This document shows, one piece after another, positions 1 to 64,000 of a DNA stretch of 64,000 nt. The notes under the pieces were generated by a model that was not told the origin of the DNA, did no database searches, and saw nothing but the letters and a program-made list of their open reading frames with translations. Each line of letters opens with the position of its first letter. Within the stretch, counting starts at the first letter, position 1. The stretch comes from Haladaptatus sp. R4. GTDB taxonomy: Archaea; Halobacteriota; Halobacteria; Halobacteriales; Haladaptataceae. The stretch covers positions 558,001 through 622,000 of the forward strand of contig NZ_LWHG01000021.1 of assembly GCF_001625445.1 (NCBI RefSeq), read 5' to 3'. A program made the translations under genes and the position numbers.

Positions 1-309
1 GACTGGGCTCACGCGAGTACGATGGCTCCCTACTACGATCTCATCTTGGCCGAGGAACACCTCGGTCGCTGGGCACCGCTCGACGCCGACCGCAGAAAAC
101 GGGTTCGAACGGCTCTCGCAGAAGGGTATGCGGAGACGAACGAGTTGGAACGTGATTCCCGGTTCGAAGAGCGGCGAGAACTCTATCTCGCCGTGGCGCG
201 TCTTCAGCCGCTCGTTTGGTTCTCCGAATGGACCGAGGGCGTTCCCACCGGTGAGCGACGGCGGCAGGCGGCGGAACACCGGAAATTCGTCGAGGATTTG
301 CTGGCGTAG
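1..309 (+). CDS. C-terminal fragment of an aminoglycoside-phosphotransferase (APH) family kinase
   Basis: The reading frame is open from base 1, so the gene begins outside the window and only the last 102 residues are seen. The fragment starts DWAHAST..YYDL, which resembles the metal-binding Asp segment (DWxxA...DPxYDL) of APH/choline-kinase-like phosphotransferases. An acidic, helix-rich C-terminal lobe follows. The ATG at 22 is therefore internal. The substrate cannot be told from this part. Without the N-terminal lobe the family call is tentative. Confidence 0.55.
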   Translation, partial: DWAHASTMAPYYDLILAEEHLGRWAPLDADRRKRVRTALAEGYAETNELERDSRFEERRELYLAVARLQPLVWFSEWTEGVPTGERRRQAAEHRKFVEDLLA

Positions 310-374
310 TTGTTCGTCACCGGTTCCCCCGACTACGGCCGTTCTCTTTTGGAGTTGCACGGCGTACGTCCTCC

Positions 375-1524
375 ATGGCCGACGCCCTCTCACCGACCGA
401 ACTGTACGACCGACTCCAGCGGGGTGAGTCGCTCTCGATACTCGACGTTCGCAACCGCGACGAGTTCGAGGCGTGGCACATCGACGCACCACGCACCGTA
501 CAGCGACCGTACGTCGATTTTATGGGTGCGAAGGTGCGCGGCGAAATCCCGGAACTCGTCGAATCGCTCGGCCTCGATTCGGCCGACGAAGACGGACCGA
601 TCGTCGCGGTATGCCGTAGGGCGACGCGAGCGAACGCGTCGCCGAACTGCTCCGCGACGAGGGGTTGGACGTGTTGAACCTCGAATCGGGGATGGACGGA
701 TGGGCAACGGTGTACGTCGCCCGCGAAATCGACGCCCACCCGGAAACCGTCGTGCAGTACGAGCGCCCGTCCAGCGGTTGTCTGTCCTACCTCGTGATTT
801 CGGGCGACGAAGCCGCCGTCATCGACCCGTTGCGCGAATTCGCCGACCGATACGTCGCGGACGCGGCCGAGCGGGGTGCGGATCTCCGCTACGCCATCGA
901 CACGCACGTCCACGCCGACCACATCAGCGGGATTCGAGCGGTTGCGGAGCGGAGCGAAGCGACGCCGGTGCTCCCGACGGGAGCGGAAGAACGGGGATTG
1001 GCGTTCGACGCCACGAACGTCACGTTCGTCGCGGACGGCGACGAACTCGAACTCGGGGACGGAACGCTGACCGTGCTCCACGCGCCGGGGCACACCAGCG
1101 AGATGACCCTGTTCAGGTTCGACGGCGTTCTCTTCAGCGCCGACACGCTGTTTCTGGACGGCATCGGTCGCCCCGACTTGGAGGCGGGGAGCGACGGCGC
1201 GCGCTCGCTCGCCGACTCGCTCTACGCGACGCTCCACGACCGCATCCGTGCGCTGCCGGGAGAGACGCTCGTCGCGCCCGGGCACGTTCGCTCGGGGACG
1301 CCCCGAGCGAAGACGGGACGTTCACCGCACCCCTGTCAGCGGTCCGCGATTCGGTTTCGCTCCTCTCGCTCGACAGGGACGCGTTCGTCGCACGCGTCGC
1401 GGACGATTTGCCGCCGCGACCGGCCAACTACGAGGAAATCGTGTCGGTGAATCTCGGAGAAGAAGCGGTCGATTCGGAGACCGCATTCGAACTCGAACTC
1501 GGTCCGAACAACTGTGCGGTGTAG
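375..1524 (+). pseudogene. Rhodanese / metallo-beta-lactamase fusion (sulfur-transfer hydrolase), two frameshifts
   Basis: The N-terminal about 100 residues are a rhodanese domain with the active-site loop C-R-x-G-D-x-S. The remainder is a metallo-beta-lactamase fold with HVHADH, APGHTSE, SADTLFLDGIG and a final APGH metal ligand, as in persulfide dioxygenase/glyoxalase II-like enzymes. The frame changes near 618 and near 1288. Each change is repaired by one added base, giving 384 codons including the stop. The likely role is oxidation or transfer of persulfide sulfur, inferred from the family. The rhodanese domain comes first, whereas CstB/PDO-type fusions usually have it last. Both shifts fit a shortened homopolymer, so the gene may be intact in the organism. 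Confidence 0.8.
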
Positions 1525-1527
1525 CGG

Positions 1528-1689
1528 TTATGCGCGGTCGACTTCCTCGTTCACCTCGACCTGTGGCTCGTCGAGGTCGGAATCGAGACGCTCGTCGCCG
1601 TCCTCGTCCACGCGGTCGACTTCCTCCTCGATCTCTCGTTTTCGCTCGCGCTGCATCTCTCGCTCTCGGTCGCGGTTGTCTTCAGCCAT
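1528..1689 (-). CDS. Small highly charged hypothetical protein (53 aa)
   Basis: A 53-residue protein starting MAEDNRDRERE and ending VNEEVDRA. It is almost entirely Asp, Glu, Arg and Lys, predicted helical/coiled, with no cysteines or membrane segment. It is convergent with the beta-lactamase fusion, and only three bases separate the two stop codons. It precedes the YihY gene on the same strand order. Its composition is typical of small haloarchaeal proteins of unknown function. The start is the ATG at 1689; longer upstream extensions read as antisense noise. Confidence 0.55.
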   Translation of the reverse strand: MAEDNRDREREMQRERKREIEEEVDRVDEDGDERLDSDLDEPQVEVNEEVDRA

Positions 1690-1744
1690 CGCGACGCTGA
1701 CTACATCGATACGGTATTTCCGTGTGATGGCCGTGGAGCGACGG

Positions 1745-2533
1745 TCAGATGGCCGCCGCACTGCGGTCCGCGACGACGAGGTTGACGGCGGCACCGGCCA
1801 GTATGATGATACCCGCGAAGTAGAGCCACGTGAGGAAGACGATAATCGCCCCGAGGATTCCGGTGAGTCCGTACTTGCCCGCCCCACCGAGGAACAGTTG
1901 GAATCCGGCTTGAAGGACCAACCAGCCGAGTGCGGCGAAAATCGTCCCCGGTAGCGCCTCCCGAAACGACATGTCCACCGGCGGAAGGACGTAGTACAGC
2001 GGGAAGAAGACGAACACGAGACCCAACAGGAGGACGACACTGGCGATGGTCCCGATGTGCGGAACGTTCACGAACAGCGACGACCCGAGGACGGTGCCGA
2101 TGCCGACCATCAACGCGATGCCGAGAACCACCGCGAGGAGTGTCACGAGACCTTTCTTGACCTGTTCGACGATACCCGTGTCCGGGAATCGTTGATACAC
2201 TTCCTCGAAGGAGATAACCAGCCCTCGAAACAGCTTGAGGCTACTCCAGACCAGAAGGATGACGCTTACGATGGACGCCCCGGCGCTTCCGGAGGAGTTG
2301 GTTAGCGTCCGGTCGACGATGGCCGAACCTTCCTTGGAGAGGAACTGTTTGGAAGCGTCGATGAGCATGGTCGAGAACTCCTTTCCGCCGAGGAGTGTCC
2401 CGACGGTCAACGCGAGGATGAGTAGCGGAAAGAGCGAGACGAACGCGTAGTACGCGAAACTGGCCGCGAGGAACGTGATGTTCCGTTCTTGGACGACATC
2501 GATGACCGACCGTGCCGACTCTGTGACGCTCAT
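1745..2533 (-). CDS. YihY/UPF0761 family inner-membrane protein
   Basis: A 262-residue polytopic membrane protein of the YihY/virulence-factor-BrkB family (once mis-called ribonuclease BN). It shows the family N-terminus ERNITFLAASFAYYAFVSLFPLLI and about six hydrophobic segments. It ends with a hydrophobic pair (GILGAIIVFLTWLYFAG, then IIILAGAAVNLVVAD). The start MSVTESARSV at 2533 matches the usual N-terminus; the longer upstream frame overlaps the divergent flavin reductase and is rejected. Function in the family is unsettled, with transport or lipid-related roles proposed. It stands alone. Confidence 0.85.
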   Translation of the reverse strand: MSVTESARSVIDVVQERNITFLAASFAYYAFVSLFPLLILALTVGTLLGGKEFSTMLIDASKQFLSKEGSAIVDRTLTNSSGSAGASIVSVILLVWSSLKLFRGLVISFEEVYQRFPDTGIVEQVKKGLVTLLAVVLGIALMVGIGTVLGSSLFVNVPHIGTIASVVLLLGLVFVFFPLYYVLPPVDMSFREALPGTIFAALGWLVLQAGFQLFLGGAGKYGLTGILGAIIVFLTWLYFAGIIILAGAAVNLVVADRSAAAI

Positions 2534-2660
2534 ACAGGACAATGGGTTTCTTACGTAATGTTTGGTTCGGCTGTAGAAATGACGAATCGGGAGACGAGAC
2601 CGTCCCGGCAGAACCGACCGCACCCGAAATCCGTTTGTCATCGCGTTTCGTTCACTGCGT

Positions 2661-3245
2661 ATGGAAATCGACCCGGACGCAGGCGGTTCGCTGTACCGGA
2701 CGTTGGCGGGAGCGGTGATTCCGCGCCCCATCGCGTGGGTGAGTTCGCGGAGCACCGACGGCGTGGAGAACCTCGCACCGTACAGTTTCTTCAACGTCGC
2801 GAGCGTCGCACCGCCGATGCTGATGTTCTCGGCCGCGGACGCACAGGACGGCCTGAAGGATACGCCGACGAACATCCGGGAGACCGAGGAGTTCGTCGTC
2901 AACATCGTCACCGAATCGGTCGCCGAGGCGATGAACGAGACGAGCGCGACGCTCCCCCACGGGGAGAACGAGTTCGACCACGCCGGACTCACCCGCGCGG
3001 AATCGGAGACCGTGAACGCGCCGCGTGTCGCCGAATCGCCGGTCTCGTTCGAGTGTTCGCTGCACGAGATGGTGGACCTCGGCGCGTCCACGATGGTGCT
3101 CGGAAAGGTCGAGTGGGTGCACGTGGACGACGACGTGACGACCGACGGGAAACTCGACGTGAACAAAATCGACGCCGTCGGACGCCTCTCGGGAAGCCTC
3201 TACACCCACACGGATGACCGATTTTCGATGGAGCGGCCGCCATGA
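2661..3245 (+). CDS. Flavin reductase-like FMN-binding protein
   Basis: A 194-residue protein with the FMN-binding split-barrel signature: RPIAWVSSRSTDGVENLAPYSFFN near the N-terminus, then SPVSFECSLHE. Members reduce FMN with NAD(P)H or bind FMN in partner oxygenases; the exact reaction here is unknown. Its stop overlaps the start of the downstream acetyltransferase gene by four bases (ATGA), so the two are probably co-transcribed and translationally coupled. Confidence 0.88.
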   Translation: MEIDPDAGGSLYRTLAGAVIPRPIAWVSSRSTDGVENLAPYSFFNVASVAPPMLMFSAADAQDGLKDTPTNIRETEEFVVNIVTESVAEAMNETSATLPHGENEFDHAGLTRAESETVNAPRVAESPVSFECSLHEMVDLGASTMVLGKVEWVHVDDDVTTDGKLDVNKIDAVGRLSGSLYTHTDDRFSMERPP

Positions 3246-4078
3246 GCGAGACGGGCGAGATGAGTGAGAGGAGCGAGACGGGCGAGGGGGACGCGGTCGA
3301 GCGCAGCGACGAACCGGTGACGGTCGAACGGTTGGAGTCCGACCTTCGGGAACTCGGCTTGTCGGCGGGGGACACGGTGCTCGTCCACGCGTCGCTCTCT
3401 GCGCTCGGGTGGGTTCCCGGCGGTGCACCGGCCGTCGTGGACGCGCTGATGGGCGTCGTCGCGGCGACGGGGACGCTCGCCATGCCCGCTCACTCCTCAC
3501 AGCTATCGGACCCAACCCACTGGGAGAACCCGCCCGTTCCCGACGACTGGGTGGAAACGATCAAGGAAGCGTCGCCGCCGTTCCGTCCGGAACTCACGCC
3601 GACGCGGGGCATCGGTGCCATCGCGGACTGTTTCCGGGATTATCCCGGCGTCCGCCGGAGCGCCCATCCCGTCTCGTCGTTCGCGGCGTGGGGCGCGGAC
3701 GCCGAGTTCGTGGTCGAGAACCACGCCTACGACTCGTCGCTCGGTGAGGAGTCACCGCTGGCGCGACTGTTCGACCTCGACGCGCGGGTCCTCCGGTTGG
3801 GCGTGGACGCGAACACGTCGCTCCATCTGGCGGAGTATCGGGCGGAGTACGACGGCAAGTCGTACGAGCAAAACGGCGGACCGGTGCTGGAAAACGGCGA
3901 GCGTCGATGGGTGACGTACGAGGAACCCGAGAGCGAGGACGACTTCCGGGAGGTCGAAGCGGCGTTCGAGGACGACTATTCGGTGCGGCGCGGACGCGTC
4001 GGCGAAGCCGACGCGACGCTGCTCTCACAGCGGGAACTGGTCGAGTTCGGGACGAGATGGATGTCGGAGAACAGATAG
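3242..4078 (+). CDS. AAC(3) family N-acetyltransferase
   Basis: A 278-residue protein of the aminoglycoside 3-N-acetyltransferase (Antibiotic_NAT) family. Signatures are VLVHASLSALGWVPGG, LAMPAHSSQLSDPTHW and the RRSAHPVSSFAAWG segment with a conserved His. The first 30 residues are a low-complexity Glu/Ser/Thr-rich extension (TGEMSERSETGEGD). In archaea these proteins probably acetylate an unidentified small amine or act like YokD/FrbF enzymes; antibiotic resistance should not be assumed. It is translationally coupled to the flavin reductase gene. Confidence 0.85.
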   Translation: MSETGEMSERSETGEGDAVERSDEPVTVERLESDLRELGLSAGDTVLVHASLSALGWVPGGAPAVVDALMGVVAATGTLAMPAHSSQLSDPTHWENPPVPDDWVETIKEASPPFRPELTPTRGIGAIADCFRDYPGVRRSAHPVSSFAAWGADAEFVVENHAYDSSLGEESPLARLFDLDARVLRLGVDANTSLHLAEYRAEYDGKSYEQNGGPVLENGERRWVTYEEPESEDDFREVEAAFEDDYSVRRGRVGEADATLLSQRELVEFGTRWMSENR

Positions 4079-4079
4079 C

Positions 4080-4409
4080 TCAGTCGTCGGCCGCGGCGGC
4101 TTCGTCCATCGCGTCGGCGTCGGCTTCGATGCTCGGGGGATACTTTCCACGGTCGAGTTTCAGGTCGCTTCGCGGTCGGGCCATGCAGGTGAGCGCGTAG
4201 CGTTCGGCCTCTTCTTCGGTTAGGCCGCGAGCGGCGGGTTGGGTGACCTCCCCCTCGATGATTTCGGCCGAGCAGGCGAGACACATGCCGACGCGGCAGG
4301 AGTACTCCTGTGCGATGCCCTCCTCGATGCAGGCCTTGAGGATGGTCTGTTTGTCCGAAACTTCGATGGATTCACCGGTCCCGACGAACTCGACGGTGTA
4401 CTCGGTCAT
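4080..4409 (-). CDS. 2Fe-2S ferredoxin
   Basis: A 109-residue plant-type [2Fe-2S] ferredoxin. The four ligands are C38, C43, C46 and C75 in the order YSCRVGMC-LAC...LTC. The C-terminus is a long acidic tail (SIEADADAMDEAAAADD), a halophilic trait. The start MTEYTVEFVG at 4409 was chosen because it begins the ferredoxin fold. It is divergent from the geranylgeranyl reductase at 4532, and the two promoters carry the same 12-base element. Archaeal geranylgeranyl reductases need a low-potential electron donor, so this ferredoxin is a plausible partner (inference). Confidence 0.92.
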   Translation of the reverse strand: MTEYTVEFVGTGESIEVSDKQTILKACIEEGIAQEYSCRVGMCLACSAEIIEGEVTQPAARGLTEEEAERYALTCMARPRSDLKLDRGKYPPSIEADADAMDEAAAADD

Positions 4410-4434
4410 ACCTCGGCGTACGGAACAACTCGGC

Positions 4435-4446
4435 AAAACTCTTTAT
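4435..4446 (-). promoter_or_regulatory. TATA-like promoter element of the ferredoxin gene
   Basis: Read on the minus strand this is ATAAAGAGTTTT. Its upstream end lies 37 bases before the ferredoxin ATG. The identical 12-mer occurs on the plus strand at 4494-4505, 38 bases before the reductase ATG. Equal spacing in both directions supports a paired basal or regulated promoter element. Confidence 0.55.
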
Positions 4447-4493
4447 GGACGCCGCCGGACATTTTAGTCGTGGAAGATGCGACACAATAGGGG

Positions 4494-4505
4494 ATAAAGA
4501 GTTTT
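4494..4505 (+). promoter_or_regulatory. TATA-like promoter element of the geranylgeranyl reductase gene
   Basis: The sequence ATAAAGAGTTTT is preceded by GGGG. It is an exact copy of the element serving the divergent ferredoxin gene. Spacing to the ATG at 4532 is 38 bases, consistent with a short or absent leader. Confidence 0.55.
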
Positions 4506-4531
4506 CTCGTTGCCCTCTCGTAGCGAAACAC

Positions 4532-5899
4532 ATGAGCGAACAGTTTGATATGGTCGTTGTCGGTGCGGGAACGTCGGGGTGTTACGCCGCGGCGACCGTC
4601 GCGCGTGAGGGGTTCGATGTGGCCGTCATCGAGCGGAAGAACGAGGAAGAAGCGGGGCACATCGCGTGTGGTGACGCGTTGAAGGGTGCGGACGCCTTCC
4701 CGGAGGCGATTCCCAAGGAGCGAATCCAACCGGCGTTCACCAACACCGGCGTGGACCACGGTCGGTTCGAGATTCCCCAGGAGGACACGGTGCTCGAAAT
4801 CCCCGTTCCCGGTGAACTCGCCGTCATCGACCGCTGGAAGTACGGACGACTCATCATCGAGGGGGCGAAGGCCGCCGGTGCCGAGTTCCACTACGACACG
4901 GTCGTGCAGGACGTGACGCAGGAGGGCAACGGACGCGTCACGGGCGTTCGTGCCAAGAAGGACGGCGACGTCATCGAGTACGAATCCGACATCGTCATCG
5001 ACGCCGCTGGGTCGATGTCGCTGTTGCAGGACAAGACGGACTTCTCGAATGTCACGTTCGACACCAACGTCTCGTACTCGCAGTTCTGTTCGGCCTATCG
5101 CGAAATCGTGCACGTCGAGGAGCCGGTCGAGTGGGACGACGCGCTCGTCTTCAAGCCGACCGACCGCGCCGCGGGATACCTGTGGTACTTCCCGCGCACC
5201 AGCACGGAGATCAACGCCGGTCTCGGCTTCCAGATGAACGAGGAGCCGATGGAGCTCGTCGACGACCTGAAACACGACCTCCGAAACCGACCGGAGTTCG
5301 AGGGTGCGACCGTCACGGACAAACTCGGGGCGGCGCTGCCGACCCGACGGCCGTACGATTCGGCGACCGCACACGGCTACATGGCCGTCGGCGACGCCGC
5401 AGGACACGTCAACCCGACCACGGGCGGCGGCATCGCGGGTGCGGCCTACGCGGGCAAGTACGCGGGTGAGCAGGCCATCGAGGCCATCGAAACCGGCGAT
5501 ACGAGCGAGCACGCCCTCTGGGAGTACAACCGGAAAGTCATGGACCACTTCGGTGCGCGCTACGCCGGTCTCGACATCTACAACATCTTCACGACCGCGG
5601 TGGACGTGGACGACCTGATGGGGATGCTCGGCGCGCTCCCCGCGGAGAAACTCTCGGAGGCGCTGTACTCGGGCAGTGCCAGTATCGGGACGAAGCTCAA
5701 ACTCCAGACCGCGCTCGACGCGCGCAATCACTGGCGACTCGTCTACGACCTCTACAAGACGAAGCGACTGGCCGACGAACTCCTCGACCACTACGAACAC
5801 TACCCGACCGACCCGCGCGGCCTCGCGGCGTGGCAGGACGTTCGTGACGACCTGATGGACGACGTGTACGCGACGACCGGCGCGGTGCCGAAATACTGA
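4532..5899 (+). CDS. Geranylgeranyl reductase family flavoprotein (archaeal lipid saturation)
   Basis: A 455-residue FAD-dependent protein of the digeranylgeranylglycerophospholipid reductase family. The dinucleotide-binding motif GAGTSG sits at residues 11-16 and the second FAD motif is VGDAAGHVNPTTGGGIAGA. The family saturates the isoprenoid chains of archaeol-type lipids, or of respiratory quinone or bacterioruberin precursors. The start MSEQFDMVVVGAG at 4532 places the Rossmann motif at the usual distance, so upstream ATGs were rejected. It is divergent from a [2Fe-2S] ferredoxin. A T-run follows the stop at 5916. Confidence 0.9.
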   Translation: MSEQFDMVVVGAGTSGCYAAATVAREGFDVAVIERKNEEEAGHIACGDALKGADAFPEAIPKERIQPAFTNTGVDHGRFEIPQEDTVLEIPVPGELAVIDRWKYGRLIIEGAKAAGAEFHYDTVVQDVTQEGNGRVTGVRAKKDGDVIEYESDIVIDAAGSMSLLQDKTDFSNVTFDTNVSYSQFCSAYREIVHVEEPVEWDDALVFKPTDRAAGYLWYFPRTSTEINAGLGFQMNEEPMELVDDLKHDLRNRPEFEGATVTDKLGAALPTRRPYDSATAHGYMAVGDAAGHVNPTTGGGIAGAAYAGKYAGEQAIEAIETGDTSEHALWEYNRKVMDHFGARYAGLDIYNIFTTAVDVDDLMGMLGALPAEKLSEALYSGSASIGTKLKLQTALDARNHWRLVYDLYKTKRLADELLDHYEHYPTDPRGLAAWQDVRDDLMDDVYATTGAVPKY

Positions 5900-5915
5900 A
5901 TCCGGGTAGAAGCGG

Positions 5916-5921
5916 TTTTTT
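5916..5921 (+). terminator. T-tract terminator after the geranylgeranyl reductase gene
   Basis: Six T residues begin 16 bases past the stop codon and follow AGCGG. Archaeal termination is mostly T-tract dependent. No strong hairpin is needed or seen. Confidence 0.5.
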
Positions 5922-6053
5922 CGTTCGACGAACGCCGACCGAAGTCGGTTCGATTACGGGAACATCGAGCATCGGAAGGATGGGGAACGAGGATGAGATG
6001 TTATTGCATATCACAGTTAGAGCCGTGAAGAAGGAACGGGAACCAGCGGGCGC

Positions 6054-6060
6054 AAAAAAA
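6054..6060 (-). terminator. T-tract terminator after the HalOD1 gene
   Basis: Seven A residues on the plus strand read as T7 on the minus strand. They lie 11 bases beyond the stop codon of the HalOD1 gene. Confidence 0.5.
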
Positions 6061-6070
6061 CAGAAACGAG

Positions 6071-6388
6071 CTACTCTATCTCGCGAATAACGATTTCGCC
6101 ATAACTCTGGACGGTTACCTCGTAGTCGAGAATGGTGAAGATGACTTTTCCACCCATACGTGGAGAGCCATCGTGTTTGTCGCTAAATAGGTTGTCGAGT
6201 GCGTCAGGGTCGATCACGTCGTATAGCGGTACGCCGATCTCCGCTGGATCGACACCGGCAACGTCGGCGAGTGCCATGACCACCGCCGTGCTTAGTTGCT
6301 CCCCGTCCGCATAGCTGGTGTATCGGTTCGGTTGTGCTGTACTCGTGATGACGGCACCGTCGTTACTGTCGTTGATGTTCCCGTTCAT
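6071..6388 (-). CDS. HalOD1 output-domain protein
   Basis: A 105-residue single-domain protein matching the haloarchaeal HalOD1 output domain: LSTAVVMALADVAGVDPAEI, then PLYDVIDPDALDNLF, then FTILDYEVTVQSYGEIVI. HalOD1 usually occurs as a stand-alone small protein or at the C-terminus of two-component proteins, and its role is unknown. The start MNGNINDSND at 6388 is preferred to the ATG 14 codons upstream because the domain begins well inside; the longer form is possible. A second HalOD1 protein is at 55078. Confidence 0.8.
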   Translation of the reverse strand: MNGNINDSNDGAVITSTAQPNRYTSYADGEQLSTAVVMALADVAGVDPAEIGVPLYDVIDPDALDNLFSDKHDGSPRMGGKVIFTILDYEVTVQSYGEIVIREIE

Positions 6389-6561
6389 AGGTGTGTACCT
6401 CTCGAACACTGCAACACTCGTTCGAATCATTCAGAGGGTTGTGACGGGTGCATATAAAAATTACCGTGTTCATTTGAAATGGTTGGAATTATATTATCAA
6501 TTGCTGTCTAACAAGTCTCGGGCATAGGCGCGATTGCGATTGATTGCCCGTTGATGAACAC

Positions 6562-7845
6562 CTATGGTCGTTGCTGTGCGATTTCGAGGACGGATGTCGA
6601 GAGTAGATCGACCCCGATTCCGAGGCTGTCCTCGTCCACGTCGAACGTCGAGGTGTGGTGGCCGCCCGGGTGATCCGTTCCGACGCCGACGTACGCCGCG
6701 AGGCCGCCGTTGTCCTGAACTTCCTGCATCAGATACGTCGCGTCCTCGCTGCCGCCGAGCGTGTCGCGCCGTATCGGGTTATCGACGCCGGTCGTGTTCA
6801 GGGAGACGTCGTGGATGATGTCTACCAGTCCGTCGTCGCTCACGGCGCTCGGCGCTTCACCCTCAGAGCTCAGTTCGACCGAACAGCCGTGCATCGCCGC
6901 CGCGTTTTCGAGGACGCGGACGGCACGTTCCTTCATGTAATCCTTGAGTTCGGTCGTCTCGCCCCGCACCTCGCCGTCGATGAACGCCCCCTCCGGAATG
7001 ATGTTCGTCGCGGTGCCGCCGCCGACCTGTCCCGCGTTGATCCGCGTCGGGCCGTCCTCGTGGCGCGGAATGGCGTAGAGGTTCTGAACGGCGGTCGCCA
7101 TCGCCTGAATCGCGTTCTCGCCCGCGTTCGGTTGACCGCCAGCGTGGGCCGGTTGGCCGGTGAACTCCGCGAGGAAGTGATCCACCGCGAGGAAACCGCC
7201 CACACCCGCGACGACTTCGCCGGTCGGGTGGTCGAGGCCGATGTGCACCGCCAGCAGGTAGTCCACGTCGTCCAGATGGCCGCTCTTCGCCATCGGTTTC
7301 CCCCCGGCGACCATCTCCTCGCCCGGTTGGAAGAGCACCTTGAACGTACCCTCGAAATCGCTATCCTTGATCGCCTCCAGTACACCGATTCCCATCGTGA
7401 TGTGCGAATCGTGCCCGCAGGCGTGCATCGCGCCCGGGTGCTCCGAGCGGAAGCCTTCGGCGGCGGGAACGTGGTCGTCGTCCGTCGATTCCTCACGAAT
7501 CAAGCCGTCGATGTCCACGCGCAGGGCGACCGTCGGTCCCTCGCCCCGTTCGAGGACGGCGATAGCGCCCGTGTTGCCGCCTTCGAGGCGTTCGAGGACG
7601 TCCTCCCGTGCCCCCGCCGCGCGAGCCTGTTCGTACCACGTTTCGAGTTCGTCGTCGTCCGGGATGGCCATGCGCTCCTCCTGAGCGAGCACCTCCGGCC
7701 CGACGAACAACTCGTCCACGCCGATTGATTCGAGTTCCTCGACGATCCGTGCGGTGGTGTAGAACTCGCGCCACGCCGGTTCGGGGTGGCGGTGAAGGTC
7801 GCGTCGGAGCGAGACGAGTCGGTCGCGGTGTTCCTGTTGACTCAT
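6562..7845 (-). CDS. M20 family amidohydrolase / peptidase
   Basis: A 427-residue zinc amidohydrolase of the M20D (HipO/IAA-amino-acid hydrolase/AbgB-like) group. Seen motifs are DLHRHPEPAWREFYT, ALRVDIDG, GAMHACGHDSHITMG (metal His/Asp), LFQPGEE (catalytic and metal Glu) and HPGGHHTSTFDVDE near the C-terminus. It probably removes N-acyl or p-aminobenzoyl groups from amino acids. The start MSQQEHRDRLVSLRRDLHRHP at 7845 matches the family; the upstream in-frame ATG lies in a non-conserved stretch. It is divergent from the ArsR gene. Confidence 0.9.
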   Translation of the reverse strand: MSQQEHRDRLVSLRRDLHRHPEPAWREFYTTARIVEELESIGVDELFVGPEVLAQEERMAIPDDDELETWYEQARAAGAREDVLERLEGGNTGAIAVLERGEGPTVALRVDIDGLIREESTDDDHVPAAEGFRSEHPGAMHACGHDSHITMGIGVLEAIKDSDFEGTFKVLFQPGEEMVAGGKPMAKSGHLDDVDYLLAVHIGLDHPTGEVVAGVGGFLAVDHFLAEFTGQPAHAGGQPNAGENAIQAMATAVQNLYAIPRHEDGPTRINAGQVGGGTATNIIPEGAFIDGEVRGETTELKDYMKERAVRVLENAAAMHGCSVELSSEGEAPSAVSDDGLVDIIHDVSLNTTGVDNPIRRDTLGGSEDATYLMQEVQDNGGLAAYVGVGTDHPGGHHTSTFDVDEDSLGIGVDLLSTSVLEIAQQRP

Positions 7846-7982
7846 AGCATGGGCCACGATTGCGGGGGTCTTAAACACTCGAAAAGCGGCCAGGGGGAAC
7901 GTGTCGGCTCGGCTGAAGGAGAACACAGAATCGCCATCGTCTGCAGAAACGGTTATCTTTCTGAAAAGTCATACGTTATTCC

Positions 7983-8275
7983 GTGGCCGATGTATTTCAA
8001 TTGATGGTGGGTCCGACGCACCGACGGTTGGTGGAGTTAACCGCCACCCGGGACCGAAGCGTTGGCGAACTCGTCGATGGTACCGAACTCAGCCAGCCGT
8101 ATCCAAGCAACTGGGAACGCTCAAGGAGGGAGGACTGTATCCGTCCGTCGGGCCGAAAACGGCTGTACAAGGCAGAACCGAAGAACTGAGCGAGATGCGG
8201 GATTGGTTGTTGCAGTACGGTCCCCTCCGGACCGAGCGACTGGACGATTTGGAAGCGTACTTGGACAGGATCTGA
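7983..8275 (+). pseudogene. ArsR-family winged-helix regulator, interrupted by four one-base deletions
   Basis: The GTG-started frame reads VADVFQLMVGPTHRRLVELT, a typical ArsR N-terminus. The recognition helix (LSQPxVSKQLGTL), the wing (GRKRLYKAEP) and the C-terminal helix (ELSEMRDWLLQYGPLRTERL) follow in other frames. Adding one base at each of about 8098, 8136, 8152 and 8180 restores 99 codons including the stop. Three of the sites fit G-run shortening (CCG(G)TA, CTG(G)TA, CCG(G)AA). The gene sits 4 bases before a SRPBCC protein, a common ArsR/AHSA1 pairing. Sequence error and true decay both remain possible. Confidence 0.72.
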
Positions 8276-8279
8276 TTCC

Positions 8280-8837
8280 ATGAAAGGAGAACTCACCGAA
8301 ACGGAAGACGGTTACAGAGCACGATTCGAACGTATCCTCGACCACCCGGTCGAGAAGGTCTGGGAGGCATTGAGCGACCTGAAGCATTTGCGGGAATGGC
8401 TCGACGCCGTCGAATTCGAGGGAGAAGTCGGGGGCGAGTTGGTCACCGAGCACGACGACGACGTCGTCGTGGAGGATCGTATCCTTCGCATCGAACCGCC
8501 ACACGTCTTGGAACACACGTGGTGGGAGGAGATGAACCCGGATGGCGTCGTCCGGTGGGAATTGAAACCGCATCCGGAGGGCTGTCTCCTGACGCTCACC
8601 TACACCGCACCGGCCGACAGCTCGGACGATTGGGTGAGGGATATGGCCGGATTGCACACCATAATCGAACTGCTCGCGGCGTATCTCGACGGCGTGGCAG
8701 TGGGTGAACACCAACGTCCCCCCGCTGGAGCGGATGGAAAACGGACGGGGGGTACCGGCGTCTACGCTCGGTTCGAGGAACGCTACGAAATCTATACGCC
8801 GGTCGTTGATGACGTCGAATCGCCGAATCACGGGTGA
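8280..8837 (+). CDS. SRPBCC / AHSA1-like domain protein
   Basis: A 185-residue protein of the START-like SRPBCC superfamily (AHSA1 branch). It opens YRARFERILDHPVEKVWEALSDLKHLREWL, then a beta-rich core (VLEHTWWEEMNPDGVVRWEL), and a C-terminal helix facing the cavity (MAGLHTIIELLAAYLDGV). These proteins bind hydrophobic ligands and are very often encoded directly after an ArsR regulator, as here. The ligand is unknown. Confidence 0.85.
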   Translation: MKGELTETEDGYRARFERILDHPVEKVWEALSDLKHLREWLDAVEFEGEVGGELVTEHDDDVVVEDRILRIEPPHVLEHTWWEEMNPDGVVRWELKPHPEGCLLTLTYTAPADSSDDWVRDMAGLHTIIELLAAYLDGVAVGEHQRPPAGADGKRTGGTGVYARFEERYEIYTPVVDDVESPNHG

Positions 8838-8922
8838 CCGTCTCGGTTCACATTCGCTCGGTAGACACAGTTTTCTCGGTGAGAGGTGCCTGTCCCTCGA
8901 ACCTGTTGATGACACAACTTGT

Positions 8923-9585
8923 ATGTGGAACCATAACGAATATCGCCTCATGCAACGGTTCCTCCAAGCAGTGCGAAAGCGACTTCCCCTCCAGCGCTTT
9001 CTCTCCATCGTCCCCGTGTTGGCCGTTCTGTTGTATCTCAACGGTACCGACAACGAATCGATACTCTTCACCCTCGTCGGGGTCGCCCTTGCAAGCGTAC
9101 TCGTCGCTGTTATCGACTCCTATGAAATCGACCGACGGATCTTCAAAGTCCTGTTCAGTCTCATCGTCCTCGGTACAGGGGTCGTGTCGGTGCAAGACGG
9201 TAGTTGGCCCGCAGTCGCGTTCCTCGTCGGGGGTGGTTGGCTCGTCCTCGACACGGTGTACGACTACCGACACGGTATCGAACGACGCGAAAAGACCGAA
9301 AGCAGATCGGTGAGCACGACCATGCACGAGATGCAAGAGTTCTCTCGGATAGCCCAACCGATACGGGCCGAACTCCGAGAGTACGCGAAGACGAGGGACG
9401 AACTCCACGCCGCGCTCGAAGAAGACAACGAGGAAATCGACGACGCCCTCGACCGCCTCTCGCGGATGGGTATCGTCACGAAGCGCGGCAGAACCTACTC
9501 GATAGACGAATCGTGGTCCGGAGTTTCGGGACTCCTCCGGAAAGTCGCCTCCGGAATAACACGACCGTTCACGATTTCCGCCTGA
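8923..9585 (+). CDS. Membrane protein with C-terminal winged-helix domain
   Basis: A 220-residue protein with several N-terminal hydrophobic segments (FLSIVPVLAVLLYL, ILFTLVGVALASVLVAVI, IFKVLFSLIVLGTGVV, AVAFLVGGGWLVLD). A soluble C-terminal half resembles a winged-helix domain: RAELREYAKTRDELHAALEE..DDALDRLSRMGIVTKRGRTY. It may be a membrane-tethered regulator; target and signal are unknown. The ATG at 8923 is used, and a second ATG nine codons later (8950) is equally possible. No operon partner is evident. Confidence 0.65.
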   Translation: MWNHNEYRLMQRFLQAVRKRLPLQRFLSIVPVLAVLLYLNGTDNESILFTLVGVALASVLVAVIDSYEIDRRIFKVLFSLIVLGTGVVSVQDGSWPAVAFLVGGGWLVLDTVYDYRHGIERREKTESRSVSTTMHEMQEFSRIAQPIRAELREYAKTRDELHAALEEDNEEIDDALDRLSRMGIVTKRGRTYSIDESWSGVSGLLRKVASGITRPFTISA

Positions 9586-9666
9586 CGTCGCGTCATCCGT
9601 CGATTGTTACCGACTACATTTATACGACCCCGGTCGCTTGTCACAGGATGTCAGAGGGAAATACGA

Positions 9667-11238
9667 ATGAGTACGCCAAGCGACGAGCGTGACGAAGAAG
9701 TAGAAGAAGAGTTAGCGCAGGCAGAGCACGCGCGACACGAATCCCGCATCGAGTTCCACGGCGGGACGGCGATGAGCGCGCTCCCCATCGGGTTGTTCAT
9801 CGTCTGGGCGATATTTCAGAGCGGGTTTCTCGGTGTCGGGGACACATCGGGACTCGTCGTCGGGATGCTCGTCTCGCTCATCGTCGGGATGTTCTTCGCG
9901 AAGGGCGATTGGAAGACGTACGCCAACACCATCTTCGAGGGGATGACCCAGCGCGTGGCCGCGACGGCCATCGTCGCGTGGCTCTGGGCCGGAATGTTCG
10001 CCCAGGTGCTACAGGATGGCAAGTTCGTCCAGGGACTCGTCTGGGCCGCCGAGACGCTACACGTCGGCGCGTCGCTGTTTCCGGCGGCGACCTTCATCCT
10101 CGCGGCGCTGTTGGCGACGGGCATCGGGACGGGATACGGAACGACCATCGCGTTCTCGGGTCTGTTCTTCCCCGCGGGACTCGTGGTCGGTGCGAACCCG
10201 GTGTTGCTATTCGGTGCCATCCTGTCCGGCGCGGTGTTCGGCGACAACCTCGCCCCGGTCAGCGACACGACCATCGTCAGCGCGGTGACGCAAGACTCGG
10301 ACATCGGCGGCGTCGTCGCCTCCCGATTCAAGTACGCGCTCACCGCGGCGGTGTTCGCGCTCGTCGGGTACGTCATCGCCGGAACGATGATGGATGGTGC
10401 GAACATCTCGGGGAACGTCTCGTTGAACAGCAACCCGGTCGGCCTCATCCACCTCGTCTCGATGGGCATCGTCATCGTGACGGCCATCTCGGGCCGCCAC
10501 ATCGTCGAGGCGATTTCGTGGGGACTCGTGTTCGCGGTCGTCATCAACGTCGTCACCGGTCTCGCGCCGATTCAGAAGATGTTGGTGTTCTACGCGCCGA
10601 ACAACGGCCCGCTCGCTAGCACCTTTGGATTCCTGCCGTTCGTTCATACGGTCGCCGTGAACGCGGACAACGCGGGCACGGTCGGCGGAAGCCTCTACAG
10701 CGGTGCGACGGGATTCTTCCCGCTCATCGTGTTGACGCTCCTCATCGTCGCCGGGGCACAGATCATGATCCGCGGCGGCGGCTTCGAGGCGCTGCAGAAC
10801 TGGCTGTTGAACACCGTTGCGACCAACGTTCGGCGCGCCGAGACGACCATGGTGCTCGGGACGGCGAGCGTCAACGCCATGATCACCATCAACACCGCCG
10901 CCGAAATCGCCATCGCGCCGTACGTCGCCCGCATCGGGCAGCGGTTCAACATCAACGGCTACCGTCGCGCCAACATCCTCGACGCCAATAGCTCCGCCAT
11001 GGGTTACATCTTCCCGTGGGGCGGCGGCGTCTTGGTCGGCTACGCGACGATGGTTCAACTCGTGGGCAGCGACCAGTTCGGTTGGTTCACGCGGTCGATG
11101 GTCGTCAGCCCCGCACACGTCTGGCCGTTCGTCTTCCAAGGCTGGTTCCTGTTCGCCGTGTTCCTCTTCTCGGCGCTCACCGGGTTCGGCCTCGAATACG
11201 TTTCCGACCGCCGTTCCGAGGAGGTGGCGCGGGTATGA
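9667..11238 (+). CDS. nhaC: Na+/H+ antiporter of the NhaC family
   Basis: A 523-residue polytopic membrane protein with 11-12 hydrophobic segments. Family segments include SGAVFGDNLAPVSDTTIVSA and NTAAEIAIAPYVARIG, typical of NhaC. It exchanges cytoplasmic sodium for external protons, important for salt-in haloarchaea. A charged cytoplasmic N-terminus (SDERDEEVEEELAQAEHAR) precedes the first helix. The start MSTPSDERDE at 9667 fits the family. The stop overlaps the next start (ATGA at 11235), so a small TRAM-like protein is coupled to it. Confidence 0.92.
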   Translation: MSTPSDERDEEVEEELAQAEHARHESRIEFHGGTAMSALPIGLFIVWAIFQSGFLGVGDTSGLVVGMLVSLIVGMFFAKGDWKTYANTIFEGMTQRVAATAIVAWLWAGMFAQVLQDGKFVQGLVWAAETLHVGASLFPAATFILAALLATGIGTGYGTTIAFSGLFFPAGLVVGANPVLLFGAILSGAVFGDNLAPVSDTTIVSAVTQDSDIGGVVASRFKYALTAAVFALVGYVIAGTMMDGANISGNVSLNSNPVGLIHLVSMGIVIVTAISGRHIVEAISWGLVFAVVINVVTGLAPIQKMLVFYAPNNGPLASTFGFLPFVHTVAVNADNAGTVGGSLYSGATGFFPLIVLTLLIVAGAQIMIRGGGFEALQNWLLNTVATNVRRAETTMVLGTASVNAMITINTAAEIAIAPYVARIGQRFNINGYRRANILDANSSAMGYIFPWGGGVLVGYATMVQLVGSDQFGWFTRSMVVSPAHVWPFVFQGWFLFAVFLFSALTGFGLEYVSDRRSEEVARV

Positions 11239-11495
11239 GCCTCCTCGACAAGTATCTCGCGGGCTGGTCGTTCCGGACGAGCACCCCGTCGTTCGAGGTC
11301 GGCGAGGAGATAGACGTCTACCTCACCGGGCAGCGCAACGGAACCGCGACCGCCCGAGTCGGCGACACCGTCCTCCGAGTGGAAGGGGCACCGCCGGGCA
11401 AGGTCGACGACCGCGTTCGACTGCGCGTCGAGGAGTTCGACGCGAACGAGCACAGGGGACGGGCGACGTTCGTCGAAACCATCGACGGGGAGTGA
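11235..11495 (+). CDS. Small TRAM-like beta-barrel protein coupled to the antiporter
   Basis: An 86-residue protein starting MSLLDKYLAGWSFRTSTPSF. Its core FEVGEEIDVYLTGQRNGTATARVGDTVLRV followed by RVRLRVEEFDANEHRGRATFVE is a short beta barrel resembling the TRAM nucleic-acid-binding fold common in haloarchaea. Translation is coupled to nhaC by a four-base overlap. A link between the antiporter and a possible RNA-binding protein is suggested only by this overlap. Confidence 0.65.
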   Translation: MSLLDKYLAGWSFRTSTPSFEVGEEIDVYLTGQRNGTATARVGDTVLRVEGAPPGKVDDRVRLRVEEFDANEHRGRATFVETIDGE

Positions 11496-11599
11496 GCCGA
11501 CTCGGTTACGTCGAGGTAACTCCGTAACCGAGCGCTTACGGCCGGTTTATGCCTTCTAAAAGCCTCTTTTCGAGTACGTACCTTGGGGGGTGCGGAACG

Positions 11600-12043
11600 A
11601 TGGAAACGGAGAACTCGATCGAACTACCGGACGCGGGCGATTCGCGCCGGGAGTTCATGAAGAAAGGACTGCTCACGGCGAGCGCGCTCGGCCTCGGAAT
11701 AGCAGGGGTCGGGACGGCGGCGGCACAGAGCGACCGGAGCGTACTGGTGTACTTCGACGATTACGTCGCGGAATCGGAGTTTCGGGTCGTCTCGATGCTT
11801 CCGGCGACGATCACGGTTCGGATGTTGATGCTCCCGGGAGGCGGCGAAGCACCCGAAATCTCGCAACCGGACGACTACAACGGCTACGCGATTCGGTACG
11901 TGCGGGGGACCAACGTCGCGGGTGCCTCCTACGTGTTCACGAAGGGGACGCTACGGGAGCGGACGAAGTATCGATTTTCGAACGACGCGGCGGTCTTCAG
12001 TAGCCGTCTCGGACTCCTCGACACCACCGTCAGCCGAAGCTAA
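11600..12043 (+). CDS. Tat-exported hypothetical protein
   Basis: A 147-residue protein with a clear twin-arginine signal: DSRREFMKKGLLTASALGLG, hydrophobic core, then AAAQS as a probable cleavage region. The mature part of about 105 residues is beta-rich and carries VLVYFDDYVAESEFRVVSML and YNGYAIRYVRGTNVAGASYVF. No family is recognised. Tat export is the default route for folded haloarchaeal secreted proteins. It is transcribed alone. Confidence 0.7.
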   Translation: METENSIELPDAGDSRREFMKKGLLTASALGLGIAGVGTAAAQSDRSVLVYFDDYVAESEFRVVSMLPATITVRMLMLPGGGEAPEISQPDDYNGYAIRYVRGTNVAGASYVFTKGTLRERTKYRFSNDAAVFSSRLGLLDTTVSRS

Positions 12044-12118
12044 GTCGGCGTCGAGGAACCGAGTCACCACTACCAGCCGTCGATTCGAGTTGGAGGACGT
12101 TCGAGAATTCGAGAACCG

Positions 12119-12125
12119 AAAAAAA
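12119..12125 (-). terminator. T-tract terminator of the S10-like gene
   Basis: Seven A residues on the plus strand give a T7 tract on the minus strand, seven bases past the stop of the S10-like gene. It is preceded by a GAATTC-centred inverted repeat. Confidence 0.45.
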
Positions 12126-12131
12126 CGAGAA

Positions 12132-12464
12132 TCAGGCTTTGCCCATGCCCTGAATCTGTTCGAGTTCGACCTCGACGCGGATTCCGGGCGGGAAGTCCAT
12201 CTGGGCGACGCGGCGGGACACGTCGTTGTGACCGACGATTTCCAGCCGTCGAGTGTAGACGGTGTAGTCCCAACTTCGGAACTGGCGTCCCTCCTCCCCG
12301 GAGAGCGTTTTATACTGTGGTACGCGGTGGTGTTCCGGCGGGTCCGAATGCGGGCCGCGCAAGTCCGCGCCTTTTCGTCCGGCGAGATCTCGAATGTCGG
12401 AGACGACATTGTCGAGAACGGGCCGGTTCCCGCTCTGTAGGAGTACTTTTGTGATGAAGGTCAT
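12132..12464 (-). CDS. uS10/mL48-family ribosomal-protein-like protein
   Basis: A 110-residue protein with the S10 ferredoxin-like fold pattern. KGADLRGPHSDPPEHHRVPQYK corresponds to the S10 loop, and SWDYTVYTRRLEIVGHNDVSRRVA to the second helix-strand unit. It is a paralogue-like S10 homologue rather than the canonical rpsJ, which in haloarchaea lies beside the elongation factor 1-alpha gene. Here the neighbours are unrelated. Whether it binds ribosomes is unknown. Confidence 0.75.
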   Translation of the reverse strand: MTFITKVLLQSGNRPVLDNVVSDIRDLAGRKGADLRGPHSDPPEHHRVPQYKTLSGEEGRQFRSWDYTVYTRRLEIVGHNDVSRRVAQMDFPPGIRVEVELEQIQGMGKA

Positions 12465-12655
12465 GGCTAGCTCTGTAGGCAGTACACAATCCTGCTACGT
12501 AAAACGTCTGCTTCCGGCTCGCCACTTTCCCCTTATATTTCGAGGGCATATAATAAAAAAGTAGAGGATGAATTCAAAGCGCAGGACGGAGTAGACGGGA
12601 AAACGACTGTATTGCTTCGACATTCCTTTAATGGCTACCCGCGTACATGGACCCA

Positions 12656-13084
12656 ATGGCAGTTAACGCTACGAGCGCGGGTGCGATCCTGTTCAGGGAT
12701 ACCCGTGGTCGACGAGAATACCTCCTCCTCAAAAGCCGTCCGGGCGATTGGGAGTTCCCGAAAGGCGGCGTGGAGGGCGACGAAGAGCTACAGCAAACGG
12801 CGATACGCGAAGTCAAAGAGGAGGCCGGAATCGAGGATTTTCGCCTCCTCGACGGCTTCCGTGACGACTACAGTTACGTCTTCGAGGCGAACGGGACGAC
12901 GATACACAAGACCGTCCACCTGTTCATCGCCAAATCGTACGAGGCCAGTGCGGAACTCTCGACCGAACACCGGGACCTGCAGTGGCGCGACTACGAACAG
13001 GCGATAAACACCATCACGCAGGACGGGCCGCGCGACATCCTCCGGGATGCACACGAGTTCCTCGACGAGTACGACGACGCCTGA
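12656..13084 (+). CDS. NUDIX hydrolase, bis(5'-nucleosyl)-tetraphosphatase type
   Basis: A 142-residue NUDIX protein with the box G-G-V-E-G-D-E-E-L..A-I-R-E-V-K-E-E-A-G-I complete. The SRPGDWEFPKG segment before it is characteristic of Ap4A hydrolases, so it probably hydrolyses dinucleoside polyphosphates. Start codons exist at 12647 and 12656; the latter (MAVNATSAGAILF) places the NUDIX fold right at the N-terminus and is preferred. A TATA-like CCTTTAATGG lies about 25-30 bases upstream. Confidence 0.85.
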   Translation: MAVNATSAGAILFRDTRGRREYLLLKSRPGDWEFPKGGVEGDEELQQTAIREVKEEAGIEDFRLLDGFRDDYSYVFEANGTTIHKTVHLFIAKSYEASAELSTEHRDLQWRDYEQAINTITQDGPRDILRDAHEFLDEYDDA

Positions 13085-13097
13085 AAGAAGAAATCGA

Positions 13098-13102
13098 TTT
13101 TT
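13098..13102. terminator. T-tract in the convergent spacer after the NUDIX gene
   Basis: Five T residues lie 14 bases past the NUDIX stop in the 24-base convergent spacer. The gene on the other strand begins its stop codon at 13111. Confidence 0.35.
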
Positions 13103-13108
13103 GGGGGC

Positions 13109-13822
13109 TTACTGCCGCCGAGCGAGCAGCGCGACCGCCGCGAGTGCGACGACCGAGACGCCGAGTCCGAAACCAGGCTGACCACCGCTGTCCGAGGTCG
13201 TGGTGGTGCTGGAATCGTTGGCTGTCGTGGTGGTCGTCCTCTCGTGGTTCGTGGTCGTCGTCTCGGAATCCGACCCGCTCGTCGTTTCGCGGGTGGTCGT
13301 CGAGTCACCCTTCACTTCGAGGCCGCCGTAGCCGATTTTCGGGACGTTCTTCCCGGTTCCGGCGTAGACGGTGAGTCCGTACATGTCTGGGGAGAACTCC
13401 GACTTCGTCTCGTTTTTGACGGTGAGTCCGTCGTCGCCGTTCACCGTCAGCGCCGAGCCATCACCGCTTCCTGCCTTGGACGTGTCGAATATCAGGACGA
13501 CGGTGCCGTCGCCGTTACCGTCCGTGACGGTCGCATTGAGTTTGTACGCCTTCGCGCCACCACCGATCTGGACGGTTATCGCATCGGCGTCTTTCAGGTC
13601 GAAACTCATCGTGACCGTTTCACCCTTCTGCACTTCGTACATGGAGCGATTGAACGTGACCGTGCTGTTCGCGTCGTTCTCGAAGAGGTCGGGGGACTGT
13701 ACCGCGGGGTTGTCCGCGCTCATCGCGTTTCCGGCAGTCGTCGCGGCGGCGGGACCGATGACCGAGCCGCTTGCGAGAAGCGAGACGAGCACGAGGGCCG
13801 TAAGAGCATTTCGTAGGTTCAT
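13109..13822 (-). CDS. Secreted surface glycoprotein with PGF-CTERM anchor
   Basis: A 237-residue exported protein. It has a Sec signal (MNLRNALTALVLVSLLASGSVIG..AAA), then a beta-sandwich domain (STVTFNRSMYEVQKGETVTMSFDL...) of the type common in haloarchaeal surface proteins. A Thr/Ser-rich stalk of about 45 residues suited to O-glycosylation follows. The C-terminus is PGFGLGVSVVALAAVALLARRQ, a PGF-CTERM signal processed by archaeosortase A and replaced by a lipid anchor. It is expected on the outer face of the membrane/S-layer. Confidence 0.85.
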   Translation of the reverse strand: MNLRNALTALVLVSLLASGSVIGPAAATTAGNAMSADNPAVQSPDLFENDANSTVTFNRSMYEVQKGETVTMSFDLKDADAITVQIGGGAKAYKLNATVTDGNGDGTVVLIFDTSKAGSGDGSALTVNGDDGLTVKNETKSEFSPDMYGLTVYAGTGKNVPKIGYGGLEVKGDSTTTRETTSGSDSETTTTNHERTTTTTANDSSTTTTSDSGGQPGFGLGVSVVALAAVALLARRQ

Positions 13823-13957
13823 ATGTGTTGAATCCCGGTAGTCGTCCGGTTATACTCGTCAGCTGACGAGATTGATGTTACTTTCTCGTTATCCAACTAA
13901 TGTTTTTTGATACGCCGTAGTCGAATCCCTTACCAACGTCGGGTGAGACGGGAGGGT

Positions 13958-14992
13958 ATGGACGAATCGGAGTTCGTCTTCGAACTGCGAACCTGCCGAT
14001 GGGCCGAGCGACGGTGGCCGCCCGGCGACGGCGAGCGTGCCGTCCTCGTCGCGCGGCAACTCGGCACGAAGCGTCGGCGATGGGACACCCTCGTCATCGA
14101 AGTCGATGCCGACGCGTTGGCCCGGCGCGCGAACTTCGGTCGTGACCGATTGGACGGCGACATGTTGCACCTCGTGAAACACGCCCCCGAGGAGTGGGAG
14201 TGGTACCGCGACGCCCTTCCGGACCCCGGCTATCCGTGGCGCTACGTGCGAGAGACGATTCACGAGGCGGACGACCGGGAAATTCTGGACGTTCGGAGGA
14301 ACGGAAACCGCCTCGAAATCCGGCGGCGGTTCGTCTACCCGGACTGGGTTCGACGCATGGTCGCCATCGAGAACAAACCCGACCTGGACGCCAGCGCCGC
14401 ACGGAACTTACGCCCGCAGTTGGAGCGGGACGTCGCCCTCTCGCTGGCCGACGAGGTCTGGGTGGCGACGAACCGGACGGGAGAGCGCGTCGAACCGGCG
14501 TTACTCGAATCCATCCCGGTCGAAGCGGGAATCCTGACCTTCGACGGCCACGACGTGACGGTGGCGTGGTATCCCCGGACGCTCGACGCGGAGGCGCCCG
14601 GAACGCGAATCCTCGAACGCCCCGGCGGCGGGAAGTACGACCAGTCGGCGGCGCGGTTCGAGTACGTGTCCCCCGAGGAGAAACGGCGAAAACGACTCGC
14701 AATCGCGGAGCGGGCCTACGAACGCGGCTGGCGAACCTACACCCGGACCATGCGGCCGGACTGTCGGCACTTCGAACTGCTCCGCGAGGACGAACTGGTG
14801 TTGCCGTACTGCGCCGCGAAAGCCTGCCACCAGACGGCGCGGGAGTGTTCCGGTCGCTGTCCGTCGTTCGAACCGGAGCCGCCAGCCTGGCGGCAGAAGG
14901 GGTGGCCCATCGAGGGCGGGCCGGGGAAAGCGAGCAAGCGTCTGCTCGAATCCCGTCGGGAGCGGTTTCGGCCGGGCGAGGCGAAACGGTAG
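13958..14992 (+). CDS. DUF5787 protein, putative PD-(D/E)XK nuclease with cysteine cluster
   Basis: A 344-residue protein of the haloarchaeal DUF5787 group, officially of unknown function. It contains YPDWVRRMVAIENKPDLD, giving D129, E138 and K140 in a PD-x8-ENK arrangement. A Q154 in RPQLERDVALSLADEVWVA resembles the Q motif of RecB-type nucleases. C13 lies near the N-terminus, and C269, C285, C290, C297 and C301 cluster near the C-terminus (CAAKACHQTARECSGRC). This spacing recalls iron-sulfur nucleases such as Cas4/AddB. The function is an inference. The gene is convergent with the DUF5797 gene. Confidence 0.75.
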   Translation: MDESEFVFELRTCRWAERRWPPGDGERAVLVARQLGTKRRRWDTLVIEVDADALARRANFGRDRLDGDMLHLVKHAPEEWEWYRDALPDPGYPWRYVRETIHEADDREILDVRRNGNRLEIRRRFVYPDWVRRMVAIENKPDLDASAARNLRPQLERDVALSLADEVWVATNRTGERVEPALLESIPVEAGILTFDGHDVTVAWYPRTLDAEAPGTRILERPGGGKYDQSAARFEYVSPEEKRRKRLAIAERAYERGWRTYTRTMRPDCRHFELLREDELVLPYCAAKACHQTARECSGRCPSFEPEPPAWRQKGWPIEGGPGKASKRLLESRRERFRPGEAKR

Positions 14993-14995
14993 CCG

Positions 14996-15496
14996 TTAAC
15001 CCGACTCTTCGACCGTGATTTCGTCGCGCGCCACGGTCAGTTTGAACGTCGGAACGGTTCGGTAGACGACGTCCACGACGCCCTTTCGCTTCAGGCTCTG
15101 GAGCGCGGAGCGCACGTCATCGACGTCGGGGTCGATATCGAACTCGTCGCGGAGGCTGTGGAGAACGGCGACGACGCTCGACGACCGTTCGTCCGGACCG
15201 GGGACGACGTCGAACACCTGTTTCTGGAGTTTCGGGACGCGGACGACGCTCGGTACGTCGTCCTCCTCGTCGGCGACGACGCCGGGTTCCACGTCCACGA
15301 GGTCGTTCGCCTCGGTCGTCGCGCGGATGTAGCTGTTTTCGTCGCGGTAGTAGTACTCCTTGAGTTCGTTTTCGAGATATTGATGCACCTCGCTCCCGCT
15401 CTCCAACCCCCAGCGATCCTGGAGTTCGCTGTTCTTCGTGGGTTGAAGTTCGACCAAGTCCGCGAGTCGATCGCGGGCTTCCTCGGACAACGTCAT
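14996..15496 (-). CDS. DUF5797 family winged-helix-like protein
   Basis: A 166-residue protein of the haloarchaeal DUF5797 family. The N-terminal half looks like a helix-turn-helix (EARDRLADLVELQPTKNSELQDRWGLESGSEVHQYL). The C-terminal half is a second helical unit, SLRDEFDIDPDVDDVRSALQSLKRKGVVDVVYRTVPTFKL. Two winged-helix modules are plausible, making it a candidate regulator. The start MTLSEEARDR at 15496 is preferred over the ATG 11 codons upstream. Repeat element A lies upstream of it. Confidence 0.8.
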   Translation of the reverse strand: MTLSEEARDRLADLVELQPTKNSELQDRWGLESGSEVHQYLENELKEYYYRDENSYIRATTEANDLVDVEPGVVADEEDDVPSVVRVPKLQKQVFDVVPGPDERSSSVVAVLHSLRDEFDIDPDVDDVRSALQSLKRKGVVDVVYRTVPTFKLTVARDEITVEESG

Positions 15497-15660
15497 TGTC
15501 GCGTGATTATGACGGGGGGTTATTTCCAACTTCCGGAGCGACGTGAATGGCGATGAGGAAAGTGGTGGAGCGAGGGGGACGTTGTCGGAACTCGGTTCCG
15601 ACTGAATTCGCTACGACGAGACTATTTTGGCTCTGACGAGAACCAGCAACGACGATGACG

Positions 15661-16320
15661 ACTTCGAAAGCCCTCGCCACGCTCGCTACGAGTTGCTTCT
15701 GGTTTCATTGAGAGAGCAACTGCTGAGAACACTACCTCGAAAGCCCCCGCCCGCTCGCGGCCGCTGTGCAGGATATTCTGGCCTCTCCGCCACGTTCGGC
15801 CAGAACAGTGCCTACACAGCGACTAAACGGTGCGCGAGCGGGCGACCCCTTTCAATCCCACCTGACCGCACCCGCACCGCTTGCTCGCGGGCCGTGCCCG
15901 CTCGCTTGCGAGGTTCCTCCGGAACCTCGTCTGCCACACCCTCCCCAACCGATTCCTTCGCTCGTCACACTCGCTCACTCATCCCTCGCACGATAGCCAG
16001 TCAGGTCCTCGGACGACGTGTCCTCGGCCCTGATGGCCCGCGCGCCACTCGGTCGGACGAGACAGGCGATACCGACCCAGCCACACGGCGCGCGAATGGC
16101 GCACGCCAGTGCGCCCGCGCGAGGGATGACCGAACGTAGTGAAGGAATCGGTTGGGGAGGACGTGGTGCGGTGCGGCAGCGGAGCGGTTGCGGTGTAGGT
16201 GTGGGTTTCGAGGAAGTATTCTCGGGAACTGCAATCACAAACCGACCAAACACTCCTGTGCGTAGCGAGCGACGTGGGTTTCACCCACCAGTTGCTGTCC
16301 TCTTCTCGAAAGCGCCACAC
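15661..16320. repeat. Multi-hairpin intergenic repeat element, copy A
   Basis: This non-coding 660-base stretch fills most of the 890-base gap between the DUF5797 and enoyl-CoA hydratase genes. It opens with two copies of a TCGAAAGCCC box (15663, 15737). A stem-loop at 15749-15843 follows: an 11-bp base GCCCGCTCGCG, then CGCTGTGCAGG, then TTCTGGCC with a complementary arm for each. Next come an 8-9 bp mini-hairpin at 15909-15929 and a 219-base palindrome closed by a perfect 19-bp stem (15941-15959 with 16141-16159). The 24-base edges 15722-15745 and 16203-16226 are imperfect inverted repeats. No convincing gene is present; open frames across it lack domains. Copies B and C lie at 28.2 and 43.2 kb. 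Confidence 0.85.
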
Positions 16321-16386
16321 CACATTCCTTCTCCTCTCCACGATCCGTCCGTAATGATTAACCGAACACCCCGAGAGGGTTCAGAC

Positions 16387-17163
16387 ATGCCCGAATGGGA
16401 CACGGTACGATACGACTTTTCGGACGGCGTGGCGACCGTCACGGTGGACCGACCCGACCGACTCAACGCGCTGAACGTCGAGACGCTCCACGCGCTCCAG
16501 GAAGCGATTTCGGCGGCGGAGGCCGACGGTGCCCGCGCGCTCGTCCTGACGGGGGCTGGCGAGAAGGCGTTCATCGCCGGGGCCGACATCAGCTACATGC
16601 AGGACCTCTCGGTGACGGAGGCACAGGAGTACGCGGAATTGGGCCACGAGATCGCGGATTCACTGGAATCGTTCCCCGCGCCGGTCATCGCGGGCATCAA
16701 CGGCTACACGTTCGGCGGCGGGTGCGAACTCGCGCTGGCGTGTGACCTCCGGGTGGCGAGTTCGAACGCGGTCATCGGCCAGACGGAGATCGATCTCGGC
16801 ATCATTCCGGGATGGGGCGGCACACAGCGCCTCTCGCGCTTGGTCGGCGACGAACTGGCGCGACGGCTCATCTTCTTCGGGGAACGAATCGACGCCCAAG
16901 ACGCCAACGAGATGGGGTTGGTGGGCGAGGTCGTCGCGCCCGACGAACTGGACGACCGTATCGACGAGATGGCGACCGACCTCGCGGAACGCCCGGCGTA
17001 CGCCCTCCAAGCCGCGAAGGAGGCGATGAATCAGGTGCAGGAGGGAACCCAGTCGGCCGGACTGCGCTACGAGCGTCGGCTTTGGAGTTCGCTGTTCGGC
17101 ACGCACGACCAGCGGGAAGGGATGGCCGCGTTCGTGGAGGACAGGGAGCCGGAGTTCGAATAA
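16387..17163 (+). CDS. Enoyl-CoA hydratase/isomerase family protein
   Basis: A 258-residue crotonase-fold protein. It shows the oxyanion-hole segment ALVLTGAGEKAFIAGADISYM and the family motif GINGYTFGGGCELALACDLRVAS. The catalytic Glu region TEIDLGIIPGWGGTQRLSRLVG matches hydratases (E in TEIDLG). It probably hydrates crotonyl/enoyl-CoA in fatty-acid or amino-acid degradation. The ATG at 16387 begins MPEWDTVRYDF; the long in-frame extension upstream runs through the repeat element and is rejected. Confidence 0.9.
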   Translation: MPEWDTVRYDFSDGVATVTVDRPDRLNALNVETLHALQEAISAAEADGARALVLTGAGEKAFIAGADISYMQDLSVTEAQEYAELGHEIADSLESFPAPVIAGINGYTFGGGCELALACDLRVASSNAVIGQTEIDLGIIPGWGGTQRLSRLVGDELARRLIFFGERIDAQDANEMGLVGEVVAPDELDDRIDEMATDLAERPAYALQAAKEAMNQVQEGTQSAGLRYERRLWSSLFGTHDQREGMAAFVEDREPEFE

Positions 17164-17197
17164 CGACGAATAATAATCGGACGAAAGTACTGTTTTC

Positions 17198-18445
17198 TCA
17201 GTCCTGCGGCGTGGGCTTGGCACCCGAGGACGGTTGGACCTGTTCGACCTGCGTGTAGACGAGGACGGCACCGATGGCCGCGAGCACGCCGCCGATTTCG
17301 AACGGCACCGGGAAACCGAATTTGACGAGGAATCCCGACGAGAGCGGGCCGATGGCGGTGCCGAGACCGAACGCCATCGTCAGCAAGGAGAGTTGCGTTC
17401 CGGACTGGCCCTTGCGTGCGATGTCGCCCGCCAACGCGAGCGCCGGGGCGAACACCAACGCGCCCGCGACACCTTGGGCGAGTCGCGCGATGAGCATCTG
17501 CATCGGGGTGGTCACGAAGCCCTGTACGACCGTCGCGGGGACGAGCAGGACGAGGCCGACGACGATGAACTGGCGGCGGCCGTAGCGGTCGCTCGCGTGT
17601 CCGATGGGCGTCTGCAGGGCGACCTGCGCGAGGACGAACGCCGCGAACTCGAGGCCGAACCAGAGTTCGTTCTGGTCGAGTCGTTGGTTGATGGTCGTCT
17701 CCAGCGTCGAGATGAGGGCGATGCTGATGGCCATGAATAGCGAGGCGAGCGCGAGCGTGAAGATGGGGTCGAGACCGCCGCGCGAGTTCAGAATCGAGAT
17801 GGAGAAGTCGTCGGCCGCCTCGGCGTCGGTCGATTCGGGGTCACTCACGAGGAGCGTGACGAGCAGGAAGCTGATGAGTGCCCCCGCCGAAGCGATGTAG
17901 AACGCGGCTTCGAAACCGGTGATGTCGATGCCTGCGAGGTGGTAGGGCCCTTGATGGACCAACGCACCGGCCGCAATCGGTCCCGCTCCGAACCCGAGCA
18001 GACGGAACGTGTTGAAGAGACCCATGTTCCCGCCCCGGTTCTCCTTCGACGCGAGGTCGTTGACGAGTGCGATGGTACACGGAATGGTGAACGCGACGCC
18101 GATTCCCTGCACCGCTCGGATGGCGATGAGAACCGGATAACTGCTCGCCAGCGAGTACGAGAAGTTAGTCAGCGCCAGAATCGCCAACCCGAGCAGGATG
18201 AACACCTTTCGGCGCTCGGATTTGTCCGAGAGATAGCCCGCAAACGGTTGGGTGAAACTGTTCAAGAACCCGAACAGGGAGAGGACGATACCGGTGATGG
18301 CCGTCGCGGTCAGCCCGAACGCATCGCCGGTAATCACCCCACTGGTGATGTAGAGCGGCAGGACGACGATGAGAAACGAGTTCCCGGCCGAGTCGGCCAT
18401 CCGCGCTATCGCCAGCGCGAGGACTCGTCTGTCGATATCGAACAT
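17198..18445 (-). CDS. MFS transporter
   Basis: A 415-residue major facilitator protein with 12 predicted helices. The loop 2-3 motif is GYLSDKSERRKVF and the loop 8-9 equivalent is IGHASDRYGRRQFIVVG. It is most like drug/multidrug or small-molecule exporters, but the substrate cannot be assigned. The start MFDIDRRVLALAIARMADSAG at 18445 gives the usual N-terminal length; the upstream extension is non-hydrophobic noise. It stands alone and is convergent with the enoyl-CoA hydratase gene. Confidence 0.88.
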   Translation of the reverse strand: MFDIDRRVLALAIARMADSAGNSFLIVVLPLYITSGVITGDAFGLTATAITGIVLSLFGFLNSFTQPFAGYLSDKSERRKVFILLGLAILALTNFSYSLASSYPVLIAIRAVQGIGVAFTIPCTIALVNDLASKENRGGNMGLFNTFRLLGFGAGPIAAGALVHQGPYHLAGIDITGFEAAFYIASAGALISFLLVTLLVSDPESTDAEAADDFSISILNSRGGLDPIFTLALASLFMAISIALISTLETTINQRLDQNELWFGLEFAAFVLAQVALQTPIGHASDRYGRRQFIVVGLVLLVPATVVQGFVTTPMQMLIARLAQGVAGALVFAPALALAGDIARKGQSGTQLSLLTMAFGLGTAIGPLSSGFLVKFGFPVPFEIGGVLAAIGAVLVYTQVEQVQPSSGAKPTPQD

Positions 18446-18626
18446 TCGATACGAAATATCGGCCGCACGGTGAAGACAGTTGTGATGGCGGCGGCCCTGA
18501 CATGAATTCGCCACACCGTCGTATGCAGGAATTAGATGCCTTCTACCCGCGAATTATTCCCTACCGTGAGACGACAAAACCGTGGTTCGTGATAACATCT
18601 AAGCACGACCCGGCCGTCTATGTACC

Positions 18627-18884
18627 ATGGCACAGAGAGTCAAGTATAACCGCGTCGAGACGGTGTTTCGGGAACTCTCCTATCCCATTCCGCGCGACGA
18701 TGCGGCCGTGGAACTGGAAGACACGATCCTCGTGCTCGCCGAGGGCGAGAGGAATCTCGGGGAACTCATCGCCGAAACCGATCAGTCGGAGTACGAGTCC
18801 GCTCGCGACCTCGAAGCCGAGATCAACAACGTCCTGCCGAGGGAGGCGGTCGGCGAACCGTACCAATCAGAAGGCGAGGGCTGA
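18627..18884 (+). CDS. DUF5789 family protein
   Basis: An 85-residue acidic protein starting MAQRVKYNRVETVFRELSYP. It matches the small haloarchaeal DUF5789 family: a central ELEDTILVLAEGERNLGELI helix and a C-terminal PREAVGEPYQSEG. Function unknown. It lies 60 bases ahead of the TFS gene in the same direction and could be co-transcribed, though TFS has its own TATA-like box. Confidence 0.75.
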   Translation: MAQRVKYNRVETVFRELSYPIPRDDAAVELEDTILVLAEGERNLGELIAETDQSEYESARDLEAEINNVLPREAVGEPYQSEGEG

Positions 18885-18910
18885 TTCAGTGGATGGGAAA
18901 AAGCACGCGA

Positions 18911-18919
18911 CTTAAATGG
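18911..18919 (+). promoter_or_regulatory. TATA-like box for the TFS gene
   Basis: The sequence CTTAAATGG starts 34 bases before the TFS ATG. The spacing matches other leaderless or short-leader promoters in the window (4494, 19444, 29026, 35452). Confidence 0.4.
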
Positions 18920-18944
18920 CCGCGTTTGTTAGTCCGGGACAACA

Positions 18945-19256
18945 ATGGAGTTCTGTGACGAGTGCGGTTCCATGATGAAAGCGAACGACGGGTTCTGGGT
19001 CTGCGGGAGCTGTGGTCACGAAACGCCGCGCGGCGACTCATCGGAGTACGTCATCACCGAGGACCAGGAAGCCAGCGAGATCATCGAGAGTGGCGGCGGC
19101 AGCAACGGCCTGCCCAAGACCAGCGCACGGTGTCCTAGCTGTGACAACGACGAGGCCTACTGGTACCTCCAACAGATTCGCTCGGCCGACGAGAGCGAAA
19201 CCCGATTCTTCGTCTGTACCGAATGTGAACACAAGTGGCGCGAAGACGACCACTAA
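18945..19256 (+). CDS. tfs: Transcription factor S (TFIIS-like RNA polymerase cleavage factor)
   Basis: A 103-residue protein with two zinc ribbons. The N-terminal one is CDEC..CGSC. The C-terminal one is CPSC...CTEC, with the acidic loop RSADESETRFF corresponding to the catalytic Asp-Glu hairpin of TFIIS/TFS. It rescues stalled archaeal RNA polymerase by stimulating transcript cleavage. The length is normal for the family and all eight cysteine ligands are present. Confidence 0.95.
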   Translation: MEFCDECGSMMKANDGFWVCGSCGHETPRGDSSEYVITEDQEASEIIESGGGSNGLPKTSARCPSCDNDEAYWYLQQIRSADESETRFFVCTECEHKWREDDH

Positions 19257-19443
19257 CGGCGCGATTTTCCGGGAGTCGGTTCTCCCACACGGTTTCGACT
19301 GCGATAGAGAGGCTTCTGAGAAGGAGAGTACGAGTTCGATCCGTTCGGCATAAACGCCCGGCGGCGTTTCGGACCGTCGTCACAGCATCCGCACTCCCAC
19401 GAACTCCGACTCATCACCGCCGCCGTCGAGGCCGTCCGTCAAT

Positions 19444-19450
19444 CCTTAAG
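19444..19450 (+). promoter_or_regulatory. TATA-like box for the methylmalonyl-CoA mutase gene
   Basis: CCTTAAG lies 32 bases ahead of the mutase ATG, at the same distance as the boxes before tfs, proS and lrp. Confidence 0.35.
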
Positions 19451-19475
19451 GCGAATCCCCACAACAGTTCAGGCA

Positions 19476-21158
19476 ATGTTTGACGCGGACGACCTCGACA
19501 AAATCCGCCGGGGGAAAGACGAGTGGGAAGAAGAAACCCTCGACCCGACGCTGGAGCGCTTCGGCGAGCGAAAGGAGGAGTTCACGACCGACACGGACGG
19601 GCAGACGGTAGAACGCCTCTACACGCCGAACGACGTCGCCGACACGGAGTACGACGAGGACATCGGCTATCCGGGTGAAGACCCGTACACGCGCGGGGTC
19701 TACCCGACGATGTACCGGGGGCGGTTGTGGACGATGCGCCAGTACGCCGGGTTCGGAACGGCGGAGGAGACCAACGAGCGCTATCACTACCTCATCGACA
19801 ACGGCCAGACGGGGCTGTCGGTGGCGTTCGACCTGCCGACCCAGATGGGGTACACGTCGGACGACGAGATGTCGGCCGGGGAAGTCGGGAAGTCGGGCGT
19901 CGCCATCGACTCGCTGGCGGACATGGAGACGCTGTTCGACGGGATTCCGCTGGACGAGGTGAGCACGTCGATGACCATCAACGCGCCCGCGTCGGTGCTG
20001 CTGGCGATGTACATCGCGGTCGGCGACGAACAAGGCGTTCCGCGGGAGGAACTCAGGGGAACGATTCAGAACGACCTGCTCAAGGAGTACATCGCGCGGA
20101 ACACGTACATCTACCCGCCCGAACCGTCGATGCGCATCATCACGGACATCTTCGAGTTCTGTGCCGAGGAGGTGCCGAAGTTCAACACCATCTCGATTTC
20201 GGGCTACCACGTCCGCGAGGCGGGCGCGACGGCGGCACAGGAACTGGCATTCACGCTCGGCGACGGTATCGAGTACGTCGAGGCGGCACTCGACGCCGGG
20301 TTGGACGTGGACGACTTCGCGCCACAGCTTTCGTTCTTCTTCAACGCGCACAACGACATTCTGGAGGAAGTGTCGAAGTTCCGCGCCGCGCGGCGCATGT
20401 GGGCGAAAATCATGGAGGAGCGTTTCGGCGCGGAGTCCGAGAAATCCAAACAATTGAAATTCCACACCCAGACGGCGGGGTCGACGCTGGCCGCCCAGCA
20501 GATCGAGAACAACGTCGTCCGTGTGGCGTACCAGGCGCTCGCGGCGGTGCTTGGCGGCACGCAGAGCCTGCACACGAACGGGAAGGACGAGGCGCTGGCG
20601 CTCCCGACCGAAGAGAGCGTGCGAACCGCGCTCCGCACCCAGCAGATTCTGGCCCACGAGAGCGGCGTGGCGGACACCATCGACCCGCTGGCCGGGAGTT
20701 ACTACGTCGAGGCGCTCACGGACGACTTGGAAGAAGAGGCGTTCGACCTGCTCGACACCATCGACGAGAAGGGCGGCATGCGCTCGGCCATCGAGAGCCA
20801 GTGGGTCCAGCGGCAGATTCAGGACGTGGCCTACGACCGCCAGCAGGAGATCGAGGCGGGCGAGCGAACCATCGTCGGCGTCAACGAATTCGAGGTGGAC
20901 GAGGAGGCCGAGATAGACGTTCAGGAGGTGACCGCCGAAGACGAACGCCGTCAGATCGAGAACCTGAGCGAGGTTCGGGACGAACGGGACGACGAGGCGG
21001 TCGAGGAAACGCTCGCCGCGCTCCGCGACGCGGCGGAGGGTGACGACAACCTCCTCCCGTACATCGTGGACGCGGTGAAGGCCTACGCCACCGTCGGCGA
21101 GATCTGTAACGTGCTCCGGGACGTGTTCGGCGAGTACCGGCCGGGCACGGCGATTTAA
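19476..21158 (+). CDS. mcmA: Methylmalonyl-CoA mutase, large (catalytic) subunit
   Basis: A 560-residue TIM-barrel catalytic subunit. It shows [23 protein letters not shown] (substrate-binding Tyr/Arg), [19 protein letters not shown] and [20 protein letters not shown]. The B12-binding domain is absent, as expected for the two-gene archaeal form, and that small subunit is not in this window. It converts (R)-methylmalonyl-CoA to succinyl-CoA using adenosylcobalamin, in propionyl-CoA catabolism or the methylaspartate/3-hydroxypropionate routes. The epimerase gene follows 1.8 kb downstream, separated by two unrelated minus-strand genes. Confidence 0.93.
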
Positions 21159-21212
21159 TCGGGCGAGTCGAACCCCCTCGACCCGTTCGAAAAGTGCTTG
21201 CTGAGTACCTCC

Positions 21213-21542
21213 TCAGTCGAGGTCGTCGGGCGAGAACGAGGAGGTGATGATCAAATCGGTGTACTCGCAGGTCTCGTGGCGAACCCGCTTGAGTTCCCGA
21301 TAGGTATCGTCGTTGTACCACTCCTCGGCGGCTTCGACGGACGGGAATTCGAGGACGACGGTCAAGGAGTGGTCCCAGTCGCCTTCTATCACGTCGATGT
21401 CGGTCGATCCGACGAGTACCTCGCCATCGTGGTCCGCAACCGTCTCCCCGGCAGCGGGGAGGTACTCGTCCATGAAGCGGTCCACGTCGGTTATTCCGTC
21501 GACGGCGATAACGTATCCCTTTCGTTGCGTATCGTGAGACAT
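21213..21542 (-). CDS. DUF1330-like dimeric alpha/beta-barrel protein
   Basis: A 109-residue protein with the DUF1330 pattern: KGYVIAVDGITDVDRFMDEYLPAA, then LTVVLEFPSVEAAEEWYNDDTYRELKRVR. This is a ferredoxin-like dimeric barrel related to EthD/YciI domains. Its activity is unknown. The start MSHDTQRKGY at 21542 is chosen; the 22 preceding residues in frame are non-conserved. It is convergent with the mutase gene. Confidence 0.8.
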   Translation of the reverse strand: MSHDTQRKGYVIAVDGITDVDRFMDEYLPAAGETVADHDGEVLVGSTDIDVIEGDWDHSLTVVLEFPSVEAAEEWYNDDTYRELKRVRHETCEYTDLIITSSFSPDDLD

Positions 21543-21675
21543 CCTTTTTTCCCCACCGTCGGCCGATACCGAACTCCTCGGTCCGACGGACGCATACCAT
21601 GACAACAACTGTCACGATGAACGTATGGGGTACGGTCGGCCTGATTCGAGGAGAATGGGGAACGTGGTTCGCCGC

Positions 21676-22791
21676 TCAGACGTACTCCAACAACGCGTCG
21701 ATGTCGTCCTCGGTATTGAAGACGTGTACCGAGGCGCGAACGGAGTTCTCCGGATACGGAAGCGGGCGAATACGAACGTCCTCGTCGGCGAGGCGTTCGA
21801 CGAACAGTTCGGGGTCGTCCACCTCGAACGTCACCAACCCGGATTCGTACTCGCGTGGGCTGAGCAACCGAACGCCGTCGGCGGCGACGAGTCCGTCCTT
21901 GAGTCGGGCGGTCAGTTCACGGATTCGACCCTCGATGGTTTCGTAGCCCAGTTCCTCGATGACCGAGATCGCTTCACCCAGTCCGGCGTACGGAGCGGGC
22001 GAGACGGTACCGACTTCGAGTCGGCGCGCACCGGGTCCGTAGGAGAACGCATCCGCGTCGGGGTCTTCGACGCTTCGGTAGCCGATGTGTGCGGGTTCGA
22101 GGCCGGTTTCCGCCCCGTCCCGGACGAAGCAGAATCCCGCGCCGAACGGACCCAGCAACCATTTGTGCCCCGCTCCGGCGACGAAGTCAGCGCCCCATTC
22201 GGTCACGTCGGTCGCCATCTGCCCCGGACACTGCACCGCATCCACGAGGACGAGCGCCCCCGCGTCGTGCGCGATGGACGTGAGTTCCTCGACCGGGAGC
22301 ATCGTCCCGTGCGTCCACGTCAATGCACTGAAACAGAGGAGTTTCGCGCCCGCGACCGCGTCCTTGATGGCGTCGGTATCGAGTCGCCCGTTCTCGCTCG
22401 CGAGGGTTCGAGTCTCGACGCCGTGCCCTTCCAACCGCTTCCACGGGAGGATTCCCGCCGAGTGTTCGAGGTCGGTCCGAACGACCGTATCTCCCTCTTC
22501 CCAGTCGAGTGCGGCCGCGATCCGGTTGATGCCATCGGTCGTGCTCTGCGTGAGCGCTATCTCGTCCGCCGACGCGCCGAGGTGGTCGGCGACGGTTTCC
22601 CGCGTTCGGTCGAGTACGTCGAACGCCATCGGGTACATCCCCTCCGCGGCCGAGGCCTCGTACTCGTGGCGTTCCAGACAGGATTCGGCTGCTTCGACGA
22701 CGCGAGTTGGACTGGGACCGCTCGCGCCCGTGTTCATGTACGTCGTGCGGTTCAATACTGGAATCTCCGAACGAAGCTCCGTCGGCGTCAT
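21676..22791 (-). CDS. Class V aminotransferase (PLP-dependent, cysteine-desulfurase-like fold)
   Basis: A 371-residue PLP enzyme. It shows YMNTGASGPSPTRVVEA, a Thr-rich TQSTTDGINRIAAAL loop, the AHDAGALVLVDAVQCPGQM cofactor Asp segment and the Schiff-base lysine in AGAGHKWLLGPFGAGF. It resembles the IscS/isopenicillin-N-epimerase branch, but no obvious desulfurase Cys loop is seen, so an aminotransferase, epimerase or lyase on an unknown substrate is more likely. The start MTPTELRSEIPVLNRTTYMN at 22791 fits the family. Confidence 0.87.
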   Translation of the reverse strand: MTPTELRSEIPVLNRTTYMNTGASGPSPTRVVEAAESCLERHEYEASAAEGMYPMAFDVLDRTRETVADHLGASADEIALTQSTTDGINRIAAALDWEEGDTVVRTDLEHSAGILPWKRLEGHGVETRTLASENGRLDTDAIKDAVAGAKLLCFSALTWTHGTMLPVEELTSIAHDAGALVLVDAVQCPGQMATDVTEWGADFVAGAGHKWLLGPFGAGFCFVRDGAETGLEPAHIGYRSVEDPDADAFSYGPGARRLEVGTVSPAPYAGLGEAISVIEELGYETIEGRIRELTARLKDGLVAADGVRLLSPREYESGLVTFEVDDPELFVERLADEDVRIRPLPYPENSVRASVHVFNTEDDIDALLEYV

Positions 22792-22863
22792 GGACCGATT
22801 CACGAAGCGAGGCGTGATAGTGGCTTTGTTGGCGGAAATCACGCCGAGCGGGTTCCCGGAACC

Positions 22864-22929
22864 GGCTATCGAACGGCGCTCGGACGGCCATCGAACGGTG
22901 CTCGGGCGGCCATCGGACGGCGCTCGAAC
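22864..22929. repeat. 22-bp tandem repeat, three units, in a divergent promoter region
   Basis: Three consecutive 22-base units (22864, 22886, 22908) share the pattern GGCCATCGAACGGCGCTCGG with 3-4 differences each. A partial fourth unit starts at 22930. They sit between the divergent class V aminotransferase and methylmalonyl-CoA epimerase genes. They could be regulator sites spaced by two helical turns or simple slippage; nothing further supports either. Confidence 0.7.
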
Positions 22930-22973
22930 GGCGATTTCATCGAAGTTATCCGCTCCCGGAATGAGAATAGGAT

Positions 22974-23357
22974 ATGCAAATCGACCATATCGGTATCGCA
23001 ACCGACGACGCCGCGGAACTCGCCGAGACCTACGAGGCGCTGTTCGACGCCCCGGTCGTCCACGAGGAGGAGTTCGACGGGATGTCCGTCGTCTTCCTCG
23101 ACTTCGACGGGAGTTACTTCGAACTGCTCGAACCGCTCGAAGACGGCACGATTGCGCGGTACCTCGAACGGAACGGACCCGGAATTCACCACGTCGCGCT
23201 CGAAACCGACGACATCGAGGGCGCGCTCGAAACGGCCCGCGACCACGGCGTTTCCCTCATCGACGAGGAACCGCGACTCGGCGCGTGGGGTCACGACGTG
23301 GCGTTCCTCCACCCGAAATCGACGGGCTGCGTGCTGGTGGAGTACGTCGAACACTAA
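22974..23357 (+). CDS. mce: Methylmalonyl-CoA epimerase
   Basis: A 127-residue vicinal-oxygen-chelate protein made of two beta-alpha-beta-beta-beta modules. Metal ligands are visible as H5 in QIDHIGIAT, His in GPGIHHVALET and Glu in CVLVEYVEH; the glutamate in GSYFELLEP is also conserved. It interconverts (S)- and (R)-methylmalonyl-CoA ahead of the mutase. Two minus-strand genes separate it from mcmA, so the two are probably not in one transcript. Confidence 0.9.
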   Translation: MQIDHIGIATDDAAELAETYEALFDAPVVHEEEFDGMSVVFLDFDGSYFELLEPLEDGTIARYLERNGPGIHHVALETDDIEGALETARDHGVSLIDEEPRLGAWGHDVAFLHPKSTGCVLVEYVEH

Positions 23358-23522
23358 GACAACTCGTCAGAACCAGTCGGCGGCGCGCAGTCCGTGGGGG
23401 CAAATCCCCGAGTACAGATCCGACAGAATATCCACTCGATGAGGACGGTACCCGACATAACGAACCGAGCGGTGTCATCGGCAGCCTTTTCTCTCGATTT
23501 TCCGAAATGAAACTCGTTGACC

Positions 23523-24383
23523 ATGTCGATTTACCGTTCACGGGCGGGGCGACAGGTTCTCGAACAGGCATACTGGGACGCCGTCGAACACCTAGAAGTC
23601 GAAGTGGAAGAACGAGTGGTCGAGACGCGTCACGGTTCGACCCACGTTCTCGTCGCCGGACCGGCGGACGGAAAACCCGTCGTCGTTTTCCACGGTGGAA
23701 ACGCGACCAACCCGATGTCGCTCGCCTGGTACACCGATTTGGCGGACGAGTATCGACTGATCGCACCGGATATCATCGGACAACCGGGAAAGAGCGCCGA
23801 GACGAGAGTCGACCCACAGGGGGACGACTACGGGGAGTGGGTCGTCGACCTCTTGGACGCCTTCGAACTCCGGTCGGCCCCGATGATGGGAACGTCGTAT
23901 GGTGGCGGCGTCCTGCTGCGGGCGGCGGCGTTCGCACCGGAGCGAATCGAACGCGCCGCCCTGGTCGTTCCGGCCGGATTCGGAACGGGGTCGGTCGTGT
24001 CGCTGCTGCGCGTCAGTCTCCCGGCCGTGCTCTATCACGTGTTCCCGAACGAGTGGCTGTTGGAGCGAACGCTCGGCGAATTGTGCAGCGAGAAGCCGAA
24101 TCGAGTGGTTCGGACCACCATCGCCGCTTCGCTACGGCATCTGAAACTCGAAAACGAGTTTCCCGAGGTGGATGCATCGGAACTCGACGCTTTCGATGCG
24201 CCGGTCGCACTGTTCGTCGCCGAGGACGACGTGTTCTTTCCGGCGGCGACGACGATACCCCGTGCCCGTGAACTGATTCCCAACCTCGTGCACACCGAAA
24301 CGCTGCCGGGAGAGAGCCACATGCTGTCGTCGACCGCTCAGCGTCGAGTTACCGACACCATCCGCGAGTTCTTCGACGGCTGA
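23523..24383 (+). CDS. Alpha/beta hydrolase
   Basis: A 286-residue alpha/beta-hydrolase-fold protein. It shows the oxyanion strand VVVFHGGNATN, the nucleophile elbow GTSYGGG, an acid in VALFVAEDDVFFPA and the catalytic His in PGESHML. The catalytic triad is complete. The substrate is unknown; esterase or C-C hydrolase activities are typical. A TTG at 23517 gives a two-residue longer form, but the ATG at 23523 is preferred. It stands alone between two intergenic gaps. Confidence 0.87.
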   Translation: MSIYRSRAGRQVLEQAYWDAVEHLEVEVEERVVETRHGSTHVLVAGPADGKPVVVFHGGNATNPMSLAWYTDLADEYRLIAPDIIGQPGKSAETRVDPQGDDYGEWVVDLLDAFELRSAPMMGTSYGGGVLLRAAAFAPERIERAALVVPAGFGTGSVVSLLRVSLPAVLYHVFPNEWLLERTLGELCSEKPNRVVRTTIAASLRHLKLENEFPEVDASELDAFDAPVALFVAEDDVFFPAATTIPRARELIPNLVHTETLPGESHMLSSTAQRRVTDTIREFFDG

Positions 24384-24481
24384 CTGCGCGTATCGATGGC
24401 TCTCCGGACACGACGACGAAACGGTAACGAATACGAGTGGGTTTTCGAGGGCTAGAAACCTTCCGAAGCGAATCCCGACGA

Positions 24482-26398
24482 CTACTTGAAGCGGAACGTT
24501 TCCAGGTTCTTCGGCGCGAACGTTCGGATGTTGAACTCGTGGTAGAGCGACGAGGAGAGGTCCTGGGTCGAACTCTCGTCACCGTGAACACAGAGGACCT
24601 TCTCGGGTCGCGGGTTCATCGTCTTGACGAAGTTCATCAGACCGGCGCGGTCGGCGTGGCCGGAGAAGCCGTCGACCGTTTCCACGTCGAGTTTGAGGTT
24701 GAGCGTCTTGCTCCGGTTGCCGCGTCCGTTGAGCGGGATTTCGTCCCATCCGCTCTGGATACGGCGTCCGAGGGTACCCTGTGCCTGGTAGCCGACGAAC
24801 ACCATCCTGCTGTCCGGGTCCGGACCGATGTGTTCGAGCCACGACATGATGGGGCCGCCGGTGACCATCCCGGACGTCGAGAGGATGATACATTGGTCGC
24901 CGTCCGCCACGTCCTGTCGTTCCTCCTCGCCGCCGTCGATGTGGTTGAACTGCGGCGCGAGGAACGGGTTCTCGTTCTCGTGGAAGATGCGGTCCCGGAG
25001 ATCATCACGCAGGTACTCGGGGTACGTCGTGTGAATCGCCGTCGCCTCCCAGATCATCCCGTCGAGGTGGACGGGCATCTCCGGGATGTCGCCGTTTCGC
25101 ATCGCCTCTTCGATGACGAGCATCATCTCCTGTGAACGGCCGACCGCGAACGCGGGGATGACGACCTTGCCGCCTCTCTCGTACGTCTCGTTGATGACCC
25201 GCTTGAGTTTCTCCTCGGAATCCTTCTGGTCGGTCTGGTAGTCGTTGCGACCACCGTACGTCGATTCGAGGATGAGCGTCTCGACGCGGGGGAAGTCGTT
25301 CACCGCGCCGTTGAACAGGCGCGTGTCGTCGTAGTGGATGTCGCCCGAGAACGCCACGTTGTACAGTCCGTCGCCGATGTGGAAGTGCGTGACCGAGGAG
25401 CCGAGAATGTGGCCCGCGTTGTGGAACGTGAGTTTCACGTCGGGGGCGATGTCGGTCACGTCGCCGTATTCGAGCGGGATGGTGTGTTTGAGCGCTTCCC
25501 GAACCATCTCGCTCTCGTACGGTGGGACGCGGCCTTCCTTGGCGGCCACGTCGAGGTAGTCGAGTTGGAGCAGGCCCATCAGGTCGCGGGTCGGCTCCGT
25601 CGTGTAGATCGGGCCGTCGTAACCGTATTTGAACAGGAGCGGGATGAGCGCGCTGTGGTCCAAGTGAGCGTGGGTGAGCACCACCGCGTCGATGGTGGCC
25701 GCACCCGCACCGAGCGCCTCCTCGACTTGGAGGTACGGCACGTCGTCGGAACCTGGTTTGTCACCGCAGTCGATGAGGATACGCGTCTCGGGCGTCGAGA
25801 GGATGAAGCTCGCGCGTCCGACTTCTCGGCAGCAACCGAGCGTCGTGATGCGAACCCACTCCTCGTTGCTCATCTCCTCGCGGTGGATCTGGCGACCGAC
25901 CTTCTCCAGGATGTTGCGGCGGTCGTCGCGTTCCTGTTTCAGGAAGTTCCTGACGTTGGAGACCGTCGAGGATTCGATGGGCGGCGTTCGAACGACTTCC
26001 GGCGTCCAGCCGACTTCCTGTGTGATTTCTCGGAGCGTACTGCCGTGTTTGCCGATGACCATTCCGGGTTTTTCGGCTTGAATGACGACTTCGCCGGTAT
26101 CGGCGTGGAAATCGAGGTCGGTAACGCCCGCTTCCTCGGGGATAACGTCGAGGATTTCGCTACGAGCCGTATCGGGGCGCGAAAGAACGTCGGGGTCGGG
26201 ACGAACCGTGATGCGCTTTCGCAGTTGGCTCGCCAACTTTCGGATGAGGTCGCCGTTGCGCGCGAACTTCTTCGGGTCACGCGTGTAGACGACGAGTTCC
26301 GGTCCTTCGTATTTGACGTCAGATACCGAAATGTCGCTCGGGAGTTCGCTCGTGATCGTTGCTTTGAGGTCTTCGAGTTGTTGCTCTACTTTACTCAT
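24482..26398 (-). CDS. fttA: aCPSF1/FttA: KH-beta-lactamase-beta-CASP ribonuclease, transcription terminator
   Basis: A 638-residue protein with two N-terminal KH-like RNA-binding domains (VIQAEKPGMVIGKHGSTLREI). The metallo-beta-lactamase domain carries HAHLDHS, FHNAGHILGSS and FSGDIHYDD. The beta-CASP insert carries ESTYGGR, VIPAFAVGRSQE and STSGMVTGGP, and a final KVLCVHGDESS. The length and order match archaeal CPSF1 (FttA), the 3'-end endonuclease that terminates RNA polymerase at U-rich sites. It is usually essential. It stands alone here. Confidence 0.95.
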   Translation of the reverse strand: MSKVEQQLEDLKATITSELPSDISVSDVKYEGPELVVYTRDPKKFARNGDLIRKLASQLRKRITVRPDPDVLSRPDTARSEILDVIPEEAGVTDLDFHADTGEVVIQAEKPGMVIGKHGSTLREITQEVGWTPEVVRTPPIESSTVSNVRNFLKQERDDRRNILEKVGRQIHREEMSNEEWVRITTLGCCREVGRASFILSTPETRILIDCGDKPGSDDVPYLQVEEALGAGAATIDAVVLTHAHLDHSALIPLLFKYGYDGPIYTTEPTRDLMGLLQLDYLDVAAKEGRVPPYESEMVREALKHTIPLEYGDVTDIAPDVKLTFHNAGHILGSSVTHFHIGDGLYNVAFSGDIHYDDTRLFNGAVNDFPRVETLILESTYGGRNDYQTDQKDSEEKLKRVINETYERGGKVVIPAFAVGRSQEMMLVIEEAMRNGDIPEMPVHLDGMIWEATAIHTTYPEYLRDDLRDRIFHENENPFLAPQFNHIDGGEEERQDVADGDQCIILSTSGMVTGGPIMSWLEHIGPDPDSRMVFVGYQAQGTLGRRIQSGWDEIPLNGRGNRSKTLNLKLDVETVDGFSGHADRAGLMNFVKTMNPRPEKVLCVHGDESSTQDLSSSLYHEFNIRTFAPKNLETFRFK

Positions 26399-26644
26399 GG
26401 TGAAAACAGTCCGCTTCGTCCGTTGAGAGAGCGAATGCTGTCGGTCCGGCGTATTTTGGATTGCCGCAGACGGCGGGGAAAACCACCGTGTTCACTACGA
26501 CGTATACAGCACAGCATAGATTGTCTCGCTTGTTCTGCGGGATTGTCGGATACGCATGAATGCGCATAATGTGGTCCCGGTCTCCGAAAGCAATCTGCTC
26601 ATGGATGACACAGGAAAACCCGCTTATCACCCACTAAACGGTGT

Positions 26645-26652
26645 GGTTATAA
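26645..26652 (+). promoter_or_regulatory. TATA-like box upstream of the 26699 gene
   Basis: TTATAAAA in an AT-rich stretch of the 300-base divergent gap between fttA and the hypothetical gene. It lies 54 bases before the ATG, so a leader of about 25 bases would be expected. I see nothing else in this gap. Confidence 0.35.
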
Positions 26653-26698
26653 AAGCTTTCTCAAAACTCCTAAAGTGATCCTACACGACAGGTCCCCT

Positions 26699-27175
26699 AT
26701 GCAACTCTCACCCGCCACGGTCGCCGACGAGTACGAATGGGTCCGCGAGCGGACCGAAGTCGTGGCGCTCATCAACGACGTTCGAGCGAACCTCGGCGAA
26801 GCGTTCGGAACGGACGTCGATTCGGTGTCTGAATCCCAGTATCGGACCGAGGTGGACGCCATCTTCGCCGACGGGGACCTCGCCGTGAACGTCGCCGCGC
26901 TCGTCGCCCTCCTCCGCGACCTCGACGTACAGGAGGACTATCCCGGGTTCGTCGTGGACGAACTCCTCGGCCGGGAACTCGCCGGGATGATCGCCGGGAA
27001 TCAACCGTTCCGACTGCTCGGGGAAGCCACGTTCCACTACGCGGACATCATGCACCATCTGGACGACGAGGAAGCGGGCAGGGACGACTTGGACGCCGCC
27101 CTCGCCGCCGGGTTTCAGACGCGACTGCCGGGGTGGGATTGGACGGAGGGAGAGAGTCCGTTTTCGGTCGATTAA
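26699..27175 (+). CDS. Conserved-looking acidic hypothetical protein (158 aa)
   Basis: A soluble, helical 158-residue protein starting MQLSPATVADEYEWVRERTE and ending GWDWTEGESPFSVD. No cysteines, membrane segments or recognised motifs. The strong acidic bias and codon usage match its neighbours, so it is a real gene of unknown function. It overlaps the convergent membrane-protein gene by four bases. The ATG at 26699 is preferred to an alternative start eight codons upstream. Confidence 0.7.
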   Translation: MQLSPATVADEYEWVRERTEVVALINDVRANLGEAFGTDVDSVSESQYRTEVDAIFADGDLAVNVAALVALLRDLDVQEDYPGFVVDELLGRELAGMIAGNQPFRLLGEATFHYADIMHHLDDEEAGRDDLDAALAAGFQTRLPGWDWTEGESPFSVD

Positions 27176-27561
27176 GCGTCGGTGTTGACCCGGAAAAAGC
27201 GCCCGCCGAGTGCGAGGTCGAAGCCGAACAGGCCTATCGTGAGTGCGCCCACGATGCCCACGAACAGCATCCACAATCCGTCATCGACGCCGCTGAACAG
27301 AAACAGCGACGCGAGACAGACGTACCCCGCACCGGCGAGACGATACCATTCGACGCCCCACGGCAGGTCGAAACTCGACAGGATCAACAGCACGCCAGCG
27401 GCGAGGGCAATACAGAACTGCACCAGTTGGCCCGTCGCGGACAGTTCCTGTAGTCCGAAAACGGCGACCAACCCGACGTTGGCTACCAGCACGAACAACC
27501 CGAGCCACTTGTACCACCGTCTCGTCTCGCCTGTCGGTGCGGCCTCGATCGGAATTCTCAT
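27172..27561 (-). CDS. Small four-helix membrane protein
   Basis: A 129-residue protein with four hydrophobic segments: WLGLFVLVANVGLVAVFGL, LVQFCIALAAGVLLILSS, LAGAGYVCLASLFLFSG, and LWMLFVGIVGALTIGLFGFDLAL. It starts MRIPIEAAPTGETRRWYKW at 27561. No family is recognised. It overlaps the 3' end of the convergent gene by four bases. Confidence 0.7.
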   Translation of the reverse strand: MRIPIEAAPTGETRRWYKWLGLFVLVANVGLVAVFGLQELSATGQLVQFCIALAAGVLLILSSFDLPWGVEWYRLAGAGYVCLASLFLFSGVDDGLWMLFVGIVGALTIGLFGFDLALGGRFFRVNTDA

Positions 27562-27651
27562 GCCTATTTGTTGGATAATTGAATTCAAAAAGGTTCACTC
27601 CTCCTGTCGTCGATTCGAAATCTTCAGTACGATTCCCTGACAGCAGAAGAT

Positions 27652-28113
27652 ATGCAACCCGCGACGCTCTGTTACCCGATTCGGGGCGACGAAATCCTCC
27701 TCATCCGCAAGAAGCGCGGCCTCGGCGAGGGTAAACTCGTCGGACCGGGCGGGAAAGTCGAGGATGGCGAAACGCCCCGCGAAGCCGCGGTACGGGAGGT
27801 CCGAGAGGAGGTTCGCGTCTCCGTCGAGAACCCGACCAAGGTCGGCGAGTTCGAGTTCGTCTTCGGGGAGCAGTCGGAGATGTTCGTCCACGTCTTCCGC
27901 GCCGAAGAGTTTTCGGGGACACCGCGGGAGACCGAAGAGGCAGACCCGGGATGGTTCGACGTCGATGAGATGCCCTACGACGAGATGTGGGAGGACGACC
28001 GCCTTTGGATGCCGTCTCTGTTGTCAGGCGAGACGTTTTCGGGGTGGTTCCGGTTCGACGAGGACGGGGACGAGATGGTGGAAGAGGAGTTGGAGACCGG
28101 CGTGGAGTTTTGA
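27652..28113 (+). CDS. NUDIX hydrolase, 8-oxo-dGTPase (MutT/MTH1)-like
   Basis: A 153-residue NUDIX protein with the full box G-G-K-V-E-D-G-E-T..A-V-R-E-V-R-E-E-V-R-V. The preceding GLGEGKLVGPGGKVE resembles MTH1-type oxidised-nucleotide hydrolases (G-x-G-K-W-N-G-x-G-G-K). The later ADPGWFDVDEMPYDEMWEDDRLWMP segment also matches that group. It probably sanitises 8-oxo-dGTP/2-OH-dATP. Repeat element B begins just downstream. Confidence 0.87.
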   Translation: MQPATLCYPIRGDEILLIRKKRGLGEGKLVGPGGKVEDGETPREAAVREVREEVRVSVENPTKVGEFEFVFGEQSEMFVHVFRAEEFSGTPRETEEADPGWFDVDEMPYDEMWEDDRLWMPSLLSGETFSGWFRFDEDGDEMVEEELETGVEF

Positions 28114-28164
28114 GAGACGAGTTGAGGATTTAGCGGAGAGATCGTTTGGATATGAATCCGGTTT

Positions 28165-28915
28165 TGTTGTGATTGCAGTAGCCGAGAGGACCACCTCACT
28201 ACCTCGAAATCCCCTACCCGCTCCAAACAGAGGCGTTTGGTACTTCTTCGATTGCAACGACTGGGGAGCAGACCATCTCGAAAGTCCCCGCCCGCTCGCT
28301 ACGCACAGAAGTGTTTGGTTGGCGTGTGATTGGAGTCGCTGAGAAACAGACCGCTTCGAAAGCCCCCGCCCGCTCGCGGTTGCTGTGCAGGATATCCGCT
28401 CTCCGCACAACTCGCGGATAGGGCCTGCACAGCAACCACGTAAACGCGAGCGGGCGGCCCCTTTCATCCCCGCGAGGAACGAGCGGGGAGTTGAAAGACG
28501 AAGTCTTTCAGAAATCCCACCCAGACACCGCAACCGCACCGCTTGCTCGCGGGCCGTGCCCGCTCGCTTGCGAGGTTCCGGAGGAACCTCGTCTGCCACA
28601 CGCCTCCCCAACCGATTCCTCCGGTCGCTTTGCTCCCTCCGTCATCCCTCGCACGATTTTTCCGAGACGGGTCGGCCAGTGGTTCGGCCGACCCGTCTCG
28701 TCAGCGCGCGCCACTCGGTTGGACGGGGTGGCCGATACTGACCAACTACACGGCGCGCGAACGGCGCACGACAGTGCGCCCGCGCGAGGGATGAGTGAGC
28801 GACGCAGGAGCGAGGGAATCGGTTGGGGAGGTGTGTGGTGCAGGGCGTCGGCGGTCGCGGTGCGGTCTCATTGCCGCTCGGTAATTGTGATCGCAGAAAA
28901 TCCAGGTACTTCTGT
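28165..28915. repeat. Multi-hairpin intergenic repeat element, copy B, with 78-bp tandem boxes
   Basis: A non-coding element filling most of the 945-base gap between the NUDIX and proS genes. It opens with three head-to-tail units of about 78 bases (GATTGCAG-like motif at 28171, 28250, 28328; TCGAAA at 28204, 28278, 28356). A long stem-loop (28368-28455) follows, with 11-, 13- and 7-bp nested stems. Two shorter hairpins are at 28468-28488 and 28492-28510, and a mini-hairpin at 28571-28591. A palindrome is closed by 17 bp (28603-28619 with 28815-28831). Inside it is a perfect 15-bp hairpin (28663-28677 with 28686-28700). No plausible gene is present. Confidence 0.85.
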
Positions 28916-29025
28916 TCGAAGCAAACTGGCAGGGATTTTTAGAACCATCGTCTCAGTAGTTCTTCTCTCATTTCAATCAACCTCTGCTCCGAGACCCTTC
29001 ATCTCCCCGTGTCGTTGCTTCAGGA

Positions 29026-29033
29026 GATTTAAG
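29026..29033 (+). promoter_or_regulatory. TATA-like box for proS
   Basis: GATTTAAG begins 33 bases ahead of the proS ATG, at the spacing seen at other genes in the window. Confidence 0.4.
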
Positions 29034-29058
29034 AGCGCATCCGGACTGGGTAGGAGTA

Positions 29059-30516
29059 ATGAGCAACGACGATCAGGAACTCGGCATCACCGAGTCCAAA
29101 TCGTACAGTCCCGGCGACTGGTACGCCGAAGTGGTTCTGAAAGCGGGTCTCGCCGACTACGCGCCGATGGGCGGGTTCATCGTGACCCGACCGCGCGGCT
29201 ACGCCCTCTGGGAGGGCCTGCAGGACCGCCTCGACGGCTGGTTCAAGGAGACGGGTGCGCAGAACGCCTACTTCCCCGCGCTCATCCCCGAGAGCTACCT
29301 CGAACGCGAGAGCGACATCGTGGAAGGGTTCGACCCGGAAGTCGCGTGGGTGACCCACGGCGGCCACGACGAACTCGACGAGCGCCTCGCGTTCCGCCCC
29401 ACCAGCGAGAGCATCATCACGCCGTTCATGAGCCAGTGGGTCCGGAGTCACCGCGACCTGCCGCTCCGACTCAACCAGTGGTGTAGCGTGATCCGATGGG
29501 AAGCGACGGACACGAAGCCGTTCTTCCGCACGAAGGAGTTCCTCTGGCAGGAGGGTCACACCGCCCACGAGACCCGCGACGAGGCGTGGGACGAGACGAT
29601 GACCCGACTCGACCAGTACCAGCGCGTCTTCGAGGAGGTGCTGGCGATTCCGGTCATGCCCGGCCGCAAACCCGAACACGACAAGTTCCCCGGAGCGGAC
29701 ACCACGACGACCGTCGAGGCGCTCATGCCCGACGGCAAGTCGGTGCAGGGTGCGACGAGCCACTACCTCGGGCAGGGCTTCGCGGAGGCGTACGACCTCT
29801 ACTTCACCGACGAGAACGAAGAGGAGCGCGTGGCCCACACTACCTCGTGGGGACTGTCGTGGCGTGCCCTCGGCGCGCTCATCATGACCCACAGCGACGA
29901 GCAGGGCTTCGTCTGCCCGCCCACACTCGCGCCCGAGCAGGTCGTCATCGTCCCCATCTGGCAGGAGGAGAACCGCGAGGAAGTGCTCTCGTACGCCGAG
30001 GGCATCGCGGAGGACCTCGAAGACGCGGGCGTCCGCGTCGAACTCGACGACCGCGACGAGCGCAACCCCGGATTCAAGTTCAACGAGTGGGAGCTCAAGG
30101 GCGTCCCCGTCCGCTTCGAAATCGGCCCACACGAGGTCGAAGACGACGAGATCACGGTCGTTCACCGCCCCGACGGCGAGAACGTCGTGGAGGACCGCGC
30201 GGGCATCGCCGAAACCGTCCAGGACCACTTCGACGTCGTGTTCGACAAGATGTACGAGGCGGCGGAGGAGAACCTGGAGGAGAACGTCCGCGAGGCGGAC
30301 TCGCGGGCCGACATCCTCGGCACCATCGGCCAGCACGGCGGCTACGTGAAGACCGCGTGGTGTGGCGACGAGGACTGTGAGACGGAGATCAAGGACCAGA
30401 TTTCGGCGGAAATCGTCATGGTGCCACTCGACCGAGACGAGGAACCCTGCGGCGACGAGTGTTCCATCTGCGGCGACGAAGCGGAGGAGACGGCGTACTT
30501 CGCGAAGTCGTACTGA
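29059..30516 (+). CDS. proS: Prolyl-tRNA synthetase (archaeal/eukaryotic type)
   Basis: A 485-residue class II synthetase of the archaeal type, without the bacterial editing insert. Visible are the motif 2 region (FRPTSESIITPFMSQWV, LRLNQWCSVIRWE), the TKPFFRTKEFLWQEGHTAH loop and the motif 3 region. A C-terminal zinc domain carries cysteines in CGDEDCETE and CGDECSICGDE. It ends in FAKSY, the C-terminal Tyr typical of this subgroup. It attaches proline to tRNA-Pro. The promoter box is 33 bases upstream and repeat element B lies further upstream. Confidence 0.97.
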   Translation: MSNDDQELGITESKSYSPGDWYAEVVLKAGLADYAPMGGFIVTRPRGYALWEGLQDRLDGWFKETGAQNAYFPALIPESYLERESDIVEGFDPEVAWVTHGGHDELDERLAFRPTSESIITPFMSQWVRSHRDLPLRLNQWCSVIRWEATDTKPFFRTKEFLWQEGHTAHETRDEAWDETMTRLDQYQRVFEEVLAIPVMPGRKPEHDKFPGADTTTTVEALMPDGKSVQGATSHYLGQGFAEAYDLYFTDENEEERVAHTTSWGLSWRALGALIMTHSDEQGFVCPPTLAPEQVVIVPIWQEENREEVLSYAEGIAEDLEDAGVRVELDDRDERNPGFKFNEWELKGVPVRFEIGPHEVEDDEITVVHRPDGENVVEDRAGIAETVQDHFDVVFDKMYEAAEENLEENVREADSRADILGTIGQHGGYVKTAWCGDEDCETEIKDQISAEIVMVPLDRDEEPCGDECSICGDEAEETAYFAKSY

Positions 30517-30603
30517 ACCGGACGCTACTTTTTCGGCGACCGACACACCGACCGTGACATGTGAACCTTGGATTAGATAGTCCCGTGCGTGTAAGCAGTT
30601 ACC

Positions 30604-32247
30604 ATGCCGAAGTACGTCACGCTCGACGACACGTACGAAACGACCCGCGAGAACTTCTCGTGGGACCTGCCCGAGTCGTTCAACATCGCGGACGACCTGC
30701 TCCGGAAGCACGACGACCCGAAGGGGTCGGTGGCGCTGTTCCAAGCGTACCCCGACGGGCGGCGGGAGACGTACACGTTCCACGACATCGACGTGCTGTC
30801 GAACCGCGTTGCGAACGCCCTCTCGAACCTCGGCGTCGGGTTCGGCGACCGGGTAGCGGTCGCCGTTCCGCAGAAACCGGCGAACCCCATCACCCATCTG
30901 GCGTGCTGGAAACTCGGCGCGATATCGATACCGCTGTCGGTGCTGTTCGGGTCCGAGTCGCTCGGCTACCGACTCGACGACAGCGGCGCGTTGGTCGCCG
31001 TGGTGGACGCATCGGTCAGACCGACGCTCGCGGACGTCCGGGACGACTGTCCGAACCTCGACCACGTCGTCGAGGTGGACGGCGACGCCGAGGGTGATGC
31101 AATCGACTTCGAGGACCTCCTCCGAGATGGCGGGCGCTCGTTCGAACTCGCGGAGACGACGCCGGAAACGCCCGCAATCGTCATGTACACGAGCGGGAGC
31201 ACCGGGCCGCCGAAAGGTGCGCTCCACGGACACCACGTCTGGGTCGGCCACTGCCCGACGTACTCGATGGTGTTCGAACGGGACGTGGTCGGGAAGACGG
31301 TGGCGTGGACGCCCGCCGATTGGGCGTGGATCGGCGCGCTCGGCGACCTGCTGTATCCGTCGTGGCACTACGGCCGCCCCGTCGTCGGCTATCCGATGGG
31401 GAAGTTCGACGCCGAGGAGGCGTTCGAAATCGCGGAGGAGTTCGGCGTCACGGACGCGTTCATCCCGCCGACGGCCATCCGCATGATGATGGAGGTGTCC
31501 GACCCGACCGACGCCTACGACCTCGACCTCGATTCCATCAGCACCGGCGGCGAACCGCTGACCCCGGAAATCCTCGCGTGGGCCGAGGAGGAACTGGCGG
31601 GCGTCACGGTGAACGAACTGTACGGCCAGACGGAGGCGAACCTGCTGGTCGCCAACTGTCACGACTGGTTCGAGGCGAAACCGGGGAGCATGGGAAAACC
31701 CGTACCGGGCCACGACGTCGCCATCGTAGACCCCGAGACGGGGACGGAACTACCCCGCGGCGAGGTCGGCCAGATAGCGGTTCGAAACCCCACCGAACCG
31801 GCGATATTCGAGGAGTACTGGAACGAACCGGAGAGGACCGAGTCGGTTCGGGTCGGAGACTGGCACCTCACCGGAGACCTCGCGGTGCAGGACGAGGACG
31901 ATTACATCTGGTTCAAATCGCGCGACGACGACCTCATCATCACCAGCGGCTACCGGGTCGGTCCCGGCGAAATCGAGAAGGCAATTCTCGAACACCCGTC
32001 CGTCGAACAGGTGGGCGTCGTCGGTATCCCGGACGGAACGCGCGGCGAGATAATCGCGGCGTTCGTCCAACCCACCTCCGGCGTCGATGGGGACGATTCG
32101 CTCAGGGAGGAGATACGCACCCTCGTCCGGAACGACCTCGCGGCGTACGAGTATCCCCGTCGAATCGAGTTCGTCTCCGAACTCCCGCAGACGACGACCG
32201 GTAAGATTCAGCGCACGGATTTGCGGGAGCGAACGACCGAGGAGTAG
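30604..32247 (+). CDS. Acyl-CoA synthetase (AMP-forming, medium-chain/acetyl type)
   Basis: A 547-residue adenylate-forming enzyme. It shows the P-loop YTSGSTGPPKGALHGH, an N-terminal FHDIDVLSNRVANALSNLG and ELYGQTEANLLV. It also has WHLTGDLAVQDEDDYIWFKSRDDDLI and the C-terminal lysine in TTTGKIQRTDLR. It is nearest to the MACS/AcsM-like group using acetate, propionate or medium-chain acids; the exact acid is unknown. It is 87 bases after proS in the same direction and may supply acyl-CoA to the pathways represented nearby. Confidence 0.9.
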   Translation: MPKYVTLDDTYETTRENFSWDLPESFNIADDLLRKHDDPKGSVALFQAYPDGRRETYTFHDIDVLSNRVANALSNLGVGFGDRVAVAVPQKPANPITHLACWKLGAISIPLSVLFGSESLGYRLDDSGALVAVVDASVRPTLADVRDDCPNLDHVVEVDGDAEGDAIDFEDLLRDGGRSFELAETTPETPAIVMYTSGSTGPPKGALHGHHVWVGHCPTYSMVFERDVVGKTVAWTPADWAWIGALGDLLYPSWHYGRPVVGYPMGKFDAEEAFEIAEEFGVTDAFIPPTAIRMMMEVSDPTDAYDLDLDSISTGGEPLTPEILAWAEEELAGVTVNELYGQTEANLLVANCHDWFEAKPGSMGKPVPGHDVAIVDPETGTELPRGEVGQIAVRNPTEPAIFEEYWNEPERTESVRVGDWHLTGDLAVQDEDDYIWFKSRDDDLIITSGYRVGPGEIEKAILEHPSVEQVGVVGIPDGTRGEIIAAFVQPTSGVDGDDSLREEIRTLVRNDLAAYEYPRRIEFVSELPQTTTGKIQRTDLRERTTEE

Positions 32248-32390
32248 GCAGTTCGCCGCTATTGAGATTCATTCGCATACGTATCGATCAGACCGCTACG
32301 GTCGGGAATTATAAACCGTTTATACCGCAGACCGGATTTTCCCCGCCAAGCGGCCGCTTATCGTTGTGATGAGCGGCCACGACTACAACA

Positions 32391-33088
32391 ATGGTTTCGA
32401 GTCCAACGTTCGACGATGAAGTGGCACACGAGCGAATCGACGCCGACGAGTGGGAGGAAATCTACGTCGTCGGGGACGTTCACGGCTGTCTGCCGGAACT
32501 CGAATCGCTTCTCGAAGAACTGTCGCCGACCGACGACGACCTCGTGGTGTTCGTCGGCGACCTGATTCGTAAAGGACCGGACAGTCTCGGCGTCGTCGAG
32601 TTGGTGCAGGAGCACGACAACTTCCGGTCGATTCGGGGTAACAACGAGCAGAAACTCCTCGACGGGGACGTCGAACTGGACGAGTTCGGCGAGGACGAAA
32701 TCGAGTTCGTCCGGGAGTTCCCGGCGGCGATTTCGTGGGAGGACGCGCTCGTCGTTCACGGCGGGGTGGACCCGCGAAAGCCGCTTTCCGAGCACTCCGT
32801 GGACGACCTCGAAACGACGCGTTCGATGGACCCGGACGGAAGCTACGACCGGCCGTTCTGGTTCGAGCGGTACGACGGGCCGCAACGGGTGTTCTTCGGT
32901 CACACCGTGCTCGAACGGCCGGTGAACGCGAATGGGCCGTCGGTCTCGATACGGGGTGTGTCTACGGCGGGGAACTCACCGCGTACGATTATCGGCGGGA
33001 CGAGTTCGTCACACAGGAATCGTTGCGAACGGACGCGGACAGAAGCGACGACTCCATCGTCACTCCACAGTCCCCGCACTCCCAGTAA
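32391..33088 (+). pseudogene. Metallophosphoesterase (PP2A/Ap4A-phosphatase-like), one frameshift
   Basis: The frame from 32391 carries the calcineurin-like motifs VVGDVHGC, VFVGDLIRKGPDS, IRGNNE, LVVHGGVDP and FFGHTVLERP. After about 32930 the protein continues one frame over as EWAVGLDTGCVYGGELTAYDY, the usual family ending. Restoring one G at GCG(G)AA gives 233 codons including the stop. Such enzymes hydrolyse phosphoserine/threonine or diadenosine polyphosphates. It lies 25 bases before ppk1 and may share its transcript. The shift is probably a homopolymer error. Confidence 0.82.
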
Positions 33089-33113
33089 TCCCCACCGCCC
33101 TCCGCGAGTAGTC

Positions 33114-35239
33114 ATGTCACAACACGAGTTACCGGACGACGGCGACGACGAATCGGGAGCCGAAAACGCGGATATCGACCTCGGTGACCCGCGATACTAC
33201 CTCAACCGTGAGTTGAGCCAACTCGAATTCCAGAAGCGAGTGCTCCACGAAGCGATAGACGAACGCAACCCGCTGCTGGAGCGCGTGAAGTTTCTCGCCA
33301 TCTTCACGACGAACATGGACGAGTTCTTCCGCAAGCGGGTCGGCGGTCTGAAACAGCAGATGGCGGCGGACGTCACGGAACTCTCGCCCGACGGCCGGAC
33401 GCCGGAGGAGCAGATAGACGAAATCCTCGACGTGACACACGACATGTTTCGTCGCCAGTCGGCTTGTTACCGGGACGTGATTCACGACGAACTCGCGGCG
33501 GCGGGAATCGACATCGTGTCGTACGATTCGCTTTCGTCGGCGGAACGCGACGACCTTCGGGAGTACTTCGAGCAGTCGGTATTACCGACGCTCACGCCGC
33601 TGACGTTCGACCCGGCACACCCGTTTCCGTTCATCTCCAACTTGAGCCTCTCGCTCGCGGTGTTGACCCGCCGGGACGGGGACTCGGAGCCGACGTTTTC
33701 GCGCGTGAAGATTCCGCGAAATCGGCCGCGTCTCGTGAGAATCGGGGACGAACCACGTTTCGTCCCCCTGGAAGACGTCATCAGGTCGAACCTCGACCTG
33801 CTGTTTCCGAGCACCGAAATCATCGACCATTCGACGTTCCGCGTCACCCGAAACGCGGAGGTCGGGAAGGACGAGGAGGTCGCCGAGGACCTCATCGACA
33901 TGATAGAGACGGTGTTGCGGGAACGGCGGTTCGCCACCGTCGTCCGTCTCGAAATCGAGGAGGGGATGCCCGACGCGGTTCGGGACCTCCTGATGGAACA
34001 GTTGGACGTGGACGAGCGCGAGGTCTTCGAACTACCGGGACCGCTGGATTTCCGCGATTTTATGGATCTGACCGACCTCGACAGGCCCGAGTTGAAGACC
34101 GCGCCGTGGACGCCACAACCCCATCCACGACTCACCAGCGGCGTGCCAGACGAACGAGTGGACGTCTTCGAGGAGATTCGGCGAAACGACGTGCTCGTGC
34201 ACCATCCGTACCACTCCTTCGAGGACACCGTCCAGAAGTTCCTGAGTCAGGCCGCAACTGACCCCGACGTGCTCGCCATCAAACTCTCCATCTACCGAAC
34301 CGCGAGCGATTCGAGGTGGTCCAGAGCCTCATCGAGGCGGCGAGAAACGGCAAGCAGGTGGCGGTGATGGTCGAACTCAAGGCTCGATTCGACGAGGAGA
34401 ACAACATCGAGTGGGGGAAGAAACTGGAGGAGGAGGGGATTCACGTCGCCTACGGGACCATCGGCTACAAGACACACAGCAAGACCGCGCTCGTCGTCCG
34501 CGAGGAGGAAGACGGCGTCCGGTTGTACTCGCACATCGCAACCGGGAACTACCACTCGGAGACGGCGAAGACGTACACCGACCTCGGATTGTTGACCGCC
34601 GACCGAAAGATCGGGCAGGACCTGAGCGCCCTGTTCAACTTCTTCACCGGCCACACCCACCACGAGGAGTACCGAAAACTGCTCATCGCGCCGGGGAACA
34701 TGCGCGAGCGGTTTACGGAGGCGATTCGAAACGAGACGGCACTGGCCCGCGAGGGCAAGGACGGACGAATCGTCGTCAAGATGAATTCGCTCGAAGATCC
34801 GAAAATCGTCGAGGAGTTGTATCGCGCGGCGATGGACGGCGTCGATATCGACCTCATCGTCCGGGACATCTGTCGGCTTCGACCTGGCGTGGACGGACTG
34901 AGTGAGACGGTCGACGTCTACAGCGTCGTCGGTCGGTTTCTGGAACACTCCCGGATCTTCTATTTCGGTAACGACGGCGACCCGGACTACTACATCGGTT
35001 CGGCCGACTGGATGACCAGAAACCTCGACAACCGAGTCGAAACCATCGCGCCGGTGCGGGATTCGACGCTTCGGGAGGAACTCTCGACCATCCTCGAAAC
35101 CATGCTCGTCGACAATCGACGCTGTTGGGAGATGGAGTCCGATGGGGGCTATCACCAACGGCGACCGGGCGAGGACGAACCGACGGTGGACACACACGAG
35201 ATTCTGATGCGACGGGCGAATAGGACGAACGATTCGTAG
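33114..35239 (+). pseudogene. ppk1: Polyphosphate kinase 1, one frameshift
   Basis: The two frames together give 709 codons including the stop. The N-domain is YYLNRELSQLEFQKRVLHEA and FTTNMDEFFRKRVGG; the head domain is HPFPFISNLSLSLAV. The catalytic C1 region is HHPYHSFEDTVQKFL, DPDVLAIKLSIYRT, and KTHSKTALV with the autophosphorylated His near residue 455; HIATGNYHSETAK and C2 follow. It polymerises ATP gamma-phosphate into polyphosphate. The frame changes at about 34311, where one missing G in TCG(G)AGG explains the break. All key residues remain, so the gene is probably intact in the cell. Confidence 0.9.
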
Positions 35240-35451
35240 CCTCCCCGAACGTCCATCGGTTGCCGAACACGTTTTCCCGCACTGCAAATATTCACAAAGT
35301 TATTTATATAATATGATATAAAAGAGAGGTAGATGACGGTGGGGAAGCGGGTAATATACGAAAAGTTGCGTATTTTGTGATAATAATATCAAATATCATA
35401 TGTTGGAATCCGTAGGATCACCATTCAACCAATGCAGGAATCGTTAGCAAA

Positions 35452-35459
35452 GTTTTAGA
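35452..35459 (+). promoter_or_regulatory. TATA-like box for the Lrp gene
   Basis: GTTTTAGA lies 31 bases before the Lrp ATG. The 243-base gap upstream (35240-35482) is markedly AT-rich and includes TTATTTATATAATATGATAT, unlike other spacers. It may hold regulator-binding sites. Confidence 0.4.
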
Positions 35460-35482
35460 AACCCGGCTACAATCGGTTAGAT

Positions 35483-35983
35483 ATGACCGAAGTCAATCTA
35501 GACGAAAAAGACTTTAAAATCCTTCAATGGCTCGACAGAGAGGGAGATATCGACGTCGACGAAGTGAGTGATGAACTCGGTATCAGTACCTCTACCGTGT
35601 ACTATCGACTAGACAAGTATCGAAAACAGGGAATCCTCGCGGGAACCGTCTCGAAACTCGACGCGCGGGAGCTCGGTCTGGAGCTCACCGTCATCAGCGA
35701 GATCAAGAGCGACTATGGCCCCGGATACGACGAAATCGGCGAGTGTCTCACGGACATCTCCGGCGTCCAAACGGTATATTTCATGCTCGGGGAGAAGTCG
35801 TTCACCGTCATCGCTCACCTGCGTGACCACGACCACCTACAGGAGTACATCGACGACATCATCCACACCGATGGGGTCGAACATTCCTCGACGCAGATCG
35901 CACTTCGAACCTTCAAGGACGAATCGAGACTCCTCGTCAACTACGACGACGAGGATTTGATGGCGCTCATCGAGAGCGAATAG
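35483..35983 (+). CDS. Lrp/AsnC family transcriptional regulator
   Basis: A 166-residue protein. The N-terminal helix-turn-helix is LDEKDFKILQWLDREGDIDVDEVSDELGISTSTVYYRLDKYRKQGIL. The C-terminal RAM ligand-binding domain is GLELTVISEIKSDYGPGYDEIGECLTDISGV through FTVIAHLRDHDHLQEYI. Lrp-type proteins sense amino acids and regulate their metabolism. It lies directly upstream of the glutamate synthase gene in the same direction, so control of gltB or nitrogen assimilation is a reasonable inference. Confidence 0.9.
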   Translation: MTEVNLDEKDFKILQWLDREGDIDVDEVSDELGISTSTVYYRLDKYRKQGILAGTVSKLDARELGLELTVISEIKSDYGPGYDEIGECLTDISGVQTVYFMLGEKSFTVIAHLRDHDHLQEYIDDIIHTDGVEHSSTQIALRTFKDESRLLVNYDDEDLMALIESE

Positions 35984-36198
35984 AACGAAAAGAACGAAAA
36001 GAACCGCATTGACTATTTGTAGAGACAACACGTATATGGAGATATTTCGCCTCTTGTTCACCATACTATCCCCTTTAGTTCCAGTTACAGCCCTTTCTAT
36101 CACACGTTCGTCCAATATATAAGGAACACATATTGACAATAGCACACCCTTTCCCCTTCAGGAGAAACCTCTTATGTGTGTTTGTCATGCGCTCGCAT

Positions 36199-39100
36199 AT
36201 GACTGACTTCCTCGCCGATCCGACCGACCAGCGGTCGAACTGCGGTGTCGGTGTCGTAATGGACCTCGACGCCCACACCAGCCACGAAATCGTAACCGAC
36301 GGCCTATCGCTACTCGCCAACCTCGAACATCGCGGTACGACGGGCGCAGAATCGAACACCGGGGACGGTGCCGGAATCCTCGTTCAACGACCGGACGCCT
36401 TCTTCGCGGTCGAACTCGGCACCGACCTGCCGGAGACGTACGCCATCGGCCAACTGTTCCTTCCGCAGGACGACGAACTCCGCGCCGAACTGAAAGAAAC
36501 CGTCGAGGACGTGCTCCAGGCGGAGGGCGTGAGCGTCTTCGACTGGCGAACGGTACCGACGGAGAACGAAGATTTGGGGGCGACGGCGCTCGACTCGGAA
36601 CCCGTCATCGAACAGTGTTTCGTCGCACCGGGCGAGGAGATGGACGTCGAGGAGTTCGACCGGACGCTGTACGTCGCCCGGCGCGCACTGGAGAACACCG
36701 TCGCGGCGCGCGAGGACGCGGAGAAATTCTACGTCTGCTCGCTCGACCGGAAGACGCTCGTGTACAAGGGGCTGCTCAAGGGTGACCAACTGGGCGGTTA
36801 CTTCCCCGACCTCCGGGACGAACTGTTCGAATCGTCCCTCGCCCTGGTTCACGCACGGTTTTCGACGAACACGCTCGGCGCGTGGCGACTCGCCCACCCC
36901 TACCGCCGCGTCATCCACAACGGCGAGATAAACACGATTCAGGGGAACGGCAACTGGATGGCGGCGCGCGAGACGGACCTCGAAAGCGACGTGCTCGGCG
37001 ACGACATCGACCGAATCACGCCGGTGACGACGCTCGACCAGAGCGACACGGCGGTCGTGGACAACGTCCTCGAACTCCTCATGCAGGACGAACGGGAACT
37101 CCCCCACGCCCTCCGAATGTTGGTGCCCGAAGCGTGGCGCGATAGAACCGACGGCGACCGGAACGCGTGGTACGACTTTCACGCCTCCCTCATCGAACCG
37201 TGGGACGGCCCGGTGCTCGTCGCCGCGACGGACGGCGACCGCGTCGGTGCCGTGCTCGACCGGAACGGCCTGCGTCCGTGCCGCTACGACGTGACGACCG
37301 ACAACCGACTCGTGATGGCCAGCGAGGCCGGAGCGCTCGACCTCGAACCGGACGAAGTCGTCGAGCGGGGTCGCCTCAAGCCGGGACAGCTATTCCTCGC
37401 GGACCCCGAGCAGGGCGGTCTCGTCTCGGACGAGGACGTGTTCGACGACCTGACCGACGAGAAGTACGCCGAGTGGGTCGCCGAGGAGCAAGTTCGACTG
37501 GACGAGGAAACGGATTCGGACTGGGACGGCCCCTCGGAGCTTGAGGACTTCCTCGACGAGGACGATATCGGTTCGGGTGACTCCTCCCCGCTCCGCGCCC
37601 GGCAAGCCGTCTGGGGGTACACCCACGACGAACTGAGCGAACTCCTCGAACCGATGGCCCGGGGGGGCAAGGACCCGGTGGGGTCGATGGGCGACGACAC
37701 GCCGCTGTCCGTCCTGTCGGACTTCGACCGACCGCTGTTCTCGTACTTCAAACAGTTGTTCGCACAGGTGACGAACCCGCCTATCGACTACATCCGCGAG
37801 GAACTGGTGACGAGCCTCGAAACCCGTCTCGGTCGCCAGCGGAACCTCCTCGACGAATCGCCCGCCCACGCACGGCAACTCGTCCTCGATTCGCCCGTGC
37901 TGACCGACGAGGAACTGGCGGGCGTGAAAGGGACGGACTTCCCGACCGAAGTCGTCGACATCACCTTCGACGCCGATGGCGACCTCGAAACGGCGGTCGC
38001 ACGGGTGCGCGAGGAGGCGAAGGACGCGGTCGAATCGGGTGCCGAAATCGTCGTGCTCTCGGACAAGGCGACGACGACCGACAGGGTTCCGATTCCCTCC
38101 CTGCTCGCCACGAGCGCGGTCCACCATCACCTCGTGCGCGAGGGACTGCGAACCAGGACCGGTCTCGTCGTGGAGTCGGGCGATCCGAGAACGGTTCACC
38201 ACCTCTCCACGCTCGTCGGCTACGGCGCGGGTGCGGTGAACCCGTACCTCGCCTACCGGACCATCTCTGATCTGGTGGCCGGGCCGGACGGCGCTGACGA
38301 GGGCGAAGCCATCGACAAGTACGTCACGGCACTGGAGAAGGGCCTGCTGAAGACGATGGCGAAGATGGGTATCTCGACGGTCGAGAGCTACCGCGGTGCC
38401 CAAATTTTCGAGGCGGTCGGTCTGAACGGCGAGTTCGTCGAGGAGTACTTCGCCGGGACGGAGAACCGCACCGAAGGCATCGGCGTCGAGGAGATAGAGG
38501 ACGACGTGCGCGAACGCCACGAGGCGGCGTTCGACGACCCCGAAATGGCACGAAAGGGCGAGTACGAACACCGCTCGAACGGAATCCACCACCAGTGGAA
38601 CCCGAAATCCGTCGGTGCGCTCCAGCGCGCCGTTCGGAAGAACGACGTCGAGGAGTACGAGACGTTCGCCGAGGGCATAAACGACCAGCAGGGGACGCTC
38701 CAGACGCTCCGCGGGTTGCTCGAATTCGACACCGAAGCGCGCGAGTCGATTCCCGTCGAGGAGGTCGAACCCGTCGAGGACATCGTCACCCGCTTCTCGA
38801 CGGCGGCGATGAGCCTCGGATCGCTCTCACCCGAGATGCACGAGAACAACGCCATCGCAATGGACCGAATCGGCGGCAAGTCCAACACCGGCGAGGGCGG
38901 CGAACCGCCGGAGCGGTTCGACACCGAGCGCGAGTGTTCGGTAAAACAAGTCGCGAGCGCGCGGTTCGGCGTCACGAGTCGCTACCTGCAATCGGCCGAC
39001 GAAGTGCAGATCAAGATGGCTCAAGGGTCGAAGCCCGGTGAAGGCGGCCACCTCCCCGGAAAGAAGGTGAACGAGATGATCGCTCACGTCCGCCACGCGA

Positions 39101-40704
39101 CGCCGGGCGTCGGCCTCATCTCGCCGCCGCCACAGCACGACATCTACAGCATCGAGGACCTGAAACAGCTCATCTACGACCTGAAGGCGGGAAGCGACGG
39201 GTCGGAGGTCAACGTGAAGCTCGTCTCGGAGGCGGGCGTCGGCACCGTCGCGGCCGGGGTCGCCAAGGCCAAGGCCGACGTGGTCCACATTTCGGGGCAC
39301 TCCGGCGGCACCGGCGCGAGTCCGCGGACGTCCATCAAGAACGCGGGCCTGCCGTGGGAACTCGGTCTCGCCGAGGCGAACCAGATGCTCCGGCAGACCG
39401 GCCTTCGCTCGCGCATCCGCGTCAGCGTCGATGGCGGCCTGAAGACCGGGCGCGACGTGGCCGTCGCGGCCCTCCTCGGCGCGGAGGAGTACGCGTTCGG
39501 GACGGCGAGCCTGGTCACCAGCGGCTGTGTGATGGCGCGTAACTGCCACGAGAACACCTGTCCGGTCGGCATCGCCACGCAGGACGAGGACCTCCGGGCG
39601 CGGTTCCCCGGCGAACCCGACCACGTCATCAACTACATGGTCTTCATCGCCGAGGAACTCCGGGAGATCATGGCCGAACTCGGCTTCGAGACCATCGAGG
39701 AGATGGTTGGACGCGTCGAACTGCTCCGCCAGCGCGAGACCGACCACCCGAAGGCGCGCAGTCTCGACCTCTCGCGCGTTCTCGCCGAACCGACGGGCGA
39801 CGGTCGTACCAAAACGCAGGAACAGGATCACGAGTTGGACGACCACATCGACCACGACTTGCTCGATGCGGCGCGACCGGCCATCGAGGACGGCGAATCG
39901 GTCGAACTCGAACGCACGATTTCGAACCAAGACCGATCCATCGGCGCGATGCTCTCGGGTCGAATCTCGGCGGTCCACGGCGAGGCGGGGCTACCGGACG
40001 GGTCCGTCACCTGCCACTTCGACGGCTACGCGGGACAGAGCTTCGGCGCGTTCGCCCAGTCCGGTCTCGACCTGTTCCTGACGGGCGCGGCCAACGACTA
40101 CGTCGGGAAAGGTCTCTCCGGCGGACGACTCGTGGTCGATACGCCGACGGAAGCCACGTACGACGCGACCGACATCGTGATCGGCAACGTCGCGCTGTAC
40201 GGCGCGACCGAGGGCGAACTGTACGTCAACGGCGTCGCGGGCGAGCGCTTCGCCGTCCGGAACAGTGGCGCCAAGGCGGTCGTCGAGGGCGTCGGCGACC
40301 ACGGGTGTGAGTACATGACCGGCGGCGTCGCCGTCGTCCTCGGCGAGACGGGCGAGAACTTCGCCGCCGGGATGACCGGTGGCGTTGCCTACGTGCTCGA
40401 CGACGGCCAAAACGATGCGTTCCGGGAGCGCGTCAACGACGAGACCGTGACGCTCTCGTCGGATTTGGACGAGCGCGACGAACAGGTCGTTCGGCGGTTG
40501 GTCGAGAACCACGCCGCCGCGACCGGGAGCGAAACGGCGCTGTCGCTGTTGGAGGAGTGGGACTCCGTCTCGTTCGTGAAAGTCATGCCCGATGCGTACC
40601 GGCAGGCTATCGAGGAAGGGAAGGAGGACGTTCGCACGTCGCCACCCCGTCCGGTGCCCGCGGCCCGTCGGTCCTCGGGGTTTCGCGTCCCGTCTGACGA
40701 CTGA
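36199..40704 (+). CDS. gltB: Glutamate synthase, large subunit
   Basis: A 1501-residue full-length glutamate synthase. A short propeptide leads to C15 in SNCGVGVVMDL, the class II glutaminase nucleophile once processed. The central FMN domain carries MSLGSLSPEMHENNAIAMDR and GSKPGEGGHLPG. The 3Fe-4S ligands lie in GCVMARNCHENTCPVG. The C-terminal GXGXG helix is ATEGELYVNGVAGERFAVRN..GVGDHGCEYMTGG. It makes two glutamate from glutamine and 2-oxoglutarate. The start MTDFLADPTDQ at 36199 is preferred over an upstream ATG because of the Cys spacing. No small subunit is adjacent. Confidence 0.96.
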   Translation: MTDFLADPTDQRSNCGVGVVMDLDAHTSHEIVTDGLSLLANLEHRGTTGAESNTGDGAGILVQRPDAFFAVELGTDLPETYAIGQLFLPQDDELRAELKETVEDVLQAEGVSVFDWRTVPTENEDLGATALDSEPVIEQCFVAPGEEMDVEEFDRTLYVARRALENTVAAREDAEKFYVCSLDRKTLVYKGLLKGDQLGGYFPDLRDELFESSLALVHARFSTNTLGAWRLAHPYRRVIHNGEINTIQGNGNWMAARETDLESDVLGDDIDRITPVTTLDQSDTAVVDNVLELLMQDERELPHALRMLVPEAWRDRTDGDRNAWYDFHASLIEPWDGPVLVAATDGDRVGAVLDRNGLRPCRYDVTTDNRLVMASEAGALDLEPDEVVERGRLKPGQLFLADPEQGGLVSDEDVFDDLTDEKYAEWVAEEQVRLDEETDSDWDGPSELEDFLDEDDIGSGDSSPLRARQAVWGYTHDELSELLEPMARGGKDPVGSMGDDTPLSVLSDFDRPLFSYFKQLFAQVTNPPIDYIREELVTSLETRLGRQRNLLDESPAHARQLVLDSPVLTDEELAGVKGTDFPTEVVDITFDADGDLETAVARVREEAKDAVESGAEIVVLSDKATTTDRVPIPSLLATSAVHHHLVREGLRTRTGLVVESGDPRTVHHLSTLVGYGAGAVNPYLAYRTISDLVAGPDGADEGEAIDKYVTALEKGLLKTMAKMGISTVESYRGAQIFEAVGLNGEFVEEYFAGTENRTEGIGVEEIEDDVRERHEAAFDDPEMARKGEYEHRSNGIHHQWNPKSVGALQRAVRKNDVEEYETFAEGINDQQGTLQTLRGLLEFDTEARESIPVEEVEPVEDIVTRFSTAAMSLGSLSPEMHENNAIAMDRIGGKSNTGEGGEPPERFDTERECSVKQVASARFGVTSRYLQSADEVQIKMAQGSKPGEGGHLPGKKVNEMIAHVRHATPGVGLISPPPQHDIYSIEDLKQLIYDLKAGSDGSEVNVKLVSEAGVGTVAAGVAKAKADVVHISGHSGGTGASPRTSIKNAGLPWELGLAEANQMLRQTGLRSRIRVSVDGGLKTGRDVAVAALLGAEEYAFGTASLVTSGCVMARNCHENTCPVGIATQDEDLRARFPGEPDHVINYMVFIAEELREIMAELGFETIEEMVGRVELLRQRETDHPKARSLDLSRVLAEPTGDGRTKTQEQDHELDDHIDHDLLDAARPAIEDGESVELERTISNQDRSIGAMLSGRISAVHGEAGLPDGSVTCHFDGYAGQSFGAFAQSGLDLFLTGAANDYVGKGLSGGRLVVDTPTEATYDATDIVIGNVALYGATEGELYVNGVAGERFAVRNSGAKAVVEGVGDHGCEYMTGGVAVVLGETGENFAAGMTGGVAYVLDDGQNDAFRERVNDETVTLSSDLDERDEQVVRRLVENHAAATGSETALSLLEEWDSVSFVKVMPDAYRQAIEEGKEDVRTSPPRPVPAARRSSGFRVPSDD

Positions 40705-40724
40705 AAAAGGGAGTTCGACTTTTT
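40704..40724. terminator. Bidirectional A/T-tract terminator between gltB and the GNAT gene
   Basis: AAAAA at 40704-40708 and TTTTT at 40720-40724 flank a short spacer between the convergent genes. It can serve as a T-tract terminator in both directions. Confidence 0.45.
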
Positions 40725-41457
40725 ACAGGTAGGCCGCGTCCCACCGCGCCGCCTTGCGTTTGTTGCCACACTCGTTACATTCGATGCGCTCCATGCTGTC
40801 CATCGCGTTGTCGAGCGTCTCGCAGTTCGAACAGTAGTAGCCGTAGCGCTCCTCGCAATCCTCGTCGTTGAACACGGCGAAGAACGGCGCTTTCGAGCCG
40901 CGACTGCTCTCGGAGTGGTTGATGTATCGGGTTTCGCCGTCGAACTCGCGGGCTTCGAGTATCGGTTCGTCGCTCTCCGCGTAGACGTTCTCGGTGTAGG
41001 TCGCCTCGCCGATTTCGGCCGTGCGCTCGCCGACCTTGGTGAAGTCGTGTTCGCGGTAGAACTCGTTGCCGTCCTCGTTATCTTCGAGAACGAGCCCCGA
41101 GAGGTTCTCGACGCCCTTGTCTTCGAGTTTCTCCTTCGTCTGGCCGAGGAGCTTGGTTCCGACCCCCTCGCCGCGTCGGTCGGGGTCGACGTGGAGCCAG
41201 AGGATGTTCCCTTCCGGACTGTCAGGCAGTACTTCGCTCTGGGTGAACCCGACCACGTCGCCGCCGTCGAGCGCGACGAGGTACAGCGTACCCCTGCTCT
41301 GGAACTCGCCTTCCAGATTCTCTTCGTCGTACCACTCCTCGATGGCGTGTTCGATAACCTCATCGTCCAAAAAGTGCGAGTACGAGGCAGTCAACGACTT
41401 CTCTGCGACGTCTTGGATTCCGGCGATGTCCTCGGTTCGCGCTTCGCGCACTTGCAT
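40723..41457 (-). CDS. GNAT acetyltransferase with C-terminal zinc-ribbon (DUF5816-like)
   Basis: A 244-residue two-domain protein. Residues 1-150 are a GNAT fold with the acetyl-CoA loop ILWLHVDPDRRGEGVGTKLL and NEFYREHDF. Residues 190-244 carry CSNC and CNEC pairs (YYCSNCETLDN..ERIECNECGNKRKAARWDAAYL), a haloarchaeal zinc-ribbon module. It may acetylate a small molecule or protein recognised by the ribbon; the substrate is unknown. It is convergent with gltB. Confidence 0.88.
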   Translation of the reverse strand: MQVREARTEDIAGIQDVAEKSLTASYSHFLDDEVIEHAIEEWYDEENLEGEFQSRGTLYLVALDGGDVVGFTQSEVLPDSPEGNILWLHVDPDRRGEGVGTKLLGQTKEKLEDKGVENLSGLVLEDNEDGNEFYREHDFTKVGERTAEIGEATYTENVYAESDEPILEAREFDGETRYINHSESSRGSKAPFFAVFNDEDCEERYGYYCSNCETLDNAMDSMERIECNECGNKRKAARWDAAYL

Positions 41458-41721
41458 ACTTGGCCTACTGCGGGATGAACAATAAACATTCTACCGGCCG
41501 CATCGGTTGCACATCCATCGTTCTGCGCCGACATTATCTTTCGATGGACCGTCTCACCCTCGATAGTTACTCGAAGTGAAAATTCTTCTCGGAATATCGC
41601 TCCCTTCCCGGCCAACCGTCCAGTTTTGCGGTGTCGCCACCGTCGGCGGTCCGTTCGGTCCGCCCACACCCACTTCTCCGCCTTCGGTACCGTTTTCCGC
41701 CCGCCACGCAATCGGACCGGC

Positions 41722-42711
41722 ATGGACACAGCACTCGTCATCGGGGGGACGCGATTCATCGGTCGTCACCTCGTCACCGACCTGCTCGACAACGATTACG
41801 CCGTGACGATTTTCAATCGCGGCAATCACGACAACCCGTTTTCTGAGACGGCAGGCGTGAGTCACTTCGAGGGCGACCGGACGAACGACAGTGCGCTCGA
41901 AGCGGCGCGCGACGAGGTGGACCCCGACATCGTCATCGACTGCGTGGCGTACAAACCCCGCGAGGTTCGGTCGGCGACGGAGATTTTCGCGGACGTCGAG
42001 GGGTACGTCTACATCTCCAGCGGGAGCGCCTACGGCAAAGAAGTGATTCCGAAGCGCGAGAACGACACCGAACTGTGTGACTGCACGGCCGAACAGGCCA
42101 CCGACGACTCCGGGGAGACCTACGGGCCGCGGAAGGCCGAGGGCGACCGAGCCATCTTCGAGGCCGCAGAGCGCGGCGTCAACGCGATGAGCGTCCGACC
42201 GTGCATCGTCTACGGCCCCGACGACTACACCGAGCGCCTGGATTTCTGGATCGACCGCGTGAACGAGCACGACCGCCTCGTCGTTCCCGGCGACGGCGGG
42301 AACCTCTGGCACCGCGCCTACGCGGAGGACGTGGCCAGCGCGCTCCGCATCGTCGCCGAAGAGGGCGAACCCGGCGAGGCCTACAACGTCGGCGACCACC
42401 GACTGGTTACCATGGACGAGATGCTCTCGCTCATCGCCGACGCGCTCGATACCGAGGTGGAACTCGTCCACGCCAGCGACCGCGAACTCTCGACGGCGGA
42501 CCTCTCCACCGACGACTACATCCTCTACCGCGACTACCCGCACGTCCTCGACACGAACAAACTGGAAGCGCTCGGATGGGAATCCACGCCGCTCGACGTG
42601 GCCATGGAGCGCACCGTCGAGGAGCACTTGGAAAGCGAGCGTGATGGAGAAGAGTACGACCCCGGCCGCGAGAACGAGGAGCGGATTCTGGGCGTGCTGG
42701 ATACGATTTGA
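41722..42711 (+). CDS. NAD-dependent epimerase/dehydratase (extended SDR)
   Basis: A 329-residue extended short-chain dehydrogenase. It shows the N-terminal GGTRFIGRHLVTDLL (NAD Rossmann motif), DCVAYKP, YVYISSGSAYG and the catalytic YGPRKAEGD (YxxxK). The C-terminal part includes YNVGDHRLVTMDEMLSLIADAL. It is similar to the CSP41/UDP-sugar epimerase-like group, but the substrate is unknown. The start MDTALVIGGTRFIG at 41722 puts the Rossmann motif at the very N-terminus. Confidence 0.9.
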   Translation: MDTALVIGGTRFIGRHLVTDLLDNDYAVTIFNRGNHDNPFSETAGVSHFEGDRTNDSALEAARDEVDPDIVIDCVAYKPREVRSATEIFADVEGYVYISSGSAYGKEVIPKRENDTELCDCTAEQATDDSGETYGPRKAEGDRAIFEAAERGVNAMSVRPCIVYGPDDYTERLDFWIDRVNEHDRLVVPGDGGNLWHRAYAEDVASALRIVAEEGEPGEAYNVGDHRLVTMDEMLSLIADALDTEVELVHASDRELSTADLSTDDYILYRDYPHVLDTNKLEALGWESTPLDVAMERTVEEHLESERDGEEYDPGRENEERILGVLDTI

Positions 42712-42850
42712 ACAGACGATGGGGATAAGTTGGGTTTGATCTTGGTTTCTCTGGCCCTGTCGAACCCCTCAGAGCGTGACAGAGATGGCGTGTTGGATAG
42801 CGAATTTTTGAATACAAAGTATGGCTATCACAACAGTCGCTAATTTCCTT

Positions 42851-43108
42851 TTAGAACCACGGCCCTCCGAAGATGAGTCTGAGTATCAGTGAAACGATAG
42901 CAGTTGAGATACTGAGAAAAACAAACGCGCGACCGATTTCGGGCCAAGACCGCTCTCCGAACTGAACAAGGACTATTCCGACTATGAGGAACGTAGCTGT
43001 TGGGAATCCGACCGGGTAAATGAATCTCTGAAAAATACCGAGGAGAACACCGATAGCAACGCCTGTTTGGTCAGGTGAATTTGTGAATTCAAAGTAGTCA
43101 GAATTCAT
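42851..43108 (-). CDS. Small three-helix membrane protein in an AT-rich patch
   Basis: An 85-residue protein starting MNSDYFEFTNSPDQTGVAIG with three hydrophobic segments (VAIGVLLGIFQRFIYPVGF, ATFLIVGIVLVQFGE, AFVFLSISTAIVSLILRLIF). Codon use is lower in GC than in neighbouring genes, suggesting recent acquisition or relaxed selection. Repeat element C lies immediately upstream. No family recognised. Confidence 0.55.
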   Translation of the reverse strand: MNSDYFEFTNSPDQTGVAIGVLLGIFQRFIYPVGFPTATFLIVGIVLVQFGERSWPEIGRAFVFLSISTAIVSLILRLIFGGPWF

Positions 43109-43246
43109 GTTTGTTTCGAGGAAGAACCATTTTAAGAATTTTCCGTTTGTTTACCACTGATTGAGCCAAACCGAGAGATACACGCTCCATATTCAGCACG
43201 ACTCATTAATTTGTAACTATCTGACCATTTCACCAGAGTCGTTTTC

Positions 43247-43810
43247 CTGTGATTTCAGCTACTGAGAAGCGGACCTCGAAAGCCCCCGCGAGGAACGAGC
43301 GGGGAGTTGAAAGACGAAGTCTTTCAGAAGTCCACCCAGACACCGCGACCGCAACCGCAAGCCACACCCTCCCCAGCCGATTCGCTTCATGCTCAAAAAT
43401 CGGAGATTTTTGGCATCACGAAAATCTTCGATTTTCGAATGACTCCCTACGGTCGTTCCGCTCATCCCTCGCACGATAACTAGCAGGCCCTCGGACGAAC
43501 TGTCCTCGGTCCTGCTAGCCCGCGCGCCACCCAGCTGGACGGGCTGAGTGATACTGACCAGCCACACGGCGCGCGAAGGCGCACGCTATTGCGCCCGCGC
43601 GAGGTCTTCGTGAGTGACACAGGAGCGAGCGAACGGCTCGTCAGAGCGTTGCTCTGACGGTGGACGAGTGAACGGAGTTCCCGCGAACGCAGTGAGCGGG
43701 AGCACGGAAGAATGGAGTTCTTCCGGAGTGAAGGAATCGGCTGGGGAGGATGTGGTGCGGTTGCGGTATTCATGCGGCTCGGTATTTGTAGTCTAAAAGA
43801 AAACAGAAGT
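43247..43810. repeat. Multi-hairpin intergenic repeat element, copy C
   Basis: A non-coding element in the 825-base gap between the small membrane protein and the FNT gene. It has one GATTTCAG..TCGAAAGCCCC box, then the hairpins 43284-43304 and 43308-43326, which are shared with copy B. A palindrome is closed by 16 bp (43368-43383 with 43734-43749). Internal hairpins lie at 43394-43412, 43419-43437, 43480-43518, 43639-43659 and 43705-43725. The first large stem-loop of copies A and B is missing. No plausible gene is present. Confidence 0.85.
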
Positions 43811-43933
43811 CCCTCGTAGCGGCTCGGCCACTGAAATCGAAGAAAAAGTAATCCCGTCACAGCGACCGGGAACGTCCAAAATCGCTTCCCCAGTAATCAC
43901 ACGAAAACCGAATCCACACCACTACCCGACCGA

Positions 43934-44896
43934 CTACTCCCTCGGCGATTGTTCGAACAGCCACTCGTACCACTGGAGTTTGAAGTCTCGCTGTTCGCTC
44001 TCGTCCAGCGAACTCTCCTGCGTGTGGCTGTAGTTCAATATCGCGACGAGCAACACGCCGCCGACGGTGTTGCCGAGCGTGATCGGGAGCGTCACGCCGG
44101 ACAGGGCGGCGACGACACCGGCGCTCCCGCTGAAGACCAGGTAGAACACCTCGCAGGTGGCGATGATGCAGTGGAATAGCCCGTTCGCCGGGATGAGTGC
44201 CATGATGAAGATCACGAGCAGGACGCGGGCGGTCGATTCCCGGACCGCGTGGGTCATCCACACCATCCCCGCGACGAGCCATCCGGCGACGATGCCCTTG
44301 AAGAACAGGTCCAACCACGGCGTGTGCAACGCGTGCGTTCCCATCTCGGTCGCGACGCGCGCGACGTCCGGGCTGAAGATGCCCGTTTCGGCGAGCAACA
44401 CGGCACCGAGTATCGCGCCGAGGATGTTTGCGACGAAGACGATGCCCCAGACGCGAAGCAGGAGGGGAACGCTCGCGATGCGGGTCAGGACGAGCGTGAC
44501 CGGCGTGAGCGTGTTCTCGGTGTACAACTGGTAGCCGCCGATGACGATGAAGACGAACCCGATTGGGTAGAGGAGGTAGCCGAGGATTTCACCGGCGGTG
44601 CCGGGAACCGTCGCCTCGACCGTCGCGCGGGTGAGAAACGACAGCATTATCGAGAGCCCGGCGGCGAGACCGCTGAGGAACAACTGTCGGTCGGAACAGC
44701 TGAACTCGTACGATGCCGTCGCGACGATGCGTTCGAACACCTCGTCGCCGGAGAACCGGTCACGGATCGCTTCGCCCGCCGCGGGCGCGCCGCTCCGTGA
44801 CCGGTCGAGGAACTCCCGAATCTGTTTCCGTCGTTCCATCTCTCGTTCGTCCACGTCCAACTCGTCCGGTAAGTCGTCCGACGGCTCCGAATCCAT
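43934..44896 (-). CDS. Formate/nitrite transporter (FNT) family channel
   Basis: A 320-residue membrane protein with about six helices and FNT features: LFLSGLAAGLSIMLSFLTRA, LYPIGFVFIVIGGYQLYTENTLTPV, WGIVFVANILGAILGAVLL and LPITLGNTVGGVLLVAILNY. It has a long acidic N-terminal extension of about 70 residues (MDSEPSDDLPDELDVDEREM). FNT channels move formate, nitrite or hydrosulfide; which one is unclear. No formate or nitrite enzymes are nearby. Confidence 0.88.
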   Translation of the reverse strand: MDSEPSDDLPDELDVDEREMERRKQIREFLDRSRSGAPAAGEAIRDRFSGDEVFERIVATASYEFSCSDRQLFLSGLAAGLSIMLSFLTRATVEATVPGTAGEILGYLLYPIGFVFIVIGGYQLYTENTLTPVTLVLTRIASVPLLLRVWGIVFVANILGAILGAVLLAETGIFSPDVARVATEMGTHALHTPWLDLFFKGIVAGWLVAGMVWMTHAVRESTARVLLVIFIMALIPANGLFHCIIATCEVFYLVFSGSAGVVAALSGVTLPITLGNTVGGVLLVAILNYSHTQESSLDESEQRDFKLQWYEWLFEQSPRE

Positions 44897-45033
44897 CCTG
44901 TCATCCCTATCGACGAATCACGGTAAGGATGTTGTCATCTGGATGGCGCGAGTCGGAGGGGTCGTGGTCCCATCACGACTGCCCACGTCTCCGGAGGGGA
45001 AAGTGTTTGACTGCGCAGAAAAGACCCACTGAT

Positions 45034-46083
45034 ATGTTCGAAAAATCGTCGTGGATTCGGCTACCGAGGAACGTCCTGGTAGGTCATGGCGTGCTCTCGG
45101 AGACGGTCGCCGCGATTGACGAGTTACATCTGCAGGGGACGCCGCTGTTGGTGACGAGTCCGACGCCGAACGAGGTGGCGGGAAAACGGGTCGTGGCGCA
45201 GTTCGAGGAAGCGGGCTTGGACGTCGAAACGGTCGTCATCGAGGAAGCCAGTTTCGCCGCGATACAGCGCGTCATCGACATCGCGAACGAGGTAAAGCCG
45301 GGCTATCTCGTCGGCGTGGGCGGCGGGAAGGCCATCGACATCGCCAAAATGGCGAGCGACGAGGTCGGACGCGGGTTCGTCTCGATTCCGACGGCGGCGA
45401 GCCACGACGGCATCGTGAGCGGTCGCGGTTCGGTACCGGAGAAGGACACGCGTCACAGCGTCGCGGCGGAACCGCCGCTGGCGGTCGTCGCGGACACCGA
45501 AATCATCGCCGACGCGCCGTGGAAGCTGACGACGGCGGGGTGTGCCGACATCATCAGCAACTACACGGCCGTCGAGGACTGGCGGCTCGCACAGCGACTC
45601 CAGAACGTGGAGTTCCACGAGTACTCGGCGACGCTCGCGGAGATGACGGCGGAGATGCTGGTGGACAACGCGGGGAGCATCAAACCCGGACTGGAGGAGT
45701 CGGCGTGGGTCGTCGTCAAGGCGCTCGTCTCCTCGGGAGTCGCCATGAGCATCGCCGACTCCTCACGTCCGGCGAGCGGGGCGGAACACCTGTTCTCCCA
45801 CCAACTCGACCGGATCGCACCGGGCGCGGCGCTGCACGGCCATCAGGTCGGCGTCGGTTCCATCATCACGGAGTATCTCCACGGCGGCGATTGGCGAGGA
45901 ATCCGCAACGCGCTCTCGACCATCGGTGCGCCGACGACGGCCGACGAGTTGGGTATCGACGCCGACACGGTGGTCGAGGCGCTCACGACGGCCCACGAGA
46001 TCCGCGATCGGTACACCATCCTCGGCAACGGGATGAACAGAGCGGCGGCGTTCGAAGCGGCGGAGACGACGAAAGTTATCTGA
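45034..46083 (+). CDS. egsA: sn-Glycerol-1-phosphate dehydrogenase
   Basis: A 349-residue NAD(P)-dependent enzyme. It shows the dinucleotide motif LVGVGGGKAIDIAKMAS and PTAASHDGIVSGRGSV. The zinc ligands lie in SNYTAVEDW (Asp region), GAEHLFSHQLD and ALHGHQVGVG. It reduces dihydroxyacetone phosphate to sn-glycerol-1-phosphate, setting the archaeal lipid stereochemistry; it is diagnostic for archaea. The start MFEKSSWIRLPRNVLVGHGV at 45034 is chosen; the long upstream frame is antisense to the FNT gene. Confidence 0.95.
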   Translation: MFEKSSWIRLPRNVLVGHGVLSETVAAIDELHLQGTPLLVTSPTPNEVAGKRVVAQFEEAGLDVETVVIEEASFAAIQRVIDIANEVKPGYLVGVGGGKAIDIAKMASDEVGRGFVSIPTAASHDGIVSGRGSVPEKDTRHSVAAEPPLAVVADTEIIADAPWKLTTAGCADIISNYTAVEDWRLAQRLQNVEFHEYSATLAEMTAEMLVDNAGSIKPGLEESAWVVVKALVSSGVAMSIADSSRPASGAEHLFSHQLDRIAPGAALHGHQVGVGSIITEYLHGGDWRGIRNALSTIGAPTTADELGIDADTVVEALTTAHEIRDRYTILGNGMNRAAAFEAAETTKVI

Positions 46084-46335
46084 ATAATTTAGGGAGCGTA
46101 CGAAACAGAGACGACGTCGATACCGATCGAATCCGGAACGCCCATCGAATTGATTCGGAGGGGAAAGAGACGTAATTGGCCGTCGATTCGGACGCAATCG
46201 GGGTTTCGTTCGGGGATGGAACACGCCACTCTCGTGTCGGATACGACGATTATTTTCGGACGATTGTAGCTGAAGTTGGCAACAACATTGAATACCTTCG
46301 CGTAACAGATTTTCGCGTGGTGGTATCGAAAACAA

Positions 46336-46986
46336 ATGAGTTCCATCGTGGAGATTTCGATATCCGCCGATGAGTTTGCACTTGGCCGTGCGTTACAAGC
46401 GGACTCTCAGGTGCAGATAGAACTCGAACGAGTCGTCCCGATGGGAACGTCGCTGTTCCCGTTCTTCTGGGCTCGCGGCACGGACGTCCAACGGTTCGAA
46501 ACCGCAGTACGAGACGAACCAGCGGTTGACGAGCTCACGAGAATAAACACCCTGACTGATGAAACGTTGTTCCACATCAGGTGGAACGACGAGATAACGA
46601 ACTTCGTCCACGGAGTCGAGGAAGCCAACGCGACTATCGTGGAAGCACACGGGACGGCCGACGACTGGACGTTTCATCTCCGGTTCCCGGCGCAAGAGGA
46701 GATGTCGGCGTTCCAATCGTTCTGTCAACACGAGGAAATTCCGATGCAGGTCGAACGAGTGTATTCGATGCAGGAGCGAGCAGTCCACAACTCTGCGGGC
46801 GTCACGCCTGCACAGCGCGAGACGCTCGTCACTGCCTACGAGGAAGGATACTTCGAACGGCCGCGCGGAATCACACGCGAAGAGTTAGCCGACGAACTGG
46901 GAATCTCTCCACAGGCCGTCGGTGGCCGCCTTCGGCGCGGATATGCGAATCTCATCGCCGGGTTACTACGTCCGATGAATGTATAG
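46336..46986 (+). CDS. Bacterio-opsin-activator (HTH_10) family regulator
   Basis: A 216-residue haloarchaeal regulator. The N-terminal BAT domain is SSIVEISISADEFALGRALQ through WTFHLRFPAQEEMSAF. The C-terminal HTH_10 begins GVTPAQRETLVTAYEEGYFERPRG and contains ITREELADELGISPQAVGGRLRRGYANLI. Such proteins respond to stress, oxygen or light in related species. It is monocistronic and precedes a HalX response regulator. A 10-base palindrome CACTTAAGTG lies just after the stop. Confidence 0.9.
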   Translation: MSSIVEISISADEFALGRALQADSQVQIELERVVPMGTSLFPFFWARGTDVQRFETAVRDEPAVDELTRINTLTDETLFHIRWNDEITNFVHGVEEANATIVEAHGTADDWTFHLRFPAQEEMSAFQSFCQHEEIPMQVERVYSMQERAVHNSAGVTPAQRETLVTAYEEGYFERPRGITREELADELGISPQAVGGRLRRGYANLIAGLLRPMNV

Positions 46987-47250
46987 CTCGTTGAATTGGG
47001 AACGCACTTAAGTGTGTTTCGTGGGAAACATGTGGTCTGAACTATCTCCGGCCACATCTTTTCTATGTGATCGGGCGCACGGAAAATCCGTTGGCAGTGG
47101 TCGGGAATTTTGACCCGATCGAAACGCGAACGATACTCTCACGCCTCAAAACACATATTGACCGTGGACTGCCGATTTCCGCGAGGTAGAAGGCGTGTAC
47201 CGTCACTCGCCAATTCGAAGCCCGTGTGTCCATCGACCCGGAGATGACGA

Positions 47251-47826
47251 ATGAGTAACCACCGAATACTGGTCGTCGATGACGAACAGCCGATTGCCGA
47301 TTTGTTCGCCCGCTGGCTCGAAGACCGATACGAGGTCCGTATCGCGTACGACGGTGCCGAAGCCGTAGCTATGCTCGACGACTCGTACGACGTCGTGCTC
47401 CTCGACAGGGACATGCCCGACGTGAGCGGCGACACGGTTCTCGAAACGATTCGAGCGGAAGGGTTCGACTGCCGCGTCGGAATGGTGACGGCCGTCGAAC
47501 CGGACTTCGACGTTATCGAGATGGGGTACGACGCCTACATCGTCAAACCGATAACCGAACCGAGCGAACTACACGCCATCGTGGAGAGTTTGCTTCGCCG
47601 GTCCACGTACTCCACCGACGTTCAGCAGTTGCTCACCTTGTCGTCGAAGCAGGCGACTCTGGAAGCACGCATCGACCAGTCGGAACTGGACCGCAACGAG
47701 GAGTATCAGGAGCTCATCGCCGAGATTCGGACGCTGAAGGGGTCGCTTTCGACGACGCTCGACGAGATGGACGACGCCGAGTTGGGAAAAGAGATGGCGA
47801 GTAGTACCGTCGCCCAAGGGCGATGA
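47251..47826 (+). CDS. HalX-domain response regulator
   Basis: A 191-residue protein. The receiver domain has D10/D11 in VVDDEQP, the phospho-acceptor D52 in LLDRDMPDVSG, T80 in GMVTAVE and K99 in YIVKPI, all key residues intact. The C-terminal helical HalX domain is TYSTDVQQLLTLSSKQATLEARIDQSEL...EIRTLKGSLSTTLDEMD. No sensor kinase is encoded nearby, so it is an orphan regulator. HalX output is uncharacterised. Confidence 0.92.
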   Translation: MSNHRILVVDDEQPIADLFARWLEDRYEVRIAYDGAEAVAMLDDSYDVVLLDRDMPDVSGDTVLETIRAEGFDCRVGMVTAVEPDFDVIEMGYDAYIVKPITEPSELHAIVESLLRRSTYSTDVQQLLTLSSKQATLEARIDQSELDRNEEYQELIAEIRTLKGSLSTTLDEMDDAELGKEMASSTVAQGR

Positions 47827-47841
47827 TTTTTTGCCGTTCGA

Positions 47842-48669
47842 TCAGCTGATGTCCGCGCCTTTGAACCGCCAGTAGCCGAGGCCGAGCGGGACGACCAACC
47901 AGAGCGCGAGGATGACGATTGCGAACCAGCCAGTGAGGTAGAACGGAACACTTCCACCGAGAGCGGGTGCAAATTGGTTCACAGCGTTCGGATCGGAAAG
48001 ATACTGCGTCGCAATGTTGTATGCCCTCGTCGGATTGAGGATTTGGATGAGGAAGTACCACGCCGGGAGGTTATCCGTCGGGAGTCCGCCCTTGACGAGA
48101 TAGTAAATCCCCAGCGGAACGATGCTCCAGAGGAGTTCGAAGACGGCGAACAGACCGATTGCTCCCGCCATCGCCCGTGAACGGGTTGCCGTCATTGCCG
48201 AGAACCCGACGCCGATACCGACAAACACGAGACCGAAGATGAACGTCGCAACGCCTTGAACGAGGAAGTTCGTTATCGAGAACGAACCGTATTGAACGAG
48301 GAGAACGATTGCACCGGCGATGAACGCGATGACGGTTGCGACTGCGACGACGCAGGAGCGCCCGATGAGTTTGCCAAACAGCACGTCACGGCGGGAGTGT
48401 GGCAATCCGAGCAGCAGTTTGATGCTTCCCGATTCGCGCTCACCTGCGATCGAGAGATACGCGACGACGAGCGCCGCGAGCGGGACGAGAAGCGTCGCAG
48501 GCCTGTTGAGGAACCTGATGGTGTCTGCGGCGGTATAGTTACTGAACGCCGTGCTCAACGCGTACATACCTCCGGCAGTCGCCAGCACGAACAGGGCGGT
48601 AATGACCCACAGCGTCTTGGACCGCGCGGCGTCCTCGAAGTCCTTGCGCGCGACGACGGCCCAGCTCAT
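47842..48669 (-). CDS. ABC-2 type transporter permease (pair 1)
   Basis: A 275-residue membrane protein with six hydrophobic segments and the ABC-2 motif AYLSIAGERESGSIKLLLGLPHSRRDVLFGKLIGRS. It shares this motif and overall plan with the permease at 49666, so the two arose by duplication. Its start overlaps the ATPase stop by four bases (ATGA at 48666). The substrate is unknown; NosY/CcmB-like or drug-export roles are possible. Confidence 0.88.
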   Translation of the reverse strand: MSWAVVARKDFEDAARSKTLWVITALFVLATAGGMYALSTAFSNYTAADTIRFLNRPATLLVPLAALVVAYLSIAGERESGSIKLLLGLPHSRRDVLFGKLIGRSCVVAVATVIAFIAGAIVLLVQYGSFSITNFLVQGVATFIFGLVFVGIGVGFSAMTATRSRAMAGAIGLFAVFELLWSIVPLGIYYLVKGGLPTDNLPAWYFLIQILNPTRAYNIATQYLSDPNAVNQFAPALGGSVPFYLTGWFAIVILALWLVVPLGLGYWRFKGADIS

Positions 48670-49601
48670 GGCCGGGCCTCCGATTCCATCCGCTGGCTTT
48701 CAGAACCGGTCGTGTACGCCTCGAAGAGGTCTTCGAGCGACGACTCCTTCGTCCGGATGTCGGCGACGGTCGCGCCCGCCTCTTCGACGGCGTTGATGAC
48801 CTTCGCCTTCGCGCTCGCCTCCGTGTACGTGACGTGCAGTTCGTCGCCCTCCACCGTCGAGTTCGTGACGCCGTCGATTCGTCCCAGATCGACGCTCGGG
48901 ACGGTATCGACCGTCAGTATCATCGTCGCCCCGGTTCCGGTCGCGTTCCGAAGCCCGTCGATAGTGTCGACCGTGATGAGTTCGCCCTTGTTCATGATGG
49001 CGACGCGGTCACAGACCGCTTCGACCTGACTCAAGATGTGGCTGGAGAAGAACACGGCCGTTCCACGGTCCGCCTCGGCCTGGATGATCTCTCGCATCTC
49101 CTTGACCCCGTGCGGGTCGAGGCCGGAGGACGGTTCGTCGAGGATCAAGAGGTCGGGGTCGCCGACCAGCGCCATTCCGAGCGTCACCCGCTGGCGCATC
49201 CCTTTCGAGTAGCCACCTGCCGCACGCGCGGCGTCGTCCTCGGAGAGGCCGACGCGGTCGAGGATTTCGTCCGCGTCCTCGCCGGTCTCCTTGGAGTCGA
49301 TGGCGAACTGGATGTGTTTCCGGCCGGAGAGCCGTCCGTACAGGTCGGTCGCGTCGGGGAGGATACCGATCCGTTCGTGAATCGGTTGCGTTTCCTCCTG
49401 TGCGTCGTAGCCGAGCACTGTTGCAGTCCCGTCGGTCGGGCGGATGTAATCCATGAGCATGTTGATGGTCGTCGATTTTCCGGACCCGTTCGGACCGAGG
49501 AAGCCGAACACTTCGCCTTCCTTGACTTGGAGGTTCAGGTCACGGACTGCGACCACCTCACCGAACCGCTTGGTGAGGCCAGTTGTTTGTATAGCGGCCA
49601 T
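48666..49601 (-). CDS. ABC-2 transporter ATP-binding protein (pair 1)
   Basis: An ATPase of 311 residues with Walker A GPNGSGKSTT, signature GGYSKGMRQRV, Walker B LLILDEPSSGLDPHG and the H-loop SSHILSQ. A C-terminal 90-residue regulatory domain follows. Of two close starts, 49601 (MAAIQTTGLTKRF) is taken and 49610 is possible. It is co-transcribed with the downstream permease by a four-base overlap. It is closely similar to the ATPase at 50502. Confidence 0.9.
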   Translation of the reverse strand: MAAIQTTGLTKRFGEVVAVRDLNLQVKEGEVFGFLGPNGSGKSTTINMLMDYIRPTDGTATVLGYDAQEETQPIHERIGILPDATDLYGRLSGRKHIQFAIDSKETGEDADEILDRVGLSEDDAARAAGGYSKGMRQRVTLGMALVGDPDLLILDEPSSGLDPHGVKEMREIIQAEADRGTAVFFSSHILSQVEAVCDRVAIMNKGELITVDTIDGLRNATGTGATMILTVDTVPSVDLGRIDGVTNSTVEGDELHVTYTEASAKAKVINAVEEAGATVADIRTKESSLEDLFEAYTTGSESQRMESEARP

Positions 49602-49665
49602 AACGGCCATATAATTCCTAGGGTAGTTAAAACTATGTTGCTATGATAAGTCACCCCACGATTTC

Positions 49666-50505
49666 TCAGCCGAGGTCGGCGCGTTCGAACGATAGATAGC
49701 CGAGAACGAGCGGGACGACGAGCCACGCGCCGAGGATGACGAGCATGAACCACTTTTTCAGGTAGAACGGAATCGCCGCGCCGTGTTCGAGGACGCGGAA
49801 GTGGTACACCCCTCCGCCCGAAAACACCAACCCGGAAGCGCGCTGGAAGGCGTACGACGGGCTGATGAGATAGACGAACTCGTATATCCGCGGCGAGAGC
49901 TGTATCCCGAGTTGATCGTGTGCGACGAAGCGGAGCGCCGAGGACGGCGAGATGGGCGGAATCGTCCAGAGCACGTTGAAGATGAAGAAAACCCCGACGG
50001 AACTCACCATCGCACGCGACCGCGACGCGCAGGCCGAGGAGAGACCGACCGCGATGGCGACGTATGTCACGCCGAAGTAGAGGAACAGCAGGAAGAACTC
50101 GGCGAAGACGGTGAAGTCGATGGAATCGAGCATGAAGAGGCCCTCGAACGCCGCGATACCGAAGGCCAACAGGAGACCGAGGATGATGACCGCTGATCGG
50201 CCGACGAACTTCCCGACGACGAGGTCGAGGCGCGTGTTCGGCAACCCGAGGAGGAATTTGATGCTGCCCGATTCGCGTTCACCCGCGATGGCGAGATAGG
50301 CGACGACGAGCGCGCTGATGGGGATGATGAAGATTCCGATGAGGGTGAGCACTTGGAGGATGTTCGTCATCGTGGAGCGGGGGTTCGACGACGCCGCGTA
50401 CACCAACAGCGCGAGCAAGCCGACGTAGACGGCGATGAGCGCCCACAGCCCCTTCGAGCGTCTGGCGTCGATGAAATCCTTCCGTGCGACGGACAGCCAG
50501 GTCAT
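49666..50505 (-). CDS. ABC-2 type transporter permease (pair 2)
   Basis: A 279-residue permease opening with MTWLSVARKDFIDARRSKGLWALI. The family motif is AYLAIAGERESGSIKFLLGLPNTRLDLVVGKFVGRS, almost identical to that of pair 1. Six hydrophobic segments. The start overlaps its ATPase stop by four bases. It forms an exporter with the preceding gene. Confidence 0.88.
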   Translation of the reverse strand: MTWLSVARKDFIDARRSKGLWALIAVYVGLLALLVYAASSNPRSTMTNILQVLTLIGIFIIPISALVVAYLAIAGERESGSIKFLLGLPNTRLDLVVGKFVGRSAVIILGLLLAFGIAAFEGLFMLDSIDFTVFAEFFLLFLYFGVTYVAIAVGLSSACASRSRAMVSSVGVFFIFNVLWTIPPISPSSALRFVAHDQLGIQLSPRIYEFVYLISPSYAFQRASGLVFSGGGVYHFRVLEHGAAIPFYLKKWFMLVILGAWLVVPLVLGYLSFERADLG

Positions 50506-51446
50506 GCGGGAATCTCCATGCGCGATTCTTCGGGTTCTTCCGGTTCGTCACCCGTCGTGTACGTGGTGAACAGTTCTTCGAGCGACGCCTCCTCGGACTT
50601 GATGTCCGTGATGGTGGCCACGGCGTCGACGCGTTTGACGACGGCCGGTTTCGCCGCGGCGTCGGTGAACGACACGCGGAGCGTCGACCCTTCGAAGGAA
50701 CTGTCGCCGACACCCTCGATGCCGGTCAGGTCGAGGGCAGTCGGCGTCTCCTCGACGGACAGGAGAAGTTGCGACTTGGAACCGGTGCGCTCCCGAAGCT
50801 GGTCGACGGTGTTCTGTGCGACGAGCTTCCCGCTATTCATGATGCCGACGCGGTCACAGACGGCGTCCACCTCGGAGAGGATGTGGCTGGAGAAGAACAC
50901 GGCCGTTCCGGTGTCCGCCTCCGCTTGGATGAGTTCACGCATCTCGACGATGCCGTGCGGGTCGAGGCCGGAGGACGGTTCGTCGAGGATCAGGAGGTCG
51001 GGGTCGCCGACGAGCGCGGCGGCCAGCGCGAGTCGCTGTGTCATCCCTTTCGAGTAGCCACCGACCTTTCGGTCGGCGTCCTCCTGTGACAACCCGACGC
51101 GGTCGATGAGTTCCGCCGGGTCGTTGCTCGCGTCCTTCGCGTCGATGGCGAACGAGAGGTGTTCGCGTGCGGTCAGTCGGTCGTACAGGTGGTAGCCGTC
51201 GGGGAGGATTCCGATGGAGTCGCGGATGGCGCGGGAATCCGTCTGTGCGTCGTAGCCGAGGACCGTCGCCGTGCCGTCGGTGGGGCGCATGAAGTCCAAC
51301 AGCATGTTGATGGTGGTGGATTTTCCTGCACCGTTGGGACCAAGAAAGCCGTAGATTTCGCCCTCCGCCACGGTCAAATCGAGACCGTCAACCGCGACGA
51401 CGTCGCCGAACCGCTTCGTGAGGGACTTAGTTTCGATGGCGGGCAT
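50502..51446 (-). CDS. ABC-2 transporter ATP-binding protein (pair 2)
   Basis: A 314-residue ATPase with Walker A GPNGAGKSTT, signature GGYSKGMTQRL, Walker B LLILDEPSSGLDPHG and H-loop SSHILSE. The start MPAIETKSLTKRFGDVVAVDGL at 51446 is preferred to the ATG seven codons upstream. Translation is coupled to its permease. Pairs 1 and 2 have the same order and matching motifs, indicating tandem duplication of an ATPase-permease unit. Confidence 0.9.
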   Translation of the reverse strand: MPAIETKSLTKRFGDVVAVDGLDLTVAEGEIYGFLGPNGAGKSTTINMLLDFMRPTDGTATVLGYDAQTDSRAIRDSIGILPDGYHLYDRLTAREHLSFAIDAKDASNDPAELIDRVGLSQEDADRKVGGYSKGMTQRLALAAALVGDPDLLILDEPSSGLDPHGIVEMRELIQAEADTGTAVFFSSHILSEVDAVCDRVGIMNSGKLVAQNTVDQLRERTGSKSQLLLSVEETPTALDLTGIEGVGDSSFEGSTLRVSFTDAAAKPAVVKRVDAVATITDIKSEEASLEELFTTYTTGDEPEEPEESRMEIPA

Positions 51447-51567
51447 GGCCGATAATTTTAATGCCATCTACAAATGCTTTCCGTTGATTGACAACTACTC
51501 CCGAGTCCGATGATAACCATTCACAAACAGAGCCAAGACGCTCGAATCGAGAGTCGCTCGTAGCGAG

Positions 51568-52071
51568 ATGAACGACGTCACCATCCGCGCCGCAAAACCG
51601 GACGACGCGACCGCCATCCGGCGCGTCGCCCGGGGAGTCGTGGCACGCGGCCTACGACGGGGTCGTGGGGGAAGCGGCGGTGGACGAGGTCGTGGACCGG
51701 TGGTACGACACCGAGGGACTCCGCGAGAGCACGACGCGGGACGGCGACGAGTTCCTCGTCGCGACCGGGAGGGGGGCGGCAGTATCGTCGGATTCGTCCA
51801 CGTCGCGCCGATTACGGGCGAGGACGACGCGTTCGACCTCGTTCGAATCTATCTCGTTCCGGAGGAGTGGGGAGCGGGGGTGGGGACCCGTCTGCTCGAC
51901 CACGCCGAAGCGCGGATTCGTGAACGGGGAGCCGAACGACTGCGGTTGACGGTCGTGGCCGACAACGACAGAGGAGTGGGATTTTACGAATCCCGCGGCT
52001 TCGAGCGGATCGGAGAACGGGAAGACGCTGCTCTGGGAGTGCAAGAGTACGTGTACGAGAAGGAACTGTGA
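51568..52071 (+). pseudogene. GNAT N-acetyltransferase with two compensating frameshifts
   Basis: The start MNDVTIRAAKPDDATAIRRVA and the end FVHVAPITGEDDAF...VPEEWGAGVGTRLLDHAEARIRERG...GFYESRGFERIG are in one frame. The middle (GEAAVDEVVDRWYDTEGLRES..DGDEFLVATGRG) is in another. An extra G near 51634 (CCGGGGAG) and a missing G near 51776 (a G6 run) explain both breaks; the total remains 168 codons. Acetyl-CoA loop and fold are otherwise typical. Read straight through, the gene would encode an unrelated Arg/Gly-rich middle. Probably sequencing error. Confidence 0.75.
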
Positions 52072-52169
52072 AAATCGGGCGTTCAGCCACTGGGGGGTTC
52101 GAAATGTGAGCAGAATTTGTAGCTAAAGCCCGCGTCGATGTTTTATCAAATAAATCCAACATATATCGT

Positions 52170-52280
52170 CGGTCTATTGGTTGATAGATGATTGCAGTTG
52201 CGAAGAAGCAGCTCTCGAAACCTCTCCCGCTCGTCGTGAACTGGTTAGTTTTGTTGTGATTGCAAGAACCGAGTCGCATG
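52170..52280. repeat. Degenerate copy of the 78-bp box
   Basis: GATTGCAG (52190), CTCTCGAAACC and CCCGCTCG are followed by a second GATTGCAAGAACCGAG (52258). The order and spacing match the boxes of element B. It lies in the otherwise featureless AT-rich 485-base gap (52072-52557) before the toxin-antitoxin pair. I see no gene in the rest of that gap. Confidence 0.6.
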
Positions 52281-52557
52281 AACACCGCTACTTGCTCGTG
52301 GCGTTGCCGCGAACGGGTGGTGGTTCCGGGTCTTCATCGCAGTTGTTGCTCTCTTATCTCGGCCAAATTCATCCATACTGAGTGATCAAAGGTGTTCAGG
52401 GTCGACGTCTCAGAGATGATGATCGAATCTCACTACTGCAAGGATTCGGTGAGAGACGTAGCTTCGAGCAAGTTCAACATTCGCGTAGTTATTTCATCGT
52501 TGTATCGGACCGATTGCGGGGCGAAAGATTATACCATATGTGGTACGAACTGCATAT

Positions 52558-52704
52558 ATGGGTAGTAGCATCAGCGATTTCAGCAAATATATCCCGTCCG
52601 AGGAATCAGCAGAAACAAACCTCGGTGATGCGATTTCGGGAACGTTTTCCGATATCGAACTGGACTCAGTTGAGACCATTCGAAAGATCCGGCGTGACGA
52701 ATGA
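52558..52704 (+). CDS. Small antitoxin-like protein upstream of a PIN-domain gene
   Basis: A 48-residue protein (MGSSISDFSKYIPSEESAET...IELDSVETIRKIRRDE). It is acidic with a basic C-terminal helix, the size and position of a VapB-type antitoxin, though no DNA-binding domain is evident and it may be an N-terminally reduced form. Its stop overlaps the start of the PIN-domain gene by four bases (ATGA), the usual toxin-antitoxin arrangement. Base composition is lower in GC than neighbouring genes. Confidence 0.6.
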   Translation: MGSSISDFSKYIPSEESAETNLGDAISGTFSDIELDSVETIRKIRRDE

Positions 52705-53099
52705 GGCTATTTCTTGACACCAATATTCTGATTTCTGCTATCGTTTCGGAACCCGGGCGAGGACACGCTGCGACGAAACTTCTCAACGAGGACCACGAAT
52801 TTCTGACTTGCTTGCTGAATATCATGGAACTCCGAACCGTACTCTGCAAGAAAAAGTAAAAGAGACAGGAGAAAGTGGCAGAGATAGAGAAAGAGATCAT
52901 TAGCCATGTCGAGCTGACGTTTCCTGAAACATCCGATATGGTCGCCGCAGATTCACTTCAAGAAGAAACGCTACTGTATCCGATGGATTGTATTATTCTC
53001 GCATGTGCCACCGGTCAGGATGCAACGCTCGTCACTTTTGATTCCGAACTCCTCGAAGCAGGTGCGGTAGCACCTGAAGAGATTCTCGAACGCAGTTAG
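52701..53099 (+). pseudogene. VapC-like PIN-domain toxin with an in-frame stop codon
   Basis: The reading frame of 133 codons is open except for a TAA at 52857-52859 (codon 53), after CKKK. All four PIN acidic residues are kept on the two sides: D6 in FLDTNIL, E43 in MELRTVL, then D in YPMDCIILA and D in TFDSELLE. A full VapC RNase would be about 132 residues. The downstream half has no good start of its own. Either the toxin is inactivated by one substitution or a base was misread. It overlaps the antitoxin by four bases. Confidence 0.75.
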
Positions 53100-54900
53100 A
53101 CGTACTCCTCTAGGAACTCCGCAATCGTCGTGTACGCCTCGATGCGGTTCTCCAGTTTCGTGAAGCCGTGGCCCTCGTCCGGGAAGACGAGTTTTTCCAC
53201 CGGAACGCCCTGTTCGGCGGCTTCCTCGGCGATTTGCTCGGCCTCGCCGACGGGCACGCGCGGGTCGTTCTCCCCGTGGAGGACGAGCAGCGGGGCCTCG
53301 ATGTTTTGGATGTTGTTGATGGGACTGACCGACTCCAAAAAGTCGCGGTCGTCTTCGAGCGACCCGTACTCGGCCTCCCGCAACTCGCGCCGCCAGTCAC
53401 CCGTGTTTTCGAGGAACGTGACGAAGTTGGCGATGCCGACGATGTCGATTCCGGCGGCCCACAACTCGGGGTACTCGGTGATCGCCGCGAGGACCATGAA
53501 CCCGCCGTACGAACCGCCCATGGCGACGATTCGGTCGGGGTCCACGGCGCGCTGGTCGTGGAGCCATTCGATACCGGCCTCGATGTCCGCGACCGAATCC
53601 ATCCGCTTTTCCACGTCGTCCAGATGGGTGTACTCCTTGCCGTAGCCCGACGAACCGCGGACGTTGGGTTCGAAGTAGGCGTAACCGCGGTTCAGGAAGT
53701 ACTGCTTGACCGGATGAAACGACGGTCGGCGCTGGCCCTCCGGTCCGCCGTGGATGTCCACGATGACGGGGGTTTCACCCGCCTTCGCACCGTCGGGGAC
53801 GGAGAAGAACGCGGGGATTTTCCGCCCGTCGAAACTCTCGAAGTGGACGAGTTTCGGGCGGGCGAACGATTCGGTCGGGAGACCAGCGGTCGATGCCTCG
53901 GTCCAGCGTTCGGCTTCGCCGGTTTCGACGTCCACCACGTAGACGTTGGTGTTGTCCGTGCTGCCGGTGGCCCCGATGGCGAACCGCTCCGCGTCGGGGT
54001 CGAAACTGACCCCGCCCGCGATGCCGCGCGGGAGGTTGGGCGTCGGGAACTCGCGGATGGTCGTGTCGTCGGTCAACTCCCCGACGGTGAGTTCCGTGTA
54101 CCCGTCCACGTTGCGCGAGTAGACGAGACGGCCCGTGTCCTCGTGGAGGGAGAGACCGTCCACGTTCCACTCTCCCCCCTCCTCCACGAGTTCGACGTCG
54201 AGCGAATCGAGGTCCAGACGGGCGAGGTACATCGTGTCCGCGCCGTCGTCAGTGACGAGATAGAGCGCCTCCCCATTCGGCCCCCAGTTGACCCCCTGAA
54301 ACCGTACGTTGCCCTCGTGTGGCGTGACGTGTTCGAGTTCGCCGGATTCGATGTCGAGGACGGAGAGGTCCTGATCGAACGAGGAGTGGGATTCGACGAC
54401 GAGGAGTTTTCCGTCGTCGGGATTCCACCCCGCGAGCGAGAGCCAACCGTCACCCTCGTACACCAGTTCGGCGTTCTCGCCCGTCCCGTCCCGGTCCTGC
54501 ACGTATACGTCGAAGACGGCATTGTCGCGCCGTTGGACGTGAACGCGAACTGCGACCCGTCGGAGTTCCATCCGCCCCAGCGGTGTTTCGCGTCCGGCAT
54601 CGCGGTGAGCGGGGTGATGGTTTCGCCGTCGCCGTCCAACCGGAAGAGTTGCTGGCGCTCGTTTCCTCCGTCGTCCATTCCGAAGACGAATTCGTCGCGT
54701 TCCGGCGATTGGGAGATGAACGTCACGCGCTCGTCGTCGAAAGTCAACTGACGAGGCCACGAACGGGGCTCGTCCAGTTGCCACGCCTGTGGAACGCCGG
54801 TCGTGTTCAACAGAAAGCACAGCCGCTCACCGGCGAAGTCGAACGACGCGCCGTAGGCGCTTCGAACGTTCAAATATCGCTCGAAATCGTAGGTACTCAT
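53096..54900 (-). pseudogene. S9 family prolyl oligopeptidase / acylaminoacyl-peptidase-like, one frameshift
   Basis: The beta-propeller N-part (MSTYDFERYLNVRSAYGASF) and the alpha/beta-hydrolase C-part are in two frames, joined near 54540. One missing C at AAC(C)GGC restores 602 codons including the stop. The catalytic region shows VDIHGGPEGQRRP, ERGYAYFEPNVRGSSGYG-like text, the Ser in MGGSYGGFMVL, Asp in LHGENDPRVP and His in DEGHGFTK. The triad is intact. It would cleave short peptides from the N-terminus or after Pro. It overlaps the PIN gene tail by four bases, convergent. Confidence 0.87.
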
Positions 54901-55000
54901 CGCCCGTTTCTTTTCATTCGTCCATCATAGTGCTTTGGTAGTCGGTAGTCCGGAACACGGTATCGTCGCTAGAATAGTCAGATCGAAGATATTTCACTAT

Positions 55001-55008
55001 ACTTAAAG
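55001..55008 (+). promoter_or_regulatory. TATA-like box upstream of the second HalOD1 gene
   Basis: ACTTAAAG in an AT-rich 177-base gap. It is 77 bases before the start codon, so it implies a leader of roughly 50 bases, longer than for neighbouring genes. Confidence 0.3.
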
Positions 55009-55077
55009 AATGGAGATACAAAGGCACAGACTTTGTATGACCGATACCTTGATTTGTAGTACGCTGAGTGATATACT

Positions 55078-55410
55078 ATGGATGCGACATCTCAAAATAC
55101 CCATACTGACTCTGATTTGATACATCAATACTCGTTCGACGGTGACGAGACCGACAGTATCGTCGTCACGGTCAGCAACGCCGTCTCCGACGTGACTGGA
55201 ACGCCGATGGATGAGATGCCACCGCTGCAGGAGACGCTCGATTGTGACTCGCTCGAATCGCTTTTTAGATCTTTTAATATCGAAGAGATGTCCGGAATCG
55301 GCCAGGTGGGGTTTACGTTTCACGGTTGTACCGTTCGTATCGACACGACGGGAACCGTCCAAGTGTACGAGGAGAATCGTGGCTTTGCCGCCGATAGCTC
55401 AAGGTGCTAA
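55078..55410 (+). CDS. HalOD1 output-domain protein
   Basis: A 110-residue protein with the HalOD1 pattern: SIVVTVSNAVSDVTGTPMDEM, then PLQETLDCDSLESLFRSF, then GQVGFTFHGCTVRIDTTGTVQVYE. Function unknown. Its 3' end overlaps a second small frame (55404-55610), suggesting coupling. It is the second HalOD1 protein in the window, after 6071-6388. Confidence 0.8.
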   Translation: MDATSQNTHTDSDLIHQYSFDGDETDSIVVTVSNAVSDVTGTPMDEMPPLQETLDCDSLESLFRSFNIEEMSGIGQVGFTFHGCTVRIDTTGTVQVYEENRGFAADSSRC

Positions 55411-55610
55411 ACATCGTGGCCCGCGACCTTGAACTCCTCTCGGTGGACGAGTTCGAAGACCAACTCGGCCACCTGCTCGAAGTAAGTGCGGTGAACGGAA
55501 TCGATTTCGACAGGTCGTGGACGTTCCGCCTTCCGGGCGACGACGTTCCCGACGTGATGGTCGAAATCACGCGTCTACGGAAGCCGACCACCGATCAATC
55601 GGAACGGTAA
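55404..55610 (+). CDS. Small acidic hypothetical protein overlapping the HalOD1 gene
   Basis: A 68-residue protein with GTG start (or GTG at 55416) ending RLRKPTTDQSER. It has an acidic N-half (LELLSVDEFEDQLGHLLEV) and WTFRLPGDDVPDVMVEITRL. Seven bases overlap the HalOD1 stop. Composition fits a real haloarchaeal protein, but the short length and GTG start make it uncertain. Confidence 0.5.
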   Translation: MLNIVARDLELLSVDEFEDQLGHLLEVSAVNGIDFDRSWTFRLPGDDVPDVMVEITRLRKPTTDQSER

Positions 55611-55694
55611 CGAGACCGTTCGATGGGTAAATTCGTCGTTTCCACCCGGTAGTTGGCGAATAACAAAAACCCCTGCCTGAGTGGCCCCGTTGCC

Positions 55695-56153
55695 ATGCAA
55701 CGCGAGAGACGACACATCCTGACGCTCGCCATCGTCTGCCTGCTTATCCTCGGCAGCGGTGGTGTCGCCGCCACGAAGTACGACCAGTCTAGCCGCGACA
55801 AACCCACGATAACCACGCACGAGTCGGTCCGCGTCGAGTTCGCTAACGACTCCTCGGTCATCGTTCACGGGAACGTGGAGCGCGTGGGCATCGGGACGAC
55901 GTGGAGCGCGACGGACGGTGCGGCAACGTCGTACTTCGAGTACGGTCCGATGAACGGAACGACTCGTCTCGACGTGCCCGAGGAAGGGAACCGAACGGCG
56001 ATTAGCTACGTGACCGTCTACAGCGGCGGGAACATGACCCCCATCTTGACCGTACAGAATCCGAACAAGGGGTCTACGAACGCCACGAACACGTCCAGTT
56101 GCCACGTCGGACCGTCCGGAAAGAGTGCCGCACCGTCCGTGCGAGCAGCGTAA
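55695..56153 (+). CDS. Signal-peptide-bearing secreted or membrane-anchored hypothetical protein
   Basis: A 152-residue protein starting MQRERRHILTLAIVCLLILGSGG, an N-terminal signal or anchor helix. A Thr/Ser/Asn-rich domain follows (DKPTITTHESVRVEFANDSSVIVHG, ATSYFEYGPMNGTTRLD). Several N-x-S/T sites suit N-glycosylation. No family recognised. It probably faces outside the cell. Confidence 0.65.
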   Translation: MQRERRHILTLAIVCLLILGSGGVAATKYDQSSRDKPTITTHESVRVEFANDSSVIVHGNVERVGIGTTWSATDGAATSYFEYGPMNGTTRLDVPEEGNRTAISYVTVYSGGNMTPILTVQNPNKGSTNATNTSSCHVGPSGKSAAPSVRAA

Positions 56154-56415
56154 CGGATCGTAGGTGAATTCGGTCGCGTGGAACCGTCGGTAGAATGGTG
56201 ATCTTTTTTGACTCAAACGAGCGGGTAATAGCCGATTGCACCGCGGAGAGTCCCGAGAATGCGTCATACTCGTTTCCCTCCGAGACGATACGCTCCCCCA
56301 CCCGTTTGTCAGTCGATAAACTGTTCACGTCGTCAAGACATCGGGGGATACAGGGTAAACGGAGTCGCTGATTTATGCGGTATCTCGGCGTCTACGCATC
56401 GACAGGGTGGGAAGA

Positions 56416-57015
56416 ATGAATACGACACAGTCACGGGAGCGCAGTGATCCGACACGGTCACGTGCGTTTTCAGAACAGGAGGTGTACGATGCGGTAAAGA
56501 ATTTGCGACGACGGTACGTTCTCTATTCGCTCAATCGGGCACAGGAGTCCGTCGAACTGGGGGAACTCGCCGAACAGATAGCGGCGTGGGAGAACAACAT
56601 CCCTCGGGATGCCGTTTCCCCCGAACAGCGGAAGTCAGTGTACAGCGCGCTGTACCAGACTCATCTCCCGAAGTTGGAGAACATCGGAATCGTCAGCTAC
56701 GACCGCGAATCGAAACGCGTGTCGTTTACCGACGGTGCGGAGGACTTCGAACTGTATCTGGCGACGGATGCACAGACGACGATTCCGTGGCACAAACTGT
56801 ACGTCGGGCTTTCGGCGTTCGGCGCGATACTCATCGCGCTCGGGTGGCTCGGTCTCGTTCCTGCATCGGGGTTCCAACTCGCGGTCGTCGTTCTCGGGGT
56901 GTTCGCGGTGACAGCTTTCGCACATTTCTACGACCGGCACTGTTGGCAACGACGGTTTCAGGGTGCGACGCCGGACCTCGCCGTGGAGTTCGGCGAGAAC
57001 CGATGGTTCCAATGA
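56416..57015 (+). CDS. DUF7344-type winged-helix protein with two membrane helices
   Basis: A 199-residue protein. The N-terminal winged helix resembles haloarchaeal DUF7344: SEQEVYDAVKNLRRRYVLYSLNRAQESVELGELAEQIAAWE and SVYSALYQTHLPKLENIGIVSYDRES. Two C-terminal transmembrane helices follow (LYVGLSAFGAILIALGWLGL, FQLAVVVLGVFAVTAFAHFY). A membrane-anchored regulator is plausible. It precedes the glycosyltransferase by about 40 bases; some haloarchaeal HTH proteins of this kind sit with glycan genes. Confidence 0.75.
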   Translation: MNTTQSRERSDPTRSRAFSEQEVYDAVKNLRRRYVLYSLNRAQESVELGELAEQIAAWENNIPRDAVSPEQRKSVYSALYQTHLPKLENIGIVSYDRESKRVSFTDGAEDFELYLATDAQTTIPWHKLYVGLSAFGAILIALGWLGLVPASGFQLAVVVLGVFAVTAFAHFYDRHCWQRRFQGATPDLAVEFGENRWFQ

Positions 57016-57052
57016 AAGAAGACTTTTACTTTCTCGTTTCGTGGCGGCGAGT

Positions 57053-58129
57053 ATGCGCGTCGCGTTCGTCGCGGAAGTAACGGCCCAACACGAGGAGTCG
57101 GGGAGGACTCGCCGACTCCGACGTATCGCGGAACTGCTTGCGAACCGCGGCCACGAGGCCACGGTCTTCTGTGCACAGTGGTGGGACGGCGACCACGATA
57201 CGTTCGAACAGGCGGACGTGACGTACCACGCGGTGACGACCGAACCGCCCGGCGACACACCATCGCGCCGGTTCGCGCTCTCGCTCCCCGGCGCACTTCG
57301 CCGCGTGAAACCGGACGTGATTCACGCGACCGCAGTGCCGAAACACGTCCTCGCGGCGAAGACAGCGAGCAAACTCGCGCGCGCACCGCTCGTCGTCGAC
57401 TGGTACGAGTCACCGCCCGAAACCGCCGGGAACGCCTCGAAATCGCTTCGGATGGCCGCGCGTTCGCCGGACGGGGTCATCACGCCGTCGGAGACGGTGA
57501 AAACCCGGGTTCGGGAACTCGGCGCGGACGAGGCGGACGTGCGCGTGATTCCCAACAGCATCGATACGGACGCGATTCGAGAGGCCCGGACCGTCGAGGG
57601 GGCCGACATCGTCTATTCGCGCCGATTGGACGAGGACGCCAACGTCGAGAGTCTCTTTCTGGCGCTGGCGGAACTCCGCGGGATGGGCTGGAACGCCGTC
57701 ATCATCGGCGACGGTCCCGAACGTGAGGGGTACGAACGACAGGCCGCCGACCTCCGCATCGACGACCGCGTGGAGTTCACGGGCGCACAACCCGTCGAGA
57801 AGCGGATTCCGGTGTTTCGTGGCGCACACGTCTACGTCCAGACGGCGCGCAGGGAGGCCTTTCCCACCGACCTCCTCCGAGCGCTCGCGTGTGGCTGTTC
57901 GGGCGTCGTGGAGTACCACGTCGAATCGAGCGCCCACGAGTTGGTCGAACAGGAGGACCGCACGTTTCGGACGACGAGCGAACAGGAACTCACCGAGGCG
58001 CTTCGCTCGGCCGCCGAACTTCCACACATGACCGAAAACGAGGAGTTCGATCGATACGACGACGACCCCGTACTCGAACAGTACCTCGACTGTTACCGGG
58101 ACATGCAGGATTCGTTCGGCTTTTTCTGA
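57053..58129 (+). CDS. Glycosyltransferase family 4-like protein
   Basis: A 358-residue GT-B fold protein: MRVAFVAEVTAQHEESGRTRRL at the N-terminus, KPDVIHATAVPKHVLAAKT, and PSETVKTRVRELGADEADVRVIPNSIDTD as a typical acceptor-nucleotide hinge. The C-domain has VIIGDGPEREGYERQAADL and a GT4-like EAFPTDLLRALACGCSGVV. It would transfer a sugar from a nucleotide donor; acceptor and donor are unknown. The start at 57053 is preferred over the upstream frame. Confidence 0.87.
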   Translation: MRVAFVAEVTAQHEESGRTRRLRRIAELLANRGHEATVFCAQWWDGDHDTFEQADVTYHAVTTEPPGDTPSRRFALSLPGALRRVKPDVIHATAVPKHVLAAKTASKLARAPLVVDWYESPPETAGNASKSLRMAARSPDGVITPSETVKTRVRELGADEADVRVIPNSIDTDAIREARTVEGADIVYSRRLDEDANVESLFLALAELRGMGWNAVIIGDGPEREGYERQAADLRIDDRVEFTGAQPVEKRIPVFRGAHVYVQTARREAFPTDLLRALACGCSGVVEYHVESSAHELVEQEDRTFRTTSEQELTEALRSAAELPHMTENEEFDRYDDDPVLEQYLDCYRDMQDSFGFF

Positions 58130-58149
58130 ATTCCCTTCGAACGACCGAC

Positions 58150-58227
58150 GATAGCGAGGGGGAGAGTACAACGACGGTGACCAGGAGGAAAGTACAGCGA
58201 CGATAGATAGGGGGAGAGTACAACACC
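58150..58227. repeat. 26-bp tandem repeat upstream of the ABC gene pair
   Basis: Three consecutive 26-base units start at 58150, 58176 and 58202, and AGTACA recurs with exact 26-base spacing. Units share GATAGNNAGGGGGAGAGTACA with some changes in the second. They lie 27 bases before the ATP-binding gene, suggesting a regulatory role. Confidence 0.7.
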
Positions 58228-58254
58228 CTCTCGCGCGTATGGGCCACCGACGCC

Positions 58255-58926
58255 ATGGCCACGAAGCTCGAAGCTCGACGCCTCGTCCGGGTTCTGGGGA
58301 ACGACCGAATCATCGACGATATCTCGTTCGCGGTCGCGGAGGGCGACGTGCTCGCGGTGCTCGGCCCGTCCGGGGCCGGAAAGTCGTCGCTCCTTCGACT
58401 ACTCAACCGACTCGACGAACCGAGCGAGGGGACCGTGTTGCTCGACGGGACGGACTACCGGGAGATTCCACCGCGGGAACTGCGTAACCGCATCGGTACC
58501 GTTCCGCAGTCGCCCGCCCTCCGCGACGGGACGGTCTTCGAGAACGTGACCATCGGCCCGCGACTCCGCGGCGAGTCCGTTTCCGAGGAAACCGTCGGGG
58601 ACCTGCTGGCGCGGATGGACCTCGGCGGCTACGCCGAGCGGGACGTGGCGGAACTGTCGGGCGGCGAGGCACAGCGCGTTTCCATCGCCCGGACACTCGT
58701 CACGGAACCCGAGGTGCTGCTTCTCGACGAACCCACGTCGAGTCTGGACTCGCGGTCGGAGGCGCAGGTCGAGACGCTCCTCGAAGGACTCGTTCACGAG
58801 ACCGACCTCACGACGGTGCTGGTCACGCACGACGATTCGCAGGCGCGACGGCTGGCCGACCGCGTGGCGCTGCTCGAAGACGGCCGTCTCGAATCCATCG
58901 GCGCGGTCTCGGAGGTGATGGCGTGA
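58255..58926 (+). CDS. ABC transporter ATP-binding protein (FetA/YbbL-like)
   Basis: A 223-residue ATPase with Walker A GPSGAGKSS, Q-loop PQSP, signature ELSGGEAQRVS, Walker B LLLDEPTSSLD and H-loop VTHDD. Its stop overlaps the next gene by four bases, and that gene is a UPF0014 (FetB) permease, so the pair resembles the FetAB iron exporter of bacteria. Three 26-bp repeats lie upstream. Confidence 0.9.
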   Translation: MATKLEARRLVRVLGNDRIIDDISFAVAEGDVLAVLGPSGAGKSSLLRLLNRLDEPSEGTVLLDGTDYREIPPRELRNRIGTVPQSPALRDGTVFENVTIGPRLRGESVSEETVGDLLARMDLGGYAERDVAELSGGEAQRVSIARTLVTEPEVLLLDEPTSSLDSRSEAQVETLLEGLVHETDLTTVLVTHDDSQARRLADRVALLEDGRLESIGAVSEVMA

Positions 58927-59735
58927 TGGCGGGATTCTTCGGTCAGTTTCAGAACCCGGACGTCCTGCGAGGACTCACTCAAGTCGCCGCTGCGTCGGTG
59001 CTGGCGCTCGTCGTGCTCGGCGTCTCGGCGGTTCGCAACCTCGACCTCGAAACCGAACTCGGTCGGTCGTTCGTCCGTGGATTCGTGCAGGTGGTGGCGA
59101 TGGGGTCGGTCATCGGAATCCTGTTCTCGGTGAACCTCGCGTGGAGCGGCCTCGTGCTCGTGGCGATGATGGCCATCGCCGCGTGGATTTCCAAGGACCG
59201 GGGCGAGAACGTCCCCGGCGTCTTCCGCGTGTCGCTCGTCGGAATCGCGTTCGGTTCGGGGGTGGTCATCGTGGCGATGGTCGCCGCCGGAGCCATCGAG
59301 GCATCGGTCCGAAACCTCATCCCCGTCGGCGGGATGATCATCGCAAACGCGATGAAGACGAATTCCCTCGCGCTCGACCGATTCAAGGGAGAGGTAGAGT
59401 CGAACCGGGCGGAGATAGAAGCCGTCCTCTCGTTGGGCGTCGCGCCCGAAAACGTCGTCTCGGAGTACGTGACGACGAGCGTGCGGGCGTCCCTGATTCC
59501 GATGGTGGAATCGCTGAAAAGCCTCGGATTGGTGTACATCCCCGGAATGATGTCGGGTATGATCCTCGCCGGGGCGAATCCCATCTACGCGGCCGAATAC
59601 CAATTCGTCATCATGGCGATGTTGTTCGCCGCCGGTGGACTGACGAGCATGGTGAGCACGCTCCTCGTCGGTCGGTACGCGTTCACCGAGGCGGAACAGT
59701 TGAAGCGATTCGACGGGTCGGCGACGAGGGTGTGA
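58923..59735 (+). CDS. FetB/UPF0014 family ABC permease
   Basis: A 270-residue membrane protein with about seven helices and UPF0014/FetB features: LVPVGGMIIANAMKTNSLALDR-like text at NLIPVGGMIIANAMK, SLGVAPENVVSEYVTTSVRASLIPMVESLKSLGLV and the LPGMMSGMILAGA-like IPGMMSGMILAG. It is coupled to the ATPase by a four-base overlap. The E. coli homologue exports iron. Substrate here not shown. Confidence 0.87.
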   Translation: MMAGFFGQFQNPDVLRGLTQVAAASVLALVVLGVSAVRNLDLETELGRSFVRGFVQVVAMGSVIGILFSVNLAWSGLVLVAMMAIAAWISKDRGENVPGVFRVSLVGIAFGSGVVIVAMVAAGAIEASVRNLIPVGGMIIANAMKTNSLALDRFKGEVESNRAEIEAVLSLGVAPENVVSEYVTTSVRASLIPMVESLKSLGLVYIPGMMSGMILAGANPIYAAEYQFVIMAMLFAAGGLTSMVSTLLVGRYAFTEAEQLKRFDGSATRV

Positions 59736-59744
59736 TGGAGTGGT

Positions 59745-59860
59745 AGTACGGTTATGAGGTTGCGAAGCAACCTCGCAAGCGAGTAGCGCGGAACGGAGTT
59801 CCGCGGACCGTTCGAGCGGGCTTTGCCCGCGAGAAGACGGCATCGCCGCGAGCGAAGCGA
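59745..59860. repeat. Cluster of short palindromes with 3-base loops
   Basis: GAGGTTGC-GAA-GCAACCTC (59757-59775), CGCGGAAC-GGA-GTTCCGCG (59788-59806) and GCGGGC-TTT-GCCCGC (59817-59831) occur within 75 bases between the FetB-like and S9 genes. The 8+3+8 design is the same as in elements B and C. No gene is present. Confidence 0.7.
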
Positions 59861-59932
59861 GGGGCGACCGGGAGAGGCCAAAATATCTCGCGCAACGATT
59901 GCGAACGAGCGAGGGCTTTCGAGGTCAGTCCC

Positions 59933-61975
59933 TCACTCGTCTTTACCCGGATCGTGCCGTTCGAACCATTCGGTGAGCGTTTTCAACCGATGGCGCGCCC
60001 GTTTCGGCGCGCCGATATTGTGATGTTCGTTCGGATAGATGACGAGTTTCGTCGGTACTCCTTGTCTTTTCAAACTCACGTACAACTGTTCGGCCTGTGA
60101 CGGCGGACAACGCCAATCGTTCTCCCCGGCCGTGACGAGCGTGGGCGTCTCGACGCCTCCCACCTCGGTGATGCTCGACATGGCGTGGTAGGCGTCCGGT
60201 TCCTCCCACGGAAGGCCGAGGTCGGTTACGTACCACTGGTGGTGGTCTCCGGTTCCGAACAGGGAGTAGAAGTCGTAGATTCCGTGTTCGGGCGCGGCCG
60301 CGGCGAACAGGTCGGTCCGCGTGATGATGTGAGCGCTGTTCACGCCGCCCTGTGAAAACCCAGTGACGAACAACCTGTCTTCGTCGGCCCAGCCGCGTCG
60401 AACCGCCCACTCGACACCCGAGATGATGTCGTCGCTTTCGCGCGGTCCCCACTCTCCGCGGATGGATTCGGTGAACTCCCGACCGTACGAGAGGCTTCCG
60501 CGGTAGTTGACTCGGAGGACGACGTAGCCCTTCCCGGTCCAGTAGCAGTCGTCGACGCCGAACTGCGGGGCGTCGTACGACATCGGCCCGCCGTGGATGG
60601 CGGCGATGAGCGGACGCGGTTCGGGGTCGTCGGGGTCGAACGTCGGTGGAAGGTACGCGATGGCTTCGATCGTACCGCCGTCGCCGTTCTCGAACGTGAC
60701 GCGGCGACAGTTCGGCATCGCCACCTCGTCCACGAGATCGGCGTTCATCGCGGTGAGTCGCGTTGGGGCTTCGCCCCCGTCGATTGCGTCGGTCGGCATC
60801 GCGTACACGTCGGTGGGGTCGCTCGGTCCGGTGAGACAGAGCGCGACGGTCGATTCCGTCGCATCGAACGACGTGATAGTCCGATACTCGCCCTGCGCGT
60901 CGAATACTCGTTCCGAGTCGTCTTGGTTCGCGGAGAGTCGAACCAGTCGCGTCCGCGCTTCGTCGCCGAACGGAGCGAGGAGCGTATCGTCGTCCGTCCA
61001 CGTCGGCGCGCCGATCCGCGACACCGACCGGTTGAGGGATGTCGACACCGACTGGTACGTCCCACCGTCGGCCACGAACACTCGATTCGGGATGCACCAG
61101 TTGTTCGGGTTGCCACCGACGAACGACAATCGACCGCCGTCCGGGCTCCAACGCGGTTTCGAAGCGGATAGTTCCCCGGCTGTGACCCGTCGCAGGTCGC
61201 TCCCGGACGGGTCGATGGTGAACACGTCCATCATCGAGGTTCGGTCCGGGTGGTCCGTTCGATTCGATATGAACGCGATTCGGTCCGGTCCCCACGCGGG
61301 TTGCAGTCCGGTCATGGCCTCGTACGCGCCGCCTCCGTACGCGTCGTCGAGCCGACGGATAGCCCGGGTCCGAACGTCCACGACGAACAGATACGTCGTC
61401 ACCTCGTCCAGAAAGCCGGTTCCGTCGTACTTGTGTTGGAGACGCTCGGTTTCGACCGGTGCGTCCTCGTTTCGGCGGGCGTTCAGATACTCCGCCTCCT
61501 CGTCGGTCGGGTCGCGGACGGAGACGACGAGACGCTCGCCGTCCGGTCCCCAGTCGAATTCTCGAACGCCCTCGTCCCGGTTGGTGATTTGACGAGCGTC
61601 GCCACCGCGTTCGAGGTCGAACAGCCAGACTTGGGAGTTCGGTGTATCGTCCAAATCGTCCGCATCCCCTTCGTCTTCTGCGTCGTCGTCCCGACCGACG
61701 CGCAGCGAGACGTCGCGTTCGCGAGCGGCGAGAAACGCGAGTTTCGACCCGGACGGCGACCACTTCGGCGACCCAACGCCGGAAACACGAGTGAGCCGAT
61801 GCGGGTCGTCGGCTCCGTCGGTCGGAACGACGAACAACGACCGATGGTTTTCGTCGGCCGCCCTGTCGGCTTCCCTCAGTACGAACGCGATACGCTCTCC
61901 GTCGGGTGAGAGGGAACAGTTAGAAACGAGTCGGACATCGAAGATATCGTTCAGTTCAAAAGGGCGAGCGTCCAT
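59933..61975 (-). CDS. S9 family peptidase (acylaminoacyl-peptidase / DPP-like)
   Basis: A 680-residue protein with an N-terminal beta-propeller (TolB/WD-like repeats: PKWSPSGSKLAFLAARERD, FDWGPDGERLVVS, PAWGPDRIAFISNR). The C-terminal peptidase domain has AAIHGGPMSYD, RVNYRGSLSYGREF, the nucleophile in FVTGFSQGGVN, the acid in VTAGENDWRCPPSQAE and His in YPNEHHNIG. It probably releases N-acylated or dipeptidyl residues. It is a separate gene from the similar S9 peptidase at 53096 and is only distantly related in sequence. Confidence 0.9.
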   Translation of the reverse strand: MDARPFELNDIFDVRLVSNCSLSPDGERIAFVLREADRAADENHRSLFVVPTDGADDPHRLTRVSGVGSPKWSPSGSKLAFLAARERDVSLRVGRDDDAEDEGDADDLDDTPNSQVWLFDLERGGDARQITNRDEGVREFDWGPDGERLVVSVRDPTDEEAEYLNARRNEDAPVETERLQHKYDGTGFLDEVTTYLFVVDVRTRAIRRLDDAYGGGAYEAMTGLQPAWGPDRIAFISNRTDHPDRTSMMDVFTIDPSGSDLRRVTAGELSASKPRWSPDGGRLSFVGGNPNNWCIPNRVFVADGGTYQSVSTSLNRSVSRIGAPTWTDDDTLLAPFGDEARTRLVRLSANQDDSERVFDAQGEYRTITSFDATESTVALCLTGPSDPTDVYAMPTDAIDGGEAPTRLTAMNADLVDEVAMPNCRRVTFENGDGGTIEAIAYLPPTFDPDDPEPRPLIAAIHGGPMSYDAPQFGVDDCYWTGKGYVVLRVNYRGSLSYGREFTESIRGEWGPRESDDIISGVEWAVRRGWADEDRLFVTGFSQGGVNSAHIITRTDLFAAAAPEHGIYDFYSLFGTGDHHQWYVTDLGLPWEEPDAYHAMSSITEVGGVETPTLVTAGENDWRCPPSQAEQLYVSLKRQGVPTKLVIYPNEHHNIGAPKRARHRLKTLTEWFERHDPGKDE

Positions 61976-62012
61976 GCGGGACGTACCCTGTCACGCCGAT
62001 AATATGTTTGGG

Positions 62013-64000
62013 TTATCGCCGCTCGTTGCCGGATTCCCGGACGTTCGCCGCCTCGACGGCGCGAACGGCGGCGACGTTCTCCTCGACGTCGTGGACTCGA
62101 ACGATGTCCGCGCCGCGTTCCGCGGCGATGGTCGTCCCGGCGACCGTCGCGGCGGTTCTATCCCCGTCGGTTACGGAATCGAACATGGATTTGTGCGAGT
62201 GACCGATGAGGACGGGACAATCGAGCGCGTGCAGTTCGCCGGTCCGTCCGAGGAGTTCGAAGTTCTCCCCGGCGGTCTTCCCGAACCCGAGTCCGGGGTC
62301 CACGATTATCTTGCTCCGGTCGAGACCCGCCTTCTGTGCGAGCAGGACGCGTTCTTCCAGTTCCGCGATGACGTCCTCGACGACGTCGTCGTACTCCACC
62401 GTGTGCTCCGGAACGACGGGTGCGTCGAGGCTGTGCATGACGACCAGCGGTGCGTCGTATTCCGCGGCGACGAATCGCATCTCGGGGTCTTCGAGTCCCG
62501 ACACGTCGTTCAGGATGTCCGCACCCGCCTCCAGCGCGGCGCGACCCACTGCGGCTTTTCGCGTATCGACGGATAGCATGACGTCGAGGTCACGAATTTC
62601 CTCGATGACGGGAACGATGCGCTCGATTTCCGCCTCGTCCGGAACCTCGTCGGCACCGGGGCGGGTGCTCTCACCGCCGATATCGATGATGTCGACGCCC
62701 GCGTCGACCATTCGCTTCGCTTGGTCGATGGCGTCCTCGTGTGCCTCGTACTGCCCGCCGTCGTGGAAACTGTCGGGCGTCACGTTGAGGATGCCCATCA
62801 CCGCCGTTCGGCCCTCCCACGGGTAGCCGTGGCCGCCCTCCGTTTCCCGAATTCCGAGCGTGTCCCGGAGGTCGTCGGCGAAGGTGGACAAGCCGTACGG
62901 TGAGTCGTCCAGTCGCCCCGCGAGTCGCCGGTACTGTGCGAGCGTTCCCATCAACAGCACATCGATGTTTTCGTCGTCCCGTTCGTGGAGGCCGGACTGT
63001 GCACACTCGCCGCCGAGCGAGAGCATCTCGGCTTTGATGTACTGGGCCTGTCGCGTCTGGACGCGGGTCTTCACGACTCGGTGAACCGCCTTGCCCCGCG
63101 CGAGATGGCGTTCAGGTCTGGTGGCGTGCGTGCTTTCGAGCGCTTCCTGTGCGTCCTCCAACGAGGCGATTCGTTTCGGAATCTCCGCGCGCGTCCAGCG
63201 CGTCCGTGCCTCCGCCACGGCGAACAGCGACCCCACGACGAGGACGAAATCGCCCCCCTCGGCCGCGTCGAGCGCCGTATCGAGCGCGCTTTCGACGGAA
63301 CTCATTCGCTCGACGCGCTCGACCCCGTGTTCCTCGAACACCCGTGCGACGACCTCTTCGTCCTCCGCCCGGCCGTTGTTCGCGCGGGTAGCGACGACGT
63401 GGTCCGGCGTCGGAAGCGCGTCGGCCATCCCCTGAATGTCCTTGTCGTGCATCGCGCCGAAGACGAGGTGAAGGTCGTCGTAGTCGAACTCCGCGATGGT
63501 GTTGGCGAGGGCCGCACACGCACCCGGGTTGTGCGCGCCGTCAAGCACGACGAGCGGTCCGTCCCCATCACTTCGAACCGGCCGGGCCAGAACCCCTTCC
63601 GCAGTCCCCGGGCGATCTCGTTTTCCGTCACGTCCGCGACTTGGCGGGCGAGCGCCGCGGCGATACCCGCGTTCTGCGCCTGATATTCCCCGAGCAGTGG
63701 AATCTCTGTCCCGACGCTCCAATCCGCTCCGGAGATGGAAACCGCGGCCTCGGTGTGGTTCGTCCGTCCATCGTAGGTCGCTCGCACGTCGCTGTCGTCG
63801 TCCTCCCCGTCGCCCACGACGATCACGTCGCCCGCCTGTTTTCGAACGGCATCGAGGGCGTCACCTCGCGTGCCGGTGACGAGCGGTGTGGTTTCCGGTG
63901 CCACGTGTGCCTTGTCGGTGGCGATTTCCTCGATGGTGTCGCCGAGGATGCCCGTGTGTTCGAGCGTGACGCTAGTGACGGCGGCGGCGACCGGGTCGAT
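62013..64000 (-). pseudogene. folCP: Folylpolyglutamate synthase/dihydropteroate synthase fusion (FolC-FolP), 5' truncated by the window edge, one frameshift
   Basis: The N-terminal part visible (IDPVAAAVTSVTLEHTGILGDTIEEIATDK...) is a FolC domain, with VVLDGAHNPGACAALANTI. The C-terminal part is FolP: PWEGRTAVMGILNVTPDSFHDGG, the DIIDIGGESTRPGADEVPD pterin motif, LSVDTRKAAVGRAALEAGADILNDVSG and KIIVDPGLGFGKTA. Such a FolC-FolP fusion is known in haloarchaea. The frame breaks near 63570, within a G4 run where G5 would restore VMGDGPLVVLDG. The gene runs beyond 64000. The fusion joins two steps of folate synthesis. Confidence 0.9.

Follow-up and report, generated by a model that had tools for sequence, protein, structure and literature searches.

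Three intergenic elements in a 64,000-nucleotide stretch of the Haladaptatus sp. R4 genome (the window) appear to be composite copies of a REP-like non-autonomous repeat of haloarchaea in which the fold of the purine strand would be selected, most likely as RNA; we give this reading a probability of about one half. A first-pass annotation had presented the elements, A (15661-16320), B (28165-28915) and C (43247-43810), as a family that could be non-autonomous mobile units, structured RNAs or DNA-level organising elements, and its interpretation is partly supported. Evidence was gained for non-autonomous dispersal, from empty orthologous sites, and for a structured nucleic acid, from strong strand-specific covariation. 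None was gained for a DNA-level organising role, as orientation along chromosomes was random.

A, B and C proved to be real and mutually alignable over 147-369 nt at 71-84% identity (A-B, 78% over 359 nt, E 3e-68; A-C, 84% over 147 nt; B-C, 71% over 369 nt). The reported count of three copies in 64 kb holds for elements, with an extra outer-module fragment at 59756-59925. Pattern scanning recovered the described sequence boxes, TCGAAAGCCC/TCGAAAGTCC occurring twice in A, twice in B and once in C, and CGCGCGCCAC and ACACGGCGCGCG once each per element. The large nested stem-loop was found in A and B and not in C. The imperfect 24-base inverted ends ascribed to A are present (15722-15745 and 16203-16226, matching at 19 of 24 positions), but the family unit does not end there. 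Pairing in A is indeed extreme: its folding energy was -344 kcal/mol against -256 +/- 8 in dinucleotide shuffles (z -10.8 with RNA and -9.8 with DNA parameters). All three elements are gene-free and lie between genes according to a heuristic caller based on simple open frames and composition, the few low-scoring frames over the elements being taken as spurious. Features of the window are listed below; R1 is a covariance model built across genera, with rough E-values.

15664-15746, plus: outer terminal repeats of element A with two TCGAAAGCCC boxes (15664-15673 and 15737-15746), by pattern scan; they recur in many own-genome loci
15722-15745, plus: left imperfect inverted end of element A, 19/24 to 16203-16226, by end comparison
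15747-15846, plus: nested stem-loop module of element A, CCGCCCGCTCGCGG...GCGAGCGGGCG, by alignment; also core-less at locus L061
15857-15939, plus: 5' arm extension of element A with mini-hairpin CGAGGTTCC..GGAACCTCG, by alignment and pattern scan
15940-16053, minus: unit 1 of element A, the minus strand being the folded purine strand (R1, 71.1 bits, E 4.7e-15)
15951-15983, minus: G.A-zipper hairpin of unit A1, GATGAGTGAGCGAG..CGAGCGAAGGAATC (pair pattern WWWgg.WggWWggWW)
16080-16160, plus: unit 2 of element A, the plus strand being the purine strand (R1, 57.9 bits, E 6.4e-12)
16125-16149, plus: G.A-zipper hairpin of unit A2, GATGACCGAACGTAGTGAAGGAATC, by pair pattern
16161-16226, plus: 3' arm of element A and right inverted end (16203-16226), by alignment and end comparison
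28278-28365, plus: outer terminal repeats of element B, with boxes at 28278-28287 and 28356-28365 and a degenerate one near 28203, by pattern scan
28366-28466, plus: nested stem-loop module of element B, ending GCCCCTTTCA, by alignment and pattern scan
28603-28719, minus: unit 1 of element B, the best unit of the window (R1, 89.6 bits, E 2e-19)
28614-28646, minus: G.A-zipper hairpin of unit B1, by pair pattern
28745-28831, plus: unit 2 of element B (R1, 58.9 bits, E 3.7e-12)
28790-28820, plus: G.A-zipper hairpin of unit B2, by pair pattern
43276-43285, plus: outer TCGAAAGCCC box of element C, by pattern scan
43368-43535, minus: unit 1 of element C, with extra hairpins in the linker (R1, 52.0 bits, E 1.6e-10)
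43639-43749, plus: unit 2 of element C, degenerate and interrupted by mini-hairpins (R1, 28 bits, E 7.7e-5)
59756-59925, minus: core-less outer-module fragment between two genes, the fourth place in the window, by alignment and pattern scan

The 0.2-0.4 kb palindrome noted earlier is present, but it is not the basic unit; it consists of two inverted copies of a smaller one. In the window R1 detected six units and no more, each element holding two whose 5' ends face one another. A unit measures about 110 nt (108 model positions), or about 180 nt in Natrinema, where it has lineage-specific ends. In the own genome, the covariance model and BLASTN, both proposed with the first-pass annotation, gave 59 core units and, spread over about 40 loci, 134 matching pieces, respectively, and 12 other repeat-rich haloarchaeal genomes hold 21-91 units each. 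An exact gapped pattern from one arm matched 95 of 293 Halobacteriales genomes (36 of 87 genera), while the reversed control pattern gave zero matches in the same 293 genomes and a phylum-wide scan found no match beyond the order. Among the matches listed, the named genomes are haloarchaea only; the genera include Natrinema, Natronococcus, Halococcus, Halosimplex and Halorussus, and further Natronorubrum, Salinibaculum, Halobium and Haladaptatus. The family is patchy and found in haloarchaea only among the genomes searched.

In most genera other than Haladaptatus the sequence is solitary, with the second arm absent. Because the monomer stands alone there, the Haladaptatus palindromes can be described as two inverted copies of one monomer, and the middle of the palindrome, judged from these relatives, is older than its wrapping. 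Most Haladaptatus units form inverted dimers, making a long palindrome inside extra palindromic modules, and all 16 close pairs there have the same divergent order with 5' ends facing. By contrast, the four close pairs seen in Natrinema are all convergent; such pairs occur in three of its genomes (G046, G158 and G251), a lineage-specific dimer geometry.

The purine strand of the unit reads GGC-GCGCG-CUG [hairpin of free sequence] CGYGC-GAGG-GAUGA ... GAAUC-GGYUGGGGAGG. Its first part is a 5-bp, G.U-tolerant helix (P1) closing the hairpin of free sequence. The GAUGA-GAAUC linker forms a second hairpin, built of two Watson-Crick pairs in alternation with tandem G.A/A.G pairs that recur every four pairs, and an invariant GGYUGGGGAGG follows. 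The G.A period is visible position by position over 192 linker hairpins. In the cross-genus alignment, 309 of the 330 cells at G.A positions are filled, and the Watson-Crick positions between G.A steps swap freely (for example GC 30, AU 11, CG 8 and GU 3). On the pyrimidine strand the mismatches would be C.T, which prevents this helix from forming there. Units of Natrinema have a third hairpin, CGUGGC-NACUCCNUGUU-GCCACG (alignment columns 161-183), whose CUCC loop could possibly pair with the upstream GGGGAGG as a pseudoknot.

The SIGNIFICANCE tests were run on a structure-blind alignment of 57 units from many haloarchaeal genera, which are related sequences whose counts are not independent. 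In this alignment 94.7% of cells pair, and changes on both sides were seen in 207 cells of these 57 related units, compared with 62.5 +/- 5.7 in shuffles. The covariation score was 0.495 versus 0.159 +/- 0.010 when shuffled, and slid partners gave 0.089 or less. The 67 own-genome matches alone yielded 223 double changes versus 74.5, in an alignment fitted to the model. A conserved secondary structure is supported by covariation.

Strand asymmetry was marked: G.U outnumbered A.C by 70 to 6 over all helices and by 38 to 0 in P1 alone. Symmetric scoring of mismatches favoured the purine strand by 17:2 in the own genome (p = 7e-4) and by 74:17 in other genomes; leaving out the fixed closing position gave a weaker excess (30 to 16, p = 0.054). 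The purine strand also out-folds its complement in 39 of 39 Natrinema copies (mean -75.4 versus -62.3). One strand is the folded one, and these tests alone do not tell RNA from single-stranded DNA. As G.T pairs and sheared G.A pairs form in single-stranded DNA too, RNA is not proven.

Around the Haladaptatus dimer lie outer repeats ending TCGAAAGCCCCCGCCCGCTCGC, the nested stem-loop module and many perfect hairpins (stem of 7 or more; loops GAA, GGA, AAC or AAA). The density of perfect hairpins is 3.46 per kb against 0.55 in the flanks, about 6 times higher. Some mini-hairpins, CGGGAGAGCGAAGCTCTCCCG and TGAAAGACGAAGTCTTTCA for example, sit at varying positions of the arms across the own-genome loci L031-L066, like tiny insertions. 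The outer module occurs core-less at L061 and in the fragment at 59756-59925, and five loci (L366, L367, L368, L370 and L371) have units with no outer box nearby. Since outer module and units each exist separately, the composite is assembled from parts. At L061 (1460-1600, contig G000:C32) there is a complete outer palindrome, CCCGAAAGCCCCCGCCC...GGGCGGGGGCTTTCGAGG, with no core, which is probably an element in its own right. At L031 the core is flipped relative to the outer layer, suggesting recombination between inverted arms.

By the same heuristic caller, own-genome loci are all intergenic, and those with both neighbours called (37) comprise 14 convergent, 10 and 6 tandem and 7 divergent settings; element A itself lies upstream of two divergent genes. 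Relative to flanking genes, 103 monomers were oriented at random (32/26/23/22). Four congeners lack locus A between the orthologous genes, the flanks there being nearly contiguous, and at one Natrinema locus the intergenic gap is about 45 nt in several related species versus 349. Target duplications at the edges were looked for, and the flanks of the empty orthologous sites, at 80-90% identity, are too diverged for an exact junction or a target duplication. The varying copy positions and random orientation fit dispersal; absence at a single site can also be loss.

Several candidate mobilisers were rejected. The own genome (about 96% complete) gave no match to Y1_Tnp (PF01797), for which the control was positive in five genomes including Haloferax volcanii, and none to reverse transcriptase (PF00078); the three own TnpB loci had no BLASTN match with A, B or C. 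No Y1 transposase or reverse transcriptase was thus detectable, and TnpB is unrelated. Partner searches for A's inverted ends covered Y1_Tnp, TnpB and RT. No promoter-like AT-rich box was found at a fixed distance before the unit. Among 50,697 phage records there was no match, and only three plasmid records matched. A replication-polar motif, prompted by strand runs in one Natrinema genome, was discarded: apart from one short list, strand switches were as frequent as expected at random. Also discarded was a four-way junction RNA made of units 1 and 2, as each half folds on its own strand and is also found by itself.

We infer that trans-acting machinery would carry copies to new intergenic sites, with the fold of the purine strand as what may be recognised, most likely in the form of RNA from read-through of neighbouring genes. 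The lifestyle would resemble that of REP/BIME or a minimal SINE, either a parasite or a domesticated RNA, with the fold selected while the stems drift. The G.U share and the strand-specific G.A hairpin are the grounds for preferring selection at the RNA level. A bolder and less probable version is that the repeat represents a new multicopy haloarchaeal RNA class with a G.A-zipper helix, in which tandem sheared G.A pairs recur at every fourth pair, transcribed, read by a dedicated protein and spread by RNA or single-stranded DNA copying without known transposases. The main rival of RNA-level selection is a single-stranded DNA substrate, the fold serving a single-stranded DNA transposase or recombinase (compare IS200/IS605 ends and REP/RAYT) and RNA playing no part. 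Strand-specific hairpins, dimers, intergenic dispersal and the lack of genes are all typical of such elements, and GNA-type mini-hairpin loops, present here, are stable in DNA as well, as are sheared G.A pairs. REP dimers and REPs inside palindromes have also been described (PMC3733652). We nonetheless consider this rather unlikely, given that Y1_Tnp (PF01797), present in the Haloferax volcanii control, is missing from the own genome, that the elements and the three TnpB loci have no sequence in common, and that chromosomes show no strand runs of the kind that lagging-strand-biased transposition might give. Moreover, a 13% share of G.U pairs in P1 looks high for stems made of DNA.

Selection of the RNA in cis, as a terminator, mRNA stabiliser or processing signal in the untranslated regions of neighbours, would agree with the very stable hairpins and with convergent gene pairs being the commonest own-genome setting (14 of 37), but random orientation of the 103 monomers, the position of element A upstream of two divergent genes and the lack of site conservation make it improbable. 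Still less probable is a double-stranded or cruciform site that organises DNA (for gyrase, condensin, a nucleoid protein or recombination/segregation signalling). A function symmetric for the two strands leaves the 70 to 6 ratio of G.U to A.C unexplained, the G.A zipper is possible on one strand only, orientation is not polar and the repeat is missing from many haloarchaea; these points outweigh the sixfold density of perfect mini-hairpins and the cores inverted against their outer layer, as arm recombination would give. That the elements are decayed copies of a known IS, MITE or PATE, the refutation named in the first-pass annotation for an IS with coding capacity, is very improbable. MITEs and PATEs abound in Haloquadratum genomes (PMC3119063), but conservation of a fold over many genera is not decay, the elements have no coding capacity and no similarity to own TnpB loci, and the phage and plasmid records gave next to no matches.

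Nothing IS-like was seen in A, B or C, in keeping with the earlier statement that they are not recognisable insertion sequences. Membership in any Rfam family was rejected, as no curated model matches at the gathering threshold or, for the five loci searched more loosely, at E <= 1, and a literature search found no paper describing the element. Like REP/BIME/REPIN sequences, the haloarchaeal repeat is short, intergenic, multicopy and often in inverted dimers. REPs are often inverted dimers, some nested in palindromes, and G.T pairs in their stems have been read as an RNA-level constraint (PMC3733652). The haloarchaeal unit differs, however, in its size (110-180 nt versus 20-40), in a consensus without the GTAG/CGTC tag (foot), in its second hairpin of tandem G.A pairs and in the absence of a RAYT/Y1 transposase from this Haladaptatus genome; REP membership is ruled out by the missing tag, wrong size and absent RAYT.

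PATE and SMR elements of Haloquadratum are likewise haloarchaeal, transposase-free, palindromic and located in or beside other repeats, with target duplication not seen (PMC3119063). PATE palindromes are near-terminal and related to IS605-type ends (PMC3119063), whereas the elements here are unlike own TnpB loci; PATE membership was rejected as IS605-related ends were not found in a comparison with the three own TnpB loci. SMRs have terminal inverted repeats, and identity between their copies is commonly >95%, while the copies here diverge strongly but covary. A SINE-like retroelement would also be a structured non-coding unit dispersed without an enzyme of its own, but the haloarchaeal unit has no promoter-like box and its host genome no reverse transcriptase. 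Kink-turn and K-loop RNAs, bound by archaeal L7Ae, have tandem G.A/A.G next to Watson-Crick pairs. The haloarchaeal G.A hairpin shares this arrangement and differs in having several G.A steps, every four pairs, with no three-nucleotide bulge at G.A.

A haloarchaeal repeat with 20-90 copies per genome, many host genera and strong covariation has stood outside Rfam. It lets archaeal biologists ask whether REP- or SINE-like repeats under selection for their fold exist in archaea, what does the copying when no enzyme can be recognised, and which protein reads a helix that alternates Watson-Crick with G.A steps. For annotators, purine-rich intergenic stretches of haloarchaea can belong to this repeat unit. 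Weaker, shorter relatives of the unit were seen in other haloarchaeal families (L357, L358, L360 and L361), which suggests that the exact pattern may understate both the age and the diversity of the family.
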